A stretch of 64,000 nt of DNA. Source: Oscillospiraceae bacterium (GTDB taxonomy: Bacteria; Bacillota; Clostridia; Oscillospirales; Oscillospiraceae). Positions 1-64,000 of the stretch are shown piece after piece. The notes under the pieces are model-generated. The model did no database searches. It saw only the letters and a list, made by a program, of their open reading frames with translations, and had not been told where the DNA came from. The stretch is taken from assembly GCA_017540645.1 (NCBI GenBank), contig JAFYAQ010000004.1:1-64000 (forward strand), in the 5' to 3' direction. The position numbers were made by a program, and so were the translations under genes. How positions within the stretch are numbered: position 1 is the first letter of the stretch; the number at the start of each line of letters is the position of its first letter.

Positions 1-1
1 C

Positions 2-781
2 GAATACGACGCCGAGGGCAAGGCAGTTCTCAGCGCCAAGAAGGCCGCCAACGCCACTCTGGGCGACAAGACCTTCCGGTTCCAGCTCCTCGATGAAGAG
101 GGGAACGTCCTGCAGACCAGCGACCCCGTCAAGCAGAATGAGACCGCCACCTTCACGGAGATCACCTACAGCCTGGCCGACCTGGATGGTGCGGCCTCCA
201 AGGAATTCACCTACAAGATCCGCGAGGTCATCCCCGATGGCGCGACCGAAGAGAACAACTACACGCTCGACGGCGTCAAGTACGATCCCAAGGTCGTCAC
301 CACGGTCGTGACCGTTTCCGACAACGGCGACGGCACGCTGACAGTCAAGTATGACGGCAATGAGAGCTTCACCACGCCCGAGTTCGAGAACGAATACGAC
401 GCCAAGGGCAAGGCCGAGTTCAGCGCGAAGAAGGCCGGCAACCCCACTCTGGGCGACAAGACCTTCCAGTTCCAGCTCCTCGATGCCGACGGCAACGTGA
501 TCGAGACCAGCGACCCCGTCAAACAGGGCGAGACCGCTGCCTTCAAGGAGATCACCTACAAGCTGTCCGACCTGGAGGGTGAGGACTCCAAGACCTTCAC
601 CTACCAGATCCGCGAGGTCATCCCCGATGGCGCGACCGAAGAGAACAACTACACGGTCGACGGCGTCATCTACGACGCCCATGTCGAGACCGTCGAGGTC
701 AAAATCGAGGACAACGGCGACGGTACCCTCAAGGTCACCTACGACGGCAATACCGAGTTCACCACGCCCGAGTTCGAGAAC
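2..781 (+). repeat. Two tandem 390-bp coding repeats
   Basis: Bases 2-391 and 392-781 are in-frame direct repeats of 390 bp (130 codons) with long identical runs, for example the stretches starting near 219 and 609. They encode the isopeptide modules of the surface protein. More copies may lie upstream of the window. Repeats this similar can expand or contract by recombination, which would change the length of the surface protein. Confidence 0.85.
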
Positions 782-1534
782 AGATTGATGGAATACGGCA
801 GCCTGAAAATCCGGAAGAAAGTGACGGTGAACGGAGAAGAGACTACCGGCACGGTGGCGGACGGGACGTATACCTTTAACATCACGGGCCCGAACGATTA
901 CAAAAATACGGTAACGATCCAGATCAAGAACGGCGTGAGCAACGAGGTACAGCTGGACAACCTGGTGCCGGGCGAGTATACCGTCAGCGAAGACACTTCA
1001 AAGAATCCTTCCGATATAGCGCTGGTAGGGGAGAACGACAAGAAGGTGACCGTAAAAGGTGGCGAGACGACCAACGTCCCGACGGCCGAGTTCACGAACA
1101 ACAAGACGATTGAGACCATCGAGATTCCCGTTGAAAAGCGCTGGGTCCGTACAGCCGGAAAATCGGCTACCATTAAACTGCTTGCGGACGGCAAGGTTAT
1201 TCAGCAGGTCGTGCTCAACAAGGCAAACAGCTGGAGACATGTTTTCACGGACCTGCCGAAGATCGACAGCACCGATGGCCACACGATCAAGTACACTGTC
1301 ACTGAGTATCCCTTGTCCGGTTACATTTTTAAGATAACCGGAGACGTTATCCACGGCTTTGTGGTCACAAACACTCCTTCGGACTCGCCCCCAACAGGGG
1401 ATAATACGAATCTTTCCAGCTATCTCTGGATCATGATGCTGTCCGGACTCGGATTGATGGGAGTCCTCCTTGCGGAAAGGAAAAAACCCCGTCGAAAGAG
1501 ATCGGGAGCCCATGAACGGGGTCCGAAAAACTAA
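2..1534 (+). CDS. Pilin-like cell-wall-anchored surface protein, C-terminal part (5' end outside window)
   Basis: The frame is open from base 2, so this is the last 510 residues of a longer secreted protein. Two near-identical 130-residue modules come first. Each has an N-terminal lysine strand (SAKK), a central glutamate (IREVIP) and a closing asparagine strand (EFEN). That is the Lys-Glu-Asn layout of self-formed isopeptide domains of the streptococcal pilin Spy0128/FctA type. Two further Cna-B-like domains follow, with K in LKIRKK and VEKRW, E in VSED and VTEYP, and N in FTNN and VVTNT. The C-terminus is a sorting signal: SPPTGD, a hydrophobic stretch, then a tail rich in K and R. The PPTG core departs from LPXTG. 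The class B sortase just downstream is the likely anchoring or polymerising enzyme. The role as pilus subunit is inferred from the family; adhesin is the alternative. Confidence 0.8.
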   Translation, partial: EYDAEGKAVLSAKKAANATLGDKTFRFQLLDEEGNVLQTSDPVKQNETATFTEITYSLADLDGAASKEFTYKIREVIPDGATEENNYTLDGVKYDPKVVTTVVTVSDNGDGTLTVKYDGNESFTTPEFENEYDAKGKAEFSAKKAGNPTLGDKTFQFQLLDADGNVIETSDPVKQGETAAFKEITYKLSDLEGEDSKTFTYQIREVIPDGATEENNYTVDGVIYDAHVETVEVKIEDNGDGTLKVTYDGNTEFTTPEFENRLMEYGSLKIRKKVTVNGEETTGTVADGTYTFNITGPNDYKNTVTIQIKNGVSNEVQLDNLVPGEYTVSEDTSKNPSDIALVGENDKKVTVKGGETTNVPTAEFTNNKTIETIEIPVEKRWVRTAGKSATIKLLADGKVIQQVVLNKANSWRHVFTDLPKIDSTDGHTIKYTVTEYPLSGYIFKITGDVIHGFVVTNTPSDSPPTGDNTNLSSYLWIMMLSGLGLMGVLLAERKKPRRKRSGAHERGPKN

Positions 1535-1547
1535 TTGACAAGGTAAA

Positions 1548-1582
1548 AATGCGGCGGAACGGTTAAACACCGCCGCCGCATT
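1548..1582. terminator. GC-rich hairpin after the pilin gene
   Basis: A 10-bp perfect stem (1548-1557 with 1573-1582) has an inner CGGT/ACCG extension. It lies 13 bp after the pilin stop. The T-run is good on the minus strand (ATTTTTACC) but poor on the plus strand, so termination between the pilin and sortase genes is likely only partial. Confidence 0.5.
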
Positions 1583-1602
1583 CCCTTTGCCTGGAAAAAG
1601 AG

Positions 1603-2520
1603 ATGGTCAAAATGGGATATCAAGCAAGGCACAAAAACAAAAAGACGCTCCGACGCAGTTTCGTGGTCGTGCTGGTCATTTTGCTGCTTCTTACCTTTAC
1701 CTATTCGGCCGTAAAGCTGACACAGGTGCTGCTGGAGGCAAAAAAGGCGAAGGACTCGTTTTCCGCTCTGGCTGAGATCGTTGCGAGAAATACAAATCCA
1801 AGTGAGCCGTCGGTTGTCCGGGAAGAAGCTGAACCGCCTGCCCATGAGGAGGAGAGCGCTGGAAAAACCGAGCCGGGTCCGGTCATGGCGCAGACGACAG
1901 AAGAAACCCAGCCGGATACGGATGAGCCAGCGCAGAAAGAGAGGATCGTACTTCCGCAGTATAGGGAGCTTGCTGAAATGAATCCGGAGCTTCTGGGCTG
2001 GATATCCATCGAAGGAACGAACATTGACTATCCCGTGATGTATTCACCGGACAGACCCGAGTTTTATTTGGAACACGCGTTTGATGGGTCCGCCTCCGGC
2101 AGCGGAGTCCCCTTTATCGATTTCCGGTGCCCGGAGGACGGAAACTATTACCTGATCTACGGCCATCACATGCGCAACAAAACCATGTTCGCTCAGCTCC
2201 TGCAGTACGATAAGCAGCGCTTTTATGAGGAGCATCCGGTACTCCGTTTTGATACCATATATGAAGAACGGGAATACCAGGTCATGGCAGCGTTCAAGAG
2301 CCAGTTAGTCGGAGACGAAACAGACGTGTTTCGCTTCTATCGCTATTTCGACTTGTCCCAGAAGGAAGTGTTTGACGAATATGTACAGCAGGTGCTGGCC
2401 TTGGCAAAATACGATACCGGCGTGAGAGCTGAGTATGGGGATGAGCTTATCACCCTTTCGACCTGCAGTTACCATGTGGATAACGGCAGATTTGTTCTTG
2501 TGGCAAAGAGAGTGGCATGA
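1603..2520 (+). CDS. Class B sortase
   Basis: This is a 305-residue membrane-anchored cysteine transpeptidase. Sortases cut a C-terminal sorting signal at the cell surface and join the protein to peptidoglycan or to another pilin. A basic N-terminus and one transmembrane helix (about residues 20-36) are followed by a low-complexity stalk and the catalytic domain. The triad is visible as H188 (YGHH), C288 (LSTC) and R296 (GRF). Its place directly after a Spy0128-like protein matches streptococcal pilus islands, where a class B-type sortase polymerises the FctA pilin. That link is inference; simple wall anchoring is possible. The ATG at 1603 has a purine-rich GGAAAAAGAG just upstream; the ATG at 1612 is an alternative start. 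A fragment of a close paralogue lies at 4877-4960. Confidence 0.88.
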   Translation: MVKMGYQARHKNKKTLRRSFVVVLVILLLLTFTYSAVKLTQVLLEAKKAKDSFSALAEIVARNTNPSEPSVVREEAEPPAHEEESAGKTEPGPVMAQTTEETQPDTDEPAQKERIVLPQYRELAEMNPELLGWISIEGTNIDYPVMYSPDRPEFYLEHAFDGSASGSGVPFIDFRCPEDGNYYLIYGHHMRNKTMFAQLLQYDKQRFYEEHPVLRFDTIYEEREYQVMAAFKSQLVGDETDVFRFYRYFDLSQKEVFDEYVQQVLALAKYDTGVRAEYGDELITLSTCSYHVDNGRFVLVAKRVA

Positions 2521-2659
2521 CGGTCGTCAGGGAGGAAAAGCTTCCCGGGTCAATTTCAGAATCGACGGCCGCGGTTCTTCGTATTCTGCCGCGACCCGCT
2601 GACGCTGGGCTCGCGTCTGATAGAGAAACGGCTTCGGATTTGGATTGCCCCGGCGCACT

Positions 2660-2698
2660 ATGACTCTGATTTCGAAACAGAATCAGAGTCATTTTTTT
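2660..2698 (+). terminator. Rho-independent terminator after the sortase gene
   Basis: A perfect 12-bp stem (2660-2671 with 2680-2691) is followed by seven T residues. It ends the pilin-sortase transcript. The 140 bp between the sortase stop and this hairpin hold no convincing gene. Confidence 0.85.
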
Positions 2699-2765
2699 GC
2701 TTTGAAAGACAAGAATTGTATGATACAATCGACCCGGTAAACCAGCATTCATTGAGGTGACGGAC

Positions 2766-3407
2766 ATGAAAAACGGAAAGAATCCTGACCCGAACGTGAT
2801 CCATCCGATAGCGGGATATGAGAAAGAGATATATGTTAAGCCGACGGTAATGAATCCCAATATCATGGTCGGAGATTTCACGTATATCGCAGATGCAGAG
2901 TTTGAAAGCCATGTCACGCACTTTTATCCCTGGAGCAGAGACAAGCTGATTATCGGGAAATTCTGTCAGATAGCGAGCGGCGTTGAATTCGTGATGAACG
3001 ACGCCAATCACCAGATGAACGCCGTATCTACCTTCCCATTTTATACACTTGAGGGCTGGGAGATGGAAGCTCCTGATACAACGGATATGCCGTTCAAGGG
3101 CGATACCGTGATCGGCAATGATGTGTGGATCGGGCAAAATGCCGTTATCCTTCCGGGCGTTCACATCGGTGACGGAGCGATCATTGGTGCAAACAGCATT
3201 GTCGGCAGTGATGTCGATCCTTATACAGTCGTTGTCGGAAATCCGGCAAAACCTTTAAGGAAACGTTTTGATGCTGAGCTGATCGAACTCTTGCTTCGTT
3301 TCAAATGGTGGGACAGGAGCATAGACGAGATAAACGAATTGATCCCGTTTCTGACCTGCAGCGAATTGGATAAAGTCAAGGATGAAATAAAGAAACGGAT
3401 AGAGTGA
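2766..3407 (+). CDS. Vat-like hexapeptide-repeat O-acetyltransferase (XAT family)
   Basis: This is a 213-residue left-handed beta-helix acetyltransferase that would use acetyl-CoA. The sequence resembles streptogramin A acetyltransferases (Vat) along its length: PDP near the N-terminus, KPTV.NPNI.VGDFTYI, DKLIIGKFC.IA, the catalytic-type histidine H82 in NDANHQMN, then GNDVWIGQNAVILPGV, GDGAIIGANS and NPAK. The C-terminal KWWD helix is also typical. The family acetylates virginiamycin M-type or related hydroxyl-bearing antibiotics, but many chromosomal members have unknown substrates, so resistance is not shown here. I chose ATG 2766 because GAGGTG ends 6 bp upstream; a GTG at 2757 is in frame. 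The gene stands alone between two terminators. It is AT-richer than the core genes, which fits acquisition by transfer. Confidence 0.8.
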   Translation: MKNGKNPDPNVIHPIAGYEKEIYVKPTVMNPNIMVGDFTYIADAEFESHVTHFYPWSRDKLIIGKFCQIASGVEFVMNDANHQMNAVSTFPFYTLEGWEMEAPDTTDMPFKGDTVIGNDVWIGQNAVILPGVHIGDGAIIGANSIVGSDVDPYTVVVGNPAKPLRKRFDAELIELLLRFKWWDRSIDEINELIPFLTCSELDKVKDEIKKRIE

Positions 3408-3501
3408 TGAATTCCGGTCTGACGAGGTAAAAACCGGTATATATTATTACAGAGTCATCCCGTGTCGAAAAGATGCTTCTGGCATAACTTTATACTATAA
3501 A

Positions 3502-3535
3502 AGGCACAGCCGCCCCAAACGGGGCGGCTGTGCCT
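3502..3535 (-). terminator. Terminator of the lipoprotein gene
   Basis: A perfect 15-bp GC-rich stem (3502-3516 with 3521-3535) has an AAAC loop on the plus strand. Read on the minus strand it is followed by TTTTATAGT, so it serves the minus-strand lipoprotein gene. It may also stop plus-strand transcription from the acetyltransferase. Confidence 0.85.
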
Positions 3536-3569
3536 AAAACATCTCGACAAAACCGAGTCAGAGGGCGCG

Positions 3570-4550
3570 TCAGCCCTCGCCGTTTTCCGTCGCCGCTTCT
3601 GCCTGCTGTTTCTTGAGCGCCTGCTGCGCCTGCGAGAGGAGCTGATTGGCGTTGGGATGATTGTAGCTCTTGGCCAAAGTCAAATACTCCACAGCCTTTT
3701 CATAGTCAGGTTCGGAGGAAAAACCGACATAGTACATGTGCCCGGCCATGAAGGCGGCGTCGGAGCCGACATACTTGTTCGGGAAAACGGCGGCCTGCTC
3801 GTAATAGGCCAGGGCTTTGCCCATGTCGTGCACGGGGCTCTTAATATTGCTGTAGAGACCGTAATACAGGTCCGCGGCTTTGCCCGCCGCCTGGTGATTG
3901 CCGAGCGCCGCGCTCTGTTCAAAGCAGTCCACTGCGGTCTGGACCTCCTCCTGCGATTCGCTCCGCATCAGGATGATGCCGGCCGCATAGAGCAGGCGGG
4001 ACTGGAGATAAGGATCGTCCGTCTCCGCGGCCGCCGCGATCAGCTTGTCCGCCAGACCCTCTTCGAGCTCCTTCGCTTTGGCGGTGTCCTTGCGCACGCC
4101 GGCGCCGTTATCATACGCGACGACCTGGCCGTAGATGCCTAACAGGTCGCCCTGATCCGCTGCCAGCGAATAGATCTTAAAGGACTCGGCTTCGTTTTCC
4201 CTCGCGCCGAAGCCCCAGTAGAGCAGATAGGCATAGAAGGACTGGAGCGGGGCATAGCCGCTTTCCAGTTTTTCCTCGGCGAGCCGGGCGGCGCCTTCGA
4301 GATCCAGGTCTTCAAAGAGCAGGCGCTCGGCCTCCCGCAGGGCCAGTTCCTCGGGCGCAGGCTCGGGGGTCGGCTCGGGCGTGGGTTCCGGTGTGGGTTC
4401 GGGCGTAGGCTCCGGTGTGGGTTCGGGCGTGGGTTCTGCGGTGGGCTCCGCGGTCGGCGCGGGGGTCTCCTGTGGGACTGCGGCGCCGCAGGAGGCGAGC
4501 GCCAGCAGCATCACGGCGGCAAGAAGAGCCGCAAAAAGACGTTTTTTCAT
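3570..4550 (-). CDS. Lipoprotein with Sel1/TPR-like repeats
   Basis: This 326-residue secreted lipoprotein has a basic N-terminus (MKKR), a hydrophobic core and a lipobox ending LASC, so C21 would carry the lipid. Residues about 32-66 are a (PTPEP)n spacer that would hold the folded part away from the membrane. The rest consists of alpha-helical pairs of Sel1/TPR type (for example SFKIYSLAADQGD and AVDCFEQSAALGNHQAA), a fold used for protein-protein contacts. No catalytic residues are visible and the partner is unknown. It is a single-gene unit on the minus strand with its own terminator at 3502-3535. The start fits a GGAGGAAA site just upstream on the minus strand. Confidence 0.8.
   Translation of the reverse strand: MKKRLFAALLAAVMLLALASCGAAVPQETPAPTAEPTAEPTPEPTPEPTPEPTPEPTPEPTPEPAPEELALREAERLLFEDLDLEGAARLAEEKLESGYAPLQSFYAYLLYWGFGARENEAESFKIYSLAADQGDLLGIYGQVVAYDNGAGVRKDTAKAKELEEGLADKLIAAAAETDDPYLQSRLLYAAGIILMRSESQEEVQTAVDCFEQSAALGNHQAAGKAADLYYGLYSNIKSPVHDMGKALAYYEQAAVFPNKYVGSDAAFMAGHMYYVGFSSEPDYEKAVEYLTLAKSYNHPNANQLLSQAQQALKKQQAEAATENGEG
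4353..4457 (-). repeat. Short tandem repeat encoding a Pro-Thr-Glu spacer
   Basis: Imperfect 12-bp units encode alternating PTPEP/PTAEP residues in the lipoprotein stalk. Copy number could vary by slipped replication, changing the stalk length without a frameshift when whole 12-bp units are gained or lost. Confidence 0.75.
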
Positions 4551-4624
4551 GCTTTCCTCCTATGATAATTACGTGTTGCGGGATAACTGTCGTTCAGTAT
4601 ACGCTTGCAGCGTCTGTCTGTCAA

Positions 4625-4790
4625 CGGAGGGATCCTGCGGCGCAAAGCCGTTCCTTTAGGGCGGCGGAGGCCGCTTCTGGCTCTGACGTGCCCCCCCCGG
4701 CACGTCATTCTCTACCGCTCTGGTTCGAATCCCATGCAGGGTCTTCTAGAAAGAAAACAGCCATCCTTTCGGATGACTGTTTCTTTTTGG
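4625..4790. repeat. tRNA-end-like intergenic repeat, copy A
   Basis: The core 4679-4790 matches 5901-6009 with only a handful of differences. Shared parts are a GACGTGCC/GGCACGTC hairpin, a T-loop-like GGTTCGAATCCC, GCAGGGTCTT, and a stem (about 4756-4778) with T-rich flanks. The left part 4625-4678 is a degenerate version of the left part of copy B. No gene is visible here: short open frames through the repeat read the same on all copies and look spurious. Confidence 0.8.
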
Positions 4791-4858
4791 CGGAGACGGC
4801 GGGATTCGACCTCCGCTGCGGCGGAGGCCGGGTTGCGGCTCTGGGCTGCCCCGGCAGC
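4788..4858. repeat. tRNA-end-like intergenic repeat, truncated copy A'
   Basis: This begins directly where copy A ends. It matches the left part of copy B (5853-5910): 20 of the first 22 bases, then the CCTCCGC/GCGGAGG hairpin and GCGGCTCTG. It then diverges and runs into the sortase relic at 4877. Confidence 0.7.
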
Positions 4859-4876
4859 GTTCTGGAGCCGGTTATA

Positions 4877-4960
4877 CGGAGACGAAGCCAACGTGTTTTG
4901 CTTCTATCGCTATTTCGACTTGTCCCAGCAGGAAGTGTTTGACGAATATGTACAGCAGGT
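4877..4960 (+). pseudogene. 84-bp relic of a class B sortase gene
   Basis: These 84 bases align without gaps to 2310-2393 of the sortase gene, with 5 mismatches by my count (79/84). The encoded segment reads YGDEANVFCFYRYFDLSQ then QEVFDEYVQQV, against VGDETDVFRFYRYFDLSQ then KEVFDEYVQQV in the intact enzyme. It lacks the signal anchor and all catalytic residues, so it cannot be functional. It sits between repeat A' and a short AT-rich stretch. It is either the scar of a deleted second sortase gene or a captured piece of the neighbour. Confidence 0.8.
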
Positions 4961-5040
4961 TTACATACACTCGGAAAGAAATATATCAAAAAACATCCAG
5001 CTGGAGGCAGACCTCCCCGGAACAGAATGCCGGAATCAAT

Positions 5041-5691
5041 CTACTGTTTTTTCAGAGGTGATACTGCTTCTTCCACGGTATAACAGCCAGTGTCATGCTC
5101 TTTAGCCTTTTCTATCTGAAAGGCCATAACCTGATTCAGAATCTCTTCTGAAAACCTGACGCGGGAGTATTCATCGATCAAATCATCAAACAGCTCCGCC
5201 CGGCGCATAAGATCCGCCCGTACAACGTAAAGAGCGTCATTATCTTCCGGAGGTAATGGGTGAGGGTACGAGGCGAGTGCTGCTTTTCTGCATATAATTG
5301 CGTTGTCGCGGTCTCCGGCGTCATCACAGGACCAGGCCGCATGCTGAGCAGCATCAAAAGCGTCTTCCTGTTTGTGATCGGCAAGATTGGTCAAATAATA
5401 CTTGTAAAAATTATGTGCCAGGTCAGATTGAAAACCTTTACCCGTGCTGGCAGGAAGATGCACCAATTTCAGCCACTCAATATCAACATTTGTTGGTTCA
5501 GAGATGTCGCTTGCGATATACCCACAGCAAGGGCACTCCTGAATCCACCAATGCATTGTACTTCTCATCATTTCCGGAGGACGCAGATCAAGGTCTGGTG
5601 AGCCAAAACGATTTGTACTGGCTAAACCGGTCTGAATGGATTCGGTGCCGCATACAGAGCATTTCCTTAAAAAACTGACAGGCATGGTCAT
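5041..5691 (-). CDS. Hypothetical protein with paired CxxC motifs
   Basis: I do not recognise this 216-residue protein. Its N-terminus has two cysteine pairs (KCSVCG at about 10-15 and CPCCG at about 54-58), which look like one zinc ribbon. The rest is predicted mostly helical (repeated FDAAQHAAWSCDDAGD and ICRKAAL segments) and could be TPR-like. It has no signal peptide or membrane segment, so it is probably cytoplasmic. The start ATG at 5691 has AAGGAG 10 bp upstream on the minus strand. It lies alone between the repeat copies at 4625-4858 and 5853-6009, with GC well below the core genome, so it may have arrived as a cassette. DUF2225-like proteins have similar cysteine pairs, but I cannot confirm membership. 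Confidence 0.6.
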   Translation of the reverse strand: MTMPVSFLRKCSVCGTESIQTGLASTNRFGSPDLDLRPPEMMRSTMHWWIQECPCCGYIASDISEPTNVDIEWLKLVHLPASTGKGFQSDLAHNFYKYYLTNLADHKQEDAFDAAQHAAWSCDDAGDRDNAIICRKAALASYPHPLPPEDNDALYVVRADLMRRAELFDDLIDEYSRVRFSEEILNQVMAFQIEKAKEHDTGCYTVEEAVSPLKKQ

Positions 5692-5852
5692 GAGGATTCC
5701 GCTCCTTTCCCTTCTAAATTATTTGTCCCTCTATTACTATTATACAGTTTTTTGTATTACATTATGTAAACCAAATGGCGATTTTCTAAAATTTTACAAA
5801 ATCTTCATAAAATACAAAACGGCCACCCCTGACGGGATGACCGCTTTATATT

Positions 5853-6009
5853 TGGTGGAGACGGAGGGATTCGACCTCCGCTTCGGCGGAGGCCACCTCG
5901 CGGCTCTGACGTGCCCCCGGCACGTCATTCACTACCGCTCGGGTTCGAATCCCTCGCAGGGTCTTTTAAAAAGAAACAGCCATCCTTTCGGATGACTGTT
6001 TCTTTTTGG
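5853..6009. repeat. tRNA-end-like intergenic repeat, full copy B
   Basis: Bases 5853-5874 are identical over 22 bp to 9756-9777, the 3' end (acceptor, CCA and T-loop) of tRNA-Ala(CGC) read on the minus strand. Next come a CCTCCGC/GCGGAGG hairpin, a GACGTGCC/GGCACGTC hairpin, a forward GGGTTCGAATCCC and a long stem (about 5970-6004) with A-rich and T-rich flanks that looks like a bidirectional terminator. A similar imperfect hairpin lies just left (5820-5843). No full tRNA can be folded from it. Confidence 0.8.
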
Positions 6010-6514
6010 TTAAAGATTGCTATTTTAACAAAATGAGGGTAATCGTTAATTATTATTACGACCTTTACTTTCCGGAAAGGACGTCCATAAAGCATCTTCC
6101 GAAGCAGGCAAAACCGGGGTATACTACATCTCGTCAACTCGGGATTTATAGAGAACTTGACTATGGAATTCCAGTTTGTAAAGACAGTAGTCTATTGTTA
6201 CGTAAAGATGCATAAGAGAACTCAGAAAGCATGAAAAAGGATTCCGAGAATTTCACCTTGATGAGGTATTTTTCCGGGATTTTTTACTGTTCTGTCAATA
6301 GTAATGCTTGTTGGAAAGCGCAAGGTCTGGGCTGAACAAGTATTGTCAGGTGGCAGCAGACTGTGGAATAATTTTCATAAATCTGATGAGCCATTATACT
6401 GCCTAGCTGTGATCCAAAAAAACAAATGTTAAGTTACAAATTATAGCATAGCGCACAAACAGGGTTTAATCCCGTTATACATATTGAAAACTGCACAGGG
6501 AAGGGGGTTGTTCG
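6010..6514. other. AT-rich leader region of the sigma/ABC island
   Basis: About 500 bp without a supported gene. It contains the left copy of the 17-bp inverted match (6015-6031) and a 60-codon open frame from ATG 6032 that has no recognisable domain and is probably not a gene or only a remnant. A possible promoter lies around TTGTCA with GAATAA 17 bp downstream (about 6344-6372). The last 15 bases hold the AAGGGGG ribosome-binding site of the sigma factor. Confidence 0.5.
6015..6031 (+). repeat. Left member of a 17-bp inverted match
   Basis: GATTGCTATTTTAACAA is repeated exactly, in inverted orientation, at 9733-9749. The two copies lie just inside repeat B on the left and just inside tRNA-Ala on the right, so they bracket the AT-rich sigma/ABC operon. 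At the right end the sequence is part of the tRNA terminator. Confidence 0.7.
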
Positions 6515-6976
6515 TTGAATCTGGAAGAGCAATATGACCGGATCTATAAATATCTGTATTTCCGCCTTCATGACCAGCATACAGCGGAAGACCTGACACA
6601 AGAGACCTTCCTTCGGTTTATTGGAAGCAGAACGTATCAGGAGGAAAACCGACAGTTGCAGTACCTGTACACGATTGCACGCAATCTGTGCAGTCAGTAT
6701 TACAGAGACAAGATGATTGTTTTTATCATTGATGAAGCGCTGGATATCCCGCAACTGGAGGAATCGGAACAGTCATTGTTAGAGCGTATCATCCTGATTG
6801 ACGCTCTCCAGAAGTTTTCACAGGAGGAGCGGGAAATGCTGCTTTTGCGGTATGTTAATGACGTCCCTGTCCCTGTAATAAGCAGACTGTACCATATATC
6901 AAGGTTTGCTGTATACAGAAGGCTGAAAAGGATACTGAAAAAGATCAAAGATGAAATGGAGGGAGATAATGGATAA
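6515..6976 (+). CDS. ECF-type RNA polymerase sigma factor
   Basis: This 153-residue sigma-70 family protein has only regions 2 and 4. Region 2 is seen in YRLHDQHTAEDLTQETFLRF-like sequence (about 10-37), with the core-binding AEDLTQETF motif. Region 4 (about 95-148) contains the -35 reader helix-turn-helix SRLYHISRFAVYRRLKRIL. It would direct RNA polymerase to a small set of promoters, probably including its own. The start is a TTG at 6515, supported by AAGGGGG 7 bp upstream. Its stop lies 8 bp inside the next gene, which suggests translational coupling to a membrane partner, the usual arrangement for an ECF factor and its controller. It lies in the AT-rich island. Confidence 0.85.
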   Translation: MNLEEQYDRIYKYLYFRLHDQHTAEDLTQETFLRFIGSRTYQEENRQLQYLYTIARNLCSQYYRDKMIVFIIDEALDIPQLEESEQSLLERIILIDALQKFSQEEREMLLLRYVNDVPVPVISRLYHISRFAVYRRLKRILKKIKDEMEGDNG

Positions 6977-7697
6977 TGGCAGTATCATCGAGCATCTGAA
7001 AGAAATCTGCCGGACTCCGGAACCGGAAGAGAAGAAGGCTTTCTTTCAAGGATTAGAAGAGCGAGGCCTGACATCCAGACGGCCTGAAGTCATAAATTAT
7101 GGAGACTTTCTCCTGAGACAGTTTTTTTATGTTGGCAAATGGATATGGCTGTTGGCGGCGATCTTATTGTTGTGCATTGCGGGAATCTGTTATGGCAACA
7201 CAGGAAACTATCCGTTTGCATTAACTTCCCTTTTGGCGGTTGGAATCCTTGTGGAGACAGGGAGATCTTTTCGGTGGAAAATGGCTGAACTGGAGTATAC
7301 TGCCAGATTTTCATTAAGGAGCGTAATGCTTGCAAGGATGTTTCTGGTGGGAGTCGTGGAGACGGCAGGCCTCATGGTTGTTATTCTGGTGGTACGCCCA
7401 TGGTTTTCGTATTCTCTGATCAGAGTATTCCTATACATGATGGTGCCGTATTTGTCAGCCTCGCTGTCAGGATCAGTGTATGAGCGGAAGAACAGGTCGG
7501 ACAATGGCTGGGGAAGCATAATAATCTGCTTTCTGTCATCAGGATTTTTTGCGGCGGTACCATATTGTCTAAGCACCTTATATGAAGAAAGGTTTACTGT
7601 CATTTGGACAGTGGTGTTTATCCTGCTAATTTTAAGTCTTGTCGTCAGCGTGCACAGATGGATTTGTGAGTTGGAGGAACCGGTATGGAACTTATAG
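6969..7697 (+). CDS. Multi-pass membrane protein, candidate anti-sigma partner
   Basis: This 242-residue protein has a charged cytoplasmic N-terminus of about 55 residues (EHLKEICRTPEPEEKKAFFQGLEERG) followed by about six hydrophobic segments. I do not recognise a named family. Position decides the guess: it overlaps the ECF sigma gene by 8 bp and the ABC ATPase gene by 13 bp. It could hold the sigma factor at the membrane, or be an extra subunit of the transporter. No HxxxCxxC zinc anti-sigma motif is visible. I chose ATG 6969 because GGAGGG lies 6 bp upstream; ATG 6951 is in frame but would deepen the overlap and has no such site. Confidence 0.6.
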   Translation: MDNGSIIEHLKEICRTPEPEEKKAFFQGLEERGLTSRRPEVINYGDFLLRQFFYVGKWIWLLAAILLLCIAGICYGNTGNYPFALTSLLAVGILVETGRSFRWKMAELEYTARFSLRSVMLARMFLVGVVETAGLMVVILVVRPWFSYSLIRVFLYMMVPYLSASLSGSVYERKNRSDNGWGSIIICFLSSGFFAAVPYCLSTLYEERFTVIWTVVFILLILSLVVSVHRWICELEEPVWNL

Positions 7698-8383
7698 CAG
7701 ACAGAATCACCAAACAATATAAGAACAAGATTGCGGTTGACCGGATGTCATTTACCTTGACAAAAGGAGTAACAGGACTTCTGGGTGCGAACGGCGCAGG
7801 AAAAACAACACTGATGCGACTGCTTTGTGGGATCCTCAATCCTGACAGCGGAACCGTTTCATGCGACGGTATGGGTGTGGGGACAGAGGAATATCGAGAT
7901 ATTCTTGGGTATCTGCCACAGGATTTTGGCTATTATCCGGAATTCTCCGGAAAGGATTTCTTGTTTTATATGTCCGCTGTAAAGGGACTTACAAAAAAGG
8001 ATGCCGATCGTAAAACAAAGGAACTGATCGAGCTGGTCGGACTGGGAGATTCCGCCGGGAAAAAGGTGCGTACTTATTCCGGCGGGATGAGACAGAGGCT
8101 TGGAATCGCGCAGGCACTTTTAAATGATCCGCAGATTCTGATTATGGATGAACCGACAGCGGGTCTTGATCCACAGGAGAGAATCCGCTTCCGTAAGCTG
8201 ATCTCGGGATTAGGACGGGAAAAAATAGTACTGCTCTCTACACATATCGTATCGGATCTGGAGCACATCGCAGACCGGCTGATGATTATGAAAGACGGGC
8301 AGTTGCTCTGGCAGGGAAGCCGGTCTGCCGGCGGAGAAGATCTGGAGGCATTCTATATCTCTAAGATTGGGGAAAAGAGGTGA
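7685..8383 (+). CDS. ABC transporter ATP-binding protein
   Basis: This 232-residue nucleotide-binding subunit drives the transporter with the permease encoded next. All motifs are intact: Walker A GANGAGKTT (34-42), Q-loop Q79, signature SGGMR (132-136), Walker B ILIMDE (151-156) and switch H187 (STH). It resembles the ATPases of ABC-2 type exporters of the NatA/BcrA kind, used for efflux of antibiotics, lantibiotics or ions. The substrate cannot be read from this subunit. ATG 7685 has GGAGGAACC upstream and overlaps the previous stop, so expression follows the sigma factor. Confidence 0.92.
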   Translation: MELIADRITKQYKNKIAVDRMSFTLTKGVTGLLGANGAGKTTLMRLLCGILNPDSGTVSCDGMGVGTEEYRDILGYLPQDFGYYPEFSGKDFLFYMSAVKGLTKKDADRKTKELIELVGLGDSAGKKVRTYSGGMRQRLGIAQALLNDPQILIMDEPTAGLDPQERIRFRKLISGLGREKIVLLSTHIVSDLEHIADRLMIMKDGQLLWQGSRSAGGEDLEAFYISKIGEKR

Positions 8384-8389
8384 ATTTGA

Positions 8390-9526
8390 GTGGTGCTTCG
8401 GACTTTGTATTTATACGAACTGAAGAAGCTATTTTGTACAAAGGTAAATCTGATTGCACTCGCAGGAGCAGTCATTATGCTTGTGTTCCTGGTGATATCT
8501 TCCATCTCGGAAGTCCAGCCAGTATCCCGGGAAGCAGCAAAAGAACTGGACGGCAGAGTCATTGACGGAGAACTGATAGAGGAACTGAAACCTGCCATGA
8601 GGGTTGAGAACGGATCTACGGTGATTGAGATCAGTGCGGAGTCTGAAAAATATGTTCCTATTCTGGATGTGATTACTTCTGTGACCGGTTATGACATGGA
8701 TCTCACCCAGCTTCAGGGAACAGAGTTTTATGATCTTCGTGATCAGGAACTCAATCAGCGAATTGAAAAACAAAGACTATCAGAAACAGAAAAGGAATTC
8801 TGGCGCAGCCAGGAGGCGCAGGTTTCCAAACCCTTCGTTTATCATTATCATAGTGGACCTGCGAACCTGCTTAAATCTTTCCAGGCACTTGGTTTCTTTA
8901 TTCTGCTGCTGTCTGCCGTCGGACTGTCCGGAGTTTATGCAAGGGAAACGGCCGATAACATGAACCAGCTTCTGCTGTGCAGCTACTATGGAAAGAAAGA
9001 ACTTTATTTGATCAAATTTGCAGCCGGACTCACATGGATTCTGGCAGTAGCATTATTTGTGACTCTTGCTATTTTCATTCCGTTCTATTTTGTTTACGGG
9101 ATGGAAGGCCTGGGCGAAATGTTACAGTTGGTGAAACCCCTGTCTATGCTTCCTTTTACTCTTGGTCAGATGCTGGGGGTGTACATAGTAGTTTTCCTTC
9201 TGACAGCAGTCCTTTATGCTGCTGTGACCATGCTGCTGTCTGTGATTACACAGAATCAGCTTGCCGTGACCTGTGGACTATTGGGATATCTGCTGATTGA
9301 TCTGTTTGCAGAGCTTCCGGATAACTTTGGCATATTACAGAAGATATGGCTTCTCCGGCCGAATGCAGTTCTGATGAATACAGGATTCTCCAACTATCGG
9401 TTGATACACCTGGCAGGCAGATTGTTTTTGAACTATCAGGCAGCACCTGTAATATACACAGTGATAACTGTGGCAGCTGTTCTGTTTGGACGAAGGAAGT
9501 ACCGTAAGCTTCAAGTTGGGAATTGA
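8390..9526 (+). CDS. ABC-2 type permease
   Basis: This 378-residue membrane subunit pairs with the upstream ATPase. It has one N-terminal transmembrane helix (about 22-40), a large extracytoplasmic domain of about 125 residues, then five or more helices from about 167 onward. That is the layout of ABC-2 exporter permeases. The big outer loop could bind a peptide or envelope substrate. The GTG at 8390 (or 8393) is preceded by GAGGTG at a good distance; the stop of the ATPase gene is 6 bp upstream. The four-gene unit sigma-membrane protein-ATPase-permease suggests a stress-induced efflux or envelope-remodelling system. That role is inferred. Confidence 0.85.
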   Translation: MVLRTLYLYELKKLFCTKVNLIALAGAVIMLVFLVISSISEVQPVSREAAKELDGRVIDGELIEELKPAMRVENGSTVIEISAESEKYVPILDVITSVTGYDMDLTQLQGTEFYDLRDQELNQRIEKQRLSETEKEFWRSQEAQVSKPFVYHYHSGPANLLKSFQALGFFILLLSAVGLSGVYARETADNMNQLLLCSYYGKKELYLIKFAAGLTWILAVALFVTLAIFIPFYFVYGMEGLGEMLQLVKPLSMLPFTLGQMLGVYIVVFLLTAVLYAAVTMLLSVITQNQLAVTCGLLGYLLIDLFAELPDNFGILQKIWLLRPNAVLMNTGFSNYRLIHLAGRLFLNYQAAPVIYTVITVAAVLFGRRKYRKLQVGN

Positions 9527-9611
9527 TGCCAACCTAAATAGGAATGTCAGCAAAGCTTAGATGCTAACAAGAAAAAGCGGAGTAAACATGGCAATCAAGC
9601 CAAAAAAGAAA

Positions 9612-9652
9612 GAATCCTGAGCCGACACAAACCCGGTTCAGGATTCCTTTTA
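9612..9652 (+). terminator. Terminator of the sigma/ABC operon
   Basis: A 13-bp stem with one G-T pair (9612-9624 with 9634-9646) is followed by CTTTTATATT. It lies 85 bp after the permease stop. Confidence 0.8.
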
Positions 9653-9721
9653 TATTATAGTGGAGAAATGCCAAGAACAGCCGTATTACAACGCATTCAA
9701 AGTACTATTGGGGAAAAAGTA

Positions 9722-9750
9722 GGATTGCTATCTTGTTAAAATAGCAATCC
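9722..9750 (-). terminator. Terminator of tRNA-Ala
   Basis: A perfect 10-bp stem (9722-9731 with 9741-9750) lies 5 bp after the CCA end of the minus-strand tRNA gene. It is followed on the minus strand by TACTTTTTCC. Bases 9733-9749 are the right copy of the 17-bp inverted match also found at 6015-6031. Confidence 0.8.
9733..9749 (-). repeat. Right member of a 17-bp inverted match
   Basis: This is identical, in inverted orientation, to 6015-6031. It overlaps the tRNA-Ala terminator, so the shared sequence may be a copied terminator or the ends of a mobile segment. Confidence 0.7.
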
Positions 9751-9755
9751 TATTC

Positions 9756-9831
9756 TGGTGGAGACGGAGGGATTCGAACCCTTGACCTTACGGATGCGAA
9801 CCGTACGCTCTCCCAGCTGAGCTACGCCCCC
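9756..9831 (-). tRNA. tRNA-Ala (anticodon CGC)
   Basis: The 76-nt gene, with encoded CCA, folds into a cloverleaf on the minus strand. The acceptor stem GGGGGCG pairs with CGTCTCC and includes G3:U70, the alanine identity pair. The D-arm is GCTCAGCTGGGAGAGC. The anticodon stem TACGG/CCGTA encloses loop TTCGCAT with anticodon CGC, which reads GCG. The T-loop is TTCGAAT. The first T-stem pair (A-C) is mismatched. A promoter (9853-9880) and a terminator (9722-9750) flank it. The last 22 nt recur exactly at 5853-5874. Confidence 0.95.
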
Positions 9832-9852
9832 ATATTCCTTTTGAGCAAAAGG

Positions 9853-9880
9853 ATTATATCACAGTTTTTTGATTTGTAAA
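9853..9880 (-). promoter_or_regulatory. Promoter of tRNA-Ala
   Basis: On the minus strand TTTACA (9880-9875) and TATAAT (9858-9853) are separated by 16 bp. The -10 box lies about 21 bp upstream of the mature tRNA 5' end. Confidence 0.75.
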
Positions 9881-9920
9881 GCCTTTTTTTCAGCCGTTTC
9901 CCGCCCCGGGGGATTGGGAC

Positions 9921-9949
9921 TTGAAAAAGATCTTCCGATATGTTAACAT
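9921..9949 (+). promoter_or_regulatory. Promoter upstream of uppP
   Basis: TTGAAA (9921-9926) and TAACAT (9944-9949) are separated by 17 bp, 64 bp before the chosen start codon. Confidence 0.55.
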
Positions 9950-10013
9950 AAGACGTTATCATGAGCCAACTATCGCATAGATTTAAGGATAAATCAAAGA
10001 AGGAGTGAGGACA

Positions 10014-10844
10014 GTGTCTATTCTCAGCGCGATATTTCTCGGCCTGGTACAGGGCGTGACAGAATTCCTTCCTGTTTCCAGTTCCGGTCATCTTGCCGTA
10101 CTGCAGAACATTTTCCACCTGCAGACTGCCGAGCAGGGTCATATGTTTTTTGACGTGCTGCTGCATCTGGGTACGGTGATCTCCATTCTGGCGGTGTACT
10201 GGAAGGATGTGGCGTACATCGCCACCGACTCCGTGGACCTGGTCCGCGCCATGCGGGGAGCGTCGGAGGGGGATCGGGAGCACCCCGGCGGAAGAATGCT
10301 GCTGATGCTGATCATCGGGACGCTGCCCCTGTTTTTGATCCTGCCGTTCCATGACCGGCTGGAACAGCTCTATTATAAGACCGGGTTCATCGCCGCGGCC
10401 TTCCTGCTCACCGGCTGCATCCTTTTTATCTCCGACAAGATCCAGCCGGGACGGAAAACGGCGCGGACCATGACCGTGGTGGACGCGCTGCTGATCGGCG
10501 TCTGTCAGGCCATCGCCACCATCCCCGGCATTTCCCGCTCCGGCAGCACCATCTCCGCCGGTATCGCTACCGGGCTGAACCGTTCCTTCGCCATGAAATA
10601 CTCTCTGCTCATGAGCGTGCCCGCCGTGCTGGGGGCCAATCTTCTGTCCCTGATCAAGGCTCTGAAGGACGGGGTGGACTGGTCGCTTCTTCCGGCCTAT
10701 CTCATCGGCATGGCGGTGGCCATGGTCACCGGGTATTTCAGCATCCTGCTGCTCCAGCGGCTGCTGAACAAGGGCAAATTCGGAAAGTTCGCGTACTATC
10801 TCTGGGGCCTGGGCGTGGTGACGCTGATCGCCTCACTGTTTTGA
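10014..10844 (+). CDS. uppP: Undecaprenyl-diphosphatase UppP (BacA family)
   Basis: This 276-residue integral membrane enzyme dephosphorylates undecaprenyl diphosphate to recycle the lipid carrier for peptidoglycan synthesis. Overproduction in the family gives bacitracin resistance. The N-terminal signature QGVTEFLPVSSSGHL (13-27) and the second active-site motif PGISRSGST are both present, with about eight hydrophobic segments. I chose GTG 10014 because AAGGAG lies 8 bp upstream and the product then starts MSILSAIFLG like its relatives; an in-frame GTG at 10005 overlaps that site. It is the first core gene after the accessory region. Confidence 0.95.
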   Translation: MSILSAIFLGLVQGVTEFLPVSSSGHLAVLQNIFHLQTAEQGHMFFDVLLHLGTVISILAVYWKDVAYIATDSVDLVRAMRGASEGDREHPGGRMLLMLIIGTLPLFLILPFHDRLEQLYYKTGFIAAAFLLTGCILFISDKIQPGRKTARTMTVVDALLIGVCQAIATIPGISRSGSTISAGIATGLNRSFAMKYSLLMSVPAVLGANLLSLIKALKDGVDWSLLPAYLIGMAVAMVTGYFSILLLQRLLNKGKFGKFAYYLWGLGVVTLIASLF

Positions 10845-10881
10845 GCGCTAATATCGCAATACAAGGGAGAGAATTACTTCA

Positions 10882-13605
10882 ATGGCAAACAAAAAGTCCG
10901 CTCCGCGGACAAAAGCGAAGACAAACGCCGGCCGGCCGGCCCCCGCTTCCAAACCCATCCCTCGGGAGGTCTGGGCGGCGGGATGTGTCGTTCTGGGTCT
11001 TTTCACCGTCCTCGGGTATTTTGTGAAGGACTACTGGCTGATCGACGCGCTGTGCCTGTATGTGTTCAAGGGCCTGTTCGGCTGGGGTTTCCTGCTGACG
11101 CCGGTGTGCTTTTTCATCGCGGCCTGGATCCTCTTCACCGATCCGACCCGGTCGGTCCGGGGACGCCTGATCGCCGCGGCGCTGATCCCCCTGTTTTTCG
11201 GCGCGGTGGTGCATCTGCTGCTGGCCCAGGAGAGCTACGGTCTGGACTGGCTCTCTGTCCGCAGTCTGTATCTGGGGGGCCGGAACATGGAGTCCGGCGG
11301 CGTGCTCTCCGGCGCGCTGGCCGACATTCTGAGGAAAGCGGTCAGCATCTACGGCGCCGCCCCGGCGCTGTTCATCGGCCTTTTTGCCATGGTCTTCATC
11401 GCCTTCCGGGTCTCCCCCCGCAAGATCGTCTCGGACGTGAAAAACCGGGAGCGCCCGGTGCGAGACCCCATCCCGGAGGCCATGCCTGCGCCGGTCCAGC
11501 CTGCCCCTGTCCGCTCCCGCCGCCGGGATAACGCCGCGCTGGAGACGGAGATCTATGAGGAGATCCCGGGCATCGCCTCGGCCAGAACGACCCGACGGGC
11601 CCCGGTGAAAGACACCGCCGCGCCCCGCCGAAAGCGCCCCATCGATATCCCCATGGACAAAGAGCTGGAGGACGACGGCGCCTCCATCGAGGAGACCGCC
11701 ATCCCGGACATGCCCTCCGGCATCCTGTACCGTCCCGACAGGGCGCAACCCATCGCCTCTCCCCGGCAGAAGGCCCGGGAGGCCCGCCGCCTTCAGGACG
11801 CCCCGCCGCCCATCGAGGAGGACCCTTTCATCATCGACGAGACCCGCAAAGCCGGGAATATCCCCGGCCGTCCGGCATCGCCGAAGACCGAGCCGGAGCC
11901 GGAAATCGAGGAGATCGCCATCGAGCCCCTGCCCGAGCCGGAGCCGGCGCCCGAAGCCGCCACGCCCGCCGCCGCGTCTGCCCGGCAGGGATCCAACAGC
12001 GAGGAGGTCCGGGCCGCTGCGGACGAGATCTCCCGCGCCATCGAGGAGGCGGGAGCGGCCCCGGCCTATCGCTATCCGCCGGTGACTCTGCTGCGGGAGG
12101 GCACGGGCATGGCTCCCGGCGGTCAGGAGGAGATCGCCCTGAACCGGGACCGGATCGAGACCACCCTCCACAGCTTCGGCATCGGCGCCTCCGTGTGCGA
12201 GATCACCCACGGCCCCACCGTGACCCGCTACGATCTGGAGCTGGAGGCCGGTGTCAAGCTGAACAAGATCACCAATCTGGCCGGCGACCTGGCTCTGGCC
12301 CTGGGCGTGGCCAACGTGCGCATCGCCCCCATCCCGGACAAGATCTCCACCGTAGGCGTGGAGGTCCCCAACAAGATCGTCAGCATGGTCTATCTCCGGG
12401 ACATCATCGACTCGCCCGCCTTTGAAAAGGCCAGCTCCAAGCTGAGCTTTGCCATCGGCAAGGACATCGCCGGCAACTGCATCGTGGGCAATATCTCCAA
12501 GCTGCCCCACATGCTCATCGCCGGCACCACCGGCAGCGGCAAATCCGTGTGCATGAACAGTCTGATCATCAGCCTGCTGTACAAGGCCACCCCCGAGGAA
12601 GTGCGGCTGATCATGATCGACCCCAAGATGGTGGAGCTGGGCATTTATAACGGCATCCCCCATCTCTACATCCCGGTGGTCACCGATCCCAAGAAAGCCG
12701 CCGGCTCCCTCCAGTGGGCTGTGGTGGAGATGATGAAGCGCTACCGCCTGTTTTCCGAGGCGGGCGTCCGGGACATCCAGGGCTATAACAAGTATCTCAT
12801 CAAAAACCAGCAGCCGGTGCTGCCCAATGTGGTGATCGTGATCGACGAGCTGGCGGATCTGATGATGACCGCCGCCAAGGAAGTGGAGGAGAGCATCTGC
12901 CGTGTGGCCCAGATGGGCCGCGCCGCGGGCATGCACCTGGTGATCGCCACCCAGCGGCCCTCCGCAGACGTGATCACGGGCCTGATGAAGGCCAACATCC
13001 CCAGCCGCATCGCCTTCACCGTCTCCAGCGCGCTGGAGTCCCGGATCATCCTGGACACCCAGGGCGCGGAAAAGCTGATCGGCCACGGCGATATGCTCTA
13101 TGCGCCTCTGGGCATCGGAAAGCCCCTGCGGGTGCAGGGCGCCTTCGTCACCGACGAGGAGCGGGAAGAGGTCATCAATTTTATCAAGCAGGAATCGGAG
13201 CCGGATTACAGCCCGGAGATCATGAACGCCATCGAGCAGGCCGCCTCCAAGGACAAGGACAAGGAGGAGAGCGAGGGCTCCGGCGATATCTCCGGCGAGG
13301 GGGGAGAGAACCCCTTCAGCGAGTTTGACGAGCTGCTGCCCCAGGCGGTGGACGTGATCCTGGACACCAAGCAGGCCAGCGTATCCATGCTCCAGCGACG
13401 GCTGAAGCTGGGCTACTCCCGGGCCGCCCGTCTGGTGGACCAGATGGAAGAGCTGGGCGTGGTGGGACCCTTTGAGGGCTCCAAGCCCCGGCAGCTGCTG
13501 ATCACCCGGGAGCAGTGGCAGGAAATGAGCATGACCGGCAATTCCCCGGTGGAGCGGCTGATCAACGAGCAGAAGGACGACTTCTCCGGAGGGACGGGCC
13601 TGTGA
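10882..13605 (+). CDS. FtsK/SpoIIIE family DNA translocase
   Basis: This 907-residue septal motor pumps DNA during division or into the forespore. Order of parts: a basic N-terminus; about four to five transmembrane segments (about 35-185); a long charged and Pro-rich linker (about 190-390); an alpha/beta motor with Walker A GTTGSGKS (548-555) and Walker B VIVIDELADLM; and a C-terminal winged-helix gamma domain (about 825-890) that reads polarity sequences. Only one copy is visible, so whether it acts as SpoIIIE, SftA or FtsK is not decided. A ribosome-binding GGGAGAG precedes ATG 10882. The next gene starts at its stop codon (GTGA overlap). Confidence 0.95.
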   Translation: MANKKSAPRTKAKTNAGRPAPASKPIPREVWAAGCVVLGLFTVLGYFVKDYWLIDALCLYVFKGLFGWGFLLTPVCFFIAAWILFTDPTRSVRGRLIAAALIPLFFGAVVHLLLAQESYGLDWLSVRSLYLGGRNMESGGVLSGALADILRKAVSIYGAAPALFIGLFAMVFIAFRVSPRKIVSDVKNRERPVRDPIPEAMPAPVQPAPVRSRRRDNAALETEIYEEIPGIASARTTRRAPVKDTAAPRRKRPIDIPMDKELEDDGASIEETAIPDMPSGILYRPDRAQPIASPRQKAREARRLQDAPPPIEEDPFIIDETRKAGNIPGRPASPKTEPEPEIEEIAIEPLPEPEPAPEAATPAAASARQGSNSEEVRAAADEISRAIEEAGAAPAYRYPPVTLLREGTGMAPGGQEEIALNRDRIETTLHSFGIGASVCEITHGPTVTRYDLELEAGVKLNKITNLAGDLALALGVANVRIAPIPDKISTVGVEVPNKIVSMVYLRDIIDSPAFEKASSKLSFAIGKDIAGNCIVGNISKLPHMLIAGTTGSGKSVCMNSLIISLLYKATPEEVRLIMIDPKMVELGIYNGIPHLYIPVVTDPKKAAGSLQWAVVEMMKRYRLFSEAGVRDIQGYNKYLIKNQQPVLPNVVIVIDELADLMMTAAKEVEESICRVAQMGRAAGMHLVIATQRPSADVITGLMKANIPSRIAFTVSSALESRIILDTQGAEKLIGHGDMLYAPLGIGKPLRVQGAFVTDEEREEVINFIKQESEPDYSPEIMNAIEQAASKDKDKEESEGSGDISGEGGENPFSEFDELLPQAVDVILDTKQASVSMLQRRLKLGYSRAARLVDQMEELGVVGPFEGSKPRQLLITREQWQEMSMTGNSPVERLINEQKDDFSGGTGL

Positions 13606-14027
13606 TCGTGACGGACGCGGAGCTCAATGCCATGAGCTCTCTGGCCCTGGCCCATATGGGGGACGGGGTGTACGAACTGCTGGTCCGGCGGGAACTGTGC
13701 CGGGCCGGCGGCCTGACCGCGGGAGAGCTGCACCGGCAGACCATCCGCCTGGTCACCGCCCCGGCCCAGGCCCGGGCCGCCCGTCTGCTGCTGCCGTCCC
13801 TGACGGAGGCGGAGGCGGCGGTCTTCCGCCGGGGCCGGAACACCCACAGCCACGCCGCGCCCGCCTCCTGTACGGAGGGGGAGTACCACGCCGCCACCGG
13901 TCTGGAGGCCCTGTTCGGCTGGCTGTTTCTCCGGGAGGAGAAGGAGCGGATCGAGGAATTGTTTGCGCTGATTTGGGAGGACCAATATGCCGCTGGACGC
14001 CATCGTGCTGACGGCTCTGCGCCGTGA
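13602..14027 (+). CDS. mrnC: Mini-ribonuclease 3
   Basis: This 141-residue RNase III catalytic domain without a dsRNA-binding domain matures the ends of 23S rRNA. Visible family motifs are LALAHMGDGVYELLVR near residue 15 and RRGRNTHSHAAPA with GLEALFGWLFL near the C-terminus. I chose GTG 13602 because GGAGGG lies 8 bp upstream and the product starts just before the conserved helix; the start overlaps the translocase stop. The 3' end overlaps rqcH by 41 bp, an unusually long overlap, so the last dozen residues are probably not conserved. Confidence 0.88.
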   Translation: MIVTDAELNAMSSLALAHMGDGVYELLVRRELCRAGGLTAGELHRQTIRLVTAPAQARAARLLLPSLTEAEAAVFRRGRNTHSHAAPASCTEGEYHAATGLEALFGWLFLREEKERIEELFALIWEDQYAAGRHRADGSAP

Positions 14028-15708
14028 GCTGCTGCCGCCTCTGCTGGGGGCGAAGATCGACAAGATCAATATGCCGGAGCGGGATATGCTGCTGCTGTCC
14101 GTCCACTCCCGGGAGGGGGGCAGCCGGCGCCTGCTGATGACCACCCGTCCTGGCAGCGCCCGGGTGCATCTCACCGACCACAATATGGAAAACCCGCCCC
14201 AGCCGCCCATGTTCTGCATGCTGCTGCGCAAGTACCTGCTGGGCGGACGGATCACGGACATCAGCCAGCCCGCCGGAGAGCGGCTGCTGCTTTTCCGGGT
14301 GGACGCGGTGGACGAGCTGAGCGTCCACGCCCAGGTGACCCTGGTCCTGGAGCTGATGGGCAAGGGCCTGAATCTCCTGCTGGTGGACGGGGAGGGGCGG
14401 ATCCTGGACTGCCTCCGGCGGGTGGAGTACGGGGAGACCCGCCGGGCCCTGCTGCCTGGCCTTTTTTACACCCTGCCGCCCGCCCAGGACCGGCCCAATC
14501 TGCTGACCGTGCCGGAGGAGGAGCTGGAGTCCCTGCTTTCCGCGGCACCCCGGGAGGGGGAGCCGGACCGCTGGCTGCAGCAGAGCTTCGGCGGCCTGTC
14601 GCCCCTGCTGTGCCGGGAGCTGGCGCTCTCCGGCTGGGAGGGCCTGCCCGCGGCCGTGGGGGAACTGCGCCGCCGTCTCCGGGAGAACGATTTTACCCCC
14701 GTCATGCTCTCCCAGGGCGACACGCCCCGGGATTTTTCCTTCCTGCCCATCCGGCAGTACGGGGAGAGCATGACGCTGACCCGATATCCGGATTTCAGCC
14801 GCCTGCTGGACGATTTCTATTATAAAAAAGACCGGCAGGAAAACCTGCGCCGCCGCTCTGCGGAACTGACCCGCGTCGCGAAGACCGCCCGGGACCGGCT
14901 CTCCCGCAAGACCGCCGCCCGGGAACAGGAGCTGCAGGCCACGGAAAAGAGGGAGCTCTACCGCCGCCGGGGCGATCTGATCACCGCCAACATCTATCGC
15001 ATGAAGCGGGGGGATACTATCCTGGAGGCGGAGGATTACTACGCCGAGGGCTGCCCCACTGTCTCCATCCCGCTGGATCCCCGGAAGACGCCTCAGCAGA
15101 ACGCGGCGGCCAACTACAAGCTCTATACCAAGGCCAAGACCGCCAACCGGGTCCTGACTGAGCTGCTGGCCGCCTCCCGGGAGGAGCTGCAGTATCTGGA
15201 CAGCGTGCTGGACGAGCTGAGCCGGGCGGAGACCGACCGGGATCTGGGGGATATCCGCCGGGAACTGACCGAGGGGGGCTACCTCCGGGAAAAGACCGGC
15301 GGCAAACGCCAGAAGCTCCCGCCGCCCCGCAAGCCCATGCGCTTTCTCTCCCACAACGGCACGGAGATCCTGGTGGGCCGGGGAAACGTGCAGAACGATG
15401 AGCTGACCTTCCGCCTTGCAAGAAGGGGAGACCTTTGGCTCCATGTGCAGAAGATCCCCGGCAGCCATGTGATCATCTCCCAGGCCGCCGGTGAGGCGGA
15501 CGAGCAGACGCTCCGCGAGGCCGCTGCCCTGGCCGTGACCTATTCCCAGGCCAGAGAGGCAGGCCGCACCGCCGTGGATTATACCCTGGTGCGCCATGTG
15601 AAAAAGCCCGCCGGAGCCAAGCCGGGCCGGGTGATCTATACCGACTATGCCACCGTGATCGCCCAGGCGGACGAAGCCCTGGCGGAGCGGCTGCGGCAGG
15701 AGAGATGA
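13987..15708 (+). CDS. rqcH: Ribosome-associated quality control protein RqcH (NFACT family)
   Basis: This 573-residue NEMF/Tae2 homologue binds obstructed 50S subunits and recruits tRNA-Ala to add C-terminal alanine tails to stalled chains. The NFACT-N part (MPLDAIVLTALRRELLPPLLG) comes first, then a coiled-coil middle (about 280-420), then NFACT-R (ILVGRGNVQNDELTF, GDLWLHVQKIPGSHVII). It was formerly annotated as fibronectin-binding protein. GGGAGG precedes ATG 13987. The Nudix gene follows 3 bp later. Confidence 0.93.
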   Translation: MPLDAIVLTALRRELLPPLLGAKIDKINMPERDMLLLSVHSREGGSRRLLMTTRPGSARVHLTDHNMENPPQPPMFCMLLRKYLLGGRITDISQPAGERLLLFRVDAVDELSVHAQVTLVLELMGKGLNLLLVDGEGRILDCLRRVEYGETRRALLPGLFYTLPPAQDRPNLLTVPEEELESLLSAAPREGEPDRWLQQSFGGLSPLLCRELALSGWEGLPAAVGELRRRLRENDFTPVMLSQGDTPRDFSFLPIRQYGESMTLTRYPDFSRLLDDFYYKKDRQENLRRRSAELTRVAKTARDRLSRKTAAREQELQATEKRELYRRRGDLITANIYRMKRGDTILEAEDYYAEGCPTVSIPLDPRKTPQQNAAANYKLYTKAKTANRVLTELLAASREELQYLDSVLDELSRAETDRDLGDIRRELTEGGYLREKTGGKRQKLPPPRKPMRFLSHNGTEILVGRGNVQNDELTFRLARRGDLWLHVQKIPGSHVIISQAAGEADEQTLREAAALAVTYSQAREAGRTAVDYTLVRHVKKPAGAKPGRVIYTDYATVIAQADEALAERLRQER

Positions 15709-15711
15709 GAA

Positions 15712-16293
15712 ATGGATGATTTGAGCTTTCGGGAAAAGGAAGTGCGGCACCTGGTGGAAAACCGCTGGATCGACCTGCGGGAGGTCCGCTACACCATGCC
15801 GGACGGCGGCATCAGCCCGCCCTATTACACCTACAGCCGGAAGAACTACTGCGTGATCGCCGCCACGGACGAGGAAGGGCGCTGTATCTGCGTCCGCCAG
15901 TTCCGCCCCGGTCTGGGGAAGGTGACCTGCGAATTCTGCGCCGGCGGCATCGAGCGCAGGGGGGAGCGGCAATACGGCAGCCCGGCCAGCGCCCAGGAGG
16001 ACCCTCTCGAGGCGGCCAAGCGGGAGCTCCTGGAGGAGACGGGATATGAGTCGGAGGACTGGCAGCTCCTGCTCACCGTGCCCTCCAACGCCACCATGGC
16101 GGACAATTACGCCTATCTCTTTTATGCCCGGAACTGCCGCCGGACAAGGAAGCAGCAGCTGGACGACAGTGAGTTCCTCCATGTGGAGCTGCTGGACGAG
16201 ACCGAGCTGCGCCGCCGCATCCGCTCCGGGGACTTTGAGCAGGCCATGCACATCCTGGCCTGGCTGCTGTCAAAGAATACGATCGGAGCATAA
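15712..16293 (+). CDS. Nudix hydrolase, ADP-ribose pyrophosphatase type
   Basis: This 193-residue enzyme would hydrolyse a nucleoside diphosphate linked to another group, most likely ADP-ribose. The Nudix box is present as E.P.EAAKRELLEETGYES (about residues 97-113), preceded by the GGIE element of this subgroup. A short insertion rich in G and S lies between GGIE and the box. The substrate is inferred from subgroup only. It ends the uppP-side gene run; rplS has its own promoter right after the stop. Confidence 0.85.
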   Translation: MDDLSFREKEVRHLVENRWIDLREVRYTMPDGGISPPYYTYSRKNYCVIAATDEEGRCICVRQFRPGLGKVTCEFCAGGIERRGERQYGSPASAQEDPLEAAKRELLEETGYESEDWQLLLTVPSNATMADNYAYLFYARNCRRTRKQQLDDSEFLHVELLDETELRRRIRSGDFEQAMHILAWLLSKNTIGA

Positions 16294-16301
16294 AATTTTT
16301 C

Positions 16302-16330
16302 TTGCAATTCCCGGATCGTTATGTTATCCT
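16302..16330 (+). promoter_or_regulatory. Promoter of rplS
   Basis: TTGCAA (16302-16307) and TATCCT (16325-16330) are 17 bp apart. The -35 box equals that of the tig promoter at 20044. Confidence 0.7.
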
Positions 16331-16336
16331 ATCAGA

Positions 16337-16412
16337 GCCTGTGCAGGAGCACAGAAACCAGGCGGTCCGCTGCCGCAGTGCTTACGCGGTAAGAACGTCT
16401 ATATATAAGGAA
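16337..16412 (+). promoter_or_regulatory. Structured 5' leader of rplS, possible L19 autoregulatory RNA
   Basis: About 80 nt of leader separate the promoter from the ribosome-binding site. CTGTGC/GCACAG forms a first hairpin (about 16340-16360). CCGC...GCGG around GCTGCCGCAGTGCTTAC forms a second. Ribosomal protein L19 leaders are known in Firmicutes; whether this matches their consensus needs a covariance-model search. Confidence 0.4.
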
Positions 16413-16422
16413 GGGCATACCC

Positions 16423-16767
16423 ATGGATCTCATTCAAACTCTTACCGCGAACTACATGAAGCCTGAGCTTCCCTCCATGAAGGTTGGCGACACTGTGCGC
16501 GTCACCCTGCGTGTCAAGGAAGGCTCCCGGGAGCGTACCCAGGCCTTCGAGGGAACCATCATCGCCAGAAAGCATGGCGGCATCAACGAGACGATCACCG
16601 TCCGCCGCATCTCCTACGGCGTGGGCGTGGAGAAGGTTTTCCCTGTCCACTCTCCCAGCATTGTCTCCGTGGAGACGGTCCGGAGCGGCAAGGTCCGCCG
16701 GGCCAAGCTGTACTACCTGCGCGACCGCGTGGGCAAGGCGGCCAAGGTCAAGGGCCTTATCGGCTGA
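16423..16767 (+). CDS. rplS: 50S ribosomal protein L19
   Basis: This 114-residue protein sits at the 30S-50S interface near 16S/23S contacts. It carries the family hallmarks [21 protein letters not shown]-like sequence and the C-terminal [14 protein letters not shown]. The length is normal. It has its own promoter, leader and terminator (16788-16816), so it is a single-gene unit here; trmD and rimM, its usual neighbours, are not upstream. Confidence 0.97.
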
Positions 16768-16787
16768 TCACGGCAAGACGAAAAAAA

Positions 16788-16816
16788 CCGGTCCGATTTT
16801 TCGGACCGGCTTTTTT
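16788..16816 (+). terminator. Terminator of rplS
   Basis: A perfect 9-bp stem (16788-16796 with 16801-16809) with a TTTT loop is followed by six T residues. Confidence 0.92.
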
Positions 16817-16829
16817 CATGCGAAAAAGA

Positions 16830-16858
16830 TTGCGTGTATGTCGCAAATGGTGTATATA
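16830..16858 (+). promoter_or_regulatory. Promoter of the lepB operon
   Basis: TTGCGT (16830-16835) and TATATA (16853-16858) are separated by 17 bp, about 40 bp before lepB. Confidence 0.6.
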
Positions 16859-16896
16859 TAAATAATACTTACAATAACTGGTCAGGAGAACATGGT

Positions 16897-17493
16897 ATGA
16901 ACGAGACATGGCCGGAGATCAAAAAGAGAAAAATGCGGGAGCGCCGGGGGGAGACCTTTGACTGGATCCAGTCCCTGGTGATGGCTCTGCTGGTGTGCGT
17001 GCTTTTGTTCACCTTTGTGCTGCGGGTCATCAATGTCTCCGGCACCTCCATGCTGGACACCCTGCAGAACGGAGACCGGATTGTGATCTCCAACCTCTTT
17101 TATACCCCCAAGCAGGGGGACATCGTGGTGGTGCGGCAGGAGAGCTTCAACTCCGAGCCCATCGTCAAGCGGGTGGTGGCCACTGGCGGCCAGGTGGTGG
17201 ATATCGACTTCGAGGCCGGCATCGTATACGTGGACGGGGAGGCCCTCTCCGAGCCCTACACCTATACCCCCACCAACCGTCGCATCGACTTTGAGGAGGC
17301 CATAACGGTGCCGGACGGCTGTCTCTTCCTGATGGGGGATAACCGGAACGGCTCCACGGACAGCCGGGACGAGCGGATCGGCTGCGTGGACACCCGGCTG
17401 GTGATGGGCAGGGGCTTTTTCCTGCTGATCCCCGGCGCGGATATCGCCAACAACGAGAAGGCCGACTGGGGCCGCGTGGGGTTCATCGGCTGA
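16897..17493 (+). CDS. lepB: Signal peptidase I
   Basis: This 198-residue membrane serine protease removes signal peptides from secreted proteins. One transmembrane helix (about 25-44) is followed by the catalytic serine S51 (SGTSML) and general-base lysine K91 (VKRVVATGG). The box GDNRNGSTDSR is also present. I chose ATG 16897 because AGGAGA lies 7 bp upstream; an earlier ATG at 16834 is in frame but falls inside the promoter. The next gene starts on its stop codon. Confidence 0.95.
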   Translation: MNETWPEIKKRKMRERRGETFDWIQSLVMALLVCVLLFTFVLRVINVSGTSMLDTLQNGDRIVISNLFYTPKQGDIVVVRQESFNSEPIVKRVVATGGQVVDIDFEAGIVYVDGEALSEPYTYTPTNRRIDFEEAITVPDGCLFLMGDNRNGSTDSRDERIGCVDTRLVMGRGFFLLIPGADIANNEKADWGRVGFIG

Positions 17494-18350
17494 TGGCAGC
17501 GGAAATGAACATCAACTGGTACCCCGGCCACATGAAAAAGGCCACCCGCATGATGGAGGAGAACCTCCGGCTGGTGGACGCGGTGGTGGAGATCCGGGAT
17601 GCCCGCATCCCGGAGAGCAGCCGGAACCCGGATGTGGACAAGCTGATCGGCGGCAAGCCCCGGCTGATCGTGCTGAACCGGGCGGACCAGGCGGACGGGG
17701 AGATCACCCCTCTCTGGCGCCGGGCGCTGACCGCCGACGGGACCATGGCCCTGGAGATGGACTGCCGCAGCGGCAGAGGGGTGAACGCCTTTCCCAAGGC
17801 GGCCCGGACCCTGCTCAGCGAGCTGATCGAGCGCAGCGAGGCCAAAGGTCAGGTGGGCCGCGCCCTTCGCTTCATGGTGCTGGGCATCCCCAATGTGGGC
17901 AAATCCAGCTTTATCAACCGGCTGGCCGGACGCAAAGCCGCGGATACCGGCGATCGCCCCGGCGTTACCCGGGGCAAGCAGTGGATCACACTGCCCAACG
18001 GCATCCTGCTGCTGGACACCCCCGGCATCCTCTGGCCCAAGCTGGAGAGCGATGAGGTGGGACTGCATCTGGCCTGGACCGGCGCTATCCGGGACGATAT
18101 CCTGGACGTGGAGCTGGTGGCCCTGAAGCTGCTGGAACGGATGCGGGAGCTCTACCCCTCCGCCATCGAGGAACGCTATAAATTCACCCCGGACCCCGCC
18201 GCCACGGGCTATGAACTGCTCCAGGCCGCGGGGCGCAAGCGGGGCTTTCTCATCTCCGGCGGGGAGATCGACACCGAGAGAATGGCCCATGTGCTCCTGG
18301 ACGAGTTCCGGGAGGGAAAGCTGGGCCGCGTCACATTGGAGAGACCGTGA
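17493..18350 (+). CDS. rbgA: Ribosome biogenesis GTPase RbgA (YlqF)
   Basis: This 285-residue circularly permuted GTPase is needed for late 50S assembly. The G4 motif (NRAD) comes before G1 (GIPNVGKSS, about residues 131-139) and G3 (DTPG), as expected for the permuted family. The N-terminus [10 protein letters not shown] is the typical start. The ATG at 17493 overlaps the lepB stop; ATG 17505 is an alternative. The gene order rplS, lepB, rbgA, rnhB is common in Bacillota. Confidence 0.95.
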
Positions 18351-18952
18351 TGGAAGAACTGGACCTTTATGCCTATGAGCGCGCCCTGGCGGGGGAGCGC
18401 AGGCCCTTTTGCGGCGTGGACGAGGCGGGCCGCGGCCCCCTGGCCGGGCCGGTCTGCGCCGCGGCGGTGATCCTGCCGGAGGACGCGGTTCTGCCCGGGC
18501 TGAACGACTCCAAGCGCCTGAGCGCCAAAAAGCGGGAGGAGCTGTACGATCTCATCTGTGAGCAGGCGATCAGCTTCGGCATCGCTTTTGCCGCCGTGGA
18601 GGAGATCGAGACGCTGAATATCAAGGGCGCCACCTATCTTGCCATGGATCGGGCCATCGGGGAGCTGGACCCGGTTCCGGCTTTGGCCCTGGTGGACGGG
18701 AATGACAAGAACAGTCTGTCCGTCCCCTCGCTCAAGGTGGTCAAGGGGGACAGCCTCTGCGCCTCCATCGCCGCGGCGTCCATCCTGGCCAAGGTGACCC
18801 GGGACCGGTATATGCTGGAACTGGACGCCCGATACCCCCAGTACGGCTTCGCCGCCCACAAGGGCTATGGCACCCGGGCCCACTATGAGGCTCTGCGTCA
18901 GTACGGCCCTTCTCCGGTCCACCGGCCCAGCTATCTGAGGAAGATGCATTGA
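18350..18952 (+). CDS. rnhB: Ribonuclease HII
   Basis: This 200-residue enzyme cuts RNA in RNA-DNA hybrids, including single ribonucleotides in DNA. The active-site segment [14 protein letters not shown] (21-34) contains the paired acidic residues D24 and E25. The second acidic motif is near LALVDGND and the third near VTRDR. The start is ATG 18350, overlapping the rbgA stop; a GTG one codon earlier (18347) is possible. Confidence 0.95.
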
Positions 18953-19320
18953 AAGACACCCTGCTCCTGGGCCGCTTCGGAGAGGCTTTCTGCGCCGAGC
19001 AGCTTCGGCGAAAGGGTTATCGCATCCTGGCCATGAACTACCGCACCCGCCTGGGGGAGATCGACCTGATCGCGGAGGACCGGCGCTATATCGCCTTCGT
19101 GGAGGTAAAGCTCCGCCGCAGCCCGGACTTTGCCCAGGCGCGGGAGTTTGTCACCGCCCGGAAGCAGCAGCGCATCCTGGCCGCCGCGTCGTCCTGGCTG
19201 GCGGAGAATCCCAGCAAAAAACAGCCCCGCTTTGATGTGGCGGAGGTCTACGCCCCCCGGGGGGCGGACACGGCCTGCCCGGAGTTCCGGTATATCGAGG
19301 ACGCCTTCACCGCGGATTGA
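18949..19320 (+). CDS. YraN family protein (UPF0102)
   Basis: This 123-residue protein has an endonuclease-like fold: GEIDLIAED and FVEVKLRR match the D...ExK core of the family. Its cellular function is not established; a role in processing DNA or recombination intermediates is often assumed. The start is TTG 18949, which overlaps the rnhB stop by 4 bp (TTGA); GAGGAA lies upstream. The neighbour rnhB is a usual partner in other genomes. Confidence 0.88.
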
Positions 19321-19348
19321 CCGACGGAAAAAACATAGGGAGATCGCA

Positions 19349-20038
19349 ATGTCACTGTACGCCATCGGCGACCTGCACCTGGCCCTGGGCGCGCCGGAAA
19401 AGACCATGGAGGTCTTCGCCGGGCGCTGGCAGGACTATGTGGCAAAAATCGAAAAGGGCTTTTCTCTCCTGTCGGAGGAGGACGTCTGTGTGATCTGCGG
19501 GGATTTCTGCTGGTCCATGGACCTGGAGACCGCCCGGGAGGACTTTGCCTTCCTGAACGCTCTCCCCGGGAAAAAACTGATGGTGAAGGGAAACCACGAT
19601 TACTGGTGGACAACGGCGAGAAAGATGCAGCGTTTTTTCGCGGATAACGGTTTTGATTCCATCTCTCTGCTCCATAATAACTGTGTGCAATGGCAGGACC
19701 TGGCATTGTGCGGCACAAGGGGCTGGTTTTTCGAGGAGGAGACCGGCACCGCCCACGATGAAAAGATCCTCCGCCGGGAGATCGGCCGCCTGGATACCTC
19801 CCTCCGGGCCGCTGGGGACCGGGAGAAGCTGGTCTTTCTCCACTATCCCCCCATCTACCACGCCTACACCTGTGACGGCGTGCTGCAAAAGCTCCGGGAC
19901 TACGCCGTGAGGGAGTGCTACTACGGGCACATCCACGGGAATGGCATCCGCTCTGCCTTCCAGGGGGAGCGGGAGGGGACGGCCTTCCGTCTGATCAGCG
20001 CGGATTATCTTGATTTTGTGCCTTTAAAAATCCGATAA
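19349..20038 (+). CDS. Metallophosphoesterase
   Basis: This 229-residue calcineurin-type phosphoesterase would bind two metal ions. All five blocks are visible: GDLHL (7-11), GDFCW, GNHDYWW, HYPP and GHIHG. It has no signal peptide, so it acts in the cytoplasm. The substrate cannot be told; the family includes phosphodiesterases and UDP-sugar or nucleotide phosphatases. ATG 19349 has AGGGAG upstream. The gene ends the lepB operon, and a strong promoter for tig follows. Confidence 0.85.
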   Translation: MSLYAIGDLHLALGAPEKTMEVFAGRWQDYVAKIEKGFSLLSEEDVCVICGDFCWSMDLETAREDFAFLNALPGKKLMVKGNHDYWWTTARKMQRFFADNGFDSISLLHNNCVQWQDLALCGTRGWFFEEETGTAHDEKILRREIGRLDTSLRAAGDREKLVFLHYPPIYHAYTCDGVLQKLRDYAVRECYYGHIHGNGIRSAFQGEREGTAFRLISADYLDFVPLKIR

Positions 20039-20043
20039 ATTCG

Positions 20044-20072
20044 TTGCAATTGACTTTTTGTTCTGCTATAAT
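20044..20072 (+). promoter_or_regulatory. Promoter of tig
   Basis: TTGCAA (20044-20049) and a perfect TATAAT (20067-20072) are separated by 17 bp, about 60 bp before the start codon. It is among the best consensus promoters in the window. Confidence 0.85.
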
Positions 20073-20134
20073 ACTACGGCTTACTATTATGTACATTCAG
20101 TTCTGGCTGAAATATAGAGAGGAGTATCACCCCC

Positions 20135-21430
20135 ATGATCGTCAAAAGCTGCAAAAACGAGAAAAATTCCGTCACCTTTGAGGTGGAGCTGGACGCCGCC
20201 GAGTTTGAGAAGCACGTCAATGCCGCCTACCTGAAGAACCGTAGCCGCATCATGATCCCCGGCTTCCGGAAAGGCAAGGCCTCCCGGTCCCTGATCGAGA
20301 GCATGTACGGCGCCGACTTCTTCCATAACGACGCGGTGGACGCCGCCGCCCCCGAGGCCTTCAACTTTGCCGTGGAGGATCAGAAACTCCAGCCCGTGGG
20401 CCGTCCCGCCCTGACCGACTTCAACGTCAGCGCCGAGAAGACCGCCGTGCTGACCTTCCGGACCGACGTGTGGCCGGAGGTCACCCTGGGCCAGTACAAG
20501 GGCCTGGAGGCCGAGAAGAGCCCCGTGGAGGTCACCGAGGAAGAGATCAACGAGGACGTGGAGCGCATGCGCAAGCAGAACGCCCGCATGGTCACTGTGG
20601 AGCGCGCCGCCCAGATGGGTGATACCGTGAACATCGACTACGCCGGCACCAAGGACGGCGTCGCCTTTGAGGGCGGCTCCGCCGAGGGCCACGATCTGGA
20701 GCTGGGCTCCAACTCCTTCATCCCCGGCTTTGAGGAAAAGCTGGTGGGCATCAAGGCCGGCGAGGAGCGGGATCTGGACCTGACTTTCCCGGAGGATTAC
20801 CACGCCGCGGAGCTGGCGGGCGCCGCCGTTGTGTTCCATGTCAAGTGCAACGAGGTCAAGTTTGAGGAGCTGCCCGAGCTGGACGACGAGTTTGCCAAGG
20901 ACAACGACTTTGACACTCTGGACGAGCTGAAGGCGGACATCCGCAAGCGCCATACCGAGCAGAAGGAGACCGCCGCCAAGAACCTCTTTACCGACGCCCT
21001 GGTGGACCAGGCCGTGGCCAACATGACCGCGGACATCCCCGCTTCCATGGTGGAGGAGCGGATGGACGGCATCCTGAACGAGTACTCCCAGTACATCTCC
21101 AGCATGGGCATGAAGATGGAGGACTACCTGAAGATGACCGGCACCACTCTGCCGGCCTTCCGGGAGACCACCCGCGCCACCGCCGAGAAGCAGACCCGCA
21201 CGGACGTGCTGCTCTCCGCCGTGGCGGACGCCGAGGACATCCAGGTCACCGACGAGGACAAGCAGGCCGAGTACAAGCGCATGGGCGAGTCCTACGGCAT
21301 CGACCCCAACGATGTGGAGAAGTATGTGAACGTGGAGGAGCTGGTGGCCGAGCTGCGCCGCCGCAAGGCCATGGAGTTCATCACCGATAACGGCGTAGCC
21401 GTAGCGCCCAAGGAGGAGAAGGCGGAGTAA
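20135..21430 (+). CDS. tig: Trigger factor
   Basis: This 431-residue ribosome-bound chaperone has prolyl isomerase activity. Order: N-terminal ribosome-binding domain with the GFRKGKASRSL loop (about 44-54), FKBP-type domain (about 160-245, GDTVNIDYAG and PGFEEKLVGIKAGEE), and C-terminal helical arms. The length is normal. GAGGAG precedes ATG 20135. It opens the proteostasis block tig-clpP-clpX-lon. Confidence 0.97.
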   Translation: MIVKSCKNEKNSVTFEVELDAAEFEKHVNAAYLKNRSRIMIPGFRKGKASRSLIESMYGADFFHNDAVDAAAPEAFNFAVEDQKLQPVGRPALTDFNVSAEKTAVLTFRTDVWPEVTLGQYKGLEAEKSPVEVTEEEINEDVERMRKQNARMVTVERAAQMGDTVNIDYAGTKDGVAFEGGSAEGHDLELGSNSFIPGFEEKLVGIKAGEERDLDLTFPEDYHAAELAGAAVVFHVKCNEVKFEELPELDDEFAKDNDFDTLDELKADIRKRHTEQKETAAKNLFTDALVDQAVANMTADIPASMVEERMDGILNEYSQYISSMGMKMEDYLKMTGTTLPAFRETTRATAEKQTRTDVLLSAVADAEDIQVTDEDKQAEYKRMGESYGIDPNDVEKYVNVEELVAELRRRKAMEFITDNGVAVAPKEEKAE

Positions 21431-21469
21431 GTTCCCCGCCCTCCTTATGATTCCTGAAGGAGGATTTCA

Positions 21470-22051
21470 ATGAGTTTGGTTCCCTATGTGGTAGAGCAGA
21501 CGTCCCGGGGAGAGCGTTCCTACGACATTTTCTCCCGCCTTTTAAACGATCGGATCGTCATGCTCTCCGAGGAGGTCAACGACACCACCGCCTCTCTGGT
21601 GGTGGCTCAGCTCCTGTACCTGGAGGCCCAGGACCCGGACAAGGATATCCAGTTTTATATCAACTCTCCCGGCGGCAGCGTGACCGCGGGCATGGCCATC
21701 TATGACACCATGCAGTATATCAAGCCCGACGTATCCACCATCTGCGTGGGTATGGCGGCGTCCATGGGCGCGTTTTTGCTGTCCTCCGGCGCCAAGGGCA
21801 AGCGCATCGCCCTGCCCAACGCGGAGATCATGATCCACCAGCCCTCCGGCGGCAGCCGCGGCCAGGCCAGCGATATCAAGATCCAGGCCGACCAGATCCT
21901 GCGCATCCGGCAGAATCTGAACAAGATCCTGGCGGAAAACACCGGCAAGAGCATCGAGCAGATCGCCCAGGACACCGAGCGGGACCACTACATGTCCGCC
22001 GAGGAGGCCCGGGAATACGGTCTCATCGACCGGGTCATCTACAAGAGATAA
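21470..22051 (+). CDS. clpP: ATP-dependent Clp protease proteolytic subunit
   Basis: This 193-residue serine peptidase forms the ClpP barrel that degrades substrates fed by ClpX. The catalytic triad is S98 (GMAASMGA), H123 (MIHQP) and D172 (DTERD). A near-perfect AAGGAGG precedes ATG 21470. It is followed by clpX after 19 bp, so enzyme and unfoldase are made together. Confidence 0.97.
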
Positions 22052-22070
22052 GCATTGGAGCATTTATTTC

Positions 22071-23390
22071 ATGGCAAGATCGGAAGATAAGCAGATCCGC
22101 TGTTCCTTCTGCGGCCGGACCCAGGATCAGGTGGAGCGGCTGGTGGCCGGGCGCGGCGCCTACATCTGCAGCGACTGTGTGCGCCTGTGCATGAACATCG
22201 TGGAGGAGGAGCTGCCCCAGGCCGACACGGGCAAGGAGCAGCCTCTGGCCGCCATGTCCGATATCCCCAAGCCCGCCGGGATCAAGGCGGTGCTGGACGA
22301 GTATATCATCGGCCAGGAAAACGCCAAGATCGCCCTCTCCGTGGCGGTGTACAACCACTATAAGCGGATCTATTTCGGCAAGCAGAACGATGTGGAGCTG
22401 CAGAAGTCCAACATCCTTCTCATCGGACCCACCGGCAGCGGCAAGACCCTCTTCGCCCAGACCCTGGCGCGGGTGCTGGATGTGCCCTTCGCCATCGCCG
22501 ACGCGACTACCCTTACGGAAGCCGGCTATGTGGGCGAGGATGTGGAGAATATCCTCACCCGCCTGATCCAGGCGGCGGATTACGATGTGGAGCGGGCCCA
22601 GCGGGGCATCATCTATATCGACGAGGTGGATAAGATCGCCCGCAAGAGCGAAAACATGTCCATCACCCGGGACGTCTCCGGCGAGGGCGTCCAGCAGGCC
22701 CTGCTGAAGATCCTGGAGGGCACCGTGGCCGCGGTCCCGCCCCAGGGCGGACGCAAGCACCCCCACCAGGAGTTCATCCACATCGACACCAGCAACATCC
22801 TCTTCATCTGCGGCGGCGCCTTTGACGGTCTGGACAAGATCATCGAAAAGCGGATCAGCCAGAAGACCATGGGCTTCGGCGCGGACATCACCAGCAGCAG
22901 GGAAAAGAACGTGGGAGAGCTCTTCTCCCACATCCAGCAGCACGATCTGCTGAAGTTCGGCATCATCCCGGAACTGGTGGGCCGTCTGCCGGTGATCACG
23001 CCTCTGGAGAGCCTGGACCGGGAGGCCCTGGTACGCATCCTGACCGAGCCGAAGAACGCCATCACCAAGCAGTACGCCGCCATGCTGGCGCTGGACAATG
23101 TGGAGCTGGTGATCCGGCCGGAGGCCCTCACCGCCGTGGCCGACAAGGCCATCGAGATGGACATCGGCGCCCGGGGACTCCGGAGCATTATGGAAAAAGT
23201 CATGACCAAGGTCATGTTCCAGGTGCCCTCTGACGGGGATATCCGGCAGGTGATCCTTACGGAGGAGTGCATCCGGGACGGAGCGGAGCCTCTGCTGATC
23301 CGGAAGTCCGGGGAAAAGAAGCTCCCCGATCCCAAAACCGAAGAGGCGCCTCTTCCCGGAGCGAAAACCGGAGATGACATCTCCGCCTGA
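22071..23390 (+). CDS. clpX: ATP-dependent Clp protease ATP-binding subunit ClpX
   Basis: This 439-residue AAA+ unfoldase has an N-terminal C4 zinc domain (C11, C14, C33, C36). It also has Walker A GPTGSGKT (119-126), Walker [11 protein letters not shown], and the C-terminal [10 protein letters not shown] sensor-2 region. It recognises tagged proteins, unfolds them and passes them to ClpP. The C-terminal 30 residues are a variable charged tail. Confidence 0.97.
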
Positions 23391-23404
23391 TAATAGCTAA
23401 AGCG

Positions 23405-23428
23405 ATCAGCGGGGCCTGCCCCGCTGAT
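23405..23428 (+). terminator. Hairpin between clpX and lon
   Basis: A perfect 10-bp GC-rich stem (23405-23414 with 23419-23428) with a CCTG loop. The T-run (CTTTTTTC) comes 11 bp later, so termination may be weak or partial. Confidence 0.5.
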
Positions 23429-23473
23429 TTGCGTACGAGCCTTTTTTCACTTGATCATTATAGGAGAGTTCTC

Positions 23474-25885
23474 ATGGCAGAAATAGCAAGCCGCATCATG
23501 ACCCTTCCCACCCTGGCGCTGCGGGGGGTATCGGTGTTTCCCGGTACGACCCTCCACTTTGACGTGGAGCGGCCCGCCAGCATCGCCGCGCTGAACGCGG
23601 CCATCGGCACGGACCGGATGATCTTTCTGGTGGCGCAGCGGGATATAGGGCAGGAGTTCCCCGGAGCCGACGATCTCTACTCCGTGGGAACGGTGTGCCG
23701 TCTCAGCCAGATCCTGCGGGCCCCCGGCAATTCCAACGGCGCCAAAGCCATTGTGGACGGCCTGTACCGGGCCCGGATGCTTCGTCTGACGGCGGAGACG
23801 CCCTGCCTGTGGGCCAACGTGCAGATCCTGTCGGACGAGAAGGCGGACAACAGCTCCCTGCGCTGCGCGGCCCTGCTGCGCACCTGCAACAGCCTGTTTT
23901 CCGAGTATGCCTCTGCCACCGGCTCCATTCCGCCGGAGGTGCTTCTGCGCTGCGCCAGCCGCCAGGACGCCTCCTTCGTCTCCGACTATATCACCCAGAA
24001 CGTGTTTCTGCAGCCGGAGAGCAAGCAGCAGCTGCTGGAGGATCTGGACCCCATCCACCGCCTGGGCGAGCTTGCCGTGCTGCTGCGCCGGGAGCTGGAG
24101 ATCATGGAACTGCAGCAGTCCCTCCAGACCGCCACCGCCGAGACCGTGGCCCGCAGCCACAAGGAGTACTATCTCCGGGAGCAGATGCGTCTCATTCAGG
24201 AGGAGCTGGGCGAGGAGCCGGAGGGGGACGAGCTGGAGGAGTACCGGAAGAAGATCCGGGCGCTGAAGCTGGGCGAGGAGATCGAGACCAAGCTCCTCAA
24301 GGAAGTCACCCGGCTGCAGAAGCAGCCCTTCGGCAGCGCCGAAAGCTCGGTGATCCGCAGCTATCTGGACACCTGCCTGGAGCTCCCCTGGAACCAGCGC
24401 ACCAAGGATGTGACCGATATCGCCCGGGCCCAGAAGATCCTGGACGAGGACCACTACGGTCTGAACAAGGTAAAGGACCGGATCCTGGAGTACTTGGCCG
24501 TGCGCCAGCTCTCCAGCCAGGTCAAGGGCGGCGTCCTCTGCCTGGTAGGCCCTCCGGGCGTGGGAAAAACCAGCATCGCCATGTCCATTGCCCGGGCCAC
24601 CAACCGGAAAATGGCCCGCCTTTCCCTGGGCGGCGTCCATGACGAGGCGGAGATCCGGGGCCACCGGAAGACCTACGTGGGCGCCATGCCGGGCCGGATC
24701 ATCGCCGGCATCCAGCAGGCCGGGTCCCGCAATCCCGTTCTTGTTCTGGACGAGATCGACAAGCTGGGCTCCGACTACCGGGGCGACCCCTCCGCGGCGC
24801 TGCTGGAGGCGCTGGACGCGGAACAGAATTCCACCTTCCGGGACCACTTCCTGGAGATCCCCTTCGATCTGAGCGAGGTGCTGTTCATCACCACCGCCAA
24901 CACCTCCGACACTATTCCCCGGGCGCTGCTGGACCGGATGGAGATCATCGAGCTGGGCAGCTATACCGACGAGGAGAAGCTCATGATCGCCAAGCAGCAT
25001 CTCCTGCCCAAGCAGCGGACCCGCCACGGCCTGAACGGCAATCAGCTCCGTCTGACAGACGATGCCATTCGGGAGATCATCTCCCTCTACACCCGGGAGA
25101 GCGGCGTTCGCATGCTGGAGCGGGAGTTGGCCGCGGTGTGCCGGAAAATGGCCCGGTCCATCGCCGCGGGAGAGCGGCGCTCCGCCCGCATCCACGCGGG
25201 AGAGCTGGAGCCCTGGCTGGGGCCCATCAAGTATAAGCCCGAGGCCCTGTTCACCGCGGATGCGGTGGGCCTGGTCCACGGTCTGGCCTGGACCAGCGTG
25301 GGCGGCGAGGTGCTGGATGTGGAGTGCGCCGTACTGCCCGGCACCGGCCGGCTGGAGCTGACCGGCAACCTGGGAGATGTGATGAAGGAGAGCTGCCACG
25401 CGGCCGTCACCTATATCCGCAGCCGGGCGGCCTCCCTGGGCCTGGATCCGGAGTTCTACAAGACGACCGATATCCACCTCCATTTCCCGGAGGGCGCGGT
25501 GCCCAAGGACGGGCCCAGCGCCGGCGTGGCCATCTGTCTGTGTGTGGTGTCGGCCCTCACCGGCCGCAGCGTGCGCAGCGACATCGCCATGACCGGAGAG
25601 ATCACCCTCCGGGGCCGGGTGCTGCCCATCGGCGGCATCCAGGAGAAATCCATGGGCGCGCTCCGGGCCGGCATCCATGATATCCTCATTCCAGAGAAGA
25701 ACGTGACGGACCTGGCCCAGATCGATCCCCAGGTGCGGCAGGCGGTGAATTATACCGCCGTCTCCCACATGGACCAGGTGCTGGAAAAGGCCCTGGCTCC
25801 GGCGGCCTCGGCCCGGAACGTGGACGCGCTGCCTCTTCCGGTCCCCGAGACGGGGGAGGGAGCGGGAATGGTGATCCGCCAATGA
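23474..25885 (+). CDS. lon: ATP-dependent protease Lon
   Basis: This 803-residue single-chain AAA+ protease has, in order, a substrate-binding LON-N domain (about 10-210), a helical linker, an ATPase with Walker A GPPGVGKT (359-366) and Walker B VLDEIDK, and a C-terminal protease with the S682-K725 dyad (PKDGPSAG, GGIQEKSMG). I chose ATG 23474 because AGGAGA lies 6 bp upstream; an earlier in-frame start at 23429 overlaps the hairpin. The last four bases overlap engB. Confidence 0.96.
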   Translation: MAEIASRIMTLPTLALRGVSVFPGTTLHFDVERPASIAALNAAIGTDRMIFLVAQRDIGQEFPGADDLYSVGTVCRLSQILRAPGNSNGAKAIVDGLYRARMLRLTAETPCLWANVQILSDEKADNSSLRCAALLRTCNSLFSEYASATGSIPPEVLLRCASRQDASFVSDYITQNVFLQPESKQQLLEDLDPIHRLGELAVLLRRELEIMELQQSLQTATAETVARSHKEYYLREQMRLIQEELGEEPEGDELEEYRKKIRALKLGEEIETKLLKEVTRLQKQPFGSAESSVIRSYLDTCLELPWNQRTKDVTDIARAQKILDEDHYGLNKVKDRILEYLAVRQLSSQVKGGVLCLVGPPGVGKTSIAMSIARATNRKMARLSLGGVHDEAEIRGHRKTYVGAMPGRIIAGIQQAGSRNPVLVLDEIDKLGSDYRGDPSAALLEALDAEQNSTFRDHFLEIPFDLSEVLFITTANTSDTIPRALLDRMEIIELGSYTDEEKLMIAKQHLLPKQRTRHGLNGNQLRLTDDAIREIISLYTRESGVRMLERELAAVCRKMARSIAAGERRSARIHAGELEPWLGPIKYKPEALFTADAVGLVHGLAWTSVGGEVLDVECAVLPGTGRLELTGNLGDVMKESCHAAVTYIRSRAASLGLDPEFYKTTDIHLHFPEGAVPKDGPSAGVAICLCVVSALTGRSVRSDIAMTGEITLRGRVLPIGGIQEKSMGALRAGIHDILIPEKNVTDLAQIDPQVRQAVNYTAVSHMDQVLEKALAPAASARNVDALPLPVPETGEGAGMVIRQ

Positions 25886-26463
25886 TCAACACCCAAAAAG
25901 TCAGCTTCGTCCGTTCGGCGGCGGAGAAGAAGAACTTTATTCACGACGGACGTCCCGGCGTGGTGTTCGCCGGGCGCTCCAACGTGGGCAAGTCCTCTCT
26001 GATCAACAGCCTTCTGAACCGGAAGAACTTCGCCCGGGTGGGTTCCACCCCCGGGAAAACGGCCCAGGTGAACTATTTCCTGGTGGACGGGATCTACTTC
26101 GTGGACCTGCCCGGCTACGGCTACGCCAAGGTCTCCGGGGACGAGCGGCGGCGCTGGGGCGTGCTGATGGAGGACTTTTTCTCCGATATCGGCCACATGG
26201 CCGCCGGCATCCATATCGTGGATATCCGCCACGCGCCTTCCGCGGACGATCAGACCATGCGGGAGTTCTTCCTGCGCTCGGGCCTTCGGTGCATCACGGT
26301 GGCCAATAAGGCGGACAAGCTGAAGAAGAGCGAGCTGGAGCCCTGTCTCCGGGCGATCCGCCAGGGCCTGGACCTGGGGGAGGGAGAGCTGCTGCTGCCC
26401 TACTCCTGCCAGAACAACACCGGTCGGGGCGAGCTGCTTTCTTTCATCGAAAAATCTCTTTGA
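25882..26463 (+). CDS. engB: Ribosome biogenesis GTP-binding protein EngB (YsxC)
   Basis: This 193-residue GTPase is essential for 50S assembly in B. subtilis. Motifs are G1 GRSNVGKSS (31-39), G2 region STPGKT, G3 DLPGYG and G4 NKAD. It overlaps lon by 4 bp (ATGA), the same lon-ysxC order as in Bacillus. The downstream 43 bp are T-rich without a stem. Confidence 0.96.
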   Translation: MINTQKVSFVRSAAEKKNFIHDGRPGVVFAGRSNVGKSSLINSLLNRKNFARVGSTPGKTAQVNYFLVDGIYFVDLPGYGYAKVSGDERRRWGVLMEDFFSDIGHMAAGIHIVDIRHAPSADDQTMREFFLRSGLRCITVANKADKLKKSELEPCLRAIRQGLDLGEGELLLPYSCQNNTGRGELLSFIEKSL

Positions 26464-26506
26464 TTGTTGTTTTTTCCCTTTGGATTTGTTACTATAGATC
26501 ATAGGT

Positions 26507-27196
26507 ATGAATGCTGTAACGAACATTTGGAATCATCTGGACTGGACGGTACCGCTCAGGCTCATCCTGGGCATCCTGCCGTCCCTGATCTGCATCACCC
26601 TCCATGAGCTGAGCCATGGCTATGTGGCCTGGCGTCTGGGCGATCCCACGGCAAAAAACGCCGGTCGTCTGACCCTGAACCCCATTCGCCACATCGACCC
26701 CATGGGCCTTTTGATGATGCTGGTCTTCCACTTCGGCTGGGCAAAGCCCGTGCCGGTGAATATGGCGTATTTCCGCCGTCCCAGGCGGGACATGGCCCTG
26801 ACGGCCCTGGCCGGGCCGGCCGCCAATCTGCTGATCGCCATCGTGTTCCTCTTCCTTTACGGACTGCTGTATATCCCGCTTTCCGGCGCCGCTCACATGG
26901 GCTGGCTGCTGGAGACGGTGGAGCTCACGGCGTATATCAGTCTGGCGCTGATGGTTTTCAACATCCTGCCCATCTCGCCCCTGGACGGCAGCAAGGTGCT
27001 CTACTCCTTTCTGCCGGAGGAGAGTTACTATAAGCTGATGCGCTATGAGCGCTACGGTATGCTGGCGCTGTTTGCCCTGGTGGCTACCGGCGTGCTGGGC
27101 TCGCCCCTGTCCGCCGCCACGAATTGGGTATACGACAAGCTTTTTGTCATCGCCCAGCAGGGCTTTGATCTTTATAAGGTGTTGGCCAAGCTATGA
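26507..27196 (+). CDS. Site-2 protease family membrane metalloprotease (M50)
   Basis: This 229-residue intramembrane zinc protease has motif HELSH (H33, E34, H37) in the first hydrophobic segment and the third metal ligand D160 in PISPLDG near the C-terminal helices. About five membrane segments are present and there is no PDZ or CBS domain, so this is the short YwhC/Rv-like type. The substrate is unknown. It is followed by scpA with a 4-bp overlap, an order common in clostridia. Confidence 0.88.
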   Translation: MNAVTNIWNHLDWTVPLRLILGILPSLICITLHELSHGYVAWRLGDPTAKNAGRLTLNPIRHIDPMGLLMMLVFHFGWAKPVPVNMAYFRRPRRDMALTALAGPAANLLIAIVFLFLYGLLYIPLSGAAHMGWLLETVELTAYISLALMVFNILPISPLDGSKVLYSFLPEESYYKLMRYERYGMLALFALVATGVLGSPLSAATNWVYDKLFVIAQQGFDLYKVLAKL

Positions 27197-27966
27197 CACA
27201 GGAACCGAGTTACCATTTGGAGGGCGTGATCCGCTCCAAGGACGAGATGGAGGACTTTACCGGGCCTCTGGACCTGATACTGCTCCTGCTCTCCCGGGAC
27301 AAGATCGAGATCCGGGATATCCAGATCTCCGTGCTGCTGGATCAGTATCTGGACTATCTTCGCATGATGAAGGAGATGGACCTGGATATCGCCAGCGAGT
27401 TTGTCCAGATGGCTTCTCATCTTGCCTACATCAAGACGAAAATGCTCCTGACGGAGGAGAAAGAGCCCACGGAGATGGAGCTGCTGGTCTCCGCCCTGGA
27501 GCAGTTGAAGGCCCGGGACACCATGACCGCCCTGCGCTCTGTGGCGCCGGAACTGGGAGAGCGGATCGAGCAGGGCGCCCGCTTCCAGACCCGCGGACCG
27601 CTGCCGCTGCCGAGCCGGCCCTATGACTATCATCACGAGCCCCGGGAGCTGATCGCCGCTCTGGCCCAGATCCTGCTGCGCGGCACCGGCGAGGTGGCCC
27701 CGGAGGACGACGGGCTCCGCCGGGCGGCTCCCAAGCCCATCATCTATCACGTCCGGGACAAGAGCCGGGAGATCAGGTCGCTCCTCCGGGAGCGGGGGCA
27801 CATCAGCCTTCAGGAGCTTTTCACCCTCTGCCGCAGCCGCAGCGAGCTGGTGGCCGCCTTCCTCTCGGTGCTGGAGCTTTGCTCCGCCGGGGACGTCCGG
27901 GTCAGCGGTGAGCGGGGCAGTTATGAGGTCTATGAGACCGAACAGGAGCAGGAGCAGTCGGAATAA
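27193..27966 (+). CDS. scpA: Segregation and condensation protein A
   Basis: This 257-residue kleisin bridges the two heads of the SMC dimer in the bacterial condensin complex. The N-terminal FTGPLDLILLLLSRDKIEI (22-40) and the DLDIASEFVQMASHLAYIKTKMLL region that binds SMC are typical; the C-terminal winged helix closes the ring. It ends one base into the start codon of scpB. Confidence 0.95.
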   Translation: MTQEPSYHLEGVIRSKDEMEDFTGPLDLILLLLSRDKIEIRDIQISVLLDQYLDYLRMMKEMDLDIASEFVQMASHLAYIKTKMLLTEEKEPTEMELLVSALEQLKARDTMTALRSVAPELGERIEQGARFQTRGPLPLPSRPYDYHHEPRELIAALAQILLRGTGEVAPEDDGLRRAAPKPIIYHVRDKSREIRSLLRERGHISLQELFTLCRSRSELVAAFLSVLELCSAGDVRVSGERGSYEVYETEQEQEQSE

Positions 27967-28565
27967 TGGATAGCAGAGAGATTACCCCGGCCCTGGAGGC
28001 CATTCTCTTCACGGCGGGGGACAGTGTGGAAATTTCCCGGATCGGCAAGGTCCTGGGCGCGGAACCCTGGGATGTCCGCCAGGCGGCGGAGGAACTGGCC
28101 CGGGAGTATGAGACCCAGGGACGGGGCATCCGTCTTCTACGTCTGGAGGACAAGCTGCAGATGGTCAGCGCCCCCGACTATGACGAGGCGGTGAACCGCT
28201 GCCTGGAAAAGCGGCGGGCGCCCAAGCTCTCGCCCACGGCCCTGGAGGTCCTCTCCATTGTGGCCTATTACCAGCCGGTGACCCGGGCGTATATCGAGCA
28301 GCTCCGGGGCTCGGACAGCTCCTATACCGTGGCGGTCCTCTCGGAACGGGGCCTGATCGCCCCGGTGGGACGGCTGGAGGCGCCGGGACGTCCGGTGCTG
28401 TTCGGCACCACCGAGCAGTTCCTGCGCATGATGGGCATCTCCTCCATCGAAGAACTGCCGCCCCTGCCGAACATCGCGGTGGGCGAGGGCATCCAGGAAC
28501 TGCAGGCGGCCATCGAGGCGGCCGGTGAAAAGCAGGAGCAGCTGGAGATCACAGAGCTGACGTAA
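27966..28565 (+). CDS. scpB: Segregation and condensation protein B
   Basis: This 199-residue partner of ScpA forms a dimer of two winged-helix domains each and completes the SMC complex. The segments LEAILFTAGDSVEI and LSPTALEVLSIVAYYQPVTRAYIEQLRG are family signatures. Its start overlaps the scpA stop by one base. Confidence 0.95.
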   Translation: MDSREITPALEAILFTAGDSVEISRIGKVLGAEPWDVRQAAEELAREYETQGRGIRLLRLEDKLQMVSAPDYDEAVNRCLEKRRAPKLSPTALEVLSIVAYYQPVTRAYIEQLRGSDSSYTVAVLSERGLIAPVGRLEAPGRPVLFGTTEQFLRMMGISSIEELPPLPNIAVGEGIQELQAAIEAAGEKQEQLEITELT

Positions 28566-28617
28566 ACGACAGGGAACAAAAACGAAAGGGAGGTGAGGGG
28601 CCATTATCGGACGGATA

Positions 28618-29295
28618 TTGCTGATCCTTTTGCTTTTGCTGATCGTTTTGATCTTTTTCGTCCCCTATGGAGTGGATCTGGCTTTCGCCGACGGGGTCTT
28701 TCGCCTGGGAGTCCGGGCCGGCCCCGTCCGCATCGGACTCTATCCTCCCTCCCCGCTGATCCAAAAGCTCCTGTCGAAAAAACAAAAGGGGAAAAAGCCG
28801 AAGCAGGAGCCGGAGCAGAGCGAGGAAGCCCCCAAGCCCGAGCCGCTGGACAAGACCGAGAAGATACCCAAAAAACGGGAGTGGGATCTGGACACCATCC
28901 TGGCGCTGCTGAAAATGGGCATCCACGCCGTACGGCGCTTTTTCCGCAGCTTTACGGTGGATTTCTTTCAGCTCCATCTGCTGCTGGCCTCCAACGACCC
29001 CTATACCACGGCCATGGAGTACGCTGCGGCCTGTTCCGCAGTGGAGGCTTTGCCCGCCATGTGCGCCGACGCGATCCGGGTCCGGCGGCGGGACATTCAG
29101 ATCGGCTCGGATTTTCTCACGGAAAAGCCGCAGATCAAGCTGCGTCTTGTCCTGACGCTCCAGCTCTTCCGCCTGGTCCACCTGGCGGTGGCGCTGGCGG
29201 CGGAGTTTATCGCCTGGAAAATCAAAACCCGCAGAGCAAACGCTGCGGCTGCATCGGAAAGGAAGGCTGACAATGGAAGACACAAGGTTCAATGA
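28618..29295 (+). CDS. DUF2953 membrane protein (YtfI-like)
   Basis: This protein of about 225 residues has an N-terminal transmembrane helix (LLILLLLLIVLIFFV), a charged KKQKGKKPKQEPEQ linker, and a C-terminal part with a second hydrophobic segment. The function is unknown. In Bacillus the homologue ytfI lies next to ytfJ, as here, which links it to sporulation. The start is uncertain. TTG 28618 has its ribosome-binding site (GGGAGGTG, about 28586-28593) 24 bp away, while an in-frame ATT at 28603 is only 9 bp from it. The 3' end overlaps ytfJ by 23 bp. Confidence 0.75.
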   Translation: MLILLLLLIVLIFFVPYGVDLAFADGVFRLGVRAGPVRIGLYPPSPLIQKLLSKKQKGKKPKQEPEQSEEAPKPEPLDKTEKIPKKREWDLDTILALLKMGIHAVRRFFRSFTVDFFQLHLLLASNDPYTTAMEYAAACSAVEALPAMCADAIRVRRRDIQIGSDFLTEKPQIKLRLVLTLQLFRLVHLAVALAAEFIAWKIKTRRANAAAASERKADNGRHKVQ

Positions 29296-29641
29296 GGTCA
29301 TGGACGCCACGGTTTCCAAGATCCGGGAACTGGCGGACGCCAACACCGTCATCGGCAAGCCCATCCAGACACCGGACGGGATCACCGTGATCCCCATCTC
29401 CCGGGTGACCCTGGGCTTCGGTACCGGCGGCACCTCCGGCAGCAAGGGCATTTCCTTCACCGGCGGCAACGGCGGCGGCGTTAAAGTGGAGCCCATCGGC
29501 TTTTTTGTCATCAAGGACGGCAACTGCCGCATGATCAGCGTGGCGCCGCCTCCGCTGACCACTATGGACCGCATCGTGGAGATGATGCCGGACGTGCTGG
29601 ACAAGGTGGACGGCATCGTCAACAAGAATAAGGAAGAATAA
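29273..29641 (+). CDS. ytfJ: GerW family sporulation protein YtfJ
   Basis: This 122-residue protein has the conserved core GKPIQTPDGITVIPISRVTLGFG, then a Gly-rich GTGGTSGSKG/GGNGGG stretch and FFVIKDG. Homologues are made in the forespore and are needed for normal germination with some germinants in Bacillus. Its presence indicates a spore former. It overlaps the preceding DUF2953 gene. Confidence 0.92.
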   Translation: MEDTRFNEVMDATVSKIRELADANTVIGKPIQTPDGITVIPISRVTLGFGTGGTSGSKGISFTGGNGGGVKVEPIGFFVIKDGNCRMISVAPPPLTTMDRIVEMMPDVLDKVDGIVNKNKEE

Positions 29642-29662
29642 ACCGGCCCCTGTCCGGCAAAC

Positions 29663-29700
29663 ATAAGCACCGCCCGAAACAAACGATGGGTGGTGCTTAT
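29663..29700 (+). promoter_or_regulatory. Hairpin spanning the start region of dacB
   Basis: A 13-bp stem with one G-T pair (29663-29675 with 29688-29700) has a 12-nt loop and is followed by TTTG. The two in-frame GTG codons (29690, 29693) lie in the 3' arm, and a TTG start (29702) follows directly. It may be a weak terminator for ytfJ or a translation control element. Confidence 0.45.
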
Positions 29701-29701
29701 T

Positions 29702-30757
29702 TTGAAACGGACGATCCTTATCTCTTTGCTGGTAGGCAGCCTTCTGACCCTCTCCGCCCCGGCGGCCGATCCGCGCCCCGGGGACTCCGCCGCCTCCATG
29801 ATCCTGCTCCACGGGGACACCGGTCGGGTGCTGGCGGAGAGGGACGCGGACACGCCCCGGCTGATCGCCAGCACCACAAAGCTTATGACCGCCCTGGCTA
29901 CGGCGGTACAGGGCCGGCTGGACGCCTCCGTGGAGATCCGCCCGGAATGGACGGCGGTGGAGGGCTCCTCCATGTATCTCCGGCCCGGGGAGAGCTACAC
30001 CCGCCGGGAACTGCTGACGGGACTGCTCCTGGCCTCCGGGAACGACGCCGCTCTGGCCGTGGCCGGGAGCGCGGACGGGGGCGCGGAGGCCTTTGTCCAG
30101 CGGATGAACGCCATGGCCCGGGAACTGGGGATGGAGAACAGCCATTTCGTAAACCCCCACGGCCTGGACGCCCCCGACCATTATTCCACCGCCCGGGATC
30201 TGGGCCGGCTGATGATCCGGGTGATGGCGGAGCCTGTCCTCCGGGAGATCCTCTCGCTTCCGTCGGCGGAGATCCACGGCCGGGTCTACCGAAACCACAA
30301 CAAGCTCCTGGACCTGTGCCCGGGGGTCAACGGGGGAAAGACCGGCTACACCCTGGCCGCCGGACGCTGCCTGGTCACCAGCTGCGAGCGGGACGGACTG
30401 TGGCTCGTGTGCGTCACGCTCTCGGACAAAAAGGACTGGGACGACCACCGGGCGCTTTATGACTGGGCTTACGGGAACTATCGGGCCTTCCTCCCGGATA
30501 CGGCCGGCATCCCGCCGGTGGAGGTGATCTCCGGGGAGCGGGACCGGGTCGACGCCGTGTGCGAGACCCTGCCCCGGCTCTGCCTGGGGGAGGGAGAACG
30601 GGCCGTGCTCCGCTGTACGCTGCCGGACTTCGTTTTCGCTCCGGTCAAGGCCGGAGAACCGGCGGGGACGGCGGCGCTGCTGCTCAATGGGGAAAAAACG
30701 TACACCGCCGCCCTCCGCTGGCGGAGCGACGTGGGCGCGAAAATGCCCTCGCAATAG
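29702..30757 (+). CDS. D-alanyl-D-alanine carboxypeptidase (PBP, S11 family)
   Basis: This secreted enzyme of about 351 residues trims the terminal D-Ala from peptidoglycan stem peptides. A signal peptide (MKRTILISLLVGSLLTLSAPA) leads into the S11 domain with S57TTK60, S112GN114 and K213TG, then a beta-rich C-terminal domain. Placed between ytfJ and rluB it matches the DacB/DacF group linked to spore cortex in Bacillus, though no spmA/spmB follow. The start is uncertain: TTG 29702 gives the cleanest signal peptide; GTG 29690 or 29693 add VLIL-type residues. Confidence 0.88.
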   Translation: MKRTILISLLVGSLLTLSAPAADPRPGDSAASMILLHGDTGRVLAERDADTPRLIASTTKLMTALATAVQGRLDASVEIRPEWTAVEGSSMYLRPGESYTRRELLTGLLLASGNDAALAVAGSADGGAEAFVQRMNAMARELGMENSHFVNPHGLDAPDHYSTARDLGRLMIRVMAEPVLREILSLPSAEIHGRVYRNHNKLLDLCPGVNGGKTGYTLAAGRCLVTSCERDGLWLVCVTLSDKKDWDDHRALYDWAYGNYRAFLPDTAGIPPVEVISGERDRVDAVCETLPRLCLGEGERAVLRCTLPDFVFAPVKAGEPAGTAALLLNGEKTYTAALRWRSDVGAKMPSQ

Positions 30758-30790
30758 ATAGAGTGATCGTTTTGGAAGGGAGGCCGTGCT

Positions 30791-31495
30791 ATGCGGCTGC
30801 AAAAATATATCGCCTCCTGCGGCGTCTGCTCCCGTCGGCGGGCGGAGGAGCTGATCCGCGCGGGGCATGTCACGGTGAACGGACGCGCCGCCTCCCTGGG
30901 GGAGAGCGTGGAGGAGGGGGACGCCGTCTGCCTGGACGGGAAAAAGCTGACGCCGCCCGCCTCCCGTACATATGTCATGCTCAACAAGCCCCGGGGTTAC
31001 GTGACCACCGCCTCCGACGAGCACGGCCGTCCCACGGTGCTGTCCCTGGTAAAGGACGCCGGCGTGCGTCTTTTTCCCGTGGGCCGTCTGGATTTCGAGA
31101 GCGAGGGCCTGCTGATTCTGACCGACGACGGGGACATGGCCCAGCGCCTGGCCCACCCGTCCCACGGCGTCGCCAAGACCTATCGGGTTACCGTCCGGGG
31201 CACGGACATCGCCGCGGCGGCGGAAGGGCTGCGCCGCCCCATGACCTGGGAGGGCGTTGCCTACCGGGCGGCGGAGGTGCGCATCGTCCGCGCCTCCGAA
31301 GACCGGGCGGTGCTGGACGTGACCGTACGGGAGGGGAAGAATCGGGAGGTGCGCAACATGTGCGCCGCCGTGTCCCTGCGCGTGGAACGCCTGGTCCGCA
31401 TCCGCCAGGGGGAGCTCGCTCTGGGCGCGCTGCCCTCCGGCGAGTGGCGCTATCTGACGGAGAAGGAGATGGAATTCCTGCGTTCTCTGGAATAA
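30791..31495 (+). CDS. rluB: 23S rRNA pseudouridine synthase RluB-type
   Basis: This 234-residue RsuA-family enzyme converts a uridine of 23S rRNA (U2605 in E. coli) to pseudouridine. An N-terminal S4 domain (RLQKYIASCGVCSRRRAEEL) binds RNA; the catalytic aspartate is D101 in GRLDFESEGLL. RluB and RluE/F are close relatives, so site choice is inferred from the neighbourhood (dacB-rluB as in Bacillus). GGGAGG precedes ATG 30791. Confidence 0.9.
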   Translation: MRLQKYIASCGVCSRRRAEELIRAGHVTVNGRAASLGESVEEGDAVCLDGKKLTPPASRTYVMLNKPRGYVTTASDEHGRPTVLSLVKDAGVRLFPVGRLDFESEGLLILTDDGDMAQRLAHPSHGVAKTYRVTVRGTDIAAAAEGLRRPMTWEGVAYRAAEVRIVRASEDRAVLDVTVREGKNREVRNMCAAVSLRVERLVRIRQGELALGALPSGEWRYLTEKEMEFLRSLE

Positions 31496-31541
31496 AACGC
31501 CGGATTTCTGCCGGAAGGACCGGCATAAATGCAGGTTTTCC

Positions 31542-31570
31542 TTGCATTTCCTTCAAAAAAGGCATAGAAT
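31542..31570 (+). promoter_or_regulatory. Promoter of the rpiR-type gene
   Basis: TTGCAT (31542-31547) and TAGAAT (31565-31570) are 17 bp apart, about 50 bp before the TTG start. Confidence 0.65.
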
Positions 31571-31621
31571 AAACCACAATATGACGATTAAGCGGAGAGA
31601 CGGAAAGAAGGGAAGTCACGC

Positions 31622-32488
31622 TTGGACAGGGATATTCTCTCTCTCATGAACCGGGAGAGCCATCGCTTTTCCAAGGGGCAGCGGATGATCTGCCGGTACA
31701 TCACGGAAAATTATGACAAGGCCGCTTTTATGACGGCCGGCCGGCTGGGCCAGGCGGTGGGCGTCAGCGAATCTACGGTGGTCCGCTTTGCCACAGAGCT
31801 GGGCTTTGACGGCTATCCCGAGATGCGCCGGGCCATGCAGGAGATGGTCCGCAGCCGGCTGACGGCGGTGCAGCGCATCGAGGTCGCCAACGAGCAGCTC
31901 GGACAGGGCAACCTCCTGGAGGCGGTGCTGACCACAGACATGGACAGACTGCGCTCCACCCTGGAGGAGATCGACGCCGAGAGCTTTGACCGGGCTGTGG
32001 AGATGATCCTGAACGCCCGCACCATCTACATCCTGGGCATGCGCTCCTCCACGTCACTGGCCAGTTTCCTGGGCTTTTATCTCAACCTTCTGCTGGACAA
32101 TGTACGGCTGGTGCAGGACACCTCGGCGGGGGAGATCTATGATCAGCTGTTTCGGATCGGCAAGGGGGATGTGTTCATCGGCATCAGCTTCCCCCGTTAT
32201 TCCTCCCGGACCATCCGTGCCATGCAGTTTGCCAAGTCCGCCGGGGCCCTTGCCATCGGCCTGACCGACGGCCCCAGCTCCCCCTTTGCCGACCTGGCGG
32301 ACGTAAATCTCTGCGCCAAGAGCGACATGGTCTCCTTCCTGGACTCCCTGGTGGCCCCCATGAGCCTGATCAATGCGCTGATCGTGGCCCTCGGCAACCG
32401 TCGGCCGGAGAGCCTGTCGGCCACCTTCCGCCGCCTGGAGGGGATCTGGGAGGCCCATGACGTGTATGAAAAGCTGGACGGCCAATGA
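31622..32488 (+). CDS. MurR/RpiR family transcriptional regulator
   Basis: This 288-residue regulator has an N-terminal RpiR helix-turn-helix (about 1-77, AGRLGQAVGVSESTVVRFATELGFDGYPEMR) and a C-terminal SIS domain (about 110-260), which in the family senses a sugar phosphate. No sugar-metabolism gene is near; it sits between rluB and the baiN-cmk operon, which overlap it, so it may control this operon or act elsewhere. The start is TTG 31622 with GAAGGGAAG upstream and its own promoter. Confidence 0.88.
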   Translation: MDRDILSLMNRESHRFSKGQRMICRYITENYDKAAFMTAGRLGQAVGVSESTVVRFATELGFDGYPEMRRAMQEMVRSRLTAVQRIEVANEQLGQGNLLEAVLTTDMDRLRSTLEEIDAESFDRAVEMILNARTIYILGMRSSTSLASFLGFYLNLLLDNVRLVQDTSAGEIYDQLFRIGKGDVFIGISFPRYSSRTIRAMQFAKSAGALAIGLTDGPSSPFADLADVNLCAKSDMVSFLDSLVAPMSLINALIVALGNRRPESLSATFRRLEGIWEAHDVYEKLDGQ

Positions 32489-33723
32489 AGTATGATGTCG
32501 TGATCGCCGGCGGCGGAGCTGCCGGACTGATGGCGGCGGTGGTATCCGCCCGCCGGGGCCTTCAGGTGCGGGTGCTGGAGCCCAACGGCAAAACCGGGAA
32601 AAAGCTCCGCATCACCGGCAAGGGCCGCTGCAACCTGACCAGCGACAGCGAGCCGCGTCCATTCCTGGAGAGCATCTGCACCAACGCCAAATTCCTCCGC
32701 AGCGCCCTGTACGCCTTCCCGCCCTCCGCCGTCATGGCCTTTTTTGAGGAGTTGGGAGTGCCCTTGAAAACCGAACGGGGAGCCCGGGTGTTCCCCGTCT
32801 CCGACCGGGCCGACGATGTGGCCGACGCCCTGGAGCGGGCCGCCCGGTCCGGCGGCGCGGAATTCGGACGGGAGCGGCTCCTCTCCGTCCGCACCGAGAA
32901 TGGCCGCGTTGCCGCCGCCGTCACGGACCGGGGAGAGATCGCCTGCCGTTCGCTGATCCTCTGCACCGGCGGCCTCTCCTATCCCGGCACCGGCTCCACC
33001 GGCGATGGTTACGAGATCGCCCGGGCCCTGGGCCATACGGTGGTCCCGCCCCGGGCCTCGCTGGTGCCGATGGAGGCGGAGCCCCTCTGCGCCCGTCTTC
33101 AGGGCCTTTCCCTGCGGAACATCGGCCTTTCCCTGTATGAGGGGGAAAAGCTTTTATACCGGGAGCAGGGGGAGATGCTCTTTACCCATTTTGGCGTCTC
33201 CGGCCCGCTGGTCCTGACCGCCAGCACCTACCTGCGCCGGGAGGATCTGCGGGGCTGCCGTCTGGAGCTGGACTTAAAGCCCGCTCTGAGCGAGGAAAAG
33301 CTGGACGAACGGCTGCTCCGGGATTTTGCCGAGAACCAGAACCGGGACTTTATCAACGCCCTGGACGCCCTGCTGCCCCAGAAGCTGATCGCCCCGGTGG
33401 TGGAGCTGTCCGGCATCCCGCCCCGCACCAAGGTGAACAGCGTCACCCGCGCCCAGCGCCAGCGCCTCCGGGAGCTCCTGAAGCGCTTTCCCATCCGGCT
33501 CATCCGGCTGCGTCCCGCGGCGGAGGCCATTGTCACCGCCGGCGGGGTGGACGTGTCCCAGGTGGACCCCCGGAGCATGGAGTCCCGGCTGGTTCCGGGT
33601 CTCTATTTTGCCGGGGAGCTGCTGGATTTGGACGGACGCACCGGCGGCTTCAATTTACAGATCGCATGGAGTACGGCCCATGCCGCCGCCCTCTCTGTGC
33701 GGGAAAGGGAAGACAATGAGTAA
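32485..33723 (+). CDS. BaiN/YhiN family NAD(P)/FAD-dependent oxidoreductase
   Basis: This 412-residue flavoprotein has an N-terminal Rossmann FAD motif (VIAGGGAAGLMAA), the KKLRITGKGRCNLTS signature of the HI0933/YhiN family, and a C-terminal DVSQVDPRSMESRLVPGLYFAGELLD with GGFNLQIAWSTA. The physiological reaction of most members is unknown; BaiN itself is associated with bile acid metabolism, but that role should not be assumed for a member next to cmk. It overlaps the regulator by 4 bp (ATGA) and cmk by 8 bp. Confidence 0.85.
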   Translation: MKYDVVIAGGGAAGLMAAVVSARRGLQVRVLEPNGKTGKKLRITGKGRCNLTSDSEPRPFLESICTNAKFLRSALYAFPPSAVMAFFEELGVPLKTERGARVFPVSDRADDVADALERAARSGGAEFGRERLLSVRTENGRVAAAVTDRGEIACRSLILCTGGLSYPGTGSTGDGYEIARALGHTVVPPRASLVPMEAEPLCARLQGLSLRNIGLSLYEGEKLLYREQGEMLFTHFGVSGPLVLTASTYLRREDLRGCRLELDLKPALSEEKLDERLLRDFAENQNRDFINALDALLPQKLIAPVVELSGIPPRTKVNSVTRAQRQRLRELLKRFPIRLIRLRPAAEAIVTAGGVDVSQVDPRSMESRLVPGLYFAGELLDLDGRTGGFNLQIAWSTAHAAALSVREREDNE

Positions 33724-34396
33724 GAATTTTGCCGTCGCCATCGACGGCCCCTCCGGCGCCGGGAAGAGCACCATCGCCCGTACCTGCGCCCAGACCCTCG
33801 GCTTCCTCTATGTGGACACCGGCGCGATCTATCGCACCGTGGGCCTGGCCGCCCTTCGTCGGGGACTGGACTCCCACGACAAGGGCGCGGTTTTGGCCAT
33901 TCTGCCGGAGCTGAACATCGAGCTGAGCCACGCCGCCGACGGGCTGCAGCACATGATGCTCGACGGCGAGGACGTGACCGCGGAGATCCGCCGCCCGGAG
34001 GTCTCTCTGGCCGCCTCCGCCGTGTCCGCCTACCCGGAGGTCCGCGCTTTCCTGATGGAGCTGCAGCGCTCCCTGGCCCGGACGCACACGGTCATTATGG
34101 ACGGCCGGGACATCGGCACCGTGGTGCTGCCCGACGCACCGCTGAAGATCTTTCTTACCGCCAGCGCCGAAGCCCGGGCCAAGCGCCGCTGGAAGGAGCT
34201 GAAGGAGAAGGGACGGGAACAGCCCTTTGAGGAGGTGCTGCGGGAGATGGAGCTGCGGGATAAAAACGACTCCGAGCGCGCCGCGGCCCCCCTGAAGGCC
34301 GCCGAGGACGCCGTGCTCCTGGACACCACCGCGCTGGATTTTCAGCAGAGCTGCGAAGCCGTTATGAAGCTGATCCGGGAGAGGTGGACGCCGTGA
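33716..34396 (+). CDS. cmk: Cytidylate kinase
   Basis: This 226-residue kinase phosphorylates CMP and dCMP with ATP. P-loop GPSGAGKST (11-19), VDTGAIYRTVG, and DGRDIGTVVLPDA are all present. I chose ATG 33716, which overlaps the baiN-type stop and gives the usual N-terminus AVAIDGPSGAGKS. It precedes plsC and ispH/rpsA, the common clostridial order. Confidence 0.96.
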   Translation: MSKNFAVAIDGPSGAGKSTIARTCAQTLGFLYVDTGAIYRTVGLAALRRGLDSHDKGAVLAILPELNIELSHAADGLQHMMLDGEDVTAEIRRPEVSLAASAVSAYPEVRAFLMELQRSLARTHTVIMDGRDIGTVVLPDAPLKIFLTASAEARAKRRWKELKEKGREQPFEEVLREMELRDKNDSERAAAPLKAAEDAVLLDTTALDFQQSCEAVMKLIRERWTP

Positions 34397-35016
34397 ACGA
34401 GACGAGAGAAAAGCAGGAGAAGGAAAAGCTCCTGCGCAGCCAGAAGCGCTGGTACCGTTTTTATTACAGCATCGTCTGGGTCGTTGCCCTTATCTTCTAT
34501 CCCCACAAATTCCGGGGCCGGGAAAACATTCCCGAAGGCCCCGCCATCATCTGCGCGCCCCACTCCAATTTCATGGACCCGCTGCTGGTCTCCATTGCCA
34601 TGGGCCGGAAGCACTTTGTCCACCACATGGCCAAGGAGGAACTGATGCACTCGGCGCTGGCCAGCTTTTTCATGCGCAAGGCGGGCTCCGTTTTCATCCG
34701 CCGGGGAGCGCCGGACATCGAGGCCTTCAAACAGTGCATCCGGGTATTGAAGGACGGGGAAAAGCTGATGATCTTCCCGGAGGGGACCCGGGTCCGCGAT
34801 CCGGAGATGGGCTCCTTCAAGCCCGGGGCCGTCCGTCTGGCGCAAAAGCTCCAGGTCCCGGTCCTGCCGGTGTATATCACCCGGAACAAAAAGCTTTTCC
34901 GTCATATGGACGTGGTTTTCGGGGAACCCTATCTGGTGCCCCGGGACAAAAGCGCGGACGCGGACGCCCTTTCGGAGGATCTGCGGCAGCGCATCCTTGC
35001 GCTGGAGCCGAGGTAA
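34393..35016 (+). CDS. plsC: 1-acyl-sn-glycerol-3-phosphate acyltransferase
   Basis: This membrane enzyme of about 207 residues adds the second acyl chain to lysophosphatidic acid. The catalytic motif is H57SNFMD62 and the substrate motif FPEGTR is at 128-133. One hydrophobic segment (about 24-36) anchors it. The start is GTG 34393, which overlaps the cmk stop (GTGA) and has GGAGAGG upstream; GTG 34384 is an alternative. Confidence 0.92.
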   Translation: MNETREKQEKEKLLRSQKRWYRFYYSIVWVVALIFYPHKFRGRENIPEGPAIICAPHSNFMDPLLVSIAMGRKHFVHHMAKEELMHSALASFFMRKAGSVFIRRGAPDIEAFKQCIRVLKDGEKLMIFPEGTRVRDPEMGSFKPGAVRLAQKLQVPVLPVYITRNKKLFRHMDVVFGEPYLVPRDKSADADALSEDLRQRILALEPR

Positions 35017-35022
35017 GAGACG

Positions 35023-37194
35023 ATGGCAAAGTATATCCTGGCCCGCAGCGCGGGATTTTGCTTTGGGGTGGAGCGCTCCATCCGCACGGCAACGGCCGCC
35101 CTGGAGGACGGCCCCTGCTACTGCCTGGGGGAACTGATCCATAACCGGGACGCGGTGGAGGAACTGGAAAAGGCCGGCCTCCGGGTGGTGGACGAGCCCG
35201 AGGAGCTGCCCGCCGGGGAGCGGGTGGTCATCCGGGCCCACGGCATCGGGGAGAGCGTTTACCGCTCGCTGGAGGAGCGGGGCGCCCGGGTGCTGGACGC
35301 CACCTGCCCGCTGGTGCTGCGCATCCATAAGATCGTCCGCACCGCCGACCAGAACGGCCGGCAGGTGGTGGTCATCGGGGATGAAAAGCACCCGGAGGTC
35401 CGGGGCATCTGCGGCTGGTGCCGGAACGCGGTGGTGCTGCCCGACGCCGACGCCATGGAGCGATGGCTGGAGGACGGGGGAGCGGGCCCGGGAAAACCGC
35501 TGTCTGTTGTCTTTCAGACCACGCAAATCCGTGCAAATCATGTACAAATCGAAAATTTTTTAAAAAAAAGATGTACAAATGCTGAAGTATTTGATACAAT
35601 ATGCGGAGCAACGTCTGAAAGGCAGCAGGAGGCCATCCGCCTGGCGAAGCAGTGCGACGCCATGGTGGTCATCGGCGGCGCCCACAGCGCCAACAGCCGG
35701 CACCTGTGCGAGCTTTGCCGCCAGAGCTGCGGCCGTGTCCTGTTCGTGGAAAATGCGGACATGCTGGACACTTCCGCGCTGAAGGACGCTTGTCTGATCG
35801 GTATCACCGCCGGCGCTTCGGTACCGGCGAGGATCATAAAGGAGGTAGTAAAAAAAATGTGCGACGAGATCAAAATCGAAGAAGCCAACGCGGAGGTTCC
35901 TGCGGAGGATGTCGCGACACCCGTGGCTGAGGAGGCCGCAGCCGTAGAGACCGAAGCCGTTGTCGAGGAGGCCGCACCCGTGGAAGCCGAGGCTGCAGCA
36001 GAGGAAACAAAGCCCGACTCTGAAAAGACTTTTGATGAACTGTTGGAGGATTCTCTCAAGCCGATCAGCAGCGGCGACACCGTTGCCGGCTATGTGGTCA
36101 GCATTTCTCCCACGGAAGTCACTGTTGACCTGGGCACCAAGCATTCCGGATACATTCCTCTGACAGAGTTTACCAACGACGGCGCCCTTAAGGTGGAGGA
36201 CGTGGTCAAGATTGGTGATATGGTGGAAGCATGTGTCATCCGCGTGAATGATGTGGACGGCATCGTGACATTGTCCAAGCGCCGTCTGGATGCCATCAAG
36301 TCCTGGGAGGACGTGGAGCGCGCCCAGGAGGAAGGCACTGTAGTGGAAGGCAAGGTCACCGAGGACAACAAGGGCGGCGTGGTCGTGAACGTGCGGGGCA
36401 TCCGCGTGTTCGTTCCCGCCTCTCAGACCGGTCTGCCCCGGGAGGCTGCCATGTCTGAGCTGCTGGGCCAGACGGTCCGCCTGAAGATCACGGAGGTCAA
36501 CCGCGGCCGCAAGCGCGTGGTGGGCTCCATCCGCGCCGTCGCCAGCCGGGAGCGCAAGGAGCGGGCCGAGAAGATCTGGAACGAGATCGAGGAAGGCAAG
36601 CATTACGAGGGCGTTGTGAAGTCCATGACTTCCTATGGCGCCTTTGTGGATATCGGCGGCATCGACGGTATGGTCCATGTCTCCGAGCTGAGCTGGAACC
36701 GGATCAACAAGCCCTCCGACGTGCTGAATGTGGGCGACAAGGTCGACGTTTACGTCATCGGCTTTGACAAGGAAAAGCGCCGCATCTCCCTGGGCTACCG
36801 GGATCCCGAGCGCAACCCCTGGAAGATCTTCACCGAGACCTATTCCGAGGGCGATGTTGCCAAGGTCAAGATCGTGAAGCTGATGCCCTTCGGCGCCTTT
36901 GCCGAGGTCCTTCCCGGCACCGACGGTCTGATCCACATCTCTCAGATCGCCAACCGCCGCATCGGTCAGCCCTCCGAGGTGCTGACGGTGGGCGACGTGG
37001 TGGATGCCAAGATCACCAAGATCGACATGGAGAAGCAGAAGATCTCCCTGTCCATCCGCGCTCTGGGCGAGCCCGCCCCGGCGGCCCAGCGCGAGGCTGA
37101 GCCCGAGGAAGCGGAAGAGCCCGGTGAGGACGCTCTGGTCTACACCGTCTCCGCGGACGGCGTCGCCGCCGGCAACGCCCCTGACGAGGACTGA
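35023..37194 (+). CDS. ispH: Fusion of IspH (HMBPP reductase) and ribosomal protein S1
   Basis: This 723-residue fused protein has IspH as its first 278 residues. IspH is the iron-sulfur enzyme that makes IPP and DMAPP at the end of the MEP pathway. Cluster cysteines are C13, C95 and C194, with H73 and the H123-P-E125 motif. An acidic Ala/Glu-rich linker (about 285-340) joins four S1 OB-fold domains at about 349-419, 436-505, 523-592 and 607-679, the mRNA-binding part of S1. The fusion is known from clostridia. An internal AAAGGAGG before ATG 35857 (M279) could start a separate S1 protein. The plsC stop is 6 bp upstream. Confidence 0.95.
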   Translation: MAKYILARSAGFCFGVERSIRTATAALEDGPCYCLGELIHNRDAVEELEKAGLRVVDEPEELPAGERVVIRAHGIGESVYRSLEERGARVLDATCPLVLRIHKIVRTADQNGRQVVVIGDEKHPEVRGICGWCRNAVVLPDADAMERWLEDGGAGPGKPLSVVFQTTQIRANHVQIENFLKKRCTNAEVFDTICGATSERQQEAIRLAKQCDAMVVIGGAHSANSRHLCELCRQSCGRVLFVENADMLDTSALKDACLIGITAGASVPARIIKEVVKKMCDEIKIEEANAEVPAEDVATPVAEEAAAVETEAVVEEAAPVEAEAAAEETKPDSEKTFDELLEDSLKPISSGDTVAGYVVSISPTEVTVDLGTKHSGYIPLTEFTNDGALKVEDVVKIGDMVEACVIRVNDVDGIVTLSKRRLDAIKSWEDVERAQEEGTVVEGKVTEDNKGGVVVNVRGIRVFVPASQTGLPREAAMSELLGQTVRLKITEVNRGRKRVVGSIRAVASRERKERAEKIWNEIEEGKHYEGVVKSMTSYGAFVDIGGIDGMVHVSELSWNRINKPSDVLNVGDKVDVYVIGFDKEKRRISLGYRDPERNPWKIFTETYSEGDVAKVKIVKLMPFGAFAEVLPGTDGLIHISQIANRRIGQPSEVLTVGDVVDAKITKIDMEKQKISLSIRALGEPAPAAQREAEPEEAEEPGEDALVYTVSADGVAAGNAPDED
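35838..35859 (+). promoter_or_regulatory. Internal ribosome-binding site and start codon for S1 alone
   Basis: AAAGGAGG (35838-35845) is followed by an AT-rich spacer of 11 bp and an in-frame ATG (35857) exactly at the IspH-S1 junction. It could produce a 445-residue S1 protein. The spacer is slightly long, so the initiation rate is uncertain. Confidence 0.6.
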
Positions 37195-37212
37195 TCCTGT
37201 ATTTGATCAAAG

Positions 37213-37246
37213 AAAAAAGACTTGCCTTCGGCAGGTCTTTTTTCTT
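37213..37246 (+). terminator. Terminator of the cmk-ispH/rpsA operon
   Basis: The stem AAAAGACTTGCC/GGCAGGTCTTTT with a TTC loop is flanked by A and T runs, 18 bp after the stop. Confidence 0.9.
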
Positions 37247-37249
37247 CTC

Positions 37250-37278
37250 TTGCGAAAAGCCATCGGGGATCGTATAAT
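37250..37278 (+). promoter_or_regulatory. Promoter of ispD
   Basis: TTGCGA (37250-37255) and TATAAT (37273-37278) are separated by 17 bp, directly after the terminator and 31 bp before the start codon. Confidence 0.8.
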
Positions 37279-37309
37279 AGAAAAAACATTCTTAATAGGG
37301 GAGATCGGA

Positions 37310-38032
37310 ATGACAAAGCTGGCGGACGGACTCCGAAAATGGAAAAACACCCGGTGCAGCGTGGTGGTGGTGGCCGGCGGATCCTCCCGGCGCATGGGAG
37401 AGGACAAGTTGATGATGGATCTGGGCGGTATGCCCGTGCTGGCCCGTACGCTCACGGCGCTCAACGCCTGTTCGTGCGTGGAGGAGATCGTCCTGGTGGC
37501 CCGGGAGGATGCGCTGGAGCCCTTTGCCCGTCTCTGCAAGGATTATGGGATCGGCAAGGTGACGAAGGTGGTGGTGGGAGGACCCACGCGCAACGCCTCC
37601 GCCCTGGCGGGCCTGACCCAGATCAAGCGGGATGCAAAGCTGGTCCTGATCCACGACGGCGCCCGGCCCCTTGTGACGGAAAAGGTGGTGCAGGACGTGA
37701 TGCACGCCGCGGCCATTTATAAGTGCGCCGCGCCGGCGGTCCCGGTGAACGACACCGTAAAGGAGACCCAGGGGGACGCGGTGGTCCGCACCCTGGAGCG
37801 GTCCCGCCTCGCCGCGGTGCAGACCCCCCAGGCCTTTGTGCCGGAGATCATCAAGGCGGCGCTGACCAAGGCCGTGAAGGAAAAGAGAGAATTCACCGAC
37901 GACTGCGCGGCGGTGGAGGCCATGGGCATCCCGGTCCGCCTCTCGGAGGGAGACGGGGAGAACATCAAGATCACCCGCCCCATGGACCTGGTGACGGCGC
38001 AGGCCATTTTGCAAAGGAGGGCCGGGGCATGA
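37310..38032 (+). CDS. ispD: 2-C-methyl-D-erythritol 4-phosphate cytidylyltransferase
   Basis: This 240-residue enzyme of the MEP isoprenoid pathway joins CTP and MEP. The nucleotide-binding start is [17 protein letters not shown] (about 18-34), followed by [11 protein letters not shown] and [11 protein letters not shown], typical for IspD. The family usually reads GxGxRM; here SSRRMG replaces it. ATG 37310 has GGGGAGA upstream. It overlaps ispF by 4 bp; with ispH upstream this gives three MEP-pathway genes in 3.5 kb. Confidence 0.94.
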
Positions 38033-38505
38033 TCCGCATCGGTCAGGGCTATGACGTCCACCGGCTGGTGGAGGGCCGAGCTCTCATTCTCGGGGGCGTG
38101 GAGATCCCCTGGGAAAAGGGCCTGCTGGGCCACTCGGACGCGGATGTGCTGCTCCACGCGGTGATGGACGCCCTCCTGGGCGCCGCGGCGCTGGGGGATA
38201 TCGGCAAGCTCTTCCCGGATACGGACGAGCGCTATGCCGGGGCGGACAGCCGCCTCCTCCTTTCGGAGGTCTGCGCTCTTTTGCGAAAAAACGGCTGGGA
38301 GATCGGCAATGTGGACGCCACCATCGTGGCCCAGCGGCCGAAGCTCGCCCCCTATATCCCTGCCATGCGCCAGCGCATGGCGGAGAGCATGGGCGTGGAT
38401 CCCGGCCAGGTCAGCGTGAAGGCCACCACCGAGGAACACCTGGGCTTTACGGGCCGGGGGGAGGGCATCTCCGCCATGGCGGCGGCCCTGCTGGAAAAGA
38501 CGTAA
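38029..38505 (+). CDS. ispF: 2-C-methyl-D-erythritol 2,4-cyclodiphosphate synthase
   Basis: This 158-residue trimeric zinc enzyme follows IspE in the MEP pathway. Metal ligands D9 and H11 (GYDVHRL), the [21 protein letters not shown] segment and the C-terminal [15 protein letters not shown] are all intact. AAAGGAGG precedes the start, and ATG 38029 overlaps the ispD stop. Confidence 0.96.
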
Positions 38506-38515
38506 ACGCAGCTTC

Positions 38516-38560
38516 TCCCTCCGCATAGAATGGAGCGAAAAATCATTCTATGCGGAGGGA
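38516..38560 (+). promoter_or_regulatory. Perfect 17-bp hairpin covering the DUF3343 ribosome-binding site
   Basis: Bases 38516-38532 pair without mismatch with 38544-38560 around an 11-nt loop. The 3' arm contains GGAGGGA, the only ribosome-binding site of the gene starting at 38566. TTTTC follows, so it also has the form of an intrinsic terminator after ispF. It may be an attenuator or a switch on translation of the DUF3343-desulfurase pair. Confidence 0.7.
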
Positions 38561-38565
38561 TTTTC

Positions 38566-38817
38566 ATGTCTGCGCTGATATTGTTTCGCACTCTGCTCTA
38601 TGCCCAGCGGGCCCAGCGCTTCCTTGCCCAAAACGGGATCCCCGGCACGGTGGTGAAAGCGCCCCGGTCCGTAGAGGACCGGGGCTGCACCTACGCGGTC
38701 CGCCTTGCCGATCGGCGCAGGGTCCGGGCGCTGGAGCTGATGGAACGCCAGAGGATCGACCACGGCCGTGTGTTTGTCCTCCGGCCGGACGACACTCTGG
38801 TGGAGGTGGGCCCGTGA
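38566..38817 (+). CDS. DUF3343 protein, putative Se/S carrier
   Basis: This 83-residue protein starts SALILFRTLLYAQRAQRFLAQNGIPGTVVKAP and ends FVLRPDDTLVEVGP, like the DUF3343 family, which has been proposed to carry sulfur or selenium. One cysteine (GCTYAV, about residue 44) lies at the expected site. It overlaps the cysteine desulfurase gene by 4 bp (GTGA), which suggests that the two act as donor and acceptor. That is inference from context. ATG 38566 is preceded by GGAGGG within a perfect hairpin. Confidence 0.8.
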   Translation: MSALILFRTLLYAQRAQRFLAQNGIPGTVVKAPRSVEDRGCTYAVRLADRRRVRALELMERQRIDHGRVFVLRPDDTLVEVGP

Positions 38818-39932
38818 TCTATCTGGACAGCGCGGCCACCTCGCTTTTAAAGCCGCCATCCGTTGCCTCGGCGGTCTATCGTGCCATACAAAGCTGCGCC
38901 ACACCGGGCCGGGGGACCCACGCGGCGGCCATGCGCGCCTCGGACGTGGCGCTGAGCTGCCGGGAGGAGGCCGCGGCCCTTTTTCACATGAGGGAGCCGG
39001 AGAAAGTGGTATTCACCATGAACGCCACCCATGGGCTGAACATTGCCATTCGCTCTCTGGTCCCGCCCGGCGGGAGAGTGCTGATCTCCGGCTGGGAGCA
39101 TAACGCCGTCCTCCGCCCGCTCTACGCCCTTGGCGCGGAGATCGAGGTGGCGGCCTCGCCGCTCTTCGATCCGGAGGCGGCCCTTCGGGCGTTTCGGGAA
39201 AAACTGGGAGGCCAGTGCGCCGTGATCTGCAGCCATGTCTCCAATGTGTTCGGCTTCATCCTGCCGGTGGAGGAGATCGCCGCTCTCTGCCGGGAACGGG
39301 GTGTCCCCATGATCATCGACGCCTCCCAGAGCGCGGGAGTGCTGGACCTGGACTTTCCCGCCACCGGCGCCGCTTTCTGCGCCATGCCGGGACACAAGGG
39401 CCTGCTGGGTCCCCAGGGCACCGGCCTGCTGCTGTGCGCCGGGAGCGCGGAACCTCTGCTGACGGGCGGCACCGGTGGCCGCAGCGAGAGCCATACCATG
39501 CCCGAGGAACTGCCGGACCGGCTGGAGGCCGGCACCCAGAACATCTGCGGTGCGGCGGGCCTTCTGGCGGGGCTCCGGGCTGTGCGGGCCATGGGACCGG
39601 AGGGGGTCCGCCGTCGGGAGCAGCCGCTCTTTGCCTTTCTGCGCCGCGGCCTGCAGTCGCTCCCCGGCCTGCGGGTGTTCGCGGCAGAAACGGTCGGCGT
39701 GCAGACCGCCGTTCTCTCCGTCGTGTCGGAAGCCATGAGCTGCGAGACCATGGCCGACGCCCTGGGGCGGGCGGGTATCGCCGTCCGGGCGGGACTGCAC
39801 TGCGCCCCTCTGGCCCACACCACCGCCGGGACCCTCGCCACCGGCACACTGCGCCTGAGCCTCTCACCCTATAACACACGCCGGGAGATGGAGCGCTGTG
39901 TGGCGGCGCTGGAGAAAATTTTAAAAAATTAG
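38814..39932 (+). CDS. Cysteine desulfurase family PLP enzyme
   Basis: This 372-residue class V aminotransferase-fold enzyme removes sulfur (or selenium) from cysteine (selenocysteine) onto its own cysteine. Motifs: YLDSAATS (3-10), NATHGLN, the SHVSNVFG and DASQSAG segments, the PLP lysine K195 (GHKGLLGPQG), and the catalytic cysteine C330 in AGLHCAP. The start is GTG 38814, overlapping the DUF3343 stop. No iscU or sufU is near, so the acceptor is probably the small neighbour rather than an iron-sulfur scaffold. Confidence 0.88.
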   Translation: MIYLDSAATSLLKPPSVASAVYRAIQSCATPGRGTHAAAMRASDVALSCREEAAALFHMREPEKVVFTMNATHGLNIAIRSLVPPGGRVLISGWEHNAVLRPLYALGAEIEVAASPLFDPEAALRAFREKLGGQCAVICSHVSNVFGFILPVEEIAALCRERGVPMIIDASQSAGVLDLDFPATGAAFCAMPGHKGLLGPQGTGLLLCAGSAEPLLTGGTGGRSESHTMPEELPDRLEAGTQNICGAAGLLAGLRAVRAMGPEGVRRREQPLFAFLRRGLQSLPGLRVFAAETVGVQTAVLSVVSEAMSCETMADALGRAGIAVRAGLHCAPLAHTTAGTLATGTLRLSLSPYNTRREMERCVAALEKILKN

Positions 39933-39952
39933 TAACAAACTGTAATCTTCTG

Positions 39953-39982
39953 TTGGATATGATAAAGGGCATAAAGTATAAT
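39953..39982 (+). promoter_or_regulatory. Promoter of cdaA
   Basis: TTGGAT (39953-39958) and TATAAT (39977-39982) are separated by 18 bp, 35 bp before the start codon. Confidence 0.7.
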
Positions 39983-40017
39983 TAACTGATAAAACCGCGC
40001 GAAAGCGAGGGCAGGCA

Positions 40018-40857
40018 ATGCATAACTTCTTTTCTTCCATCCCCGGCTTCTTTTCCAGTATCCGGTATCTGCGCCCCATGGATGTCGTCGACATCCTGAT
40101 CGTGGGAGTACTGATCTTCCTGGTGATCCGGCTGATCCGCAAGGCGAACAGCGGCAAGGTGTTCGAGGGGGTGTTGATCCTCCTGCTGGTCCTGTGGCTC
40201 TCCAGCGCCCTGCAGCTGTATACTCTGAACTTTATCCTGCGGAGCGTGGTACAGGTAGGCTTTCTCTCCCTGGTCATCGTATTCCAGCCGGAGATCCGCC
40301 GCGCCCTGGAAAAGCTGGCCTCCGGAACCTCTCTGAGCAAGCTGCTGGGCTTCGGCCGGCAGTACACCGGAGAATCCGCCATTACCCAGACGGTGATGGC
40401 CTGCATGGATATGTCCGACACCCACACCGGCGCGCTGATCATCTTTGAGCGGGACAACAAGCTGGATGAGCAGGTCCGCACCGGCACCGTGGTGAACGCG
40501 GATATCTCGGCGGAGTTGTTAAAGAACATCTTTTTTGTCAAGGCCCCTCTCCATGACGGCGCTGTGATCATCCGCAACGGGCGCATCCTGGCGGGAGGGT
40601 GCATGCTGCCCATGTCCAAAAACACCAATCTCAGCAAGGACCTGGGCATGCGGCACCGGGCCGGCATCGGCATGAGCGAAGCGTCGGACGCCCTGGTGGT
40701 GATCGTCTCGGAGGAGACCGGCGCCATCTCGGTGGCGGAAAACGGCGTCCTCAAGCGGCATCTGGATGCCGAGACGCTGGAGCTGCTCCTGCGCAGCGGG
40801 CTGATGAAGGACGAGGAACAAAAAAGCGCGGGATTCCGGTTTTTCCGGGGAGAGTGA
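40018..40857 (+). CDS. cdaA: Diadenylate cyclase CdaA
   Basis: This 279-residue membrane enzyme makes the second messenger c-di-AMP from two ATP. Three transmembrane helices (about 20-90) are followed by the DAC domain with D180GA182 and R212HR214 in the active site. C-di-AMP controls potassium and osmolyte uptake and cell-wall balance in Bacillota. It is followed by cdaR after 8 bp, the usual partner. It has its own promoter. Confidence 0.96.
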   Translation: MHNFFSSIPGFFSSIRYLRPMDVVDILIVGVLIFLVIRLIRKANSGKVFEGVLILLLVLWLSSALQLYTLNFILRSVVQVGFLSLVIVFQPEIRRALEKLASGTSLSKLLGFGRQYTGESAITQTVMACMDMSDTHTGALIIFERDNKLDEQVRTGTVVNADISAELLKNIFFVKAPLHDGAVIIRNGRILAGGCMLPMSKNTNLSKDLGMRHRAGIGMSEASDALVVIVSEETGAISVAENGVLKRHLDAETLELLLRSGLMKDEEQKSAGFRFFRGE

Positions 40858-40865
40858 GGGGGAAT

Positions 40866-42158
40866 ATGGAAAACAACACGGAAAACAAGACCTTTTTCCG
40901 GAACATTTCCCGGAGCAACGTTTTCTGGGCCATCGTTTCGCTGGCTCTGGCCATCCTGCTTTGGATGTATGTGACCTCCACCGAGGGCGTGGAGGTCAGC
41001 GTGACCTTTTCCAACGTCCCCATTGAGTTTCTGGGGGAGGACAGCCTGCGGGAATCCAGCGGACTGATCGTCACCGAGCAGGACCGGACATCGGTGAATC
41101 TGACCCTGTCGGGGGCGCGGAGGGTGATGAACAAGCTCACCAGCAACAATATCTCCGCCACCATCAATCTTAATAAGATGTATACGGACGGGCGCTATTC
41201 CGTGTCCTACGATATCAGTTATCCGGCGGATGTGGACCCCGACAGCGTAACGGTGCTGCGTTCCAGCGCCAGCGTGGTGAACTTCTATCTGGACCGGGTC
41301 GTCCGCAAGACCGTTCCCGTGATGGGTGATTTTACCGGCAACACCGCCGAGGGCTACATGGCGGCGGACAGTCTGAGCTTTGATCCCGTGGTGGTCACCA
41401 TCAGCGGGCCCAACGCCACCGTCAGCCAGGTGGACCACGCTTATGTGAACATCAGCCGGGAGGGCGTGAGCAAGACCCTTTCCTATTCCACCACCTACGA
41501 TCTGGTGGATGCCGACGGGAATATGGTGAACGACGCAGAGATCCTCCTGGAGACGCCGGACGTCAACGTGACGCTGAACGTCCTCTCCACCCGCACCGTG
41601 CCCCTGGATGTCACGGTGATCGACGGGGGCGGCGCTACCCGATTTGAGAACGCAGAGATCACCATCACCCCCGCCTCCATCGTCCTGGCGGGCGAGGCCG
41701 AGGTGATCGACGCCACTACCAAGCTGATCCTCGGCACCATCGATCTGTCCTCCTTTACCTCGGATTACGCCGCCACCTACACCATCGCACTGCCGAACGG
41801 GACGGAAAACCTGACCGGTGTCAACGAGGCCAACGTGACCGTCTCCATCCGGGGGCTCAGCATCCGCAGCTTCAATATCCCCAAGGACAATATCTCCTGC
41901 ATCAACGTGCCGGAGGGCTACACCGCGGAGATCATCACCCAGACCATCAATGATGTGCTTGTCCGCGCCGGGGAGGATGTGATCGAGTCCATCGGCACCC
42001 ACAATCTGCGGGCGGTGGCGGACCTCTCGGGCATCACCCCCGGGTCCGGGAATGTGTTCAATCCCATCGTAAAGATCTATATCGACGGGTTCCCCACGGC
42101 CGGCGTGGTCGGAGAAGAGCGGATCTATGTGAGCCTGAACGCGGAGAACGAGGGGTAA
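40866..42158 (+). CDS. cdaR: CdaR (YbbR-domain) regulator of diadenylate cyclase
   Basis: This protein of about 430 residues has one N-terminal membrane helix (about 20-42, VFWAIVSLALAILLWMYV) and an extracytoplasmic part of repeated YbbR beta domains (each with V..P.V.V, starting near 45, 130, 225 and 315). Such proteins bind CdaA and change its activity. GGGGGAAT precedes ATG 40866. glmM, often next in Bacillus, is absent here. Confidence 0.92.
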   Translation: MENNTENKTFFRNISRSNVFWAIVSLALAILLWMYVTSTEGVEVSVTFSNVPIEFLGEDSLRESSGLIVTEQDRTSVNLTLSGARRVMNKLTSNNISATINLNKMYTDGRYSVSYDISYPADVDPDSVTVLRSSASVVNFYLDRVVRKTVPVMGDFTGNTAEGYMAADSLSFDPVVVTISGPNATVSQVDHAYVNISREGVSKTLSYSTTYDLVDADGNMVNDAEILLETPDVNVTLNVLSTRTVPLDVTVIDGGGATRFENAEITITPASIVLAGEAEVIDATTKLILGTIDLSSFTSDYAATYTIALPNGTENLTGVNEANVTVSIRGLSIRSFNIPKDNISCINVPEGYTAEIITQTINDVLVRAGEDVIESIGTHNLRAVADLSGITPGSGNVFNPIVKIYIDGFPTAGVVGEERIYVSLNAENEG

Positions 42159-42165
42159 GCGCCGG

Positions 42166-43062
42166 ATGTACGGATACATTCGCCCGGACCGAGGCGCTCT
42201 GACGGTTTTGGAATACCGGCGGTTTCAGGCCGCCTACTGCGGCCTGTGCGAGGCGCTGCAAAAGCGCTGCGGTGCGCTGGCCCGCTTCGTCGTGAGCTAC
42301 GACCTGACCTTTCTTGCCATGGTGCTGTCCCGGGGAGCCTGCACCGAGTGGCGGCGCTGTCCGGCCCATCCGCTGCAAAAGCGCCCCTGCGCCGTGGACG
42401 ACCCCGCCCTGGACGCCGCGGCGGACTACAGTGTGATCCTCTCCCGGTGGAAGCTCCGTGACACGGTCACGGACGAGAGTCTGGCGGTCGGACTGCCGTC
42501 CCGCAGCGCCCTGGCGCTGCTGCGCCCGGCCTATGAAAAGGCGGCGGAGCGCCAGACTGCCTTTGATGAAAACACCCGGGCCTGTCTTGAGGAGCTCTCG
42601 GCGCTGGAAGAGGAGCGCTGCCCCTCCCTGGACCGCGCAGCCGATTGTTTTGCCCGGATCCTGGCGTTTGCCGCGGACGGGGAGGAATCGGAGCGGCGCA
42701 TCCGGCGGGAGATCCTGTACCATGTGGGGCGCTGCGTCTACATCCTGGATGCCGTGGACGATTTTGAGCAGGATCGGAAGGACGGCGGCTACAATCCACT
42801 GCTCTGCCGTCGGGAACAGCCCGGGGACAAGCTCACCCGGGAAGAGAAGGAAGAGCTGCGATCCACGCTCATCCTGTCCCAGCGCTGCGCCGCCAAGGCG
42901 CTGGAGCTGCGGCAGGAGGATGTGTGGCAGCCCATATTGCGGAATATCCTCTGCCTTGGCCTGCCCCAGGCGATGAACGCCGTGCTGGCCGGCAAGTGGA
43001 ACAAAAGAGACAGACAAACGCGTTATCCGGAGATTCTGAAACAGGAGGAAGAGCTGAAATGA
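42166..43062 (+). CDS. DUF5685 family protein
   Basis: This 298-residue protein begins [36 protein letters not shown], the hallmark start of DUF5685. It is all-helical with 10 cysteines (CGLC near 25, [15 protein letters not shown] near 60-76) and [28 protein letters not shown]. Cysteine pairs and the DxxDD-like acidic motif suggest metal binding; the function is unknown. It lies 7 bp after cdaR and overlaps the J-domain gene by 4 bp, an arrangement that argues for a shared role. Confidence 0.8.
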
Positions 43063-43697
43063 ACGATCCCTATGTCACCCTGGGCGTAGCCCGGACAGCT
43101 TCCGATGACGAGGTGAAAAAAGCCTATCGGGAACTGGCGAGAAAGTATCATCCGGATAACTATGCGGACAACCCCCTGGCCGATCTGGCCCAGGAGAAAA
43201 TGAAAGAGATCAACGAGGCCTACGACGCCATCGAAAAAGAACGGGCCGGGGGGAGCGGCTACTCCTCCTACGGCTCCGCCTATCAGACCCAGAGCAACCC
43301 CTACACCCAAAACCAGAACCACAATGCCACCGGTGTATATAAAGAAGCCCGGGACGCCATCAACGCCGGGGATCTGAACCGGGCGGAGCTGCTGCTGGGC
43401 TCCATTTCGGAGCGGGGAGCGGAGTGGCAGTATCTCATGGGCCAGCTCTGCTTCCGCCGGGGCTGGATGAACGAGGCCTCCCGCTATTTCCGGGCGGCCG
43501 CCGTGATGGATCCCTCCAACCCGGACTACCGGCAGGCGGTGGCCTATATGGACAACGCCGGACGCACTGCCTACACCACGGCCCGGCCCGCCCCGTCCAC
43601 CGTGGACAGCGACATGTGCTGCAACGCCTTCACCAATCTTATGATCGCAGACTGCTGCTGTGAGTGCATGGGCGGCGACCTGATCCGGTGCATGTAA
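43059..43697 (+). CDS. J-domain protein with cysteine-rich tail
   Basis: This 212-residue co-chaperone-like protein has its J-domain at residues 1-65 with the HPD motif H31-P-D33, which stimulates DnaK ATPase in the family. A Ser/Tyr/Gln/Asn-rich linker (about 68-90) leads to TPR-like helices (about 92-170). The last 30 residues have eight cysteines (CCNAF, DCCCEC, IRCM), with no standard DnaJ zinc repeat. It could bind a metal or tether to a partner. It overlaps the DUF5685 gene (ATGA) and is followed by a membrane protein gene with a one-base overlap. Confidence 0.85.
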
Positions 43698-44209
43698 TGA
43701 AGACTCCTTCCAAGGCCCTGGCCTATACCGGCCTGGCGGCCGCTTTGGGGACTGTGCTACTGCTGATCGCCGGGGTGTCGCCCGGCGGCAAGATGGTGAT
43801 GGTGTGCCTTGCCTCCCTGGGCGTGGCGTTCATCGAATGCCTCTTCGGCTGGAAGTGGGCCCTGGGCACTTTTGCGGTCACGTCGATCCTGGCCCTGCTC
43901 CTTCTGCCGGCAAAGGCCGTGGCCGTCTACTACACCGCTTTTTTCGGATATTACCCGCTGTATGCCCTGCTGACAGAGCGGATCGGAAACCGGATCGTCC
44001 GCTGTATCCTGCGCCTGGCGTTGTTCAACCTGGTCATGCTCCTGTTGTATTTTGCGGCCAGGTCATTCCTCACCCTGGATTTTGGGACGCTCTCCGGATA
44101 CCCGCTGCTTTTGCTGCTGGCGATGAACGCCGCGTTTTTGCTCTATGACTGCGCGCTCCGGCAGGGGATCCTCTATCTGATGCAAAACATAGCAAGGAGA
44201 ATCAAGTGA
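43697..44209 (+). CDS. Integral membrane protein of unknown function
   Basis: This 170-residue protein has about five hydrophobic segments with short loops and a basic C-terminus (MQNIARRIK). I do not recognise a family. It shares a one-base overlap with the J-domain gene (TAATG) and one with yicC, so it is made with both. A chaperone-assisted membrane role is possible from context only. ATG 43697 was chosen because it fits the overlap and the following basic start MKTPSK. Confidence 0.65.
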   Translation: MKTPSKALAYTGLAAALGTVLLLIAGVSPGGKMVMVCLASLGVAFIECLFGWKWALGTFAVTSILALLLLPAKAVAVYYTAFFGYYPLYALLTERIGNRIVRCILRLALFNLVMLLLYFAARSFLTLDFGTLSGYPLLLLLAMNAAFLLYDCALRQGILYLMQNIARRIK

Positions 44210-45093
44210 TGGGACAACTTCTCAGTATGACCGGCTACGGCAGCGCCGTAGGGCCGGTGGAGGGTCTGGAGACCACGGTGGAGCTGCGGAGCGTGAATAA
44301 CCGCTTCCTGGACTGCTCGGTGCGCCTTCCCCGCAGCCTTCTGTTTGCGGAGACCGTCGTGAAGGAAGCGGTGTCCGCCGCGGTGGCCCGGGGCAAGGTG
44401 GACGTGCTGATCACCTGCAAGGCCTCTCAGTCGGGGGACAGCGTGGTGCTGGTGAACCGGGAGCTGGCCCGGGAGTATGCCGAGGCCATCTCCTCTATCG
44501 GCGCGGAGCTGGGTCTCAGTACGGACATGACCGCCGCCTCCATCGCCCGGATGCCGGACGTGCTGACGGTGGAGCGCCGGGAGCTGGACAAGGACATGGC
44601 TTCCGCTGCCCTCCGGGAGCTGACCGTCCGGGCGGCGGAGGACTTCAACGCCATGCGCGCCCGGGAGGGCGAGCGTCTGGGCCGGGATATGCTCCAGAAG
44701 CTCAACACCATTGAGGAATACGTCACCCAGGTGGAGACCCGGTCCCCGGAGACCGTAAAGGAGTACCGGGAGCGGCTGGAGACCCGTCTGCGGGAGATCC
44801 TGGAGGATCGGAGCATCGACGAGCAGCGCATCCTCACCGAAGCGGCCATTTTTGCCGACCGCGTAGCGGTGGACGAAGAGACCGTGCGGCTGCGCAGCCA
44901 TATCGCCCAGTTCCGCAGCATGCTGGCCCAGGGCTCCCCGGTGGGAAGAAAAATGGACTTCCTTGTGCAGGAGTTCAACCGGGAGGCCAATACCATCGGC
45001 TCCAAATGCAGCGACGCCGCGCTCTCCCGCGTGGTGGTGGAGCTGAAGAGCGAGATCGAGAAGGTCCGCGAGCAGCTGCAGAACGTGGAGTGA
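44209..45093 (+). CDS. yicC: YicC family endoribonuclease
   Basis: This 294-residue protein has the N-terminal SMTGYGSA and RSVNNRFLD motifs, and C-terminal [21 protein letters not shown] with [25 protein letters not shown], all signatures of the family. YicC has recently been shown to be an RNase acting with or on PNPase targets; the older name was stress-induced protein. AAGGAGA precedes ATG 44209; a GTG one codon earlier is possible. The order yicC-remA-gmk is conserved in Bacillota. Confidence 0.93.
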
Positions 45094-45101
45094 CAGGCCC
45101 C

Positions 45102-45377
45102 ATGAGATTTATCAACATAGGCTTCGGCAATCTGGTGGCCGCCGGCCGTCTGGTGGCGGTCGTGGCCCCGGAATCGGCCCCCATCAAGCGGATCGTCCAG
45201 GATATGCGGGAGCAGGGCAAACTGATCGACGCCTCCTATGGCCGGCGCACCCGCTCGGTTTTGATCATGGACAACGGCAGCGTGATCCTCTCGGCCCTGA
45301 CCACCGAGACGCTGAACGCCCGCATCAACGGCAAGACCGGGGAAGAACCGGAGGAGGAGAGGGAAGATGAGGAATAA
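45102..45377 (+). CDS. remA: RemA/DUF370 family DNA-binding regulator
   Basis: This 91-residue protein starts [30 protein letters not shown], the RemA signature. In B. subtilis RemA binds DNA as a ring-forming oligomer and turns on biofilm matrix and osmoprotection genes. The acidic tail [11 protein letters not shown] is specific to this protein. It overlaps gmk by 11 bp. Confidence 0.92.
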
Positions 45378-45945
45378 AGGCGTTCTGCTGGTGGTTTCCG
45401 GACCCTCCGGGGTAGGAAAATCCACCGTGATCCATAAGCTGATGGACCGGCGGGGGAACATGGAATTCTCCGTCTCCGCCACCACCCGCGCCCCCCGCCC
45501 CGGCGAGGTGGACGGGAAGGATTATTATTTTGTCACCCGGGAGCGCTTCATGGAGATGGTGGAGCATGGGGACCTGCTGGAACACGCGGAGTTTGTTGGA
45601 AACTGCTACGGAACCCCCCGCGCCCCGGTGGAGGCAAAGCTGGCGGAGGGGATCTGCGTGGTGCTGGATATCGAGGTCCAGGGCGCCGAGCAGGTGAAGG
45701 CCAAGATGCCCCAGGCCCTGACCGTGTTTCTCGCCCCTCCCAGTCTGGAGGTCCTGGAGCGCCGGCTTCGTGGCCGGGGCACAGAGAGCGAAGAGACGAT
45801 TCTGTCCCGCCTGGAGCGGGCCCGGCAGGAGCTGCCCCTGGCCGAGAGATACGATCACACGGTGATCAACGACGATGCGGACCGGGCAGCCCTGGAACTG
45901 GGGGACATCCTCAGCCGCTGGGAAAACAAAGAAGAAGAAAAATAA
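45367..45945 (+). CDS. gmk: Guanylate kinase
   Basis: This 192-residue enzyme phosphorylates GMP to GDP. P-loop GPSGVGKS (12-19), [20 protein letters not shown] and the [13 protein letters not shown] loop are all intact. It is a normal-length kinase. It precedes rpoZ by 48 bp. Confidence 0.96.
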
Positions 45946-45993
45946 GAATATAAGCTCCCCGGCGATGCCGGGAAGGAAAGGAAGTCTTGCTTT

Positions 45994-46194
45994 ATGATGC
46001 TTTATCCCCCCATGGCCGCGCTGATCGACAAGGTCGGCAGCAGCTATCTTCTTGTCAACGTGGTGGCCCGCCGGGCCAGAGACATCTCCGCCAAGGCGGA
46101 GGAAGAAGAGGACGTGCTGGTTGAGAAGCCTGTATCCACGGCCATCAATGAGATCTATTCCGGACGCCTTGAGGTAGAGGAGACCGATGCGTGA
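45994..46194 (+). CDS. rpoZ: DNA-directed RNA polymerase subunit omega
   Basis: This 66-residue subunit aids assembly of the beta' subunit. It has the conserved core MLYPPMAALIDKVGSSYLLVNVVARRAR and EKPVSTAINEI. Two ATGs in a row (45994, 45997) precede the core. GGAAAGGAAG lies 11 bp upstream. In Bacillus coaBC follows; here priA follows directly, with an 8-bp overlap. Confidence 0.94.
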   Translation: MMLYPPMAALIDKVGSSYLLVNVVARRARDISAKAEEEEDVLVEKPVSTAINEIYSGRLEVEETDA

Positions 46195-48652
46195 GGAGCC
46201 GGTAACGGCAAAAATCGCGGTGGACGCTGCCACCTACTGGGTGGACCGGCCCTACGACTACCTCATCCCCGCCCCCCTGCGGGAGAAAGCCCTGCCGGGG
46301 GTCCGGGTCACGGTTCCCTTCGGCCGGGGCAACCATCGCACGGAGGGGATCATCCTCTCGGTGGGCCCTGCGCCCGAGGGAAAAAAACTGAAGACCATCG
46401 CCGCGGTGCTGGACGATGAGCCGGTGCTCTCGCCAGAGCTGCTGCGGCTTGCCGTCTGGGTCCGGGACCGGTATTTCTGCACCGTGTACAATGTGGTCCA
46501 CGCCATGCTCCCCGCCGGTCTCTGGTATCGGATGGAGGGGATGTACACCCTCTGCGCGGGGGTGGATCGGGAGAGCGCTTACGCCGCGGCGGGCCGGTCC
46601 CAGCAGGAACAGCTGGTGCTGGACGCGGTCTTTGCCCACGGCGGCAGCTGCCCCACGGCGGACCTTCTCCGGGTCTTTGAACAGAGTTCCCCCTCCCATG
46701 CGCTCCAGTCCCTGGTGAAAAAGGGGATACTGGAGACGGACAGCCGCCAAAAGCGCCGGATCGGAGACAAGCTGGTGCGGATGGTCTCTCTGGCCGTCTC
46801 GCCCGCGGAGGCCCAGGAGGCGGCTGACCGGCGGGAGCGCCGGGCGCCGCTTCAAGCCGCGGCCCTGCGCCTGCTGTGCACCCTGGAGCGGGTCTCCCTC
46901 TCGGAGCTGGGCTACTTCACCGGCGCCTCTCCGGCCACGGTAAAGGCGCTGGAAAAGGCGGAGCTGATTTGCATCACCCAGGAGGAGGTATTTCGCCGTC
47001 CCCGCTACAGCGCGGGGGAGAGCGCGCCTCTTCCGGCTCTGAACGACGAGCAGCAGCGCTCCTTTGAGGGCATCCTCTCGCTCTATGACGAAAAAACCGC
47101 CTCCGCCTCTCTTTTGTACGGCGTCACCGGCAGCGGAAAGACCTCCGTGTATGTCCGATTGATCGACGAGATGCGGAAAAAGGGGAGAGGCTCCATCCTC
47201 CTGGTGCCGGAGATCGCTCTGACGCCCCAGATGATCCGCATTTTCTCCTCCTATTTCGGGGAGGACATCGCCGTGCTGCACAGCTCTCTGGCAGTGGGTG
47301 AGCGCTACGATGAATGGAAGCGCATCCGCAGCGGACAGGCCAGGGTGGTGATCGGCACGCGCAGCGCCGTCTTTGCCCCGGTGGCGGACCTGGGACTGAT
47401 CATCATTGACGAGGAGCAGGAGTACACCTATAAATCGGAGAATACGCCCCGGTATCACGCCAGGGACGTGGCCAAATACCGCTGCAAGCAGAACCGGGCC
47501 CTGCTGCTTTTGGGCTCCGCCACCCCGGATCTGGACAGCCGCTACCGGGCCGAGACCGGGACCTACCACCTTTTCACGCTTCAGGAGCGCTTTGCCCGGC
47601 GTGCTCTGCCCCAGGTGGAGATCGTGGACATGCGCGCCGAGCTGCAGAGCGGCAACGGCGGGGATCTCAGCGGTCATCTCCTCCGGGAGCTGCGGAAAAA
47701 CATCGACCGGGGGGAGCAGAGCATCCTGTTCCTCAACCGCCGGGGCACCGCCAGCCTGGTGGCCTGCGGCGAGTGCGGCTATACCTACAGCTGCCCCAAC
47801 TGCAGCGTGCATCTCACCTGGCACGGGGCCAACGGCCGTCTGATGTGTCACCACTGCGGCTATACCCGTCGGCTGGACGATGCCTGCCCGGAGTGCGGGG
47901 GACTTCTCCACAGCTTCGGCACCGGCACCCAGAAGCTGGAGGACCAGCTTCGGGAAGCCCTGCCGGGCACGGAGCTTTTGCGCCTGGACGCGGACGCGGT
48001 CTCGCCCATAGGCTCCCATGAGAAGATCCTCTCCCAGTTCCGGGAGAAAAAGGTCCCCATCCTTTTGGGCACCCAGATGGTGACCAAGGGACTGGATTTT
48101 GAGAATGTGACCCTGGTGGGCGTCATCAGCGCGGACCAGTCCCTGTACACCGGGGATTTCCGGGCCTCGGAGCGCTGCTTTTCCCTGATCACCCAGGTGG
48201 TGGGGCGCTCCGGCCGGGGCGAGAGACCGGGCCGGGCCGTGATCCAGACCTTCACCCCCCAAAACCCGGTGATCCGCATGGCCGCCCGCCAGGACTATGA
48301 GTCCTTCTACCGCTCGGAGATCGAGCTGCGGCGCATCCAGTACTGTCCGCCCTTCGCGGATATCCTGACCATCACCGCCTCGGCCCTGTCGGAAGCCGCC
48401 GCCCTGGGCTGCTGCGCGAACATCCGCCGCTGGCTGGACAAGGATCTGGGCCGCCGGGAGGATGTGCGCCTTCTGGGTCCGGCGCCGCTGCCGGTGCTGC
48501 GGGTGAACAACCGCTTCCGTTACCGGGTCACCGTCCATGGGACCTTTGATAAGGAGATCCGCGAGCGGGTGGCCGGCATATTGTGCAAGTGCAATACGGA
48601 AAATGAATACAAGGGCGTGTCTGTGTTTGCGGACCTGAACCCGATGGAGTGA
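46187..48652 (+). CDS. priA: Primosomal replication protein N' (helicase PriA)
   Basis: This 821-residue helicase reloads replication at stalled forks. Order: N-terminal 3'-end-binding domain (about 1-105), winged helix, helicase with Walker A GVTGSGKT (312-319) and motif II DEEQ (408-411), a cysteine cluster binding two zinc ions (CGECGY, CPNC, CHHCGY, CPECGG), and a C-terminal domain. Motif II is DEEQ rather than DEEH found in E. coli and Bacillus. It is translationally coupled to rpoZ. Confidence 0.95.
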   Translation: MREEPVTAKIAVDAATYWVDRPYDYLIPAPLREKALPGVRVTVPFGRGNHRTEGIILSVGPAPEGKKLKTIAAVLDDEPVLSPELLRLAVWVRDRYFCTVYNVVHAMLPAGLWYRMEGMYTLCAGVDRESAYAAAGRSQQEQLVLDAVFAHGGSCPTADLLRVFEQSSPSHALQSLVKKGILETDSRQKRRIGDKLVRMVSLAVSPAEAQEAADRRERRAPLQAAALRLLCTLERVSLSELGYFTGASPATVKALEKAELICITQEEVFRRPRYSAGESAPLPALNDEQQRSFEGILSLYDEKTASASLLYGVTGSGKTSVYVRLIDEMRKKGRGSILLVPEIALTPQMIRIFSSYFGEDIAVLHSSLAVGERYDEWKRIRSGQARVVIGTRSAVFAPVADLGLIIIDEEQEYTYKSENTPRYHARDVAKYRCKQNRALLLLGSATPDLDSRYRAETGTYHLFTLQERFARRALPQVEIVDMRAELQSGNGGDLSGHLLRELRKNIDRGEQSILFLNRRGTASLVACGECGYTYSCPNCSVHLTWHGANGRLMCHHCGYTRRLDDACPECGGLLHSFGTGTQKLEDQLREALPGTELLRLDADAVSPIGSHEKILSQFREKKVPILLGTQMVTKGLDFENVTLVGVISADQSLYTGDFRASERCFSLITQVVGRSGRGERPGRAVIQTFTPQNPVIRMAARQDYESFYRSEIELRRIQYCPPFADILTITASALSEAAALGCCANIRRWLDKDLGRREDVRLLGPAPLPVLRVNNRFRYRVTVHGTFDKEIRERVAGILCKCNTENEYKGVSVFADLNPME

Positions 48653-48657
48653 ATCAA

Positions 48658-49161
48658 ATGGCTTTACGCAAGATTTTGACGGAGGGCAACCCCTCTTTGA
48701 AAAAAACATGCCGACCCTATACGGAGTTCGGCCCCCGGCTCTGGCAGCTGCTGGACGATATGAAGGAGACCATGACCGATGCCAACGGCGTGGGCCTTGC
48801 CGCGCCTCAGGTGGGCATCCTGCGCCGGGCCTGCGTGGTGCTGGAGACCAACGTGGCCGAGGGGGAGGAAGAGTACTTCATCGAGCTGGTGAATCCGGAG
48901 ATCATCGCCTCCGACGGGGAGCAGGAGGGCGGCGAGGGCTGCCTGAGCTTCCCCGGTCAGTACGGCATCGTCAAGCGCCCGGAGCATGTGGTGGTCCGGG
49001 CCATGGACCGGAACGGCCAGAGCTTTGAGGTGGAGGGCCACGGCCTGACCGCCCGCTGCTTCTGCCACGAGATCGACCATCTCAACGGCGTGGTGTTTGT
49101 GGACAAGGCCGAGCGGATGCTCTCCGAAGAAGAGCTGGCGGCCCAAGAGGGCGAGGAATGA
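48658..49161 (+). CDS. def: Peptide deformylase
   Basis: This 167-residue metalloenzyme removes the formyl group from new proteins. The three motifs are GVGLAAPQ (44-51), EGCLSFPG with C95, and HEIDH (137-141). ATG 48658 has GGAG at 8 bp; the priA stop is 5 bp upstream. It overlaps fmt by 4 bp, so formylase and deformylase are made together. Confidence 0.96.
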   Translation: MALRKILTEGNPSLKKTCRPYTEFGPRLWQLLDDMKETMTDANGVGLAAPQVGILRRACVVLETNVAEGEEEYFIELVNPEIIASDGEQEGGEGCLSFPGQYGIVKRPEHVVVRAMDRNGQSFEVEGHGLTARCFCHEIDHLNGVVFVDKAERMLSEEELAAQEGEE

Positions 49162-50081
49162 ACATCGTATTTATGGGCACCCCGGATTTTGCCGAGGCGT
49201 CCCTTCGGGCCCTGCTCTCCGCCGGGGAGAACGTGATCGCCGTTTTCACCCAGCCGGACAAACCCCGGGGCCGGGGGATGAAGGAGAGCTTTTCTCCCGT
49301 CAAGACCCTGGCGCTGGAAAAGGGCATCCCCGTGTACCAGCCCGCCACCTTCAAGGACGGCGCGCCCACGGAACTCCTGCGCTCCCTTGACCCGGACCTG
49401 GTGGCGGTGGTGGCCTACGGCCGCATCCTGCCCCAGAGCTTTCTGGATGTGCCCCGTCTGGGCTGCATCAATGTCCACGGCTCGCTGCTGCCCCAATACC
49501 GGGGAGCGGCGCCCATCCAGTGGGCGGTCCTGAACGGAGACAAAACCACCGGCGTCAGCGTGCAGTACATGGCCCAGGCCATGGACGCCGGGGACGTGAT
49601 CGCTGCCCGGGAGACGCCCATCGGGGAGTATGAGACCGCCGGTGAGCTGTTTGACCGGCTGAAGCTCCTGGGAGCGGAGCTGCTGGTGGAGACCGTCCGG
49701 GCCATCGACCGGGGCGAGGTCGTCCGCAGGCCCCAGGACCATGCCCAGGCTACCTATACGAAGATGCTGGATAAATCCATGAGCCCCATTGACTGGACCG
49801 GCTCTCCCCGCCGGATCGTCAAGCACATCTGCGGGCTGGACCCCTGGCCGGTGGCCACTATGGAGCTCCAGGGCCGGGAGGTAAAGGTCTTCCGGGCGGA
49901 GTATACCGATACCGTCACCGCTCTGCCCCCGGGGAGCGTCGTCTCCGCCGGCAAGGCGGGCATCGAGATCGCCTGCGGCGGCGGGAACACCGTCCGCATC
50001 ACCGAGCTGCAGCCCGCCGGGAAAAAGCGGATGAGCGCGGCGGCCTATCTTCTGGGCCATGAGGTGAAGCTGGATGGCTAA
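49158..50081 (+). CDS. fmt: Methionyl-tRNA formyltransferase
   Basis: This 307-residue enzyme formylates initiator Met-tRNA using 10-formyl-THF. It has the N-terminal MNIVFMGTPDFAEASL, the catalytic region NVHGSLLPQYRGAAPIQWAVL and a C-terminal OB domain. The ATGA overlap with def and an 8-bp overlap with rsmB place it in the same operon as in Bacillus. Confidence 0.96.
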   Translation: MNIVFMGTPDFAEASLRALLSAGENVIAVFTQPDKPRGRGMKESFSPVKTLALEKGIPVYQPATFKDGAPTELLRSLDPDLVAVVAYGRILPQSFLDVPRLGCINVHGSLLPQYRGAAPIQWAVLNGDKTTGVSVQYMAQAMDAGDVIAARETPIGEYETAGELFDRLKLLGAELLVETVRAIDRGEVVRRPQDHAQATYTKMLDKSMSPIDWTGSPRRIVKHICGLDPWPVATMELQGREVKVFRAEYTDTVTALPPGSVVSAGKAGIEIACGGGNTVRITELQPAGKKRMSAAAYLLGHEVKLDG

Positions 50082-51354
50082 GCCGCCCGCGGCTGCCCGG
50101 GAGGCGGCCCTCTATGTCCTGGGGCGCTGCCGCCGGTTCAGCGCCTGGAGCCAGCAGACCCTGGACGCGGCGGTGAAAAAATACGCCCTGGATCGGCGGG
50201 ACACGGCTCTGTGCAGCCGTCTGTGCCTGCTGGTGCTGCAAAACGCGGCCCTCTGCGACTACTATATCGACAGTTATTCCAGCCAGCGCTCCCAGCGTCT
50301 GGAGCCCCAGGTGCGGGATATCCTCCGGCTGGGTGTGGTACAGCTCCTCTTTATGGACAAGATCCCCCCCTCCGCCGCGGTGTCGGAGGCGGTGGAGGAG
50401 GTAAAGCGCACGGCGCCCCGGGCGGCGGGACTGGTGAACGCGGTGCTTCGCCGGATCGCCGAAAACCGGGAGGCCCTGCCCCCCATCCCCGGCGCGGGCA
50501 GCGCCGCGGAACTTGCGATCCGATACAGCCATCCCCTCTGGCTGTGTGAAAAGCTGGTGGGGGAGTACGGCTATGACCATGCCGGGGCATATCTGGAGCA
50601 GAACAACCGGGAGAGCGGTCTGACGCTCAGCGTCAACCTCTGCCGTACAAGCACGGAGGCGCTGCTGCAAAAGCTGGGCGCCGCGCCCAACGCCCTGTCC
50701 CGCGTTTCCCTGGATCTCCCCAGCCAGGATGTGACGGCCCTGCCCGGCTTTGCCGAGGGAGAGTTTTTCGTACAGGACGCGGCGGCGGCCGCCGCGGTGC
50801 TGGCCGCGGATCCCCAAAGCGGCATGCGGGTGCTGGACGCATGCGCCGCCCCCGGGGGGAAAAGCTTCCTCTGCGCCTCCCTGATGGGGGACCGGGGGGA
50901 GATCATCTCCTGCGACTTACACGCCAAGAAGCTGGACCGGCTGGCACAGGGCGCGGAGCGTCTGGGCTTCCGCTCCATCCGCACGGCGCCCATGGACGCC
51001 TCCCGGCCCTATGAGAGCTTTCGGGGCGGCTTTGACCTGGTGCTGGCGGACGCCCCCTGCTCCGGCCTGGGCGTGATCCGGAAAAAACCGGAGATCCGCT
51101 ATAAAGACCCGGAGGAGCTGCGCTCCCTGCCGCCGATCCAGAGGCGGATCCTGGACGGGGCCGCGGCCTGCGTCCGGCCCGGCGGGGTGCTGGTCTATTC
51201 CACCTGCACGATCCTGCGGGAGGAGAATCAGGCGGTCAGCGGCGCCTTTCTGGCCGACCATCCGGAATTCACCCGCCTGGACGAGCGCACGATCTGGCCC
51301 CAGGATTACGGGAGCGACGGATTTTATTATTGTAAGATGGTACGTCATGCTTGA
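50074..51354 (+). CDS. rsmB: 16S rRNA (cytosine-C5)-methyltransferase RsmB
   Basis: This 426-residue enzyme methylates C967 of 16S rRNA in E. coli. A NusB-like helical N-terminal domain (about 1-140) is followed by a Rossmann methyltransferase with LDACAAPGGKS (SAM binding), the ADAPCSGLGV motif (PC) and STCTI (catalytic TC). It overlaps rlmN by 8 bp. Confidence 0.95.
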   Translation: MAKPPAAAREAALYVLGRCRRFSAWSQQTLDAAVKKYALDRRDTALCSRLCLLVLQNAALCDYYIDSYSSQRSQRLEPQVRDILRLGVVQLLFMDKIPPSAAVSEAVEEVKRTAPRAAGLVNAVLRRIAENREALPPIPGAGSAAELAIRYSHPLWLCEKLVGEYGYDHAGAYLEQNNRESGLTLSVNLCRTSTEALLQKLGAAPNALSRVSLDLPSQDVTALPGFAEGEFFVQDAAAAAAVLAADPQSGMRVLDACAAPGGKSFLCASLMGDRGEIISCDLHAKKLDRLAQGAERLGFRSIRTAPMDASRPYESFRGGFDLVLADAPCSGLGVIRKKPEIRYKDPEELRSLPPIQRRILDGAAACVRPGGVLVYSTCTILREENQAVSGAFLADHPEFTRLDERTIWPQDYGSDGFYYCKMVRHA

Positions 51355-52396
51355 GATCAACGGAAAAATCGACATCAAATCCCTGCTGCCGGAGGAGCTG
51401 GAGACCCTGCTCCGGGAGCTGGGACAGCCGGGCTACCGGGCCGGGCAGCTGTTTTCCTGGCTGAGCCGGGGCTGCGGAGACTGGGACGAGATGACCAATC
51501 TCCCCAGGAGCCTCCGGGCCGCTTTGCAGGAGCGCTGCTTTCTCTCCGCGCCCCGGGTGCTTCGCCGACAGGAATCCCAAGAGGACGGGACCATCAAATT
51601 CCTCTGGGAGTTTGCCGACGGCAACGCGGTGGAGACGGTGGTCATGCGCTATCACTACGGCAACACCGTCTGCATCTCCTCCCAGGTGGGCTGCCGCCAG
51701 GGCTGCGCCTTCTGCGCCAGTGCCATCGGCGGAAAGGTGCGGGACCTGCTGCCCTCGGAGATGCTGGACGAGGTGCTGTTCTCGGAAAAAGAGTCCGGCC
51801 TGCCCATCTCCCATATCGTGCTCATGGGCATCGGGGAGCCGCTGGACAACTTTGACAACGTGATGCGCTTTCTGGAGTTGATCAACCATCCCAAGGGACG
51901 GAATATCGGCATGCGGCATATCAGCCTCTCCACCTGCGGCCTCCTGGAGCGCTTTGACGATCTGGCGGCCCGGGACCTGCAGCTCACCCTGTCCGTGTCC
52001 CTTCATGCGCCGGACGACGAGACCCGCAGCCGGCTGATGCCCGCCAATCGGGGCCGCAGTGTGGATGCGCTGTTTGAAAAGTGCCGGGAATACTATGAGA
52101 GGACCGGTCGGCGCATTTCCTTTGAATATGCCATGATCGACGGCGTAAACGATTCCCCCCGGCAGGCCCGGGAACTGGCTCGTCGGGTCCGGCCGCTGGA
52201 GGCCCATGTGAATCTGATCCCCTTGAATCATGTGGAGGAGCGGAGCTTTCAGCCATCCAGTCCGGATAATCTGAAACGCTTTGTGGATATACTTACCAGG
52301 AACGGGGTAAACGTGACCGTTCGCCGACGCCTGGGCAGCGACGTGGACGCCTCTTGCGGGCAGCTTCGAAGAAAGACAGTCAAGGTGGAGCAATGA
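51347..52396 (+). CDS. rlmN: 23S rRNA (adenine-C2)-methyltransferase RlmN
   Basis: This 349-residue radical SAM enzyme methylates A2503 of 23S rRNA and A37 of some tRNAs. The iron-sulfur cluster motif CRQGCAFC (C-x3-C-x2-C) is followed by GIGEPL, and a C-terminal catalytic cysteine (DASCGQL) is present. The change from RlmN to Cfr type would alter antibiotic response; the gene order with rsmB and prpC supports RlmN. Confidence 0.96.
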   Translation: MLEINGKIDIKSLLPEELETLLRELGQPGYRAGQLFSWLSRGCGDWDEMTNLPRSLRAALQERCFLSAPRVLRRQESQEDGTIKFLWEFADGNAVETVVMRYHYGNTVCISSQVGCRQGCAFCASAIGGKVRDLLPSEMLDEVLFSEKESGLPISHIVLMGIGEPLDNFDNVMRFLELINHPKGRNIGMRHISLSTCGLLERFDDLAARDLQLTLSVSLHAPDDETRSRLMPANRGRSVDALFEKCREYYERTGRRISFEYAMIDGVNDSPRQARELARRVRPLEAHVNLIPLNHVEERSFQPSSPDNLKRFVDILTRNGVNVTVRRRLGSDVDASCGQLRRKTVKVEQ

Positions 52397-53121
52397 AGGT
52401 ATTTGGCATTACGGACCAGGGAAAGGTCCGGGAAAAGAATCAGGACAGCTACCGCATCGTCTCCGAGCCGGAGGGAGCGCTGGCCATCGCCGTGCTCTGC
52501 GACGGCATGGGCGGCGCCCGGGGGGGCGAGGTGGCTTCCCAAATCGCGGCGGAGGCCTTCGTTACCTGCGTTCAGGGGGAACTGCTGGACCCCAGCGGAC
52601 CGGATCTGGCCGATATCGGCCGGGAATCCGCCGCCTACGCCAATCTGAAGGTCTATGACCACGCCCAGCGGGACGACAGCTGCCGCGGCATGGGCACCAC
52701 GCTGGTGGCGGCCCTTGTCCGGGAGCAGGAAGCGGTGCTGGTCAATATCGGCGACAGCCGGGGCTATTGGCTGGCGGAGGGACAGCTCCAGCAGGTGACA
52801 CGGGACCACTCCATGGTCCAGGGCCTGGTGGACCAGGGGATCATCACCCAGGAGCAGGCCCGCTCCCACCCGCGGAAAAATCTGATCACCCGGGCCGTGG
52901 GGCTGTATGACCGTATCCGCACGGATATTTTCCGACTGGATCTCCTGGAGGGGGACCGGCTGCTGCTCTGCTCGGACGGACTCAGCAACCTTCTCACCGA
53001 CGGCGAGATCGCCGACGTACTCGCGAATAACGAGATCGAAGAGGCCTGCCGCCAGCTTCTGGACGCGGCACTGAACCGGGGCGCCCCGGACAACGTCACC
53101 ATAGTAGCGTTGGAGCGCTGA
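52393..53121 (+). CDS. Stp1/PrpC family PP2C-type protein phosphatase
   Basis: This 242-residue manganese-dependent phosphatase removes phosphate from Ser/Thr. Motifs: TDQGKVREKNQD (9-20), CDGMGGARGGEVAS, GDSRGYWL, DHSMVQ, CSDGLSN and APDNVTIVAL, with all metal aspartates. It overlaps rlmN by 4 bp and comes right before the PASTA kinase, the usual antagonist pair. Confidence 0.95.
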   Translation: MKVFGITDQGKVREKNQDSYRIVSEPEGALAIAVLCDGMGGARGGEVASQIAAEAFVTCVQGELLDPSGPDLADIGRESAAYANLKVYDHAQRDDSCRGMGTTLVAALVREQEAVLVNIGDSRGYWLAEGQLQQVTRDHSMVQGLVDQGIITQEQARSHPRKNLITRAVGLYDRIRTDIFRLDLLEGDRLLLCSDGLSNLLTDGEIADVLANNEIEEACRQLLDAALNRGAPDNVTIVALER

Positions 53122-53156
53122 TCACCGGTACCCTTATGGATCGTGAGGAATCATTT

Positions 53157-54872
53157 ATGGATAATGAAAACAGGGATATGTACCTGGGCATGGTGCTGGA
53201 TGAGCGCTATGAGCTGCAGGAATGCATCGGCAGCGGCGGCATGGCCATCGTGTACCGGGCCATGGATATGCGCCTGAACCGGCAGGTGGCCGTGAAAATC
53301 ATGCGCGAATCGCTGGCCAATAACGAGAAATTCCGCCGCCGGTTCCAGACGGAGAGCCGGGCCATCGCCATGCTGAACCATCCCAACATCGTCAGCGTGT
53401 ACGATGTCAGCCGCTCGGATACGCTGGAATATATCGTTATGGAGCTGCTCAACGGCGAGACGCTCAAGCAGTATCTGCACCCCCGGGGCCGTCTGTCGGT
53501 GCGGGAGATGCTGCAGTTCTCCATCCAGATCGCCAACGCGCTGTCTCACGCCCACGGCAAGGGCATCGTCCACCGGGATATCAAGCCCCAGAATCTGATC
53601 GTTATCGACGGCGGCACCATCAAGGTCGCTGATTTCGGCATCGCCGATCTCCAGTCGGAAGTGCCGGATGTGGAGAACGAGGCCATCGGCTCGGTGCACT
53701 ATATCTCCCCGGAGCAGGCCAAGGGCCTGCCTGTGGACTCCCGCAGCGACCTCTATTCCTTCGGCATCGTCATGTATGAGATGCTCACCGGGCAGCTCCC
53801 CTTTGACGGGGAGGATGACCGGGATATCGCCTTGAAGCACCTCTCCGCCGTGGCGAAGCCCATCCGGGAGATTGATCCCAAGATCCCCAAGGAACTGGAG
53901 CGGATCGTGATGAAGGCCATGGCCACCAGCCCGGGGGATCGGTATCAGACCGCGGATGAACTGGCCGCCGATCTGGAGAAGTTCCGCCGGTCCATTTCCG
54001 CCGCCTTTGAGGCGCCGGACGGCAGCGTGGTGCCCATCAGCTCCAACGGGGAGCTGAACCGGGAGAGCTATCTTCGCCGTCGCCGCCGCTCCAAGCTGGT
54101 CAGCATGCTCTCCGGGATCTTCGGCGTCATGGTGTTCATCCTGGCCCTGGGGATCTTCCTGTGGAACTACTGGCTGAAGGATGTGTTCTCCGTCAACGAG
54201 CGGATCACCATTCCCAATTTCGTGGGCAGCTATTACGACACCATTATCAACAGCAAGAGCTATCACAATGATTTCCACTTCAACCTGACCTATGAGATCG
54301 ACCCGGATGTGGAGAAGGGCATCATCATCGGGCAGGACCCGGAGCCGGGGAAGAGCTATATGCTCACCGCCGAGGGCATCAACGTGGACCTGACCATCTC
54401 CACCGGCGTGCTGATGACCCAGATCCCGGACTATCGGGGCATGGAGTATCAGGAGGCCACCAGCGAAATGGAAAAGCTGGGCTTTTCAGTGGAGAAGCTG
54501 TATGTCTCCTCCAACGAGGTGGAGCTGGACCATATCGTGGATATCAGCCCCTCTCCCGGGGAGATGCTCCCCGCCGGAGCCACGGTATACGTCACCATCA
54601 GCGCCGGGCCGGAGGAGACCACGGTGATCATGCCCTATCTGGTATCCGCCAGCCGCTCGGACGCGGAAGAGCAGATCCGCTCTCTGGGGCTGAAGCTGGT
54701 GTCGGTCAGCGAGGTCTATAACAACAACATCCCCGCCGGCTGTGTGGTCAGCCAGAACGTAGAGGCCGGCACCGAGATCCCTGTCGGTTCCAAGATCTAC
54801 CTCCAGGTCTCCCTGGGGCCCCAGGTGACCCCCAGCCCCATCCCCACGGAAGTGCCGGAGGAGGGTGAATGA
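53157..54872 (+). CDS. PASTA-domain Ser/Thr protein kinase (PrkC/PknB type)
   Basis: This 571-residue membrane kinase senses muropeptides or lipid II in the family. The Hanks kinase (about 18-280) has GSGGMA, K47, H139RD141, D159FG and APE-like SPEQ. One transmembrane helix (about 317-338) leads to three extracellular PASTA domains (about 345-550). In Bacillus it triggers spore germination. ATG 53157 has TGAGGAA upstream; an in-frame ATG at 53136 has none. It overlaps rsgA by 4 bp. Confidence 0.94.
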   Translation: MDNENRDMYLGMVLDERYELQECIGSGGMAIVYRAMDMRLNRQVAVKIMRESLANNEKFRRRFQTESRAIAMLNHPNIVSVYDVSRSDTLEYIVMELLNGETLKQYLHPRGRLSVREMLQFSIQIANALSHAHGKGIVHRDIKPQNLIVIDGGTIKVADFGIADLQSEVPDVENEAIGSVHYISPEQAKGLPVDSRSDLYSFGIVMYEMLTGQLPFDGEDDRDIALKHLSAVAKPIREIDPKIPKELERIVMKAMATSPGDRYQTADELAADLEKFRRSISAAFEAPDGSVVPISSNGELNRESYLRRRRRSKLVSMLSGIFGVMVFILALGIFLWNYWLKDVFSVNERITIPNFVGSYYDTIINSKSYHNDFHFNLTYEIDPDVEKGIIIGQDPEPGKSYMLTAEGINVDLTISTGVLMTQIPDYRGMEYQEATSEMEKLGFSVEKLYVSSNEVELDHIVDISPSPGEMLPAGATVYVTISAGPEETTVIMPYLVSASRSDAEEQIRSLGLKLVSVSEVYNNNIPAGCVVSQNVEAGTEIPVGSKIYLQVSLGPQVTPSPIPTEVPEEGE

Positions 54873-55756
54873 GCCTTACGGAAGGAAGGATCGTCAAAGC
54901 CCTCAGCGGATACTATTATGTGCAGACTGCCGATGGCGGGCTGATCACCTGCCGGGCCAGAGGCCGATTCCGTCTGGACGGCACCAGCCCCCTGGTGGGG
55001 GATCAGGTGGAGGTGGAATGCTCTGTCGACGGCAGCGGCTCCGTGCGGCGCATCCTGCCCCGGCGGAACTGGTTCGTCCGGCCGGCGGTAGCCAATATCG
55101 ACCTGATGGTCATGGTGGCGGCGGCGGTGAACCCGGTCACGGACCCCTTCCTGATCGACCGGGTCTCCACCCTGGCGGCTTATCACCACTGCGATTTTCT
55201 CGTATGCGTCAATAAGGCGGACCTGGATCCCGGAGAAAAACTCTTCTCTGTCTACTCCGCCGCCGGGATCCGGGTGGTACGCACCAGCGCCGTAACCGGC
55301 GAGGGACTGGAGGAACTGCGCGAGCATCTTCGGGGCAGGGTCTGCGCCTTTACCGGCAACTCCGGCGTGGGGAAAACCAGCCTGCTGAACGCTCTGGACC
55401 CCCGTCTGACTCTGGCCACCGGCGAGGTCAGCCGCGCCCTGGGACGGGGCAGGCACACCACCAGGCATGTGGAGCTGTTCCCGCTGCCCTTCGGCGGCTA
55501 TCTTGCGGACACCCCCGGCTTCGGCTCCTTTGATGTGGATCAGATGGAGTCCATCCGGCCCCGGGAGCTGCAGTTCTGCTTCCCGGAATTCGCCCCCTAC
55601 CTGGACCGCTGCCGCTTTACCGACTGCAGTCACCGCAGGGAGCCGGACTGTGCCGTGAAAGCCGCGGTGGAGGCCGGCGAGATCCAGCCCTCCCGCCATC
55701 AGAGCTACGTCCGCCTTTGGGAGGCGGCGGATCAGATCAAGGACTGGGAGCGATGA
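54869..55756 (+). CDS. rsgA: Small ribosomal subunit biogenesis GTPase RsgA
   Basis: This 295-residue permuted GTPase matures the 30S subunit. Order: OB fold (1-65), G4 NKAD, then G1 GNSGVGKTS and G3 DTPGFG, and a zinc domain CRFTDCSHRREPDC. The ATGA overlap with the kinase gene and the place in the operon match Bacillus yloQ; rpe does not follow. Confidence 0.95.
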   Translation: MSLTEGRIVKALSGYYYVQTADGGLITCRARGRFRLDGTSPLVGDQVEVECSVDGSGSVRRILPRRNWFVRPAVANIDLMVMVAAAVNPVTDPFLIDRVSTLAAYHHCDFLVCVNKADLDPGEKLFSVYSAAGIRVVRTSAVTGEGLEELREHLRGRVCAFTGNSGVGKTSLLNALDPRLTLATGEVSRALGRGRHTTRHVELFPLPFGGYLADTPGFGSFDVDQMESIRPRELQFCFPEFAPYLDRCRFTDCSHRREPDCAVKAAVEAGEIQPSRHQSYVRLWEAADQIKDWER

Positions 55757-55842
55757 TCCGGCCCAGCGAAATACATATGGAACACCGATCCCCCCCGGCA
55801 CGTAGCATGGAACAAAAGCTGTGCTTGCCGGAGGGGATCCTT

Positions 55843-56001
55843 ATGCGCCGCAGGAAAAACCCATATTCGCTTGCCGCCGCGGCGGCCGTCGGGGCGGGAG
55901 TGTTGATTTTGTTCTCTCTGGTCCTGCCGTCCAGCTTCTGGTGGTTCCTGTTGGGGGTGGGGCTGATCGTGCTGGGCATCTCCCTCCATCGCCGCTGCTG
56001 A
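55843..56001 (+). CDS. Small hydrophobic protein
   Basis: This is a 52-residue protein: MRRRKNPYS, then two hydrophobic segments (about 10-27 and 31-46) separated by PSSFWW, and a basic end (LHRRC). GGAGGGG lies 6 bp before ATG 55843. I do not recognise a family. Similar short two-helix proteins are common next to sporulation genes, and the next gene is a spore-coat one. A short non-functional frame cannot be excluded. Confidence 0.55.
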   Translation: MRRRKNPYSLAAAAAVGAGVLILFSLVLPSSFWWFLLGVGLIVLGISLHRRC

Positions 56002-56078
56002 GGGAAGGATACCGATGAAGAATAAGCCCCGGCCTTGCGTCATAGGCTTTAGGGAAATGACTGCAAGGAGAGGTTCAT

Positions 56079-57560
56079 ATGGAAATATCGCTGCATCAGG
56101 AGGAATTGACCTGGTATTCCCCGGTTTTCTCAGCCTGCGTCAGCCAGGAATTCGGCGCGGACAGCGTGGTGCCGGACCGGCTTCCGGATGTGAGCCGTGT
56201 GCTGGATACGGACGCCTCGGTGTATCTGCGCCGCCGCAGCGCGGCCGCCGGAGAGATCACCCTGGAGGGGGATATCCGCGCCGCGGTGCTGTTCCAGGGA
56301 GAGGGGGATCCGGCACTCCGAAAGCTGGACTTTGAACTGCCCTGTGCTTTCTCTATCCCGGCGGAGGGCGTCCGGGAGGAGGACCAGCTGCGGGCCAGAC
56401 TGGTGATGACCCGCGCGGAAGGGAGGATCATCAATCCCCGAAAGCTGGGCCTTACCGCAGAGGTCAGAGCCATTGCGGAGCTTTACCGCGGGGACACCGC
56501 CGCCATCACCACCGGCGCGGACAGCGACGAGCTGGAGACCCTTCTGCGGGAGGAAACGCTGACCTATGCCGCTCAGGTGGAGGAAAAGAGCTTTTCCGTC
56601 ATGGAGGAGTGCCAGCTGCCCGCCGGACACCCGGCCATCCGGGAGATCCTCCATGCCCGGGCGGACGCCGATATCACCGACCAGAAGACCGTAGGCGGCA
56701 AGAGCATCCTTCAGGGCAGCGCCCGCTGGGAGCTGCGGTACCTGGACACGGAGGGGGAGATCCGGCAGGAGCGCTTTACCGTGCCCTTCTCCCAGCTCAT
56801 GGATATCCCCGAGGAGGCTGTCGGCGACGGGGATGTGATCCTGACGGCGGAGAGTGCTTACGCGGAGATCATTCCCTCTCCCGGCGGTACGGACACCGTC
56901 TCCCTGGAGCTGCATCTCCTGGCCCAGAGCCTGTGCTGGGCCCGGAGGACCATGACGGTGCTGTCCGACGTCTACAGTATCCGCCGGCCCTGCCAGACGG
57001 AGACGGCCCGGCTTGCTCTCTCCGCCCCGGCGGAGCATCTGATGCTCCGGGGCACGGCGGACAGCTCCCTGGAGCAGGGGGAGAGGATCTCGACCGTCCT
57101 ATGCAGCTACGTACAAGCGGGCATCCCGGAGGTGTCGGAGGGCAGTCTGCTCCTGCCGGTCCGATTCCACGCCCTGTGCCGCACGGAGGACGGGGAGTTG
57201 AGCGCCGTCAAACGCAGCCTCTCCCTCCGATTTCCCGGGGTGCAAGCCCCCGAAACCCTCCGATTCGGAGAGCCGATGTGCGCCGAGCCCGGTTTGACGG
57301 TATACGGGGACCGGCTGGAGCTGCACCTGACGGCGGAGCTTCCGGCGCTGCGTCTGGCGGAGACGCCCGTCTGTTTTATCACCCGAGCGGAGCTGGGGGA
57401 GGAGACGGCTTCGGAGACGTCGGCGCCCTCCCTGATCGTGCTTCGTCCCGGGGAGCGGAGCCTGTGGGAGCTTGGAAAGCGCTATCACTCCACCGTGGAG
57501 CTGATCCGGGCTGCCAACCCGGAGCCGAAGGAGCTGCTGCTGATCCCCAGAGCCAGGTGA
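56079..57560 (+). CDS. SipL-like spore morphogenesis protein (DUF3794/SPOCS and LysM domains)
   Basis: This 493-residue protein has two to three tandem SPOCS (DUF3794) domains (about 20-435, seen as VPDRLPDVSRVL and repeated strands). A C-terminal LysM domain (about 447-490, LIVLRPGERSLWELGKRYHS and LIRAANP) follows. Clostridioides difficile SipL has the same SPOCS plus LysM layout and binds SpoIVA to encase the forespore with coat. The assignment is by architecture; SafA or other LysM coat proteins are alternatives. AAGGAGAGG precedes ATG 56079. The gene stands apart from its neighbours by about 70 bp on each side. Confidence 0.85.
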   Translation: MEISLHQEELTWYSPVFSACVSQEFGADSVVPDRLPDVSRVLDTDASVYLRRRSAAAGEITLEGDIRAAVLFQGEGDPALRKLDFELPCAFSIPAEGVREEDQLRARLVMTRAEGRIINPRKLGLTAEVRAIAELYRGDTAAITTGADSDELETLLREETLTYAAQVEEKSFSVMEECQLPAGHPAIREILHARADADITDQKTVGGKSILQGSARWELRYLDTEGEIRQERFTVPFSQLMDIPEEAVGDGDVILTAESAYAEIIPSPGGTDTVSLELHLLAQSLCWARRTMTVLSDVYSIRRPCQTETARLALSAPAEHLMLRGTADSSLEQGERISTVLCSYVQAGIPEVSEGSLLLPVRFHALCRTEDGELSAVKRSLSLRFPGVQAPETLRFGEPMCAEPGLTVYGDRLELHLTAELPALRLAETPVCFITRAELGEETASETSAPSLIVLRPGERSLWELGKRYHSTVELIRAANPEPKELLLIPRAR

Positions 57561-57591
57561 TCTCCCGCTCCGGCCGCTCTCCTAAAACCAG

Positions 57592-57620
57592 TTGAAATGC
57601 CCGAAGAAGTATGCTAAAGT
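57592..57620 (+). promoter_or_regulatory. Possible promoter before the NusG-II/Gx pair
   Basis: TTGAAA (57592-57597) and TAAAGT (57615-57620) are 17 bp apart, but the -10 box is only 8 bp from the start codon, so a leaderless or wrongly placed start is implied. Weak evidence. Confidence 0.3.
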
Positions 57621-57628
57621 GATTCAAT

Positions 57629-58003
57629 ATGAAAAAGATCATGAAAAACGACATACTTTTGGTGGGGATTCTTTTGCTGATCTCCGCGGTCGGCTTCCTG
57701 CTCCGACACGTTCTTGGCGAGGAGGGGAAGACGGCGGTGGTCCGCCTGAACGGGGAGATCGCGGCCCGGTATTCGCTGGAAACGGAAGGGACATTTCCCC
57801 TCAACGGAGGCAGCAATGTGCTGGTGATCCGGGACGGCTGTGCCTTTATGGAGTCCGCCGACTGCCCGGATCGGATCTGCGTCCGCCAGGGCCGGATCTC
57901 CCGCACCGGGGAGGTCATCACCTGCCTGCCGAACCGTCTGACCGTGACCGTGGAGGGCGCGTCAGAGGAAGTCGATATGATCAGCGGAGGTGGCGGCGGA
58001 TGA
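57629..58003 (+). CDS. NusG domain II-containing protein
   Basis: This 124-residue protein has one N-terminal membrane helix (DILLVGILLLISAVGFLL) and an extracytoplasmic NusG domain II with CAFMESADCPDRICVRQG (three cysteines) and ICLPN-like ITCLPN. In many clostridia it lies next to a Gx transporter or flavin-linked redox genes, as here. The function is unknown; thiol redox is likely from the cysteines. It overlaps the next gene by 4 bp. Confidence 0.85.
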   Translation: MKKIMKNDILLVGILLLISAVGFLLRHVLGEEGKTAVVRLNGEIAARYSLETEGTFPLNGGSNVLVIRDGCAFMESADCPDRICVRQGRISRTGEVITCLPNRLTVTVEGASEEVDMISGGGGG

Positions 58004-58491
58004 AGAACCGGACGCTGGCGGAGCTCTCTCTGCTCTGCGCGCTTGCCATGATCCTATCCTATCTGGAGAGCCTGGTCCCCATCCCCATCCCGGTCCCCGG
58101 GATCAAGCTGGGGCTTGCCAATCTGGCGGTGGTCTTTGCCGTGTACCGCCTGGGGATCCGGCAGGCGGCCGCCGTTTCCCTGGTGCGGGTGGTGACCATC
58201 GCGCTTTTGTTCGGCTCGGTCCTCTCCCTGGCCTACAGCCTGTCGGGGGCGGCCCTGTCCCTGCTGAGCATGGCTCTGCTGAAGGCCGCAAAGCGCTTTT
58301 CCCCTTGGGCGGTCAGCGTGGCGGGGGGTGTAGCCCACAACATCGGGCAGCTTCTGGCCGCCGCGGTGCTGCTGGAGACCCGGCTGTTCCTCTACTATCT
58401 CCCGGTGCTGATGCTCAGCGGCGTCGTGTGCGGCGCGGCCATCGGCATTCTGGCCGCCGTGCTGATCCGGCGTGTCCGACGGCCGGAGTAA
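58000..58491 (+). CDS. Gx transporter family / heptaprenyl diphosphate synthase component I-like protein
   Basis: This 163-residue membrane protein with five to six helices matches Pfam Hpre_diP_synt_I by the start LSLLCALAMILSYLESLVP and by GIKLGLANLAVVFAVYRLG. Despite the old name it looks like an ECF-type S component. It forms a pair with the NusG-II protein (ATGA overlap). The pair is found next to polyprenyl synthase or ApbE-type genes in other genomes; none is visible here. Confidence 0.8.
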   Translation: MKNRTLAELSLLCALAMILSYLESLVPIPIPVPGIKLGLANLAVVFAVYRLGIRQAAAVSLVRVVTIALLFGSVLSLAYSLSGAALSLLSMALLKAAKRFSPWAVSVAGGVAHNIGQLLAAAVLLETRLFLYYLPVLMLSGVVCGAAIGILAAVLIRRVRRPE

Positions 58492-58532
58492 AAGCCGCCC
58501 ATACAACAAAAGGAAAGCGGGGATTTCACCTG

Positions 58533-59279
58533 ATGGAGATCATCCGATCCAGAAAAAATGCCCAGCTCCGGTATTTTCGGGAGCTGGGTCGGGACAGCGC
58601 CCTTCGGAGACAAGAGGGGCGCTATCTCTGCGATGGGGAAAAGCTCCTCCGGGAGGCCGTGGAGAAGGGCGTTTCCATTTCCGGGGTGCTGCTCCGGGAG
58701 GGGGGCAGCCAGCCGCCGCTGCCGGATGTGCCGGTGTATACGGCGGGGGAGGAGGCCTTTGCCTACGCTTCGCCTTTGGAAAACAGCCCCGGTCCGCTCT
58801 TCATCGCGGAGCGCCGCCCCATTCCGGTCCGGGAGCGCCCGGAGCGGGTGGTGGTTTTGGAGAACGTACAGGATCCCGGCAATGTGGGCACGGTGCTGCG
58901 CACCGCGGCGGCGCTGGGGACGGACGCGGTCATCCTGGTGGGACAGTGCGCCGACCCCTGGCAGCCCAAAACCGTCCGGGCTTCCATGGGCGCGCTGTTC
59001 CGGCAGAGCCTGATCGAAACGGACCTGGACGGGCTCTCCGCGCTTCTGCGCTCCTGGGAGCTGCCCCTCTGGGGGGCGGCGCTCTCGCCGGAGGCGGAGG
59101 ACATCCACGCCGTCTCTCTTCGCCGGGCCGCGGTGGCGGTGGGCAATGAGGGCCGGGGACTGACGCAGGCGCTGCTGGCGCGCTGCACGGGGAAGCTGAT
59201 CATCCCCATGACCCCCGGCAGCGAATCCCTGAACGCCGCGGTGGCGGCGTCCATCCTGATGTGGGAGATGGCACGATAG
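58533..59279 (+). CDS. TrmH/SpoU family RNA methyltransferase
   Basis: This 248-residue SPOUT enzyme would methylate a 2'-hydroxyl in rRNA or tRNA. An N-terminal substrate-binding domain (about 1-95) is followed by the SPOUT fold with VVVLENVQDPGNVGTVLRTA, AVAVGNEGRGL and IPMTPGSESLNAAVAASILM, the three motifs of the family. The site is unknown; rlmB or tsnR-like are candidates. It ends 20 bp before dprA. Confidence 0.9.
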   Translation: MEIIRSRKNAQLRYFRELGRDSALRRQEGRYLCDGEKLLREAVEKGVSISGVLLREGGSQPPLPDVPVYTAGEEAFAYASPLENSPGPLFIAERRPIPVRERPERVVVLENVQDPGNVGTVLRTAAALGTDAVILVGQCADPWQPKTVRASMGALFRQSLIETDLDGLSALLRSWELPLWGAALSPEAEDIHAVSLRRAAVAVGNEGRGLTQALLARCTGKLIIPMTPGSESLNAAVAASILMWEMAR

Positions 59280-59299
59280 AGAGAAAAGGAGGCAGCGCC

Positions 59300-60487
59300 A
59301 TGGCACAGCTGCGCTATTGGGTATGGCTCTCCTCGCTGCAGGGGCTGCGGCCACTTGCCGTGCGGAGGGTGCTGGAGCATTTTTCCGACCCTATGGAGGC
59401 ATACTATGCACCTGCGGACGGATTTCTGTCGGTTCCGGACCTGACGGAACGGGAACGCGCCCTTCTGGATCGGCGGGATCTGGGCCGGGCGGAGGAGATC
59501 CTGGAGATCTGTCAGCGGGAGAATATCCGCATCCTCACGCTGCAGGACGCCCAGTACCCCGAGCGTCTGCGCCAGATCCCCGATCCGCCCTGCGTACTGT
59601 ACATCCGGGGGAACCTTCCGTTTTTGGACGAGCTGCCCGCCATCGCCCTGGTGGGCACCCGCAAGGCCAGCGCCTACGGGATCAAGATGGCCCTGCGCCT
59701 GGGAGCGGAGATCACCGCCGGCGGGGGACTGGTGGTCACCGGCCTTGCCCTGGGGATCGACGGTGCGGCGGCCCGGGGCGCTCTCAGCGCCGGGGGCGGA
59801 TGCGTGGGAGTCCTGGGGACCGCCATCAATGTGGATTATCCCGCCGCCAACGCCGCTCTGATCGGGGACGTGGCCGCGGTGGGCGCCGTGATCAGCGAAT
59901 TTCCGCCCCTCTGGCCCACGCTGCCGGAGAACTTTCCCCGCCGCAACCGGATCATCTCCGGCCTCTGCTGCGGCACCTGCGTGGTGGAGGCGCCCGCGCG
60001 CAGCGGCGCGCTCATCACGGCGAACCTGGCGCTGGATCAGGGCCGGGATCTCTTTGCCGTCCCGGGCAACGCGGACAGCCCCCTGAGCACCGGCACCAAC
60101 GGCCTTTTGCGGGACTGCGCCAAGGCGGTCACCCGGGGCTGGGACATCCTGGAGGAGTATGAGGGCCTGTTTCCCGACCGTCTGCGGGAGGTGAAAGCCC
60201 CCGAGAAAGCGCCCGAGACGATGAAAAATTCGCCCGCGGAGGGGCAAAGGCCCATTGACAAGCAGCAGGGTATACCTTATATTGACTTGGAAAGCCGCCT
60301 TTCCGGCTATTCGGAGGACCAGAAGACCATGCTCCGTCTGCTGTGGAAGGGAGACGCCCAGGTGGATGAGCTGATCGCCTCCACCGGTTTTTCCACGGCC
60401 AAGGTGCTCTCGGAGCTGACGATGCTGACCATCCGCGGCGCCGTAAAGTTCCTGCCGGGAAAACGATATACATTGAACCTAAAGTAA
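59300..60487 (+). CDS. dprA: DNA-processing protein DprA
   Basis: This 395-residue protein loads RecA on incoming single-stranded DNA. A SAM-like N-terminal helical part is followed by the Rossmann fold with PAIALVGTRKASAYG, TGLALGIDGAAARGAL and RRNRIISGL (about 100-290), and a C-terminal winged helix. AAAGGAGG precedes ATG 59300. It precedes topA by 11 bp, as in Bacillus. Confidence 0.95.
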   Translation: MAQLRYWVWLSSLQGLRPLAVRRVLEHFSDPMEAYYAPADGFLSVPDLTERERALLDRRDLGRAEEILEICQRENIRILTLQDAQYPERLRQIPDPPCVLYIRGNLPFLDELPAIALVGTRKASAYGIKMALRLGAEITAGGGLVVTGLALGIDGAAARGALSAGGGCVGVLGTAINVDYPAANAALIGDVAAVGAVISEFPPLWPTLPENFPRRNRIISGLCCGTCVVEAPARSGALITANLALDQGRDLFAVPGNADSPLSTGTNGLLRDCAKAVTRGWDILEEYEGLFPDRLREVKAPEKAPETMKNSPAEGQRPIDKQQGIPYIDLESRLSGYSEDQKTMLRLLWKGDAQVDELIASTGFSTAKVLSELTMLTIRGAVKFLPGKRYTLNLK

Positions 60488-60498
60488 GGAAGAATCAA

Positions 60499-62657
<2,159 letters not shown>

Positions 62658-62661
<4 letters not shown>

Positions 62662-63977
62662 ATCCGGTGACGGTGATCGGCGCCGGTCTGGCCGGCTCCG
62701 AGGCGGCCTGGCAGCTGGCCATCCGGGGCATCCCGGTGAAGCTCATCGAGATGCGGCCCGGCCGGTCTACCCCCGCCCATGTCTCGCCCTGGTTTGCGGA
62801 GCTGGTATGCTCCAACTCTCTGCGCAGCGATGAGCTGACCAACGCGGTGGGGCTTTTGAAGGAAGAACTGCGCCGGCTGGGCAGCCTGATCATGGCATGC
62901 GCGGACGAGCACCGTGTGGCCGCCGGGGGCGCCCTGGCGGTGGACCGGGAGGGCTTTGCCAGGGCCGTCACCGAAAAGATCCGCAATCACCCCCTGATCC
63001 AGGTGCTGGAGCAGGAGGTCACGGACTTCCCGGAGGGGGAGGTGGTGGTAGCCACCGGCCCGCTGACCTCCGACGCCTTTGCCGAGACCATTTTGAAGCG
63101 TACCGGCCAGGAGGGACTGCACTTTTATGATGCGGTGGCCCCCATCGTTACGCTGGAGTCGGTGGACATGGACAGCGCCTTCCGGGCTTCCCGCTACGAC
63201 AAGGGCACGGCGGATTACATCAACTGCCCCATGACCGAGGAGGAGTATCTGGCCTTCTGGCAGGAGCTGTGCCAAGCCCGCCAGGCGGAGGTCCACGGCT
63301 TTGACGACGCCGGGGTTTTTGAAGGCTGCATGCCCGTGGAGGTCATGGCCCGCCGGGGGGTGGACACCCTGCGTTACGGCCCCTTAAAGCCGGTTGGCCT
63401 CCGGGACCCCCACACCGGAAAAGAGCCCTATGCCGTGGTCCAGCTCCGGCAGGACAACGCGGAAGGCACGCTCTTTAATCTGGTGGGCTTCCAGACCCAC
63501 CTGGCCTTCGGAGAGCAAAGGCGGGTGTTTTCCATGATCCCGGCTTTGAAAGAGGCGGAATTCGTGCGCTACGGCGTTATGCACCGGAACACCTATCTCC
63601 AGTCTCCGGGCTGTCTGGACCGGTATTACCGGTTGATGGCGGAGCCAAGGATCACCTTCGCCGGGCAGATCACCGGGGTGGAGGGCTATGTGGAGTCCTG
63701 CGCCAGCGGCATGCTGGCCTCCCTGGAACTGGCGGCCCGGCTGCTGGGACTGCCCCCGGTGGATTTCAGCCAGCAGACGGCCATCGGCGCCCTGGGACTG
63801 TACGTCTCTCACGGCAGCGTGGGGGATTTCCAGCCCATGAACGTGAATTTCGGCATCATAGCCCCGCTGGACCAGCGCGTCCGGGGGAAGAGAAATAAAA
63901 ATCTCGCCATTTCCCAGCGCTCTCTGCGGGAGATCGACGAGCGCAGGAAAGGAGAGCTGTGGCAATGCGTATCCTGA
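62658..63977 (+). CDS. trmFO: Methylenetetrahydrofolate-tRNA-(uracil-5-)-methyltransferase TrmFO
   Basis: This 439-residue FAD enzyme makes m5U54 in the T-loop using methylene-THF. Motifs: FAD start VTVIGAGLAGSEAAWQLA (4-21), FAELVCSNSLRSDELTNAVGLLKEE (the SNSL/LK region) and the C-terminal QTAIGALGLYVSHGSVGDFQPMNVNFGII. The cysteines C53 and, in the substrate region, C226 (NCPM) are in the expected places. dprA-topA-trmFO is conserved in Bacillota. Confidence 0.96.
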
Positions 63978-64000
63978 TCGACGCCATGGGCGGCGACAAC
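63965..64000 (+). CDS. plsX: Phosphate acyltransferase PlsX, N-terminal 12 codons
   Basis: The window ends after 12 codons reading MRILIDAMGGDN, the standard start of PlsX, which makes acyl phosphate for phospholipid synthesis. ATG 63965 overlaps the trmFO stop by 13 bp, and GGAGAGCTG lies 6-8 bp upstream. Confidence 0.75.
   Translation, partial: MRILIDAMGGDN

Follow-up and report, generated by a model that had tools for sequence, protein, structure and literature searches.

A sigma-K-type promoter motif nested in a hairpin that pairs with the Shine-Dalgarno sequence of a DUF3343 gene: a candidate barrier to read-through translation in Oscillospiraceae

The window analyzed here, 64,000 nucleotides of an Oscillospiraceae genome (contig JAFYAQ010000004.1), contains the gene order ispH-rpsA, terminator, sigma-A-like promoter, ispD, ispF, hairpin, DUF3343 gene, desulfurase-like gene, sigma-A-like promoter and cdaA, Table 1. 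Between 37278 and 39954 a promoter scan of the + strand listed nothing resembling a sigma-70 site. The DUF3343 product had been assigned in a preliminary description to a putative Se/S carrier family, and the profile match bears this out; the gene that follows scores 333.1 bits against TIGR01977, below the cut-off of 377. The DUF3343 reading frame has a further in-frame ATG at 38530, within the 5' arm of the hairpin and with no Shine-Dalgarno (SD) sequence before it, and relatives favor 38566 as the start.

Table 1. Features of the ispF-DUF3343 region and of sigma-K-like sites elsewhere in the same genome
Feature	Position	Strand	Remark
rpsA terminator arms	37210-37246		from inverted-pair listing
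sigma-A-like promoter of ispD-ispF operon, TTGCGA-17-TATAAT	37250-37278	+	past rpsA terminator
ispD	37310-38032	+	PF01128 197.5 bits; TIGR00453 209.2 bits, cut-off 181.3
ispF, presumed read-through source	38029-38505	+	TIGR00151 225.8 bits, cut-off 116.45
AC, putative -35 element	38506-38507	+	16 bp upstream of -10; abuts ispF stop codon
hairpin 5' arm TCCCTCCGCATAGAATG	38516-38532	+	carries anti-SD and -10 element
CATAGAATG, putative sigma-K -10 element	38524-38532	+	inside 5' arm
predicted start of sigma-K transcript, ~38538	38536-38540	+	hairpin loop; assumed from -10 distance
hairpin 3' arm CATTCTATGCGGAGGGA	38544-38560	+	contains SD
Shine-Dalgarno GGAGG	38554-38558	+	in 3' arm; sequestered in read-through RNA (computed)
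TTTT behind stem, weak U-tract	38561-38564	+	C comes next
DUF3343 / Se_S_carrier gene, 83 aa	38566-38817	+	PF11823 50.5 bits, gathering score 25
cysteine-desulfurase-like gene, GTG start	38814-39932	+	overlaps DUF3343 stop; PF00266 222.3 bits
sigma-A-like promoter before cdaA	39954-39982	+	
cdaA, diadenylate cyclase	40018-40857	+	TIGR00159 225.6 bits, cut-off 188.8
murA paralog, window's own genome	L347:13001-14305 (G000:C6)		sigma-K-type promoter nested in SD-blocking hairpin
DpaA C-terminal part (model ~127-289) joined to DpaB in one ORF	L344:15377-16626 (G000:C5)		behind sigma-K-like promoter
sigma-K-like site before FeoA-domain gene	L342:8599-8881 (G000:C4)	-	PF04023 53.4 bits

The two arms of the hairpin, which begins 10 nt past the ispF stop codon, are 100% complementary, with 17 Watson-Crick pairs of 17 and a loop of 11 nt. 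A search of the 64 kb lists 20 inverted pairs with arms of at least 13 nt and a spacing of at most 40 nt, the sole other perfect one measuring 15 nt, and RNA folding of positions 38500-38590 gives -36.3 kcal/mol against a mean of -19.9 for shuffled sequences (z = -5.5, none of 200 shuffles being as stable), so that the perfect 17-bp hairpin reported earlier is real. Its 3' arm does contain the only good ribosome-binding site of the DUF3343 gene, and the way in which stem and start signals of that gene overlap, to which the preliminary description had drawn attention, appears meaningful; the T-run said to follow the stem is present but short.

Within the 5' arm lies CATAGAATG, which together with the AC 16 bp upstream forms a putative sigma-K promoter, AC-N16-CATAGAATG. 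An independent promoter downstream of the stem had been named as the finding that would count against a regulatory hairpin; a putative promoter is indeed there, but inside the 5' arm and not downstream, and this position changes the meaning of the hairpin, since promoter and hairpin would together separate sporulation transcripts from read-through. The sigma-K promoters of Bacillus subtilis and Clostridioides difficile described in the available part of PMC3789822 have AC at -35 and a CATA-type -10 and serve mother-cell genes, for example dpaAB, and the motif found here is like them in both elements.

Upstream regions of the DUF3343 gene were taken from 111 loci, 30 and 21 from two sets of relatives and 60 chosen by hand, the latter mostly from the top of a list, with some places, several of them near contig ends, skipped without their upstream sequence being viewed. 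Within 120 nt upstream of the start, CATANNNT[AG] occurs at 102 of the 111 loci, against a mean of 4.2 and a maximum of 10 in dinucleotide shuffles and 0-2 loci for four scrambled motifs. It is found on the reverse strand in 20 of the 111 regions as well, above expectation, probably in part because of the palindromic stems. When the 102 loci are aligned on CATA, AC is located at a spacing of 17 in 48 and of 16 in 20, a sum of 68; the remaining spacings hold 15 (at 12) or between 1 and 8 (at nine others). More than one motif is present at only 2 loci, and picking the one nearest the start still gives 68 with AC. The base after CATANNNT is mostly G (81/102), unlike the B. subtilis sigma-K consensus, which has A there. 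A second set, drawn from named assemblies and reduced from 80 loci to 53 distinct ones by removal of 27 that duplicated earlier loci or one another, carries the motif in 50 and AC at 16-17 in 24, AC at -35 thus being rarer than in the first set.

For comparison we used 19 of 30 dpaA loci and, from 208 genomes with SpoIVA, 10 loci of spoIVA, a sigma-E gene. The pattern AC-N16/17-CATA is present within 150 nt upstream of 70/111 DUF3343 genes, 8/19 dpaA genes and 0/10 spoIVA genes. According to the available part of PMC3789822, dpaA is controlled by sigma-K, and sigma-K and sigma-E promoters differ in having AC or ATA, respectively, at -35. By this computed comparison the DUF3343 pair is preceded by a conserved motif whose -35 element appears sigma-K-like rather than sigma-E-like. 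That the promoter belongs to sigma-E instead, which would leave the nested logic unchanged, we consider improbable; a CATA -10 is common to both sigmas in the same part of PMC3789822, and AC is missing from its expected place in about a third of the loci, but ATA occupies the -35 place in none of the 102 motif-aligned loci, and the loose pattern ATA-N15-18-CATA, again within 150 nt, matches 3/111 DUF3343 loci as against 7/10 for spoIVA (3/19 for dpaA). The genome has a sigK-like gene, which at 273.7 bits falls below the TIGR02846 cut-off of 298.65, a value that none of 14 control genomes, B. subtilis included, reached in a six-frame search, and a sigE-like gene with 346.1 bits, below the strict cut-off. 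Because AC-N16-CATANNATG is not enriched over seven genomes of the genus (35 matches, versus 31 for a reversed control pattern), the motif tells something only when it stands where a promoter would.

A sigma-K polymerase would start about 14 nt past the C of CATA, in the loop, and the promoter RNA would then be without the 5' arm, so that the hairpin could not form and the SD would be far cheaper to open. Computed for the window, the cost of opening the SD is 21.9 kcal/mol in the read-through RNA, 6.7 in the promoter RNA and on average 6.2 with shuffled upstream sequence (z = 8.4); in the model the promoter RNA retains some pairing between the SD and the beginning of the coding sequence, the mean unpaired probability of the SD being 0.17.

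We called a locus nested when the opening cost was at least 10 and z exceeded 2. With the 9 first-set loci lacking the motif left out of the scoring, 32 of 102 are nested, as are 14 of the 51 loci scored among the 53 of the second set; L052 is nested by these thresholds though its -10 lies 102 nt away. A z above 2 is obtained at 36 of the 62 loci whose -10 is at most 50 nt from the start (near loci) and at 10 of the 40 in which it lies farther off. At 53 of the 102 loci there is no nested hairpin and no separate terminator was detected, so insulation is not universal, and since most loci are non-nested, nesting is one of several arrangements. In the window's genus the stem is conserved, all 7 of the 7 loci with a DUF3343 gene having a nested SD hairpin. 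The 5' partner strand takes in part of the -10 in 30 of the 32 nested loci and predicted pairing covers 4-5 of the 5 SD bases in all 32, SD cost having itself been part of the selection.

The stems of the 32 nested loci differ widely, with 4-5 standard pair types per scored position outside the SD core, positions that are not strictly homologous because five different SD words served as anchors. Of the covariation sought for the stem, what can be recognized is that pairing is kept across these loci while the stems vary; within the genus covariation is weak by eye, the arms doubling as promoter and SD. In an arm swap the own 3' arm was best in 14/31 cases versus 2/31, a result that is partly circular because the nested class is defined by folding energy. 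A criterion based on unpaired probabilities (RT<0.2 and PT>0.5) selects 7 of the 62 near loci and is less clear than the opening cost, and a straddling-duplex test gives z below -2.5 at 31 of 102 loci. A mirrored -10 hairpin pattern has matches in 21 of 60 genomes, that in the present genome being only the hairpin described here. Mapped onto an ispF tree, itself weak, the nested state shows at least 17 changes.

Other layouts were noted by eye. At L017, L083, L084, L092, L106 and L112 hairpins with a T-run straddle the -10 and the SD is separate, further downstream, and at L010, L011, L036, L039, L044, L050, L072, L097 and L101 a long leader has hairpins downstream of the -10. At L257 (G052), at most about 70 nt upstream of dpaA, a sigma-K-type -10 is located in a T-run terminator hairpin that excludes the SD.

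A murA paralog with the nested design was met first in G003, in a pattern search of the seven genus genomes, and one is present in the window's own genome, where the AC (13001-13002) shares bases with the stop codon of the preceding murG-like gene, which we take to be murG. In the leader CTTTCCTCCGC pairs with GCGGAGGAAAG, ACAATG comes next and there is no T-run; the SD-opening cost is 13.0 in the read-through RNA and 1.7 in the promoter transcript. The protein is identified as MurA by TIGR01072 (443.3 bits, cut-off 392.7). Among the 30 best-scoring loci of murA paralogs the motif is present in 29, AC at 16-17 in 27 and an ATA match in 1, and of the 28 that were scored for hairpins 17 have z>2, including 7 with a cost of at least 10 (hand count). 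G004 and G016, which are without strong sigE/sigK matches, have one murA match each, but so do seven other genomes of 60, including G053 with its strong sigE match (G059 has none), and joint loss of sigma factor and murA paralog is therefore weak evidence.

Before ORFs in 462 kb of the genome, a small sample that included the already known places (window, murA and dpaA match), AC-N16/17-CATANNNT[AG] gives 4 sites and two control patterns give 3 and 2, so that the full promoter pattern is hardly commoner than the controls. The 4 sites precede the DUF3343 gene, murA, the dpaA-dpaB gene and the FeoA-domain gene; z exceeds 2 in 3 of them and in no control, the FeoA-domain gene having no SD hairpin (z = -0.5).

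A rival reading is that of a plain intrinsic terminator of ispD-ispF that overlaps the next start signals, masking of the SD being a by-product of compactness. With intrinsic terminators overlapping the next promoter the hairpin shares a GC-rich stem, of 17 bp, a T tail and compact spacing, and in the first set nested loci are rich in T behind the stem and have no separate terminator. In associations uncorrected for ancestry (an independent-pair test had 2 usable pairs), a search from ispF, or over 200 nt, to the promoter found such a terminator in 0/32 nested and 17/70 other first-set loci (p = 0.001), or 0/31 and 14/31 of near loci (p = 1.8e-5). The 9 nt before the start hold 5.3 Ts in nested against 3.1 in other near loci (p = 1.4e-7). 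The second set, which is smaller and was scanned over a fixed 200 nt, did not reproduce the difference in terminators (1/14 nested versus 4/37 others, p = 1; near loci 1/13 versus 4/18, p = 0.37). Against a plain terminator, a U-tract of only TTTT and a loop of 11 nt are weak features, and the hairpin is absent from the output of a simple terminator scan limited to loops of 3-8. Unlike such terminators, moreover, the hairpin takes in the SD of the next gene, as the pairing at all 32 nested loci does, in part by selection on SD cost, and its sister case before murA blocks the SD with no T-run at all, which argues that such a hairpin can serve solely to block the SD. We think it unlikely, if worth keeping in mind, that the hairpin is just a terminator. 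Still less can be said for a palindromic operator of some regulator or a leftover mobile repeat, a notion that we can hardly credit; the inverted repeat is long and perfect, but pairing persists across genera with differing stem sequences, and the arm sequence occurs just once in the 2.34 Mb genome (14 nt tried, at most 1 mismatch), for which reason an origin as repeat or mobile element was rejected.

The preliminary description had instead proposed an attenuator or translation switch through which the gene pair answers sulfur or selenium. PF11823 proteins have been proposed as Se/S carriers (PMC5322559, available part), and by analogy with that family one might guess that sulfur is passed from the desulfurase to the carrier; the masking of the ribosome-binding site by the stem also fits a switch. 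C41 of the DUF3343 protein is conserved in all 17 proteins aligned (2 of 19 were left out), and among the relatives listed the Cys of CRSLTYAQR seen in most is replaced by F or M in the seven genus proteins. No solved structure matching the DUF3343 profile was found. The metabolite-responsive part of the proposal is unsupported, however, and was rejected: at the hairpin region no match to an Rfam family attains the gathering score, the 10 nt between ispF stop codon and stem are too few to accommodate an aptamer or antiterminator outside the ispF coding sequence, the promoter motif is sigma-K-like, and selD was not found in this genome (best match 22.3 bits, cut-off 125). In 60 relatives selD exceeds the cut-off in 13, and in 11 of the 39 among them that have DUF3343 (hand count). 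A sulfur or selenium switch is, in our estimate, very improbable.

The distribution of DUF3343 was compared with that of sporulation genes. Of 80 relatives 51 have the gene, as do 200 of 250 genomes of the family and 7 of 9 genomes searched in the genus, the two exceptions being G004 (78% complete; weak sigE/sigK model matches) and G007 (75% complete; strong ones). Over the 250 genomes, many of them drafts, DUF3343 and SpoIVA occur together in 185, DUF3343 alone in 15, SpoIVA alone in 23 and neither in 27, a tally uncorrected for ancestry. The literature searched yielded no link of DUF3343, or of the DUF3343-desulfurase pair, to sporulation; spores go unmentioned in the available part of the main text of PMC5322559, and the available parts of PMC3533761 and PMC3738446 hold nothing relevant under desulfurase and related words.

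The explanation that we favor, and consider probable, is fold-back silencing of read-through with a nested sigma-K promoter. The DUF3343-desulfurase pair would form a sporulation operon of the mother cell that immediately follows ispD-ispF, an operon of vegetative growth. Read-through RNA from ispF would have both arms and fold, hiding the SD and leaving DUF3343 unmade in growing cells, while the TTTT tail may add termination of this RNA; we infer that transcripts begun by sigma-K polymerase would escape the block. An arrangement of this kind is described for the phage T4 genes e and I-TevI in the available part of PMC3014915, where long early transcripts hide the ribosome-binding site in a structure, and late promoters sit in the DNA of its 5' strand, giving late transcripts that lack this strand and are translated. 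As with gene e, the SD here is paired in the long transcript and the promoter is in the DNA of the 5' strand, in our case as computed. Phage late promoters and the timing of lysis are, by contrast, replaced by a cellular sporulation-type promoter and a boundary between housekeeping and sporulation genes. In the fold-back inhibition of IS10 an inverted repeat hides the transposase ribosome-binding site only in transcripts from outside; that device differs in protecting a mobile element and in using no alternative sigma factor. Nesting in an SD-blocking hairpin is not mentioned for sigma-K promoters in the available part of PMC3789822, and a literature search found no matching description of overlapping or nested sporulation promoters.

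More tentatively, and in our judgment with slightly less than an even chance of being right, the spacer and -10 of sigma-K promoters in Oscillospiraceae may double as anti-SD in a general form of insulation by which mother-cell genes yield protein only from the short transcripts of their own sporulation promoters, the DUF3343-desulfurase pair behind ispF and the murA paralog behind murG being the examples. The design is compact and open to simple reporters. Silencing of read-through by fold-back, if true, would explain how spore genes can lie within a few bases of housekeeping operons and yet be silent in growth, and would extend a trick of phage T4 to bacterial development. The finding also singles out an uncharacterised protein resembling Se/S carriers, together with its desulfurase, as a likely product of sigma-K sporulation genes in a family of gut bacteria that are largely uncultured.
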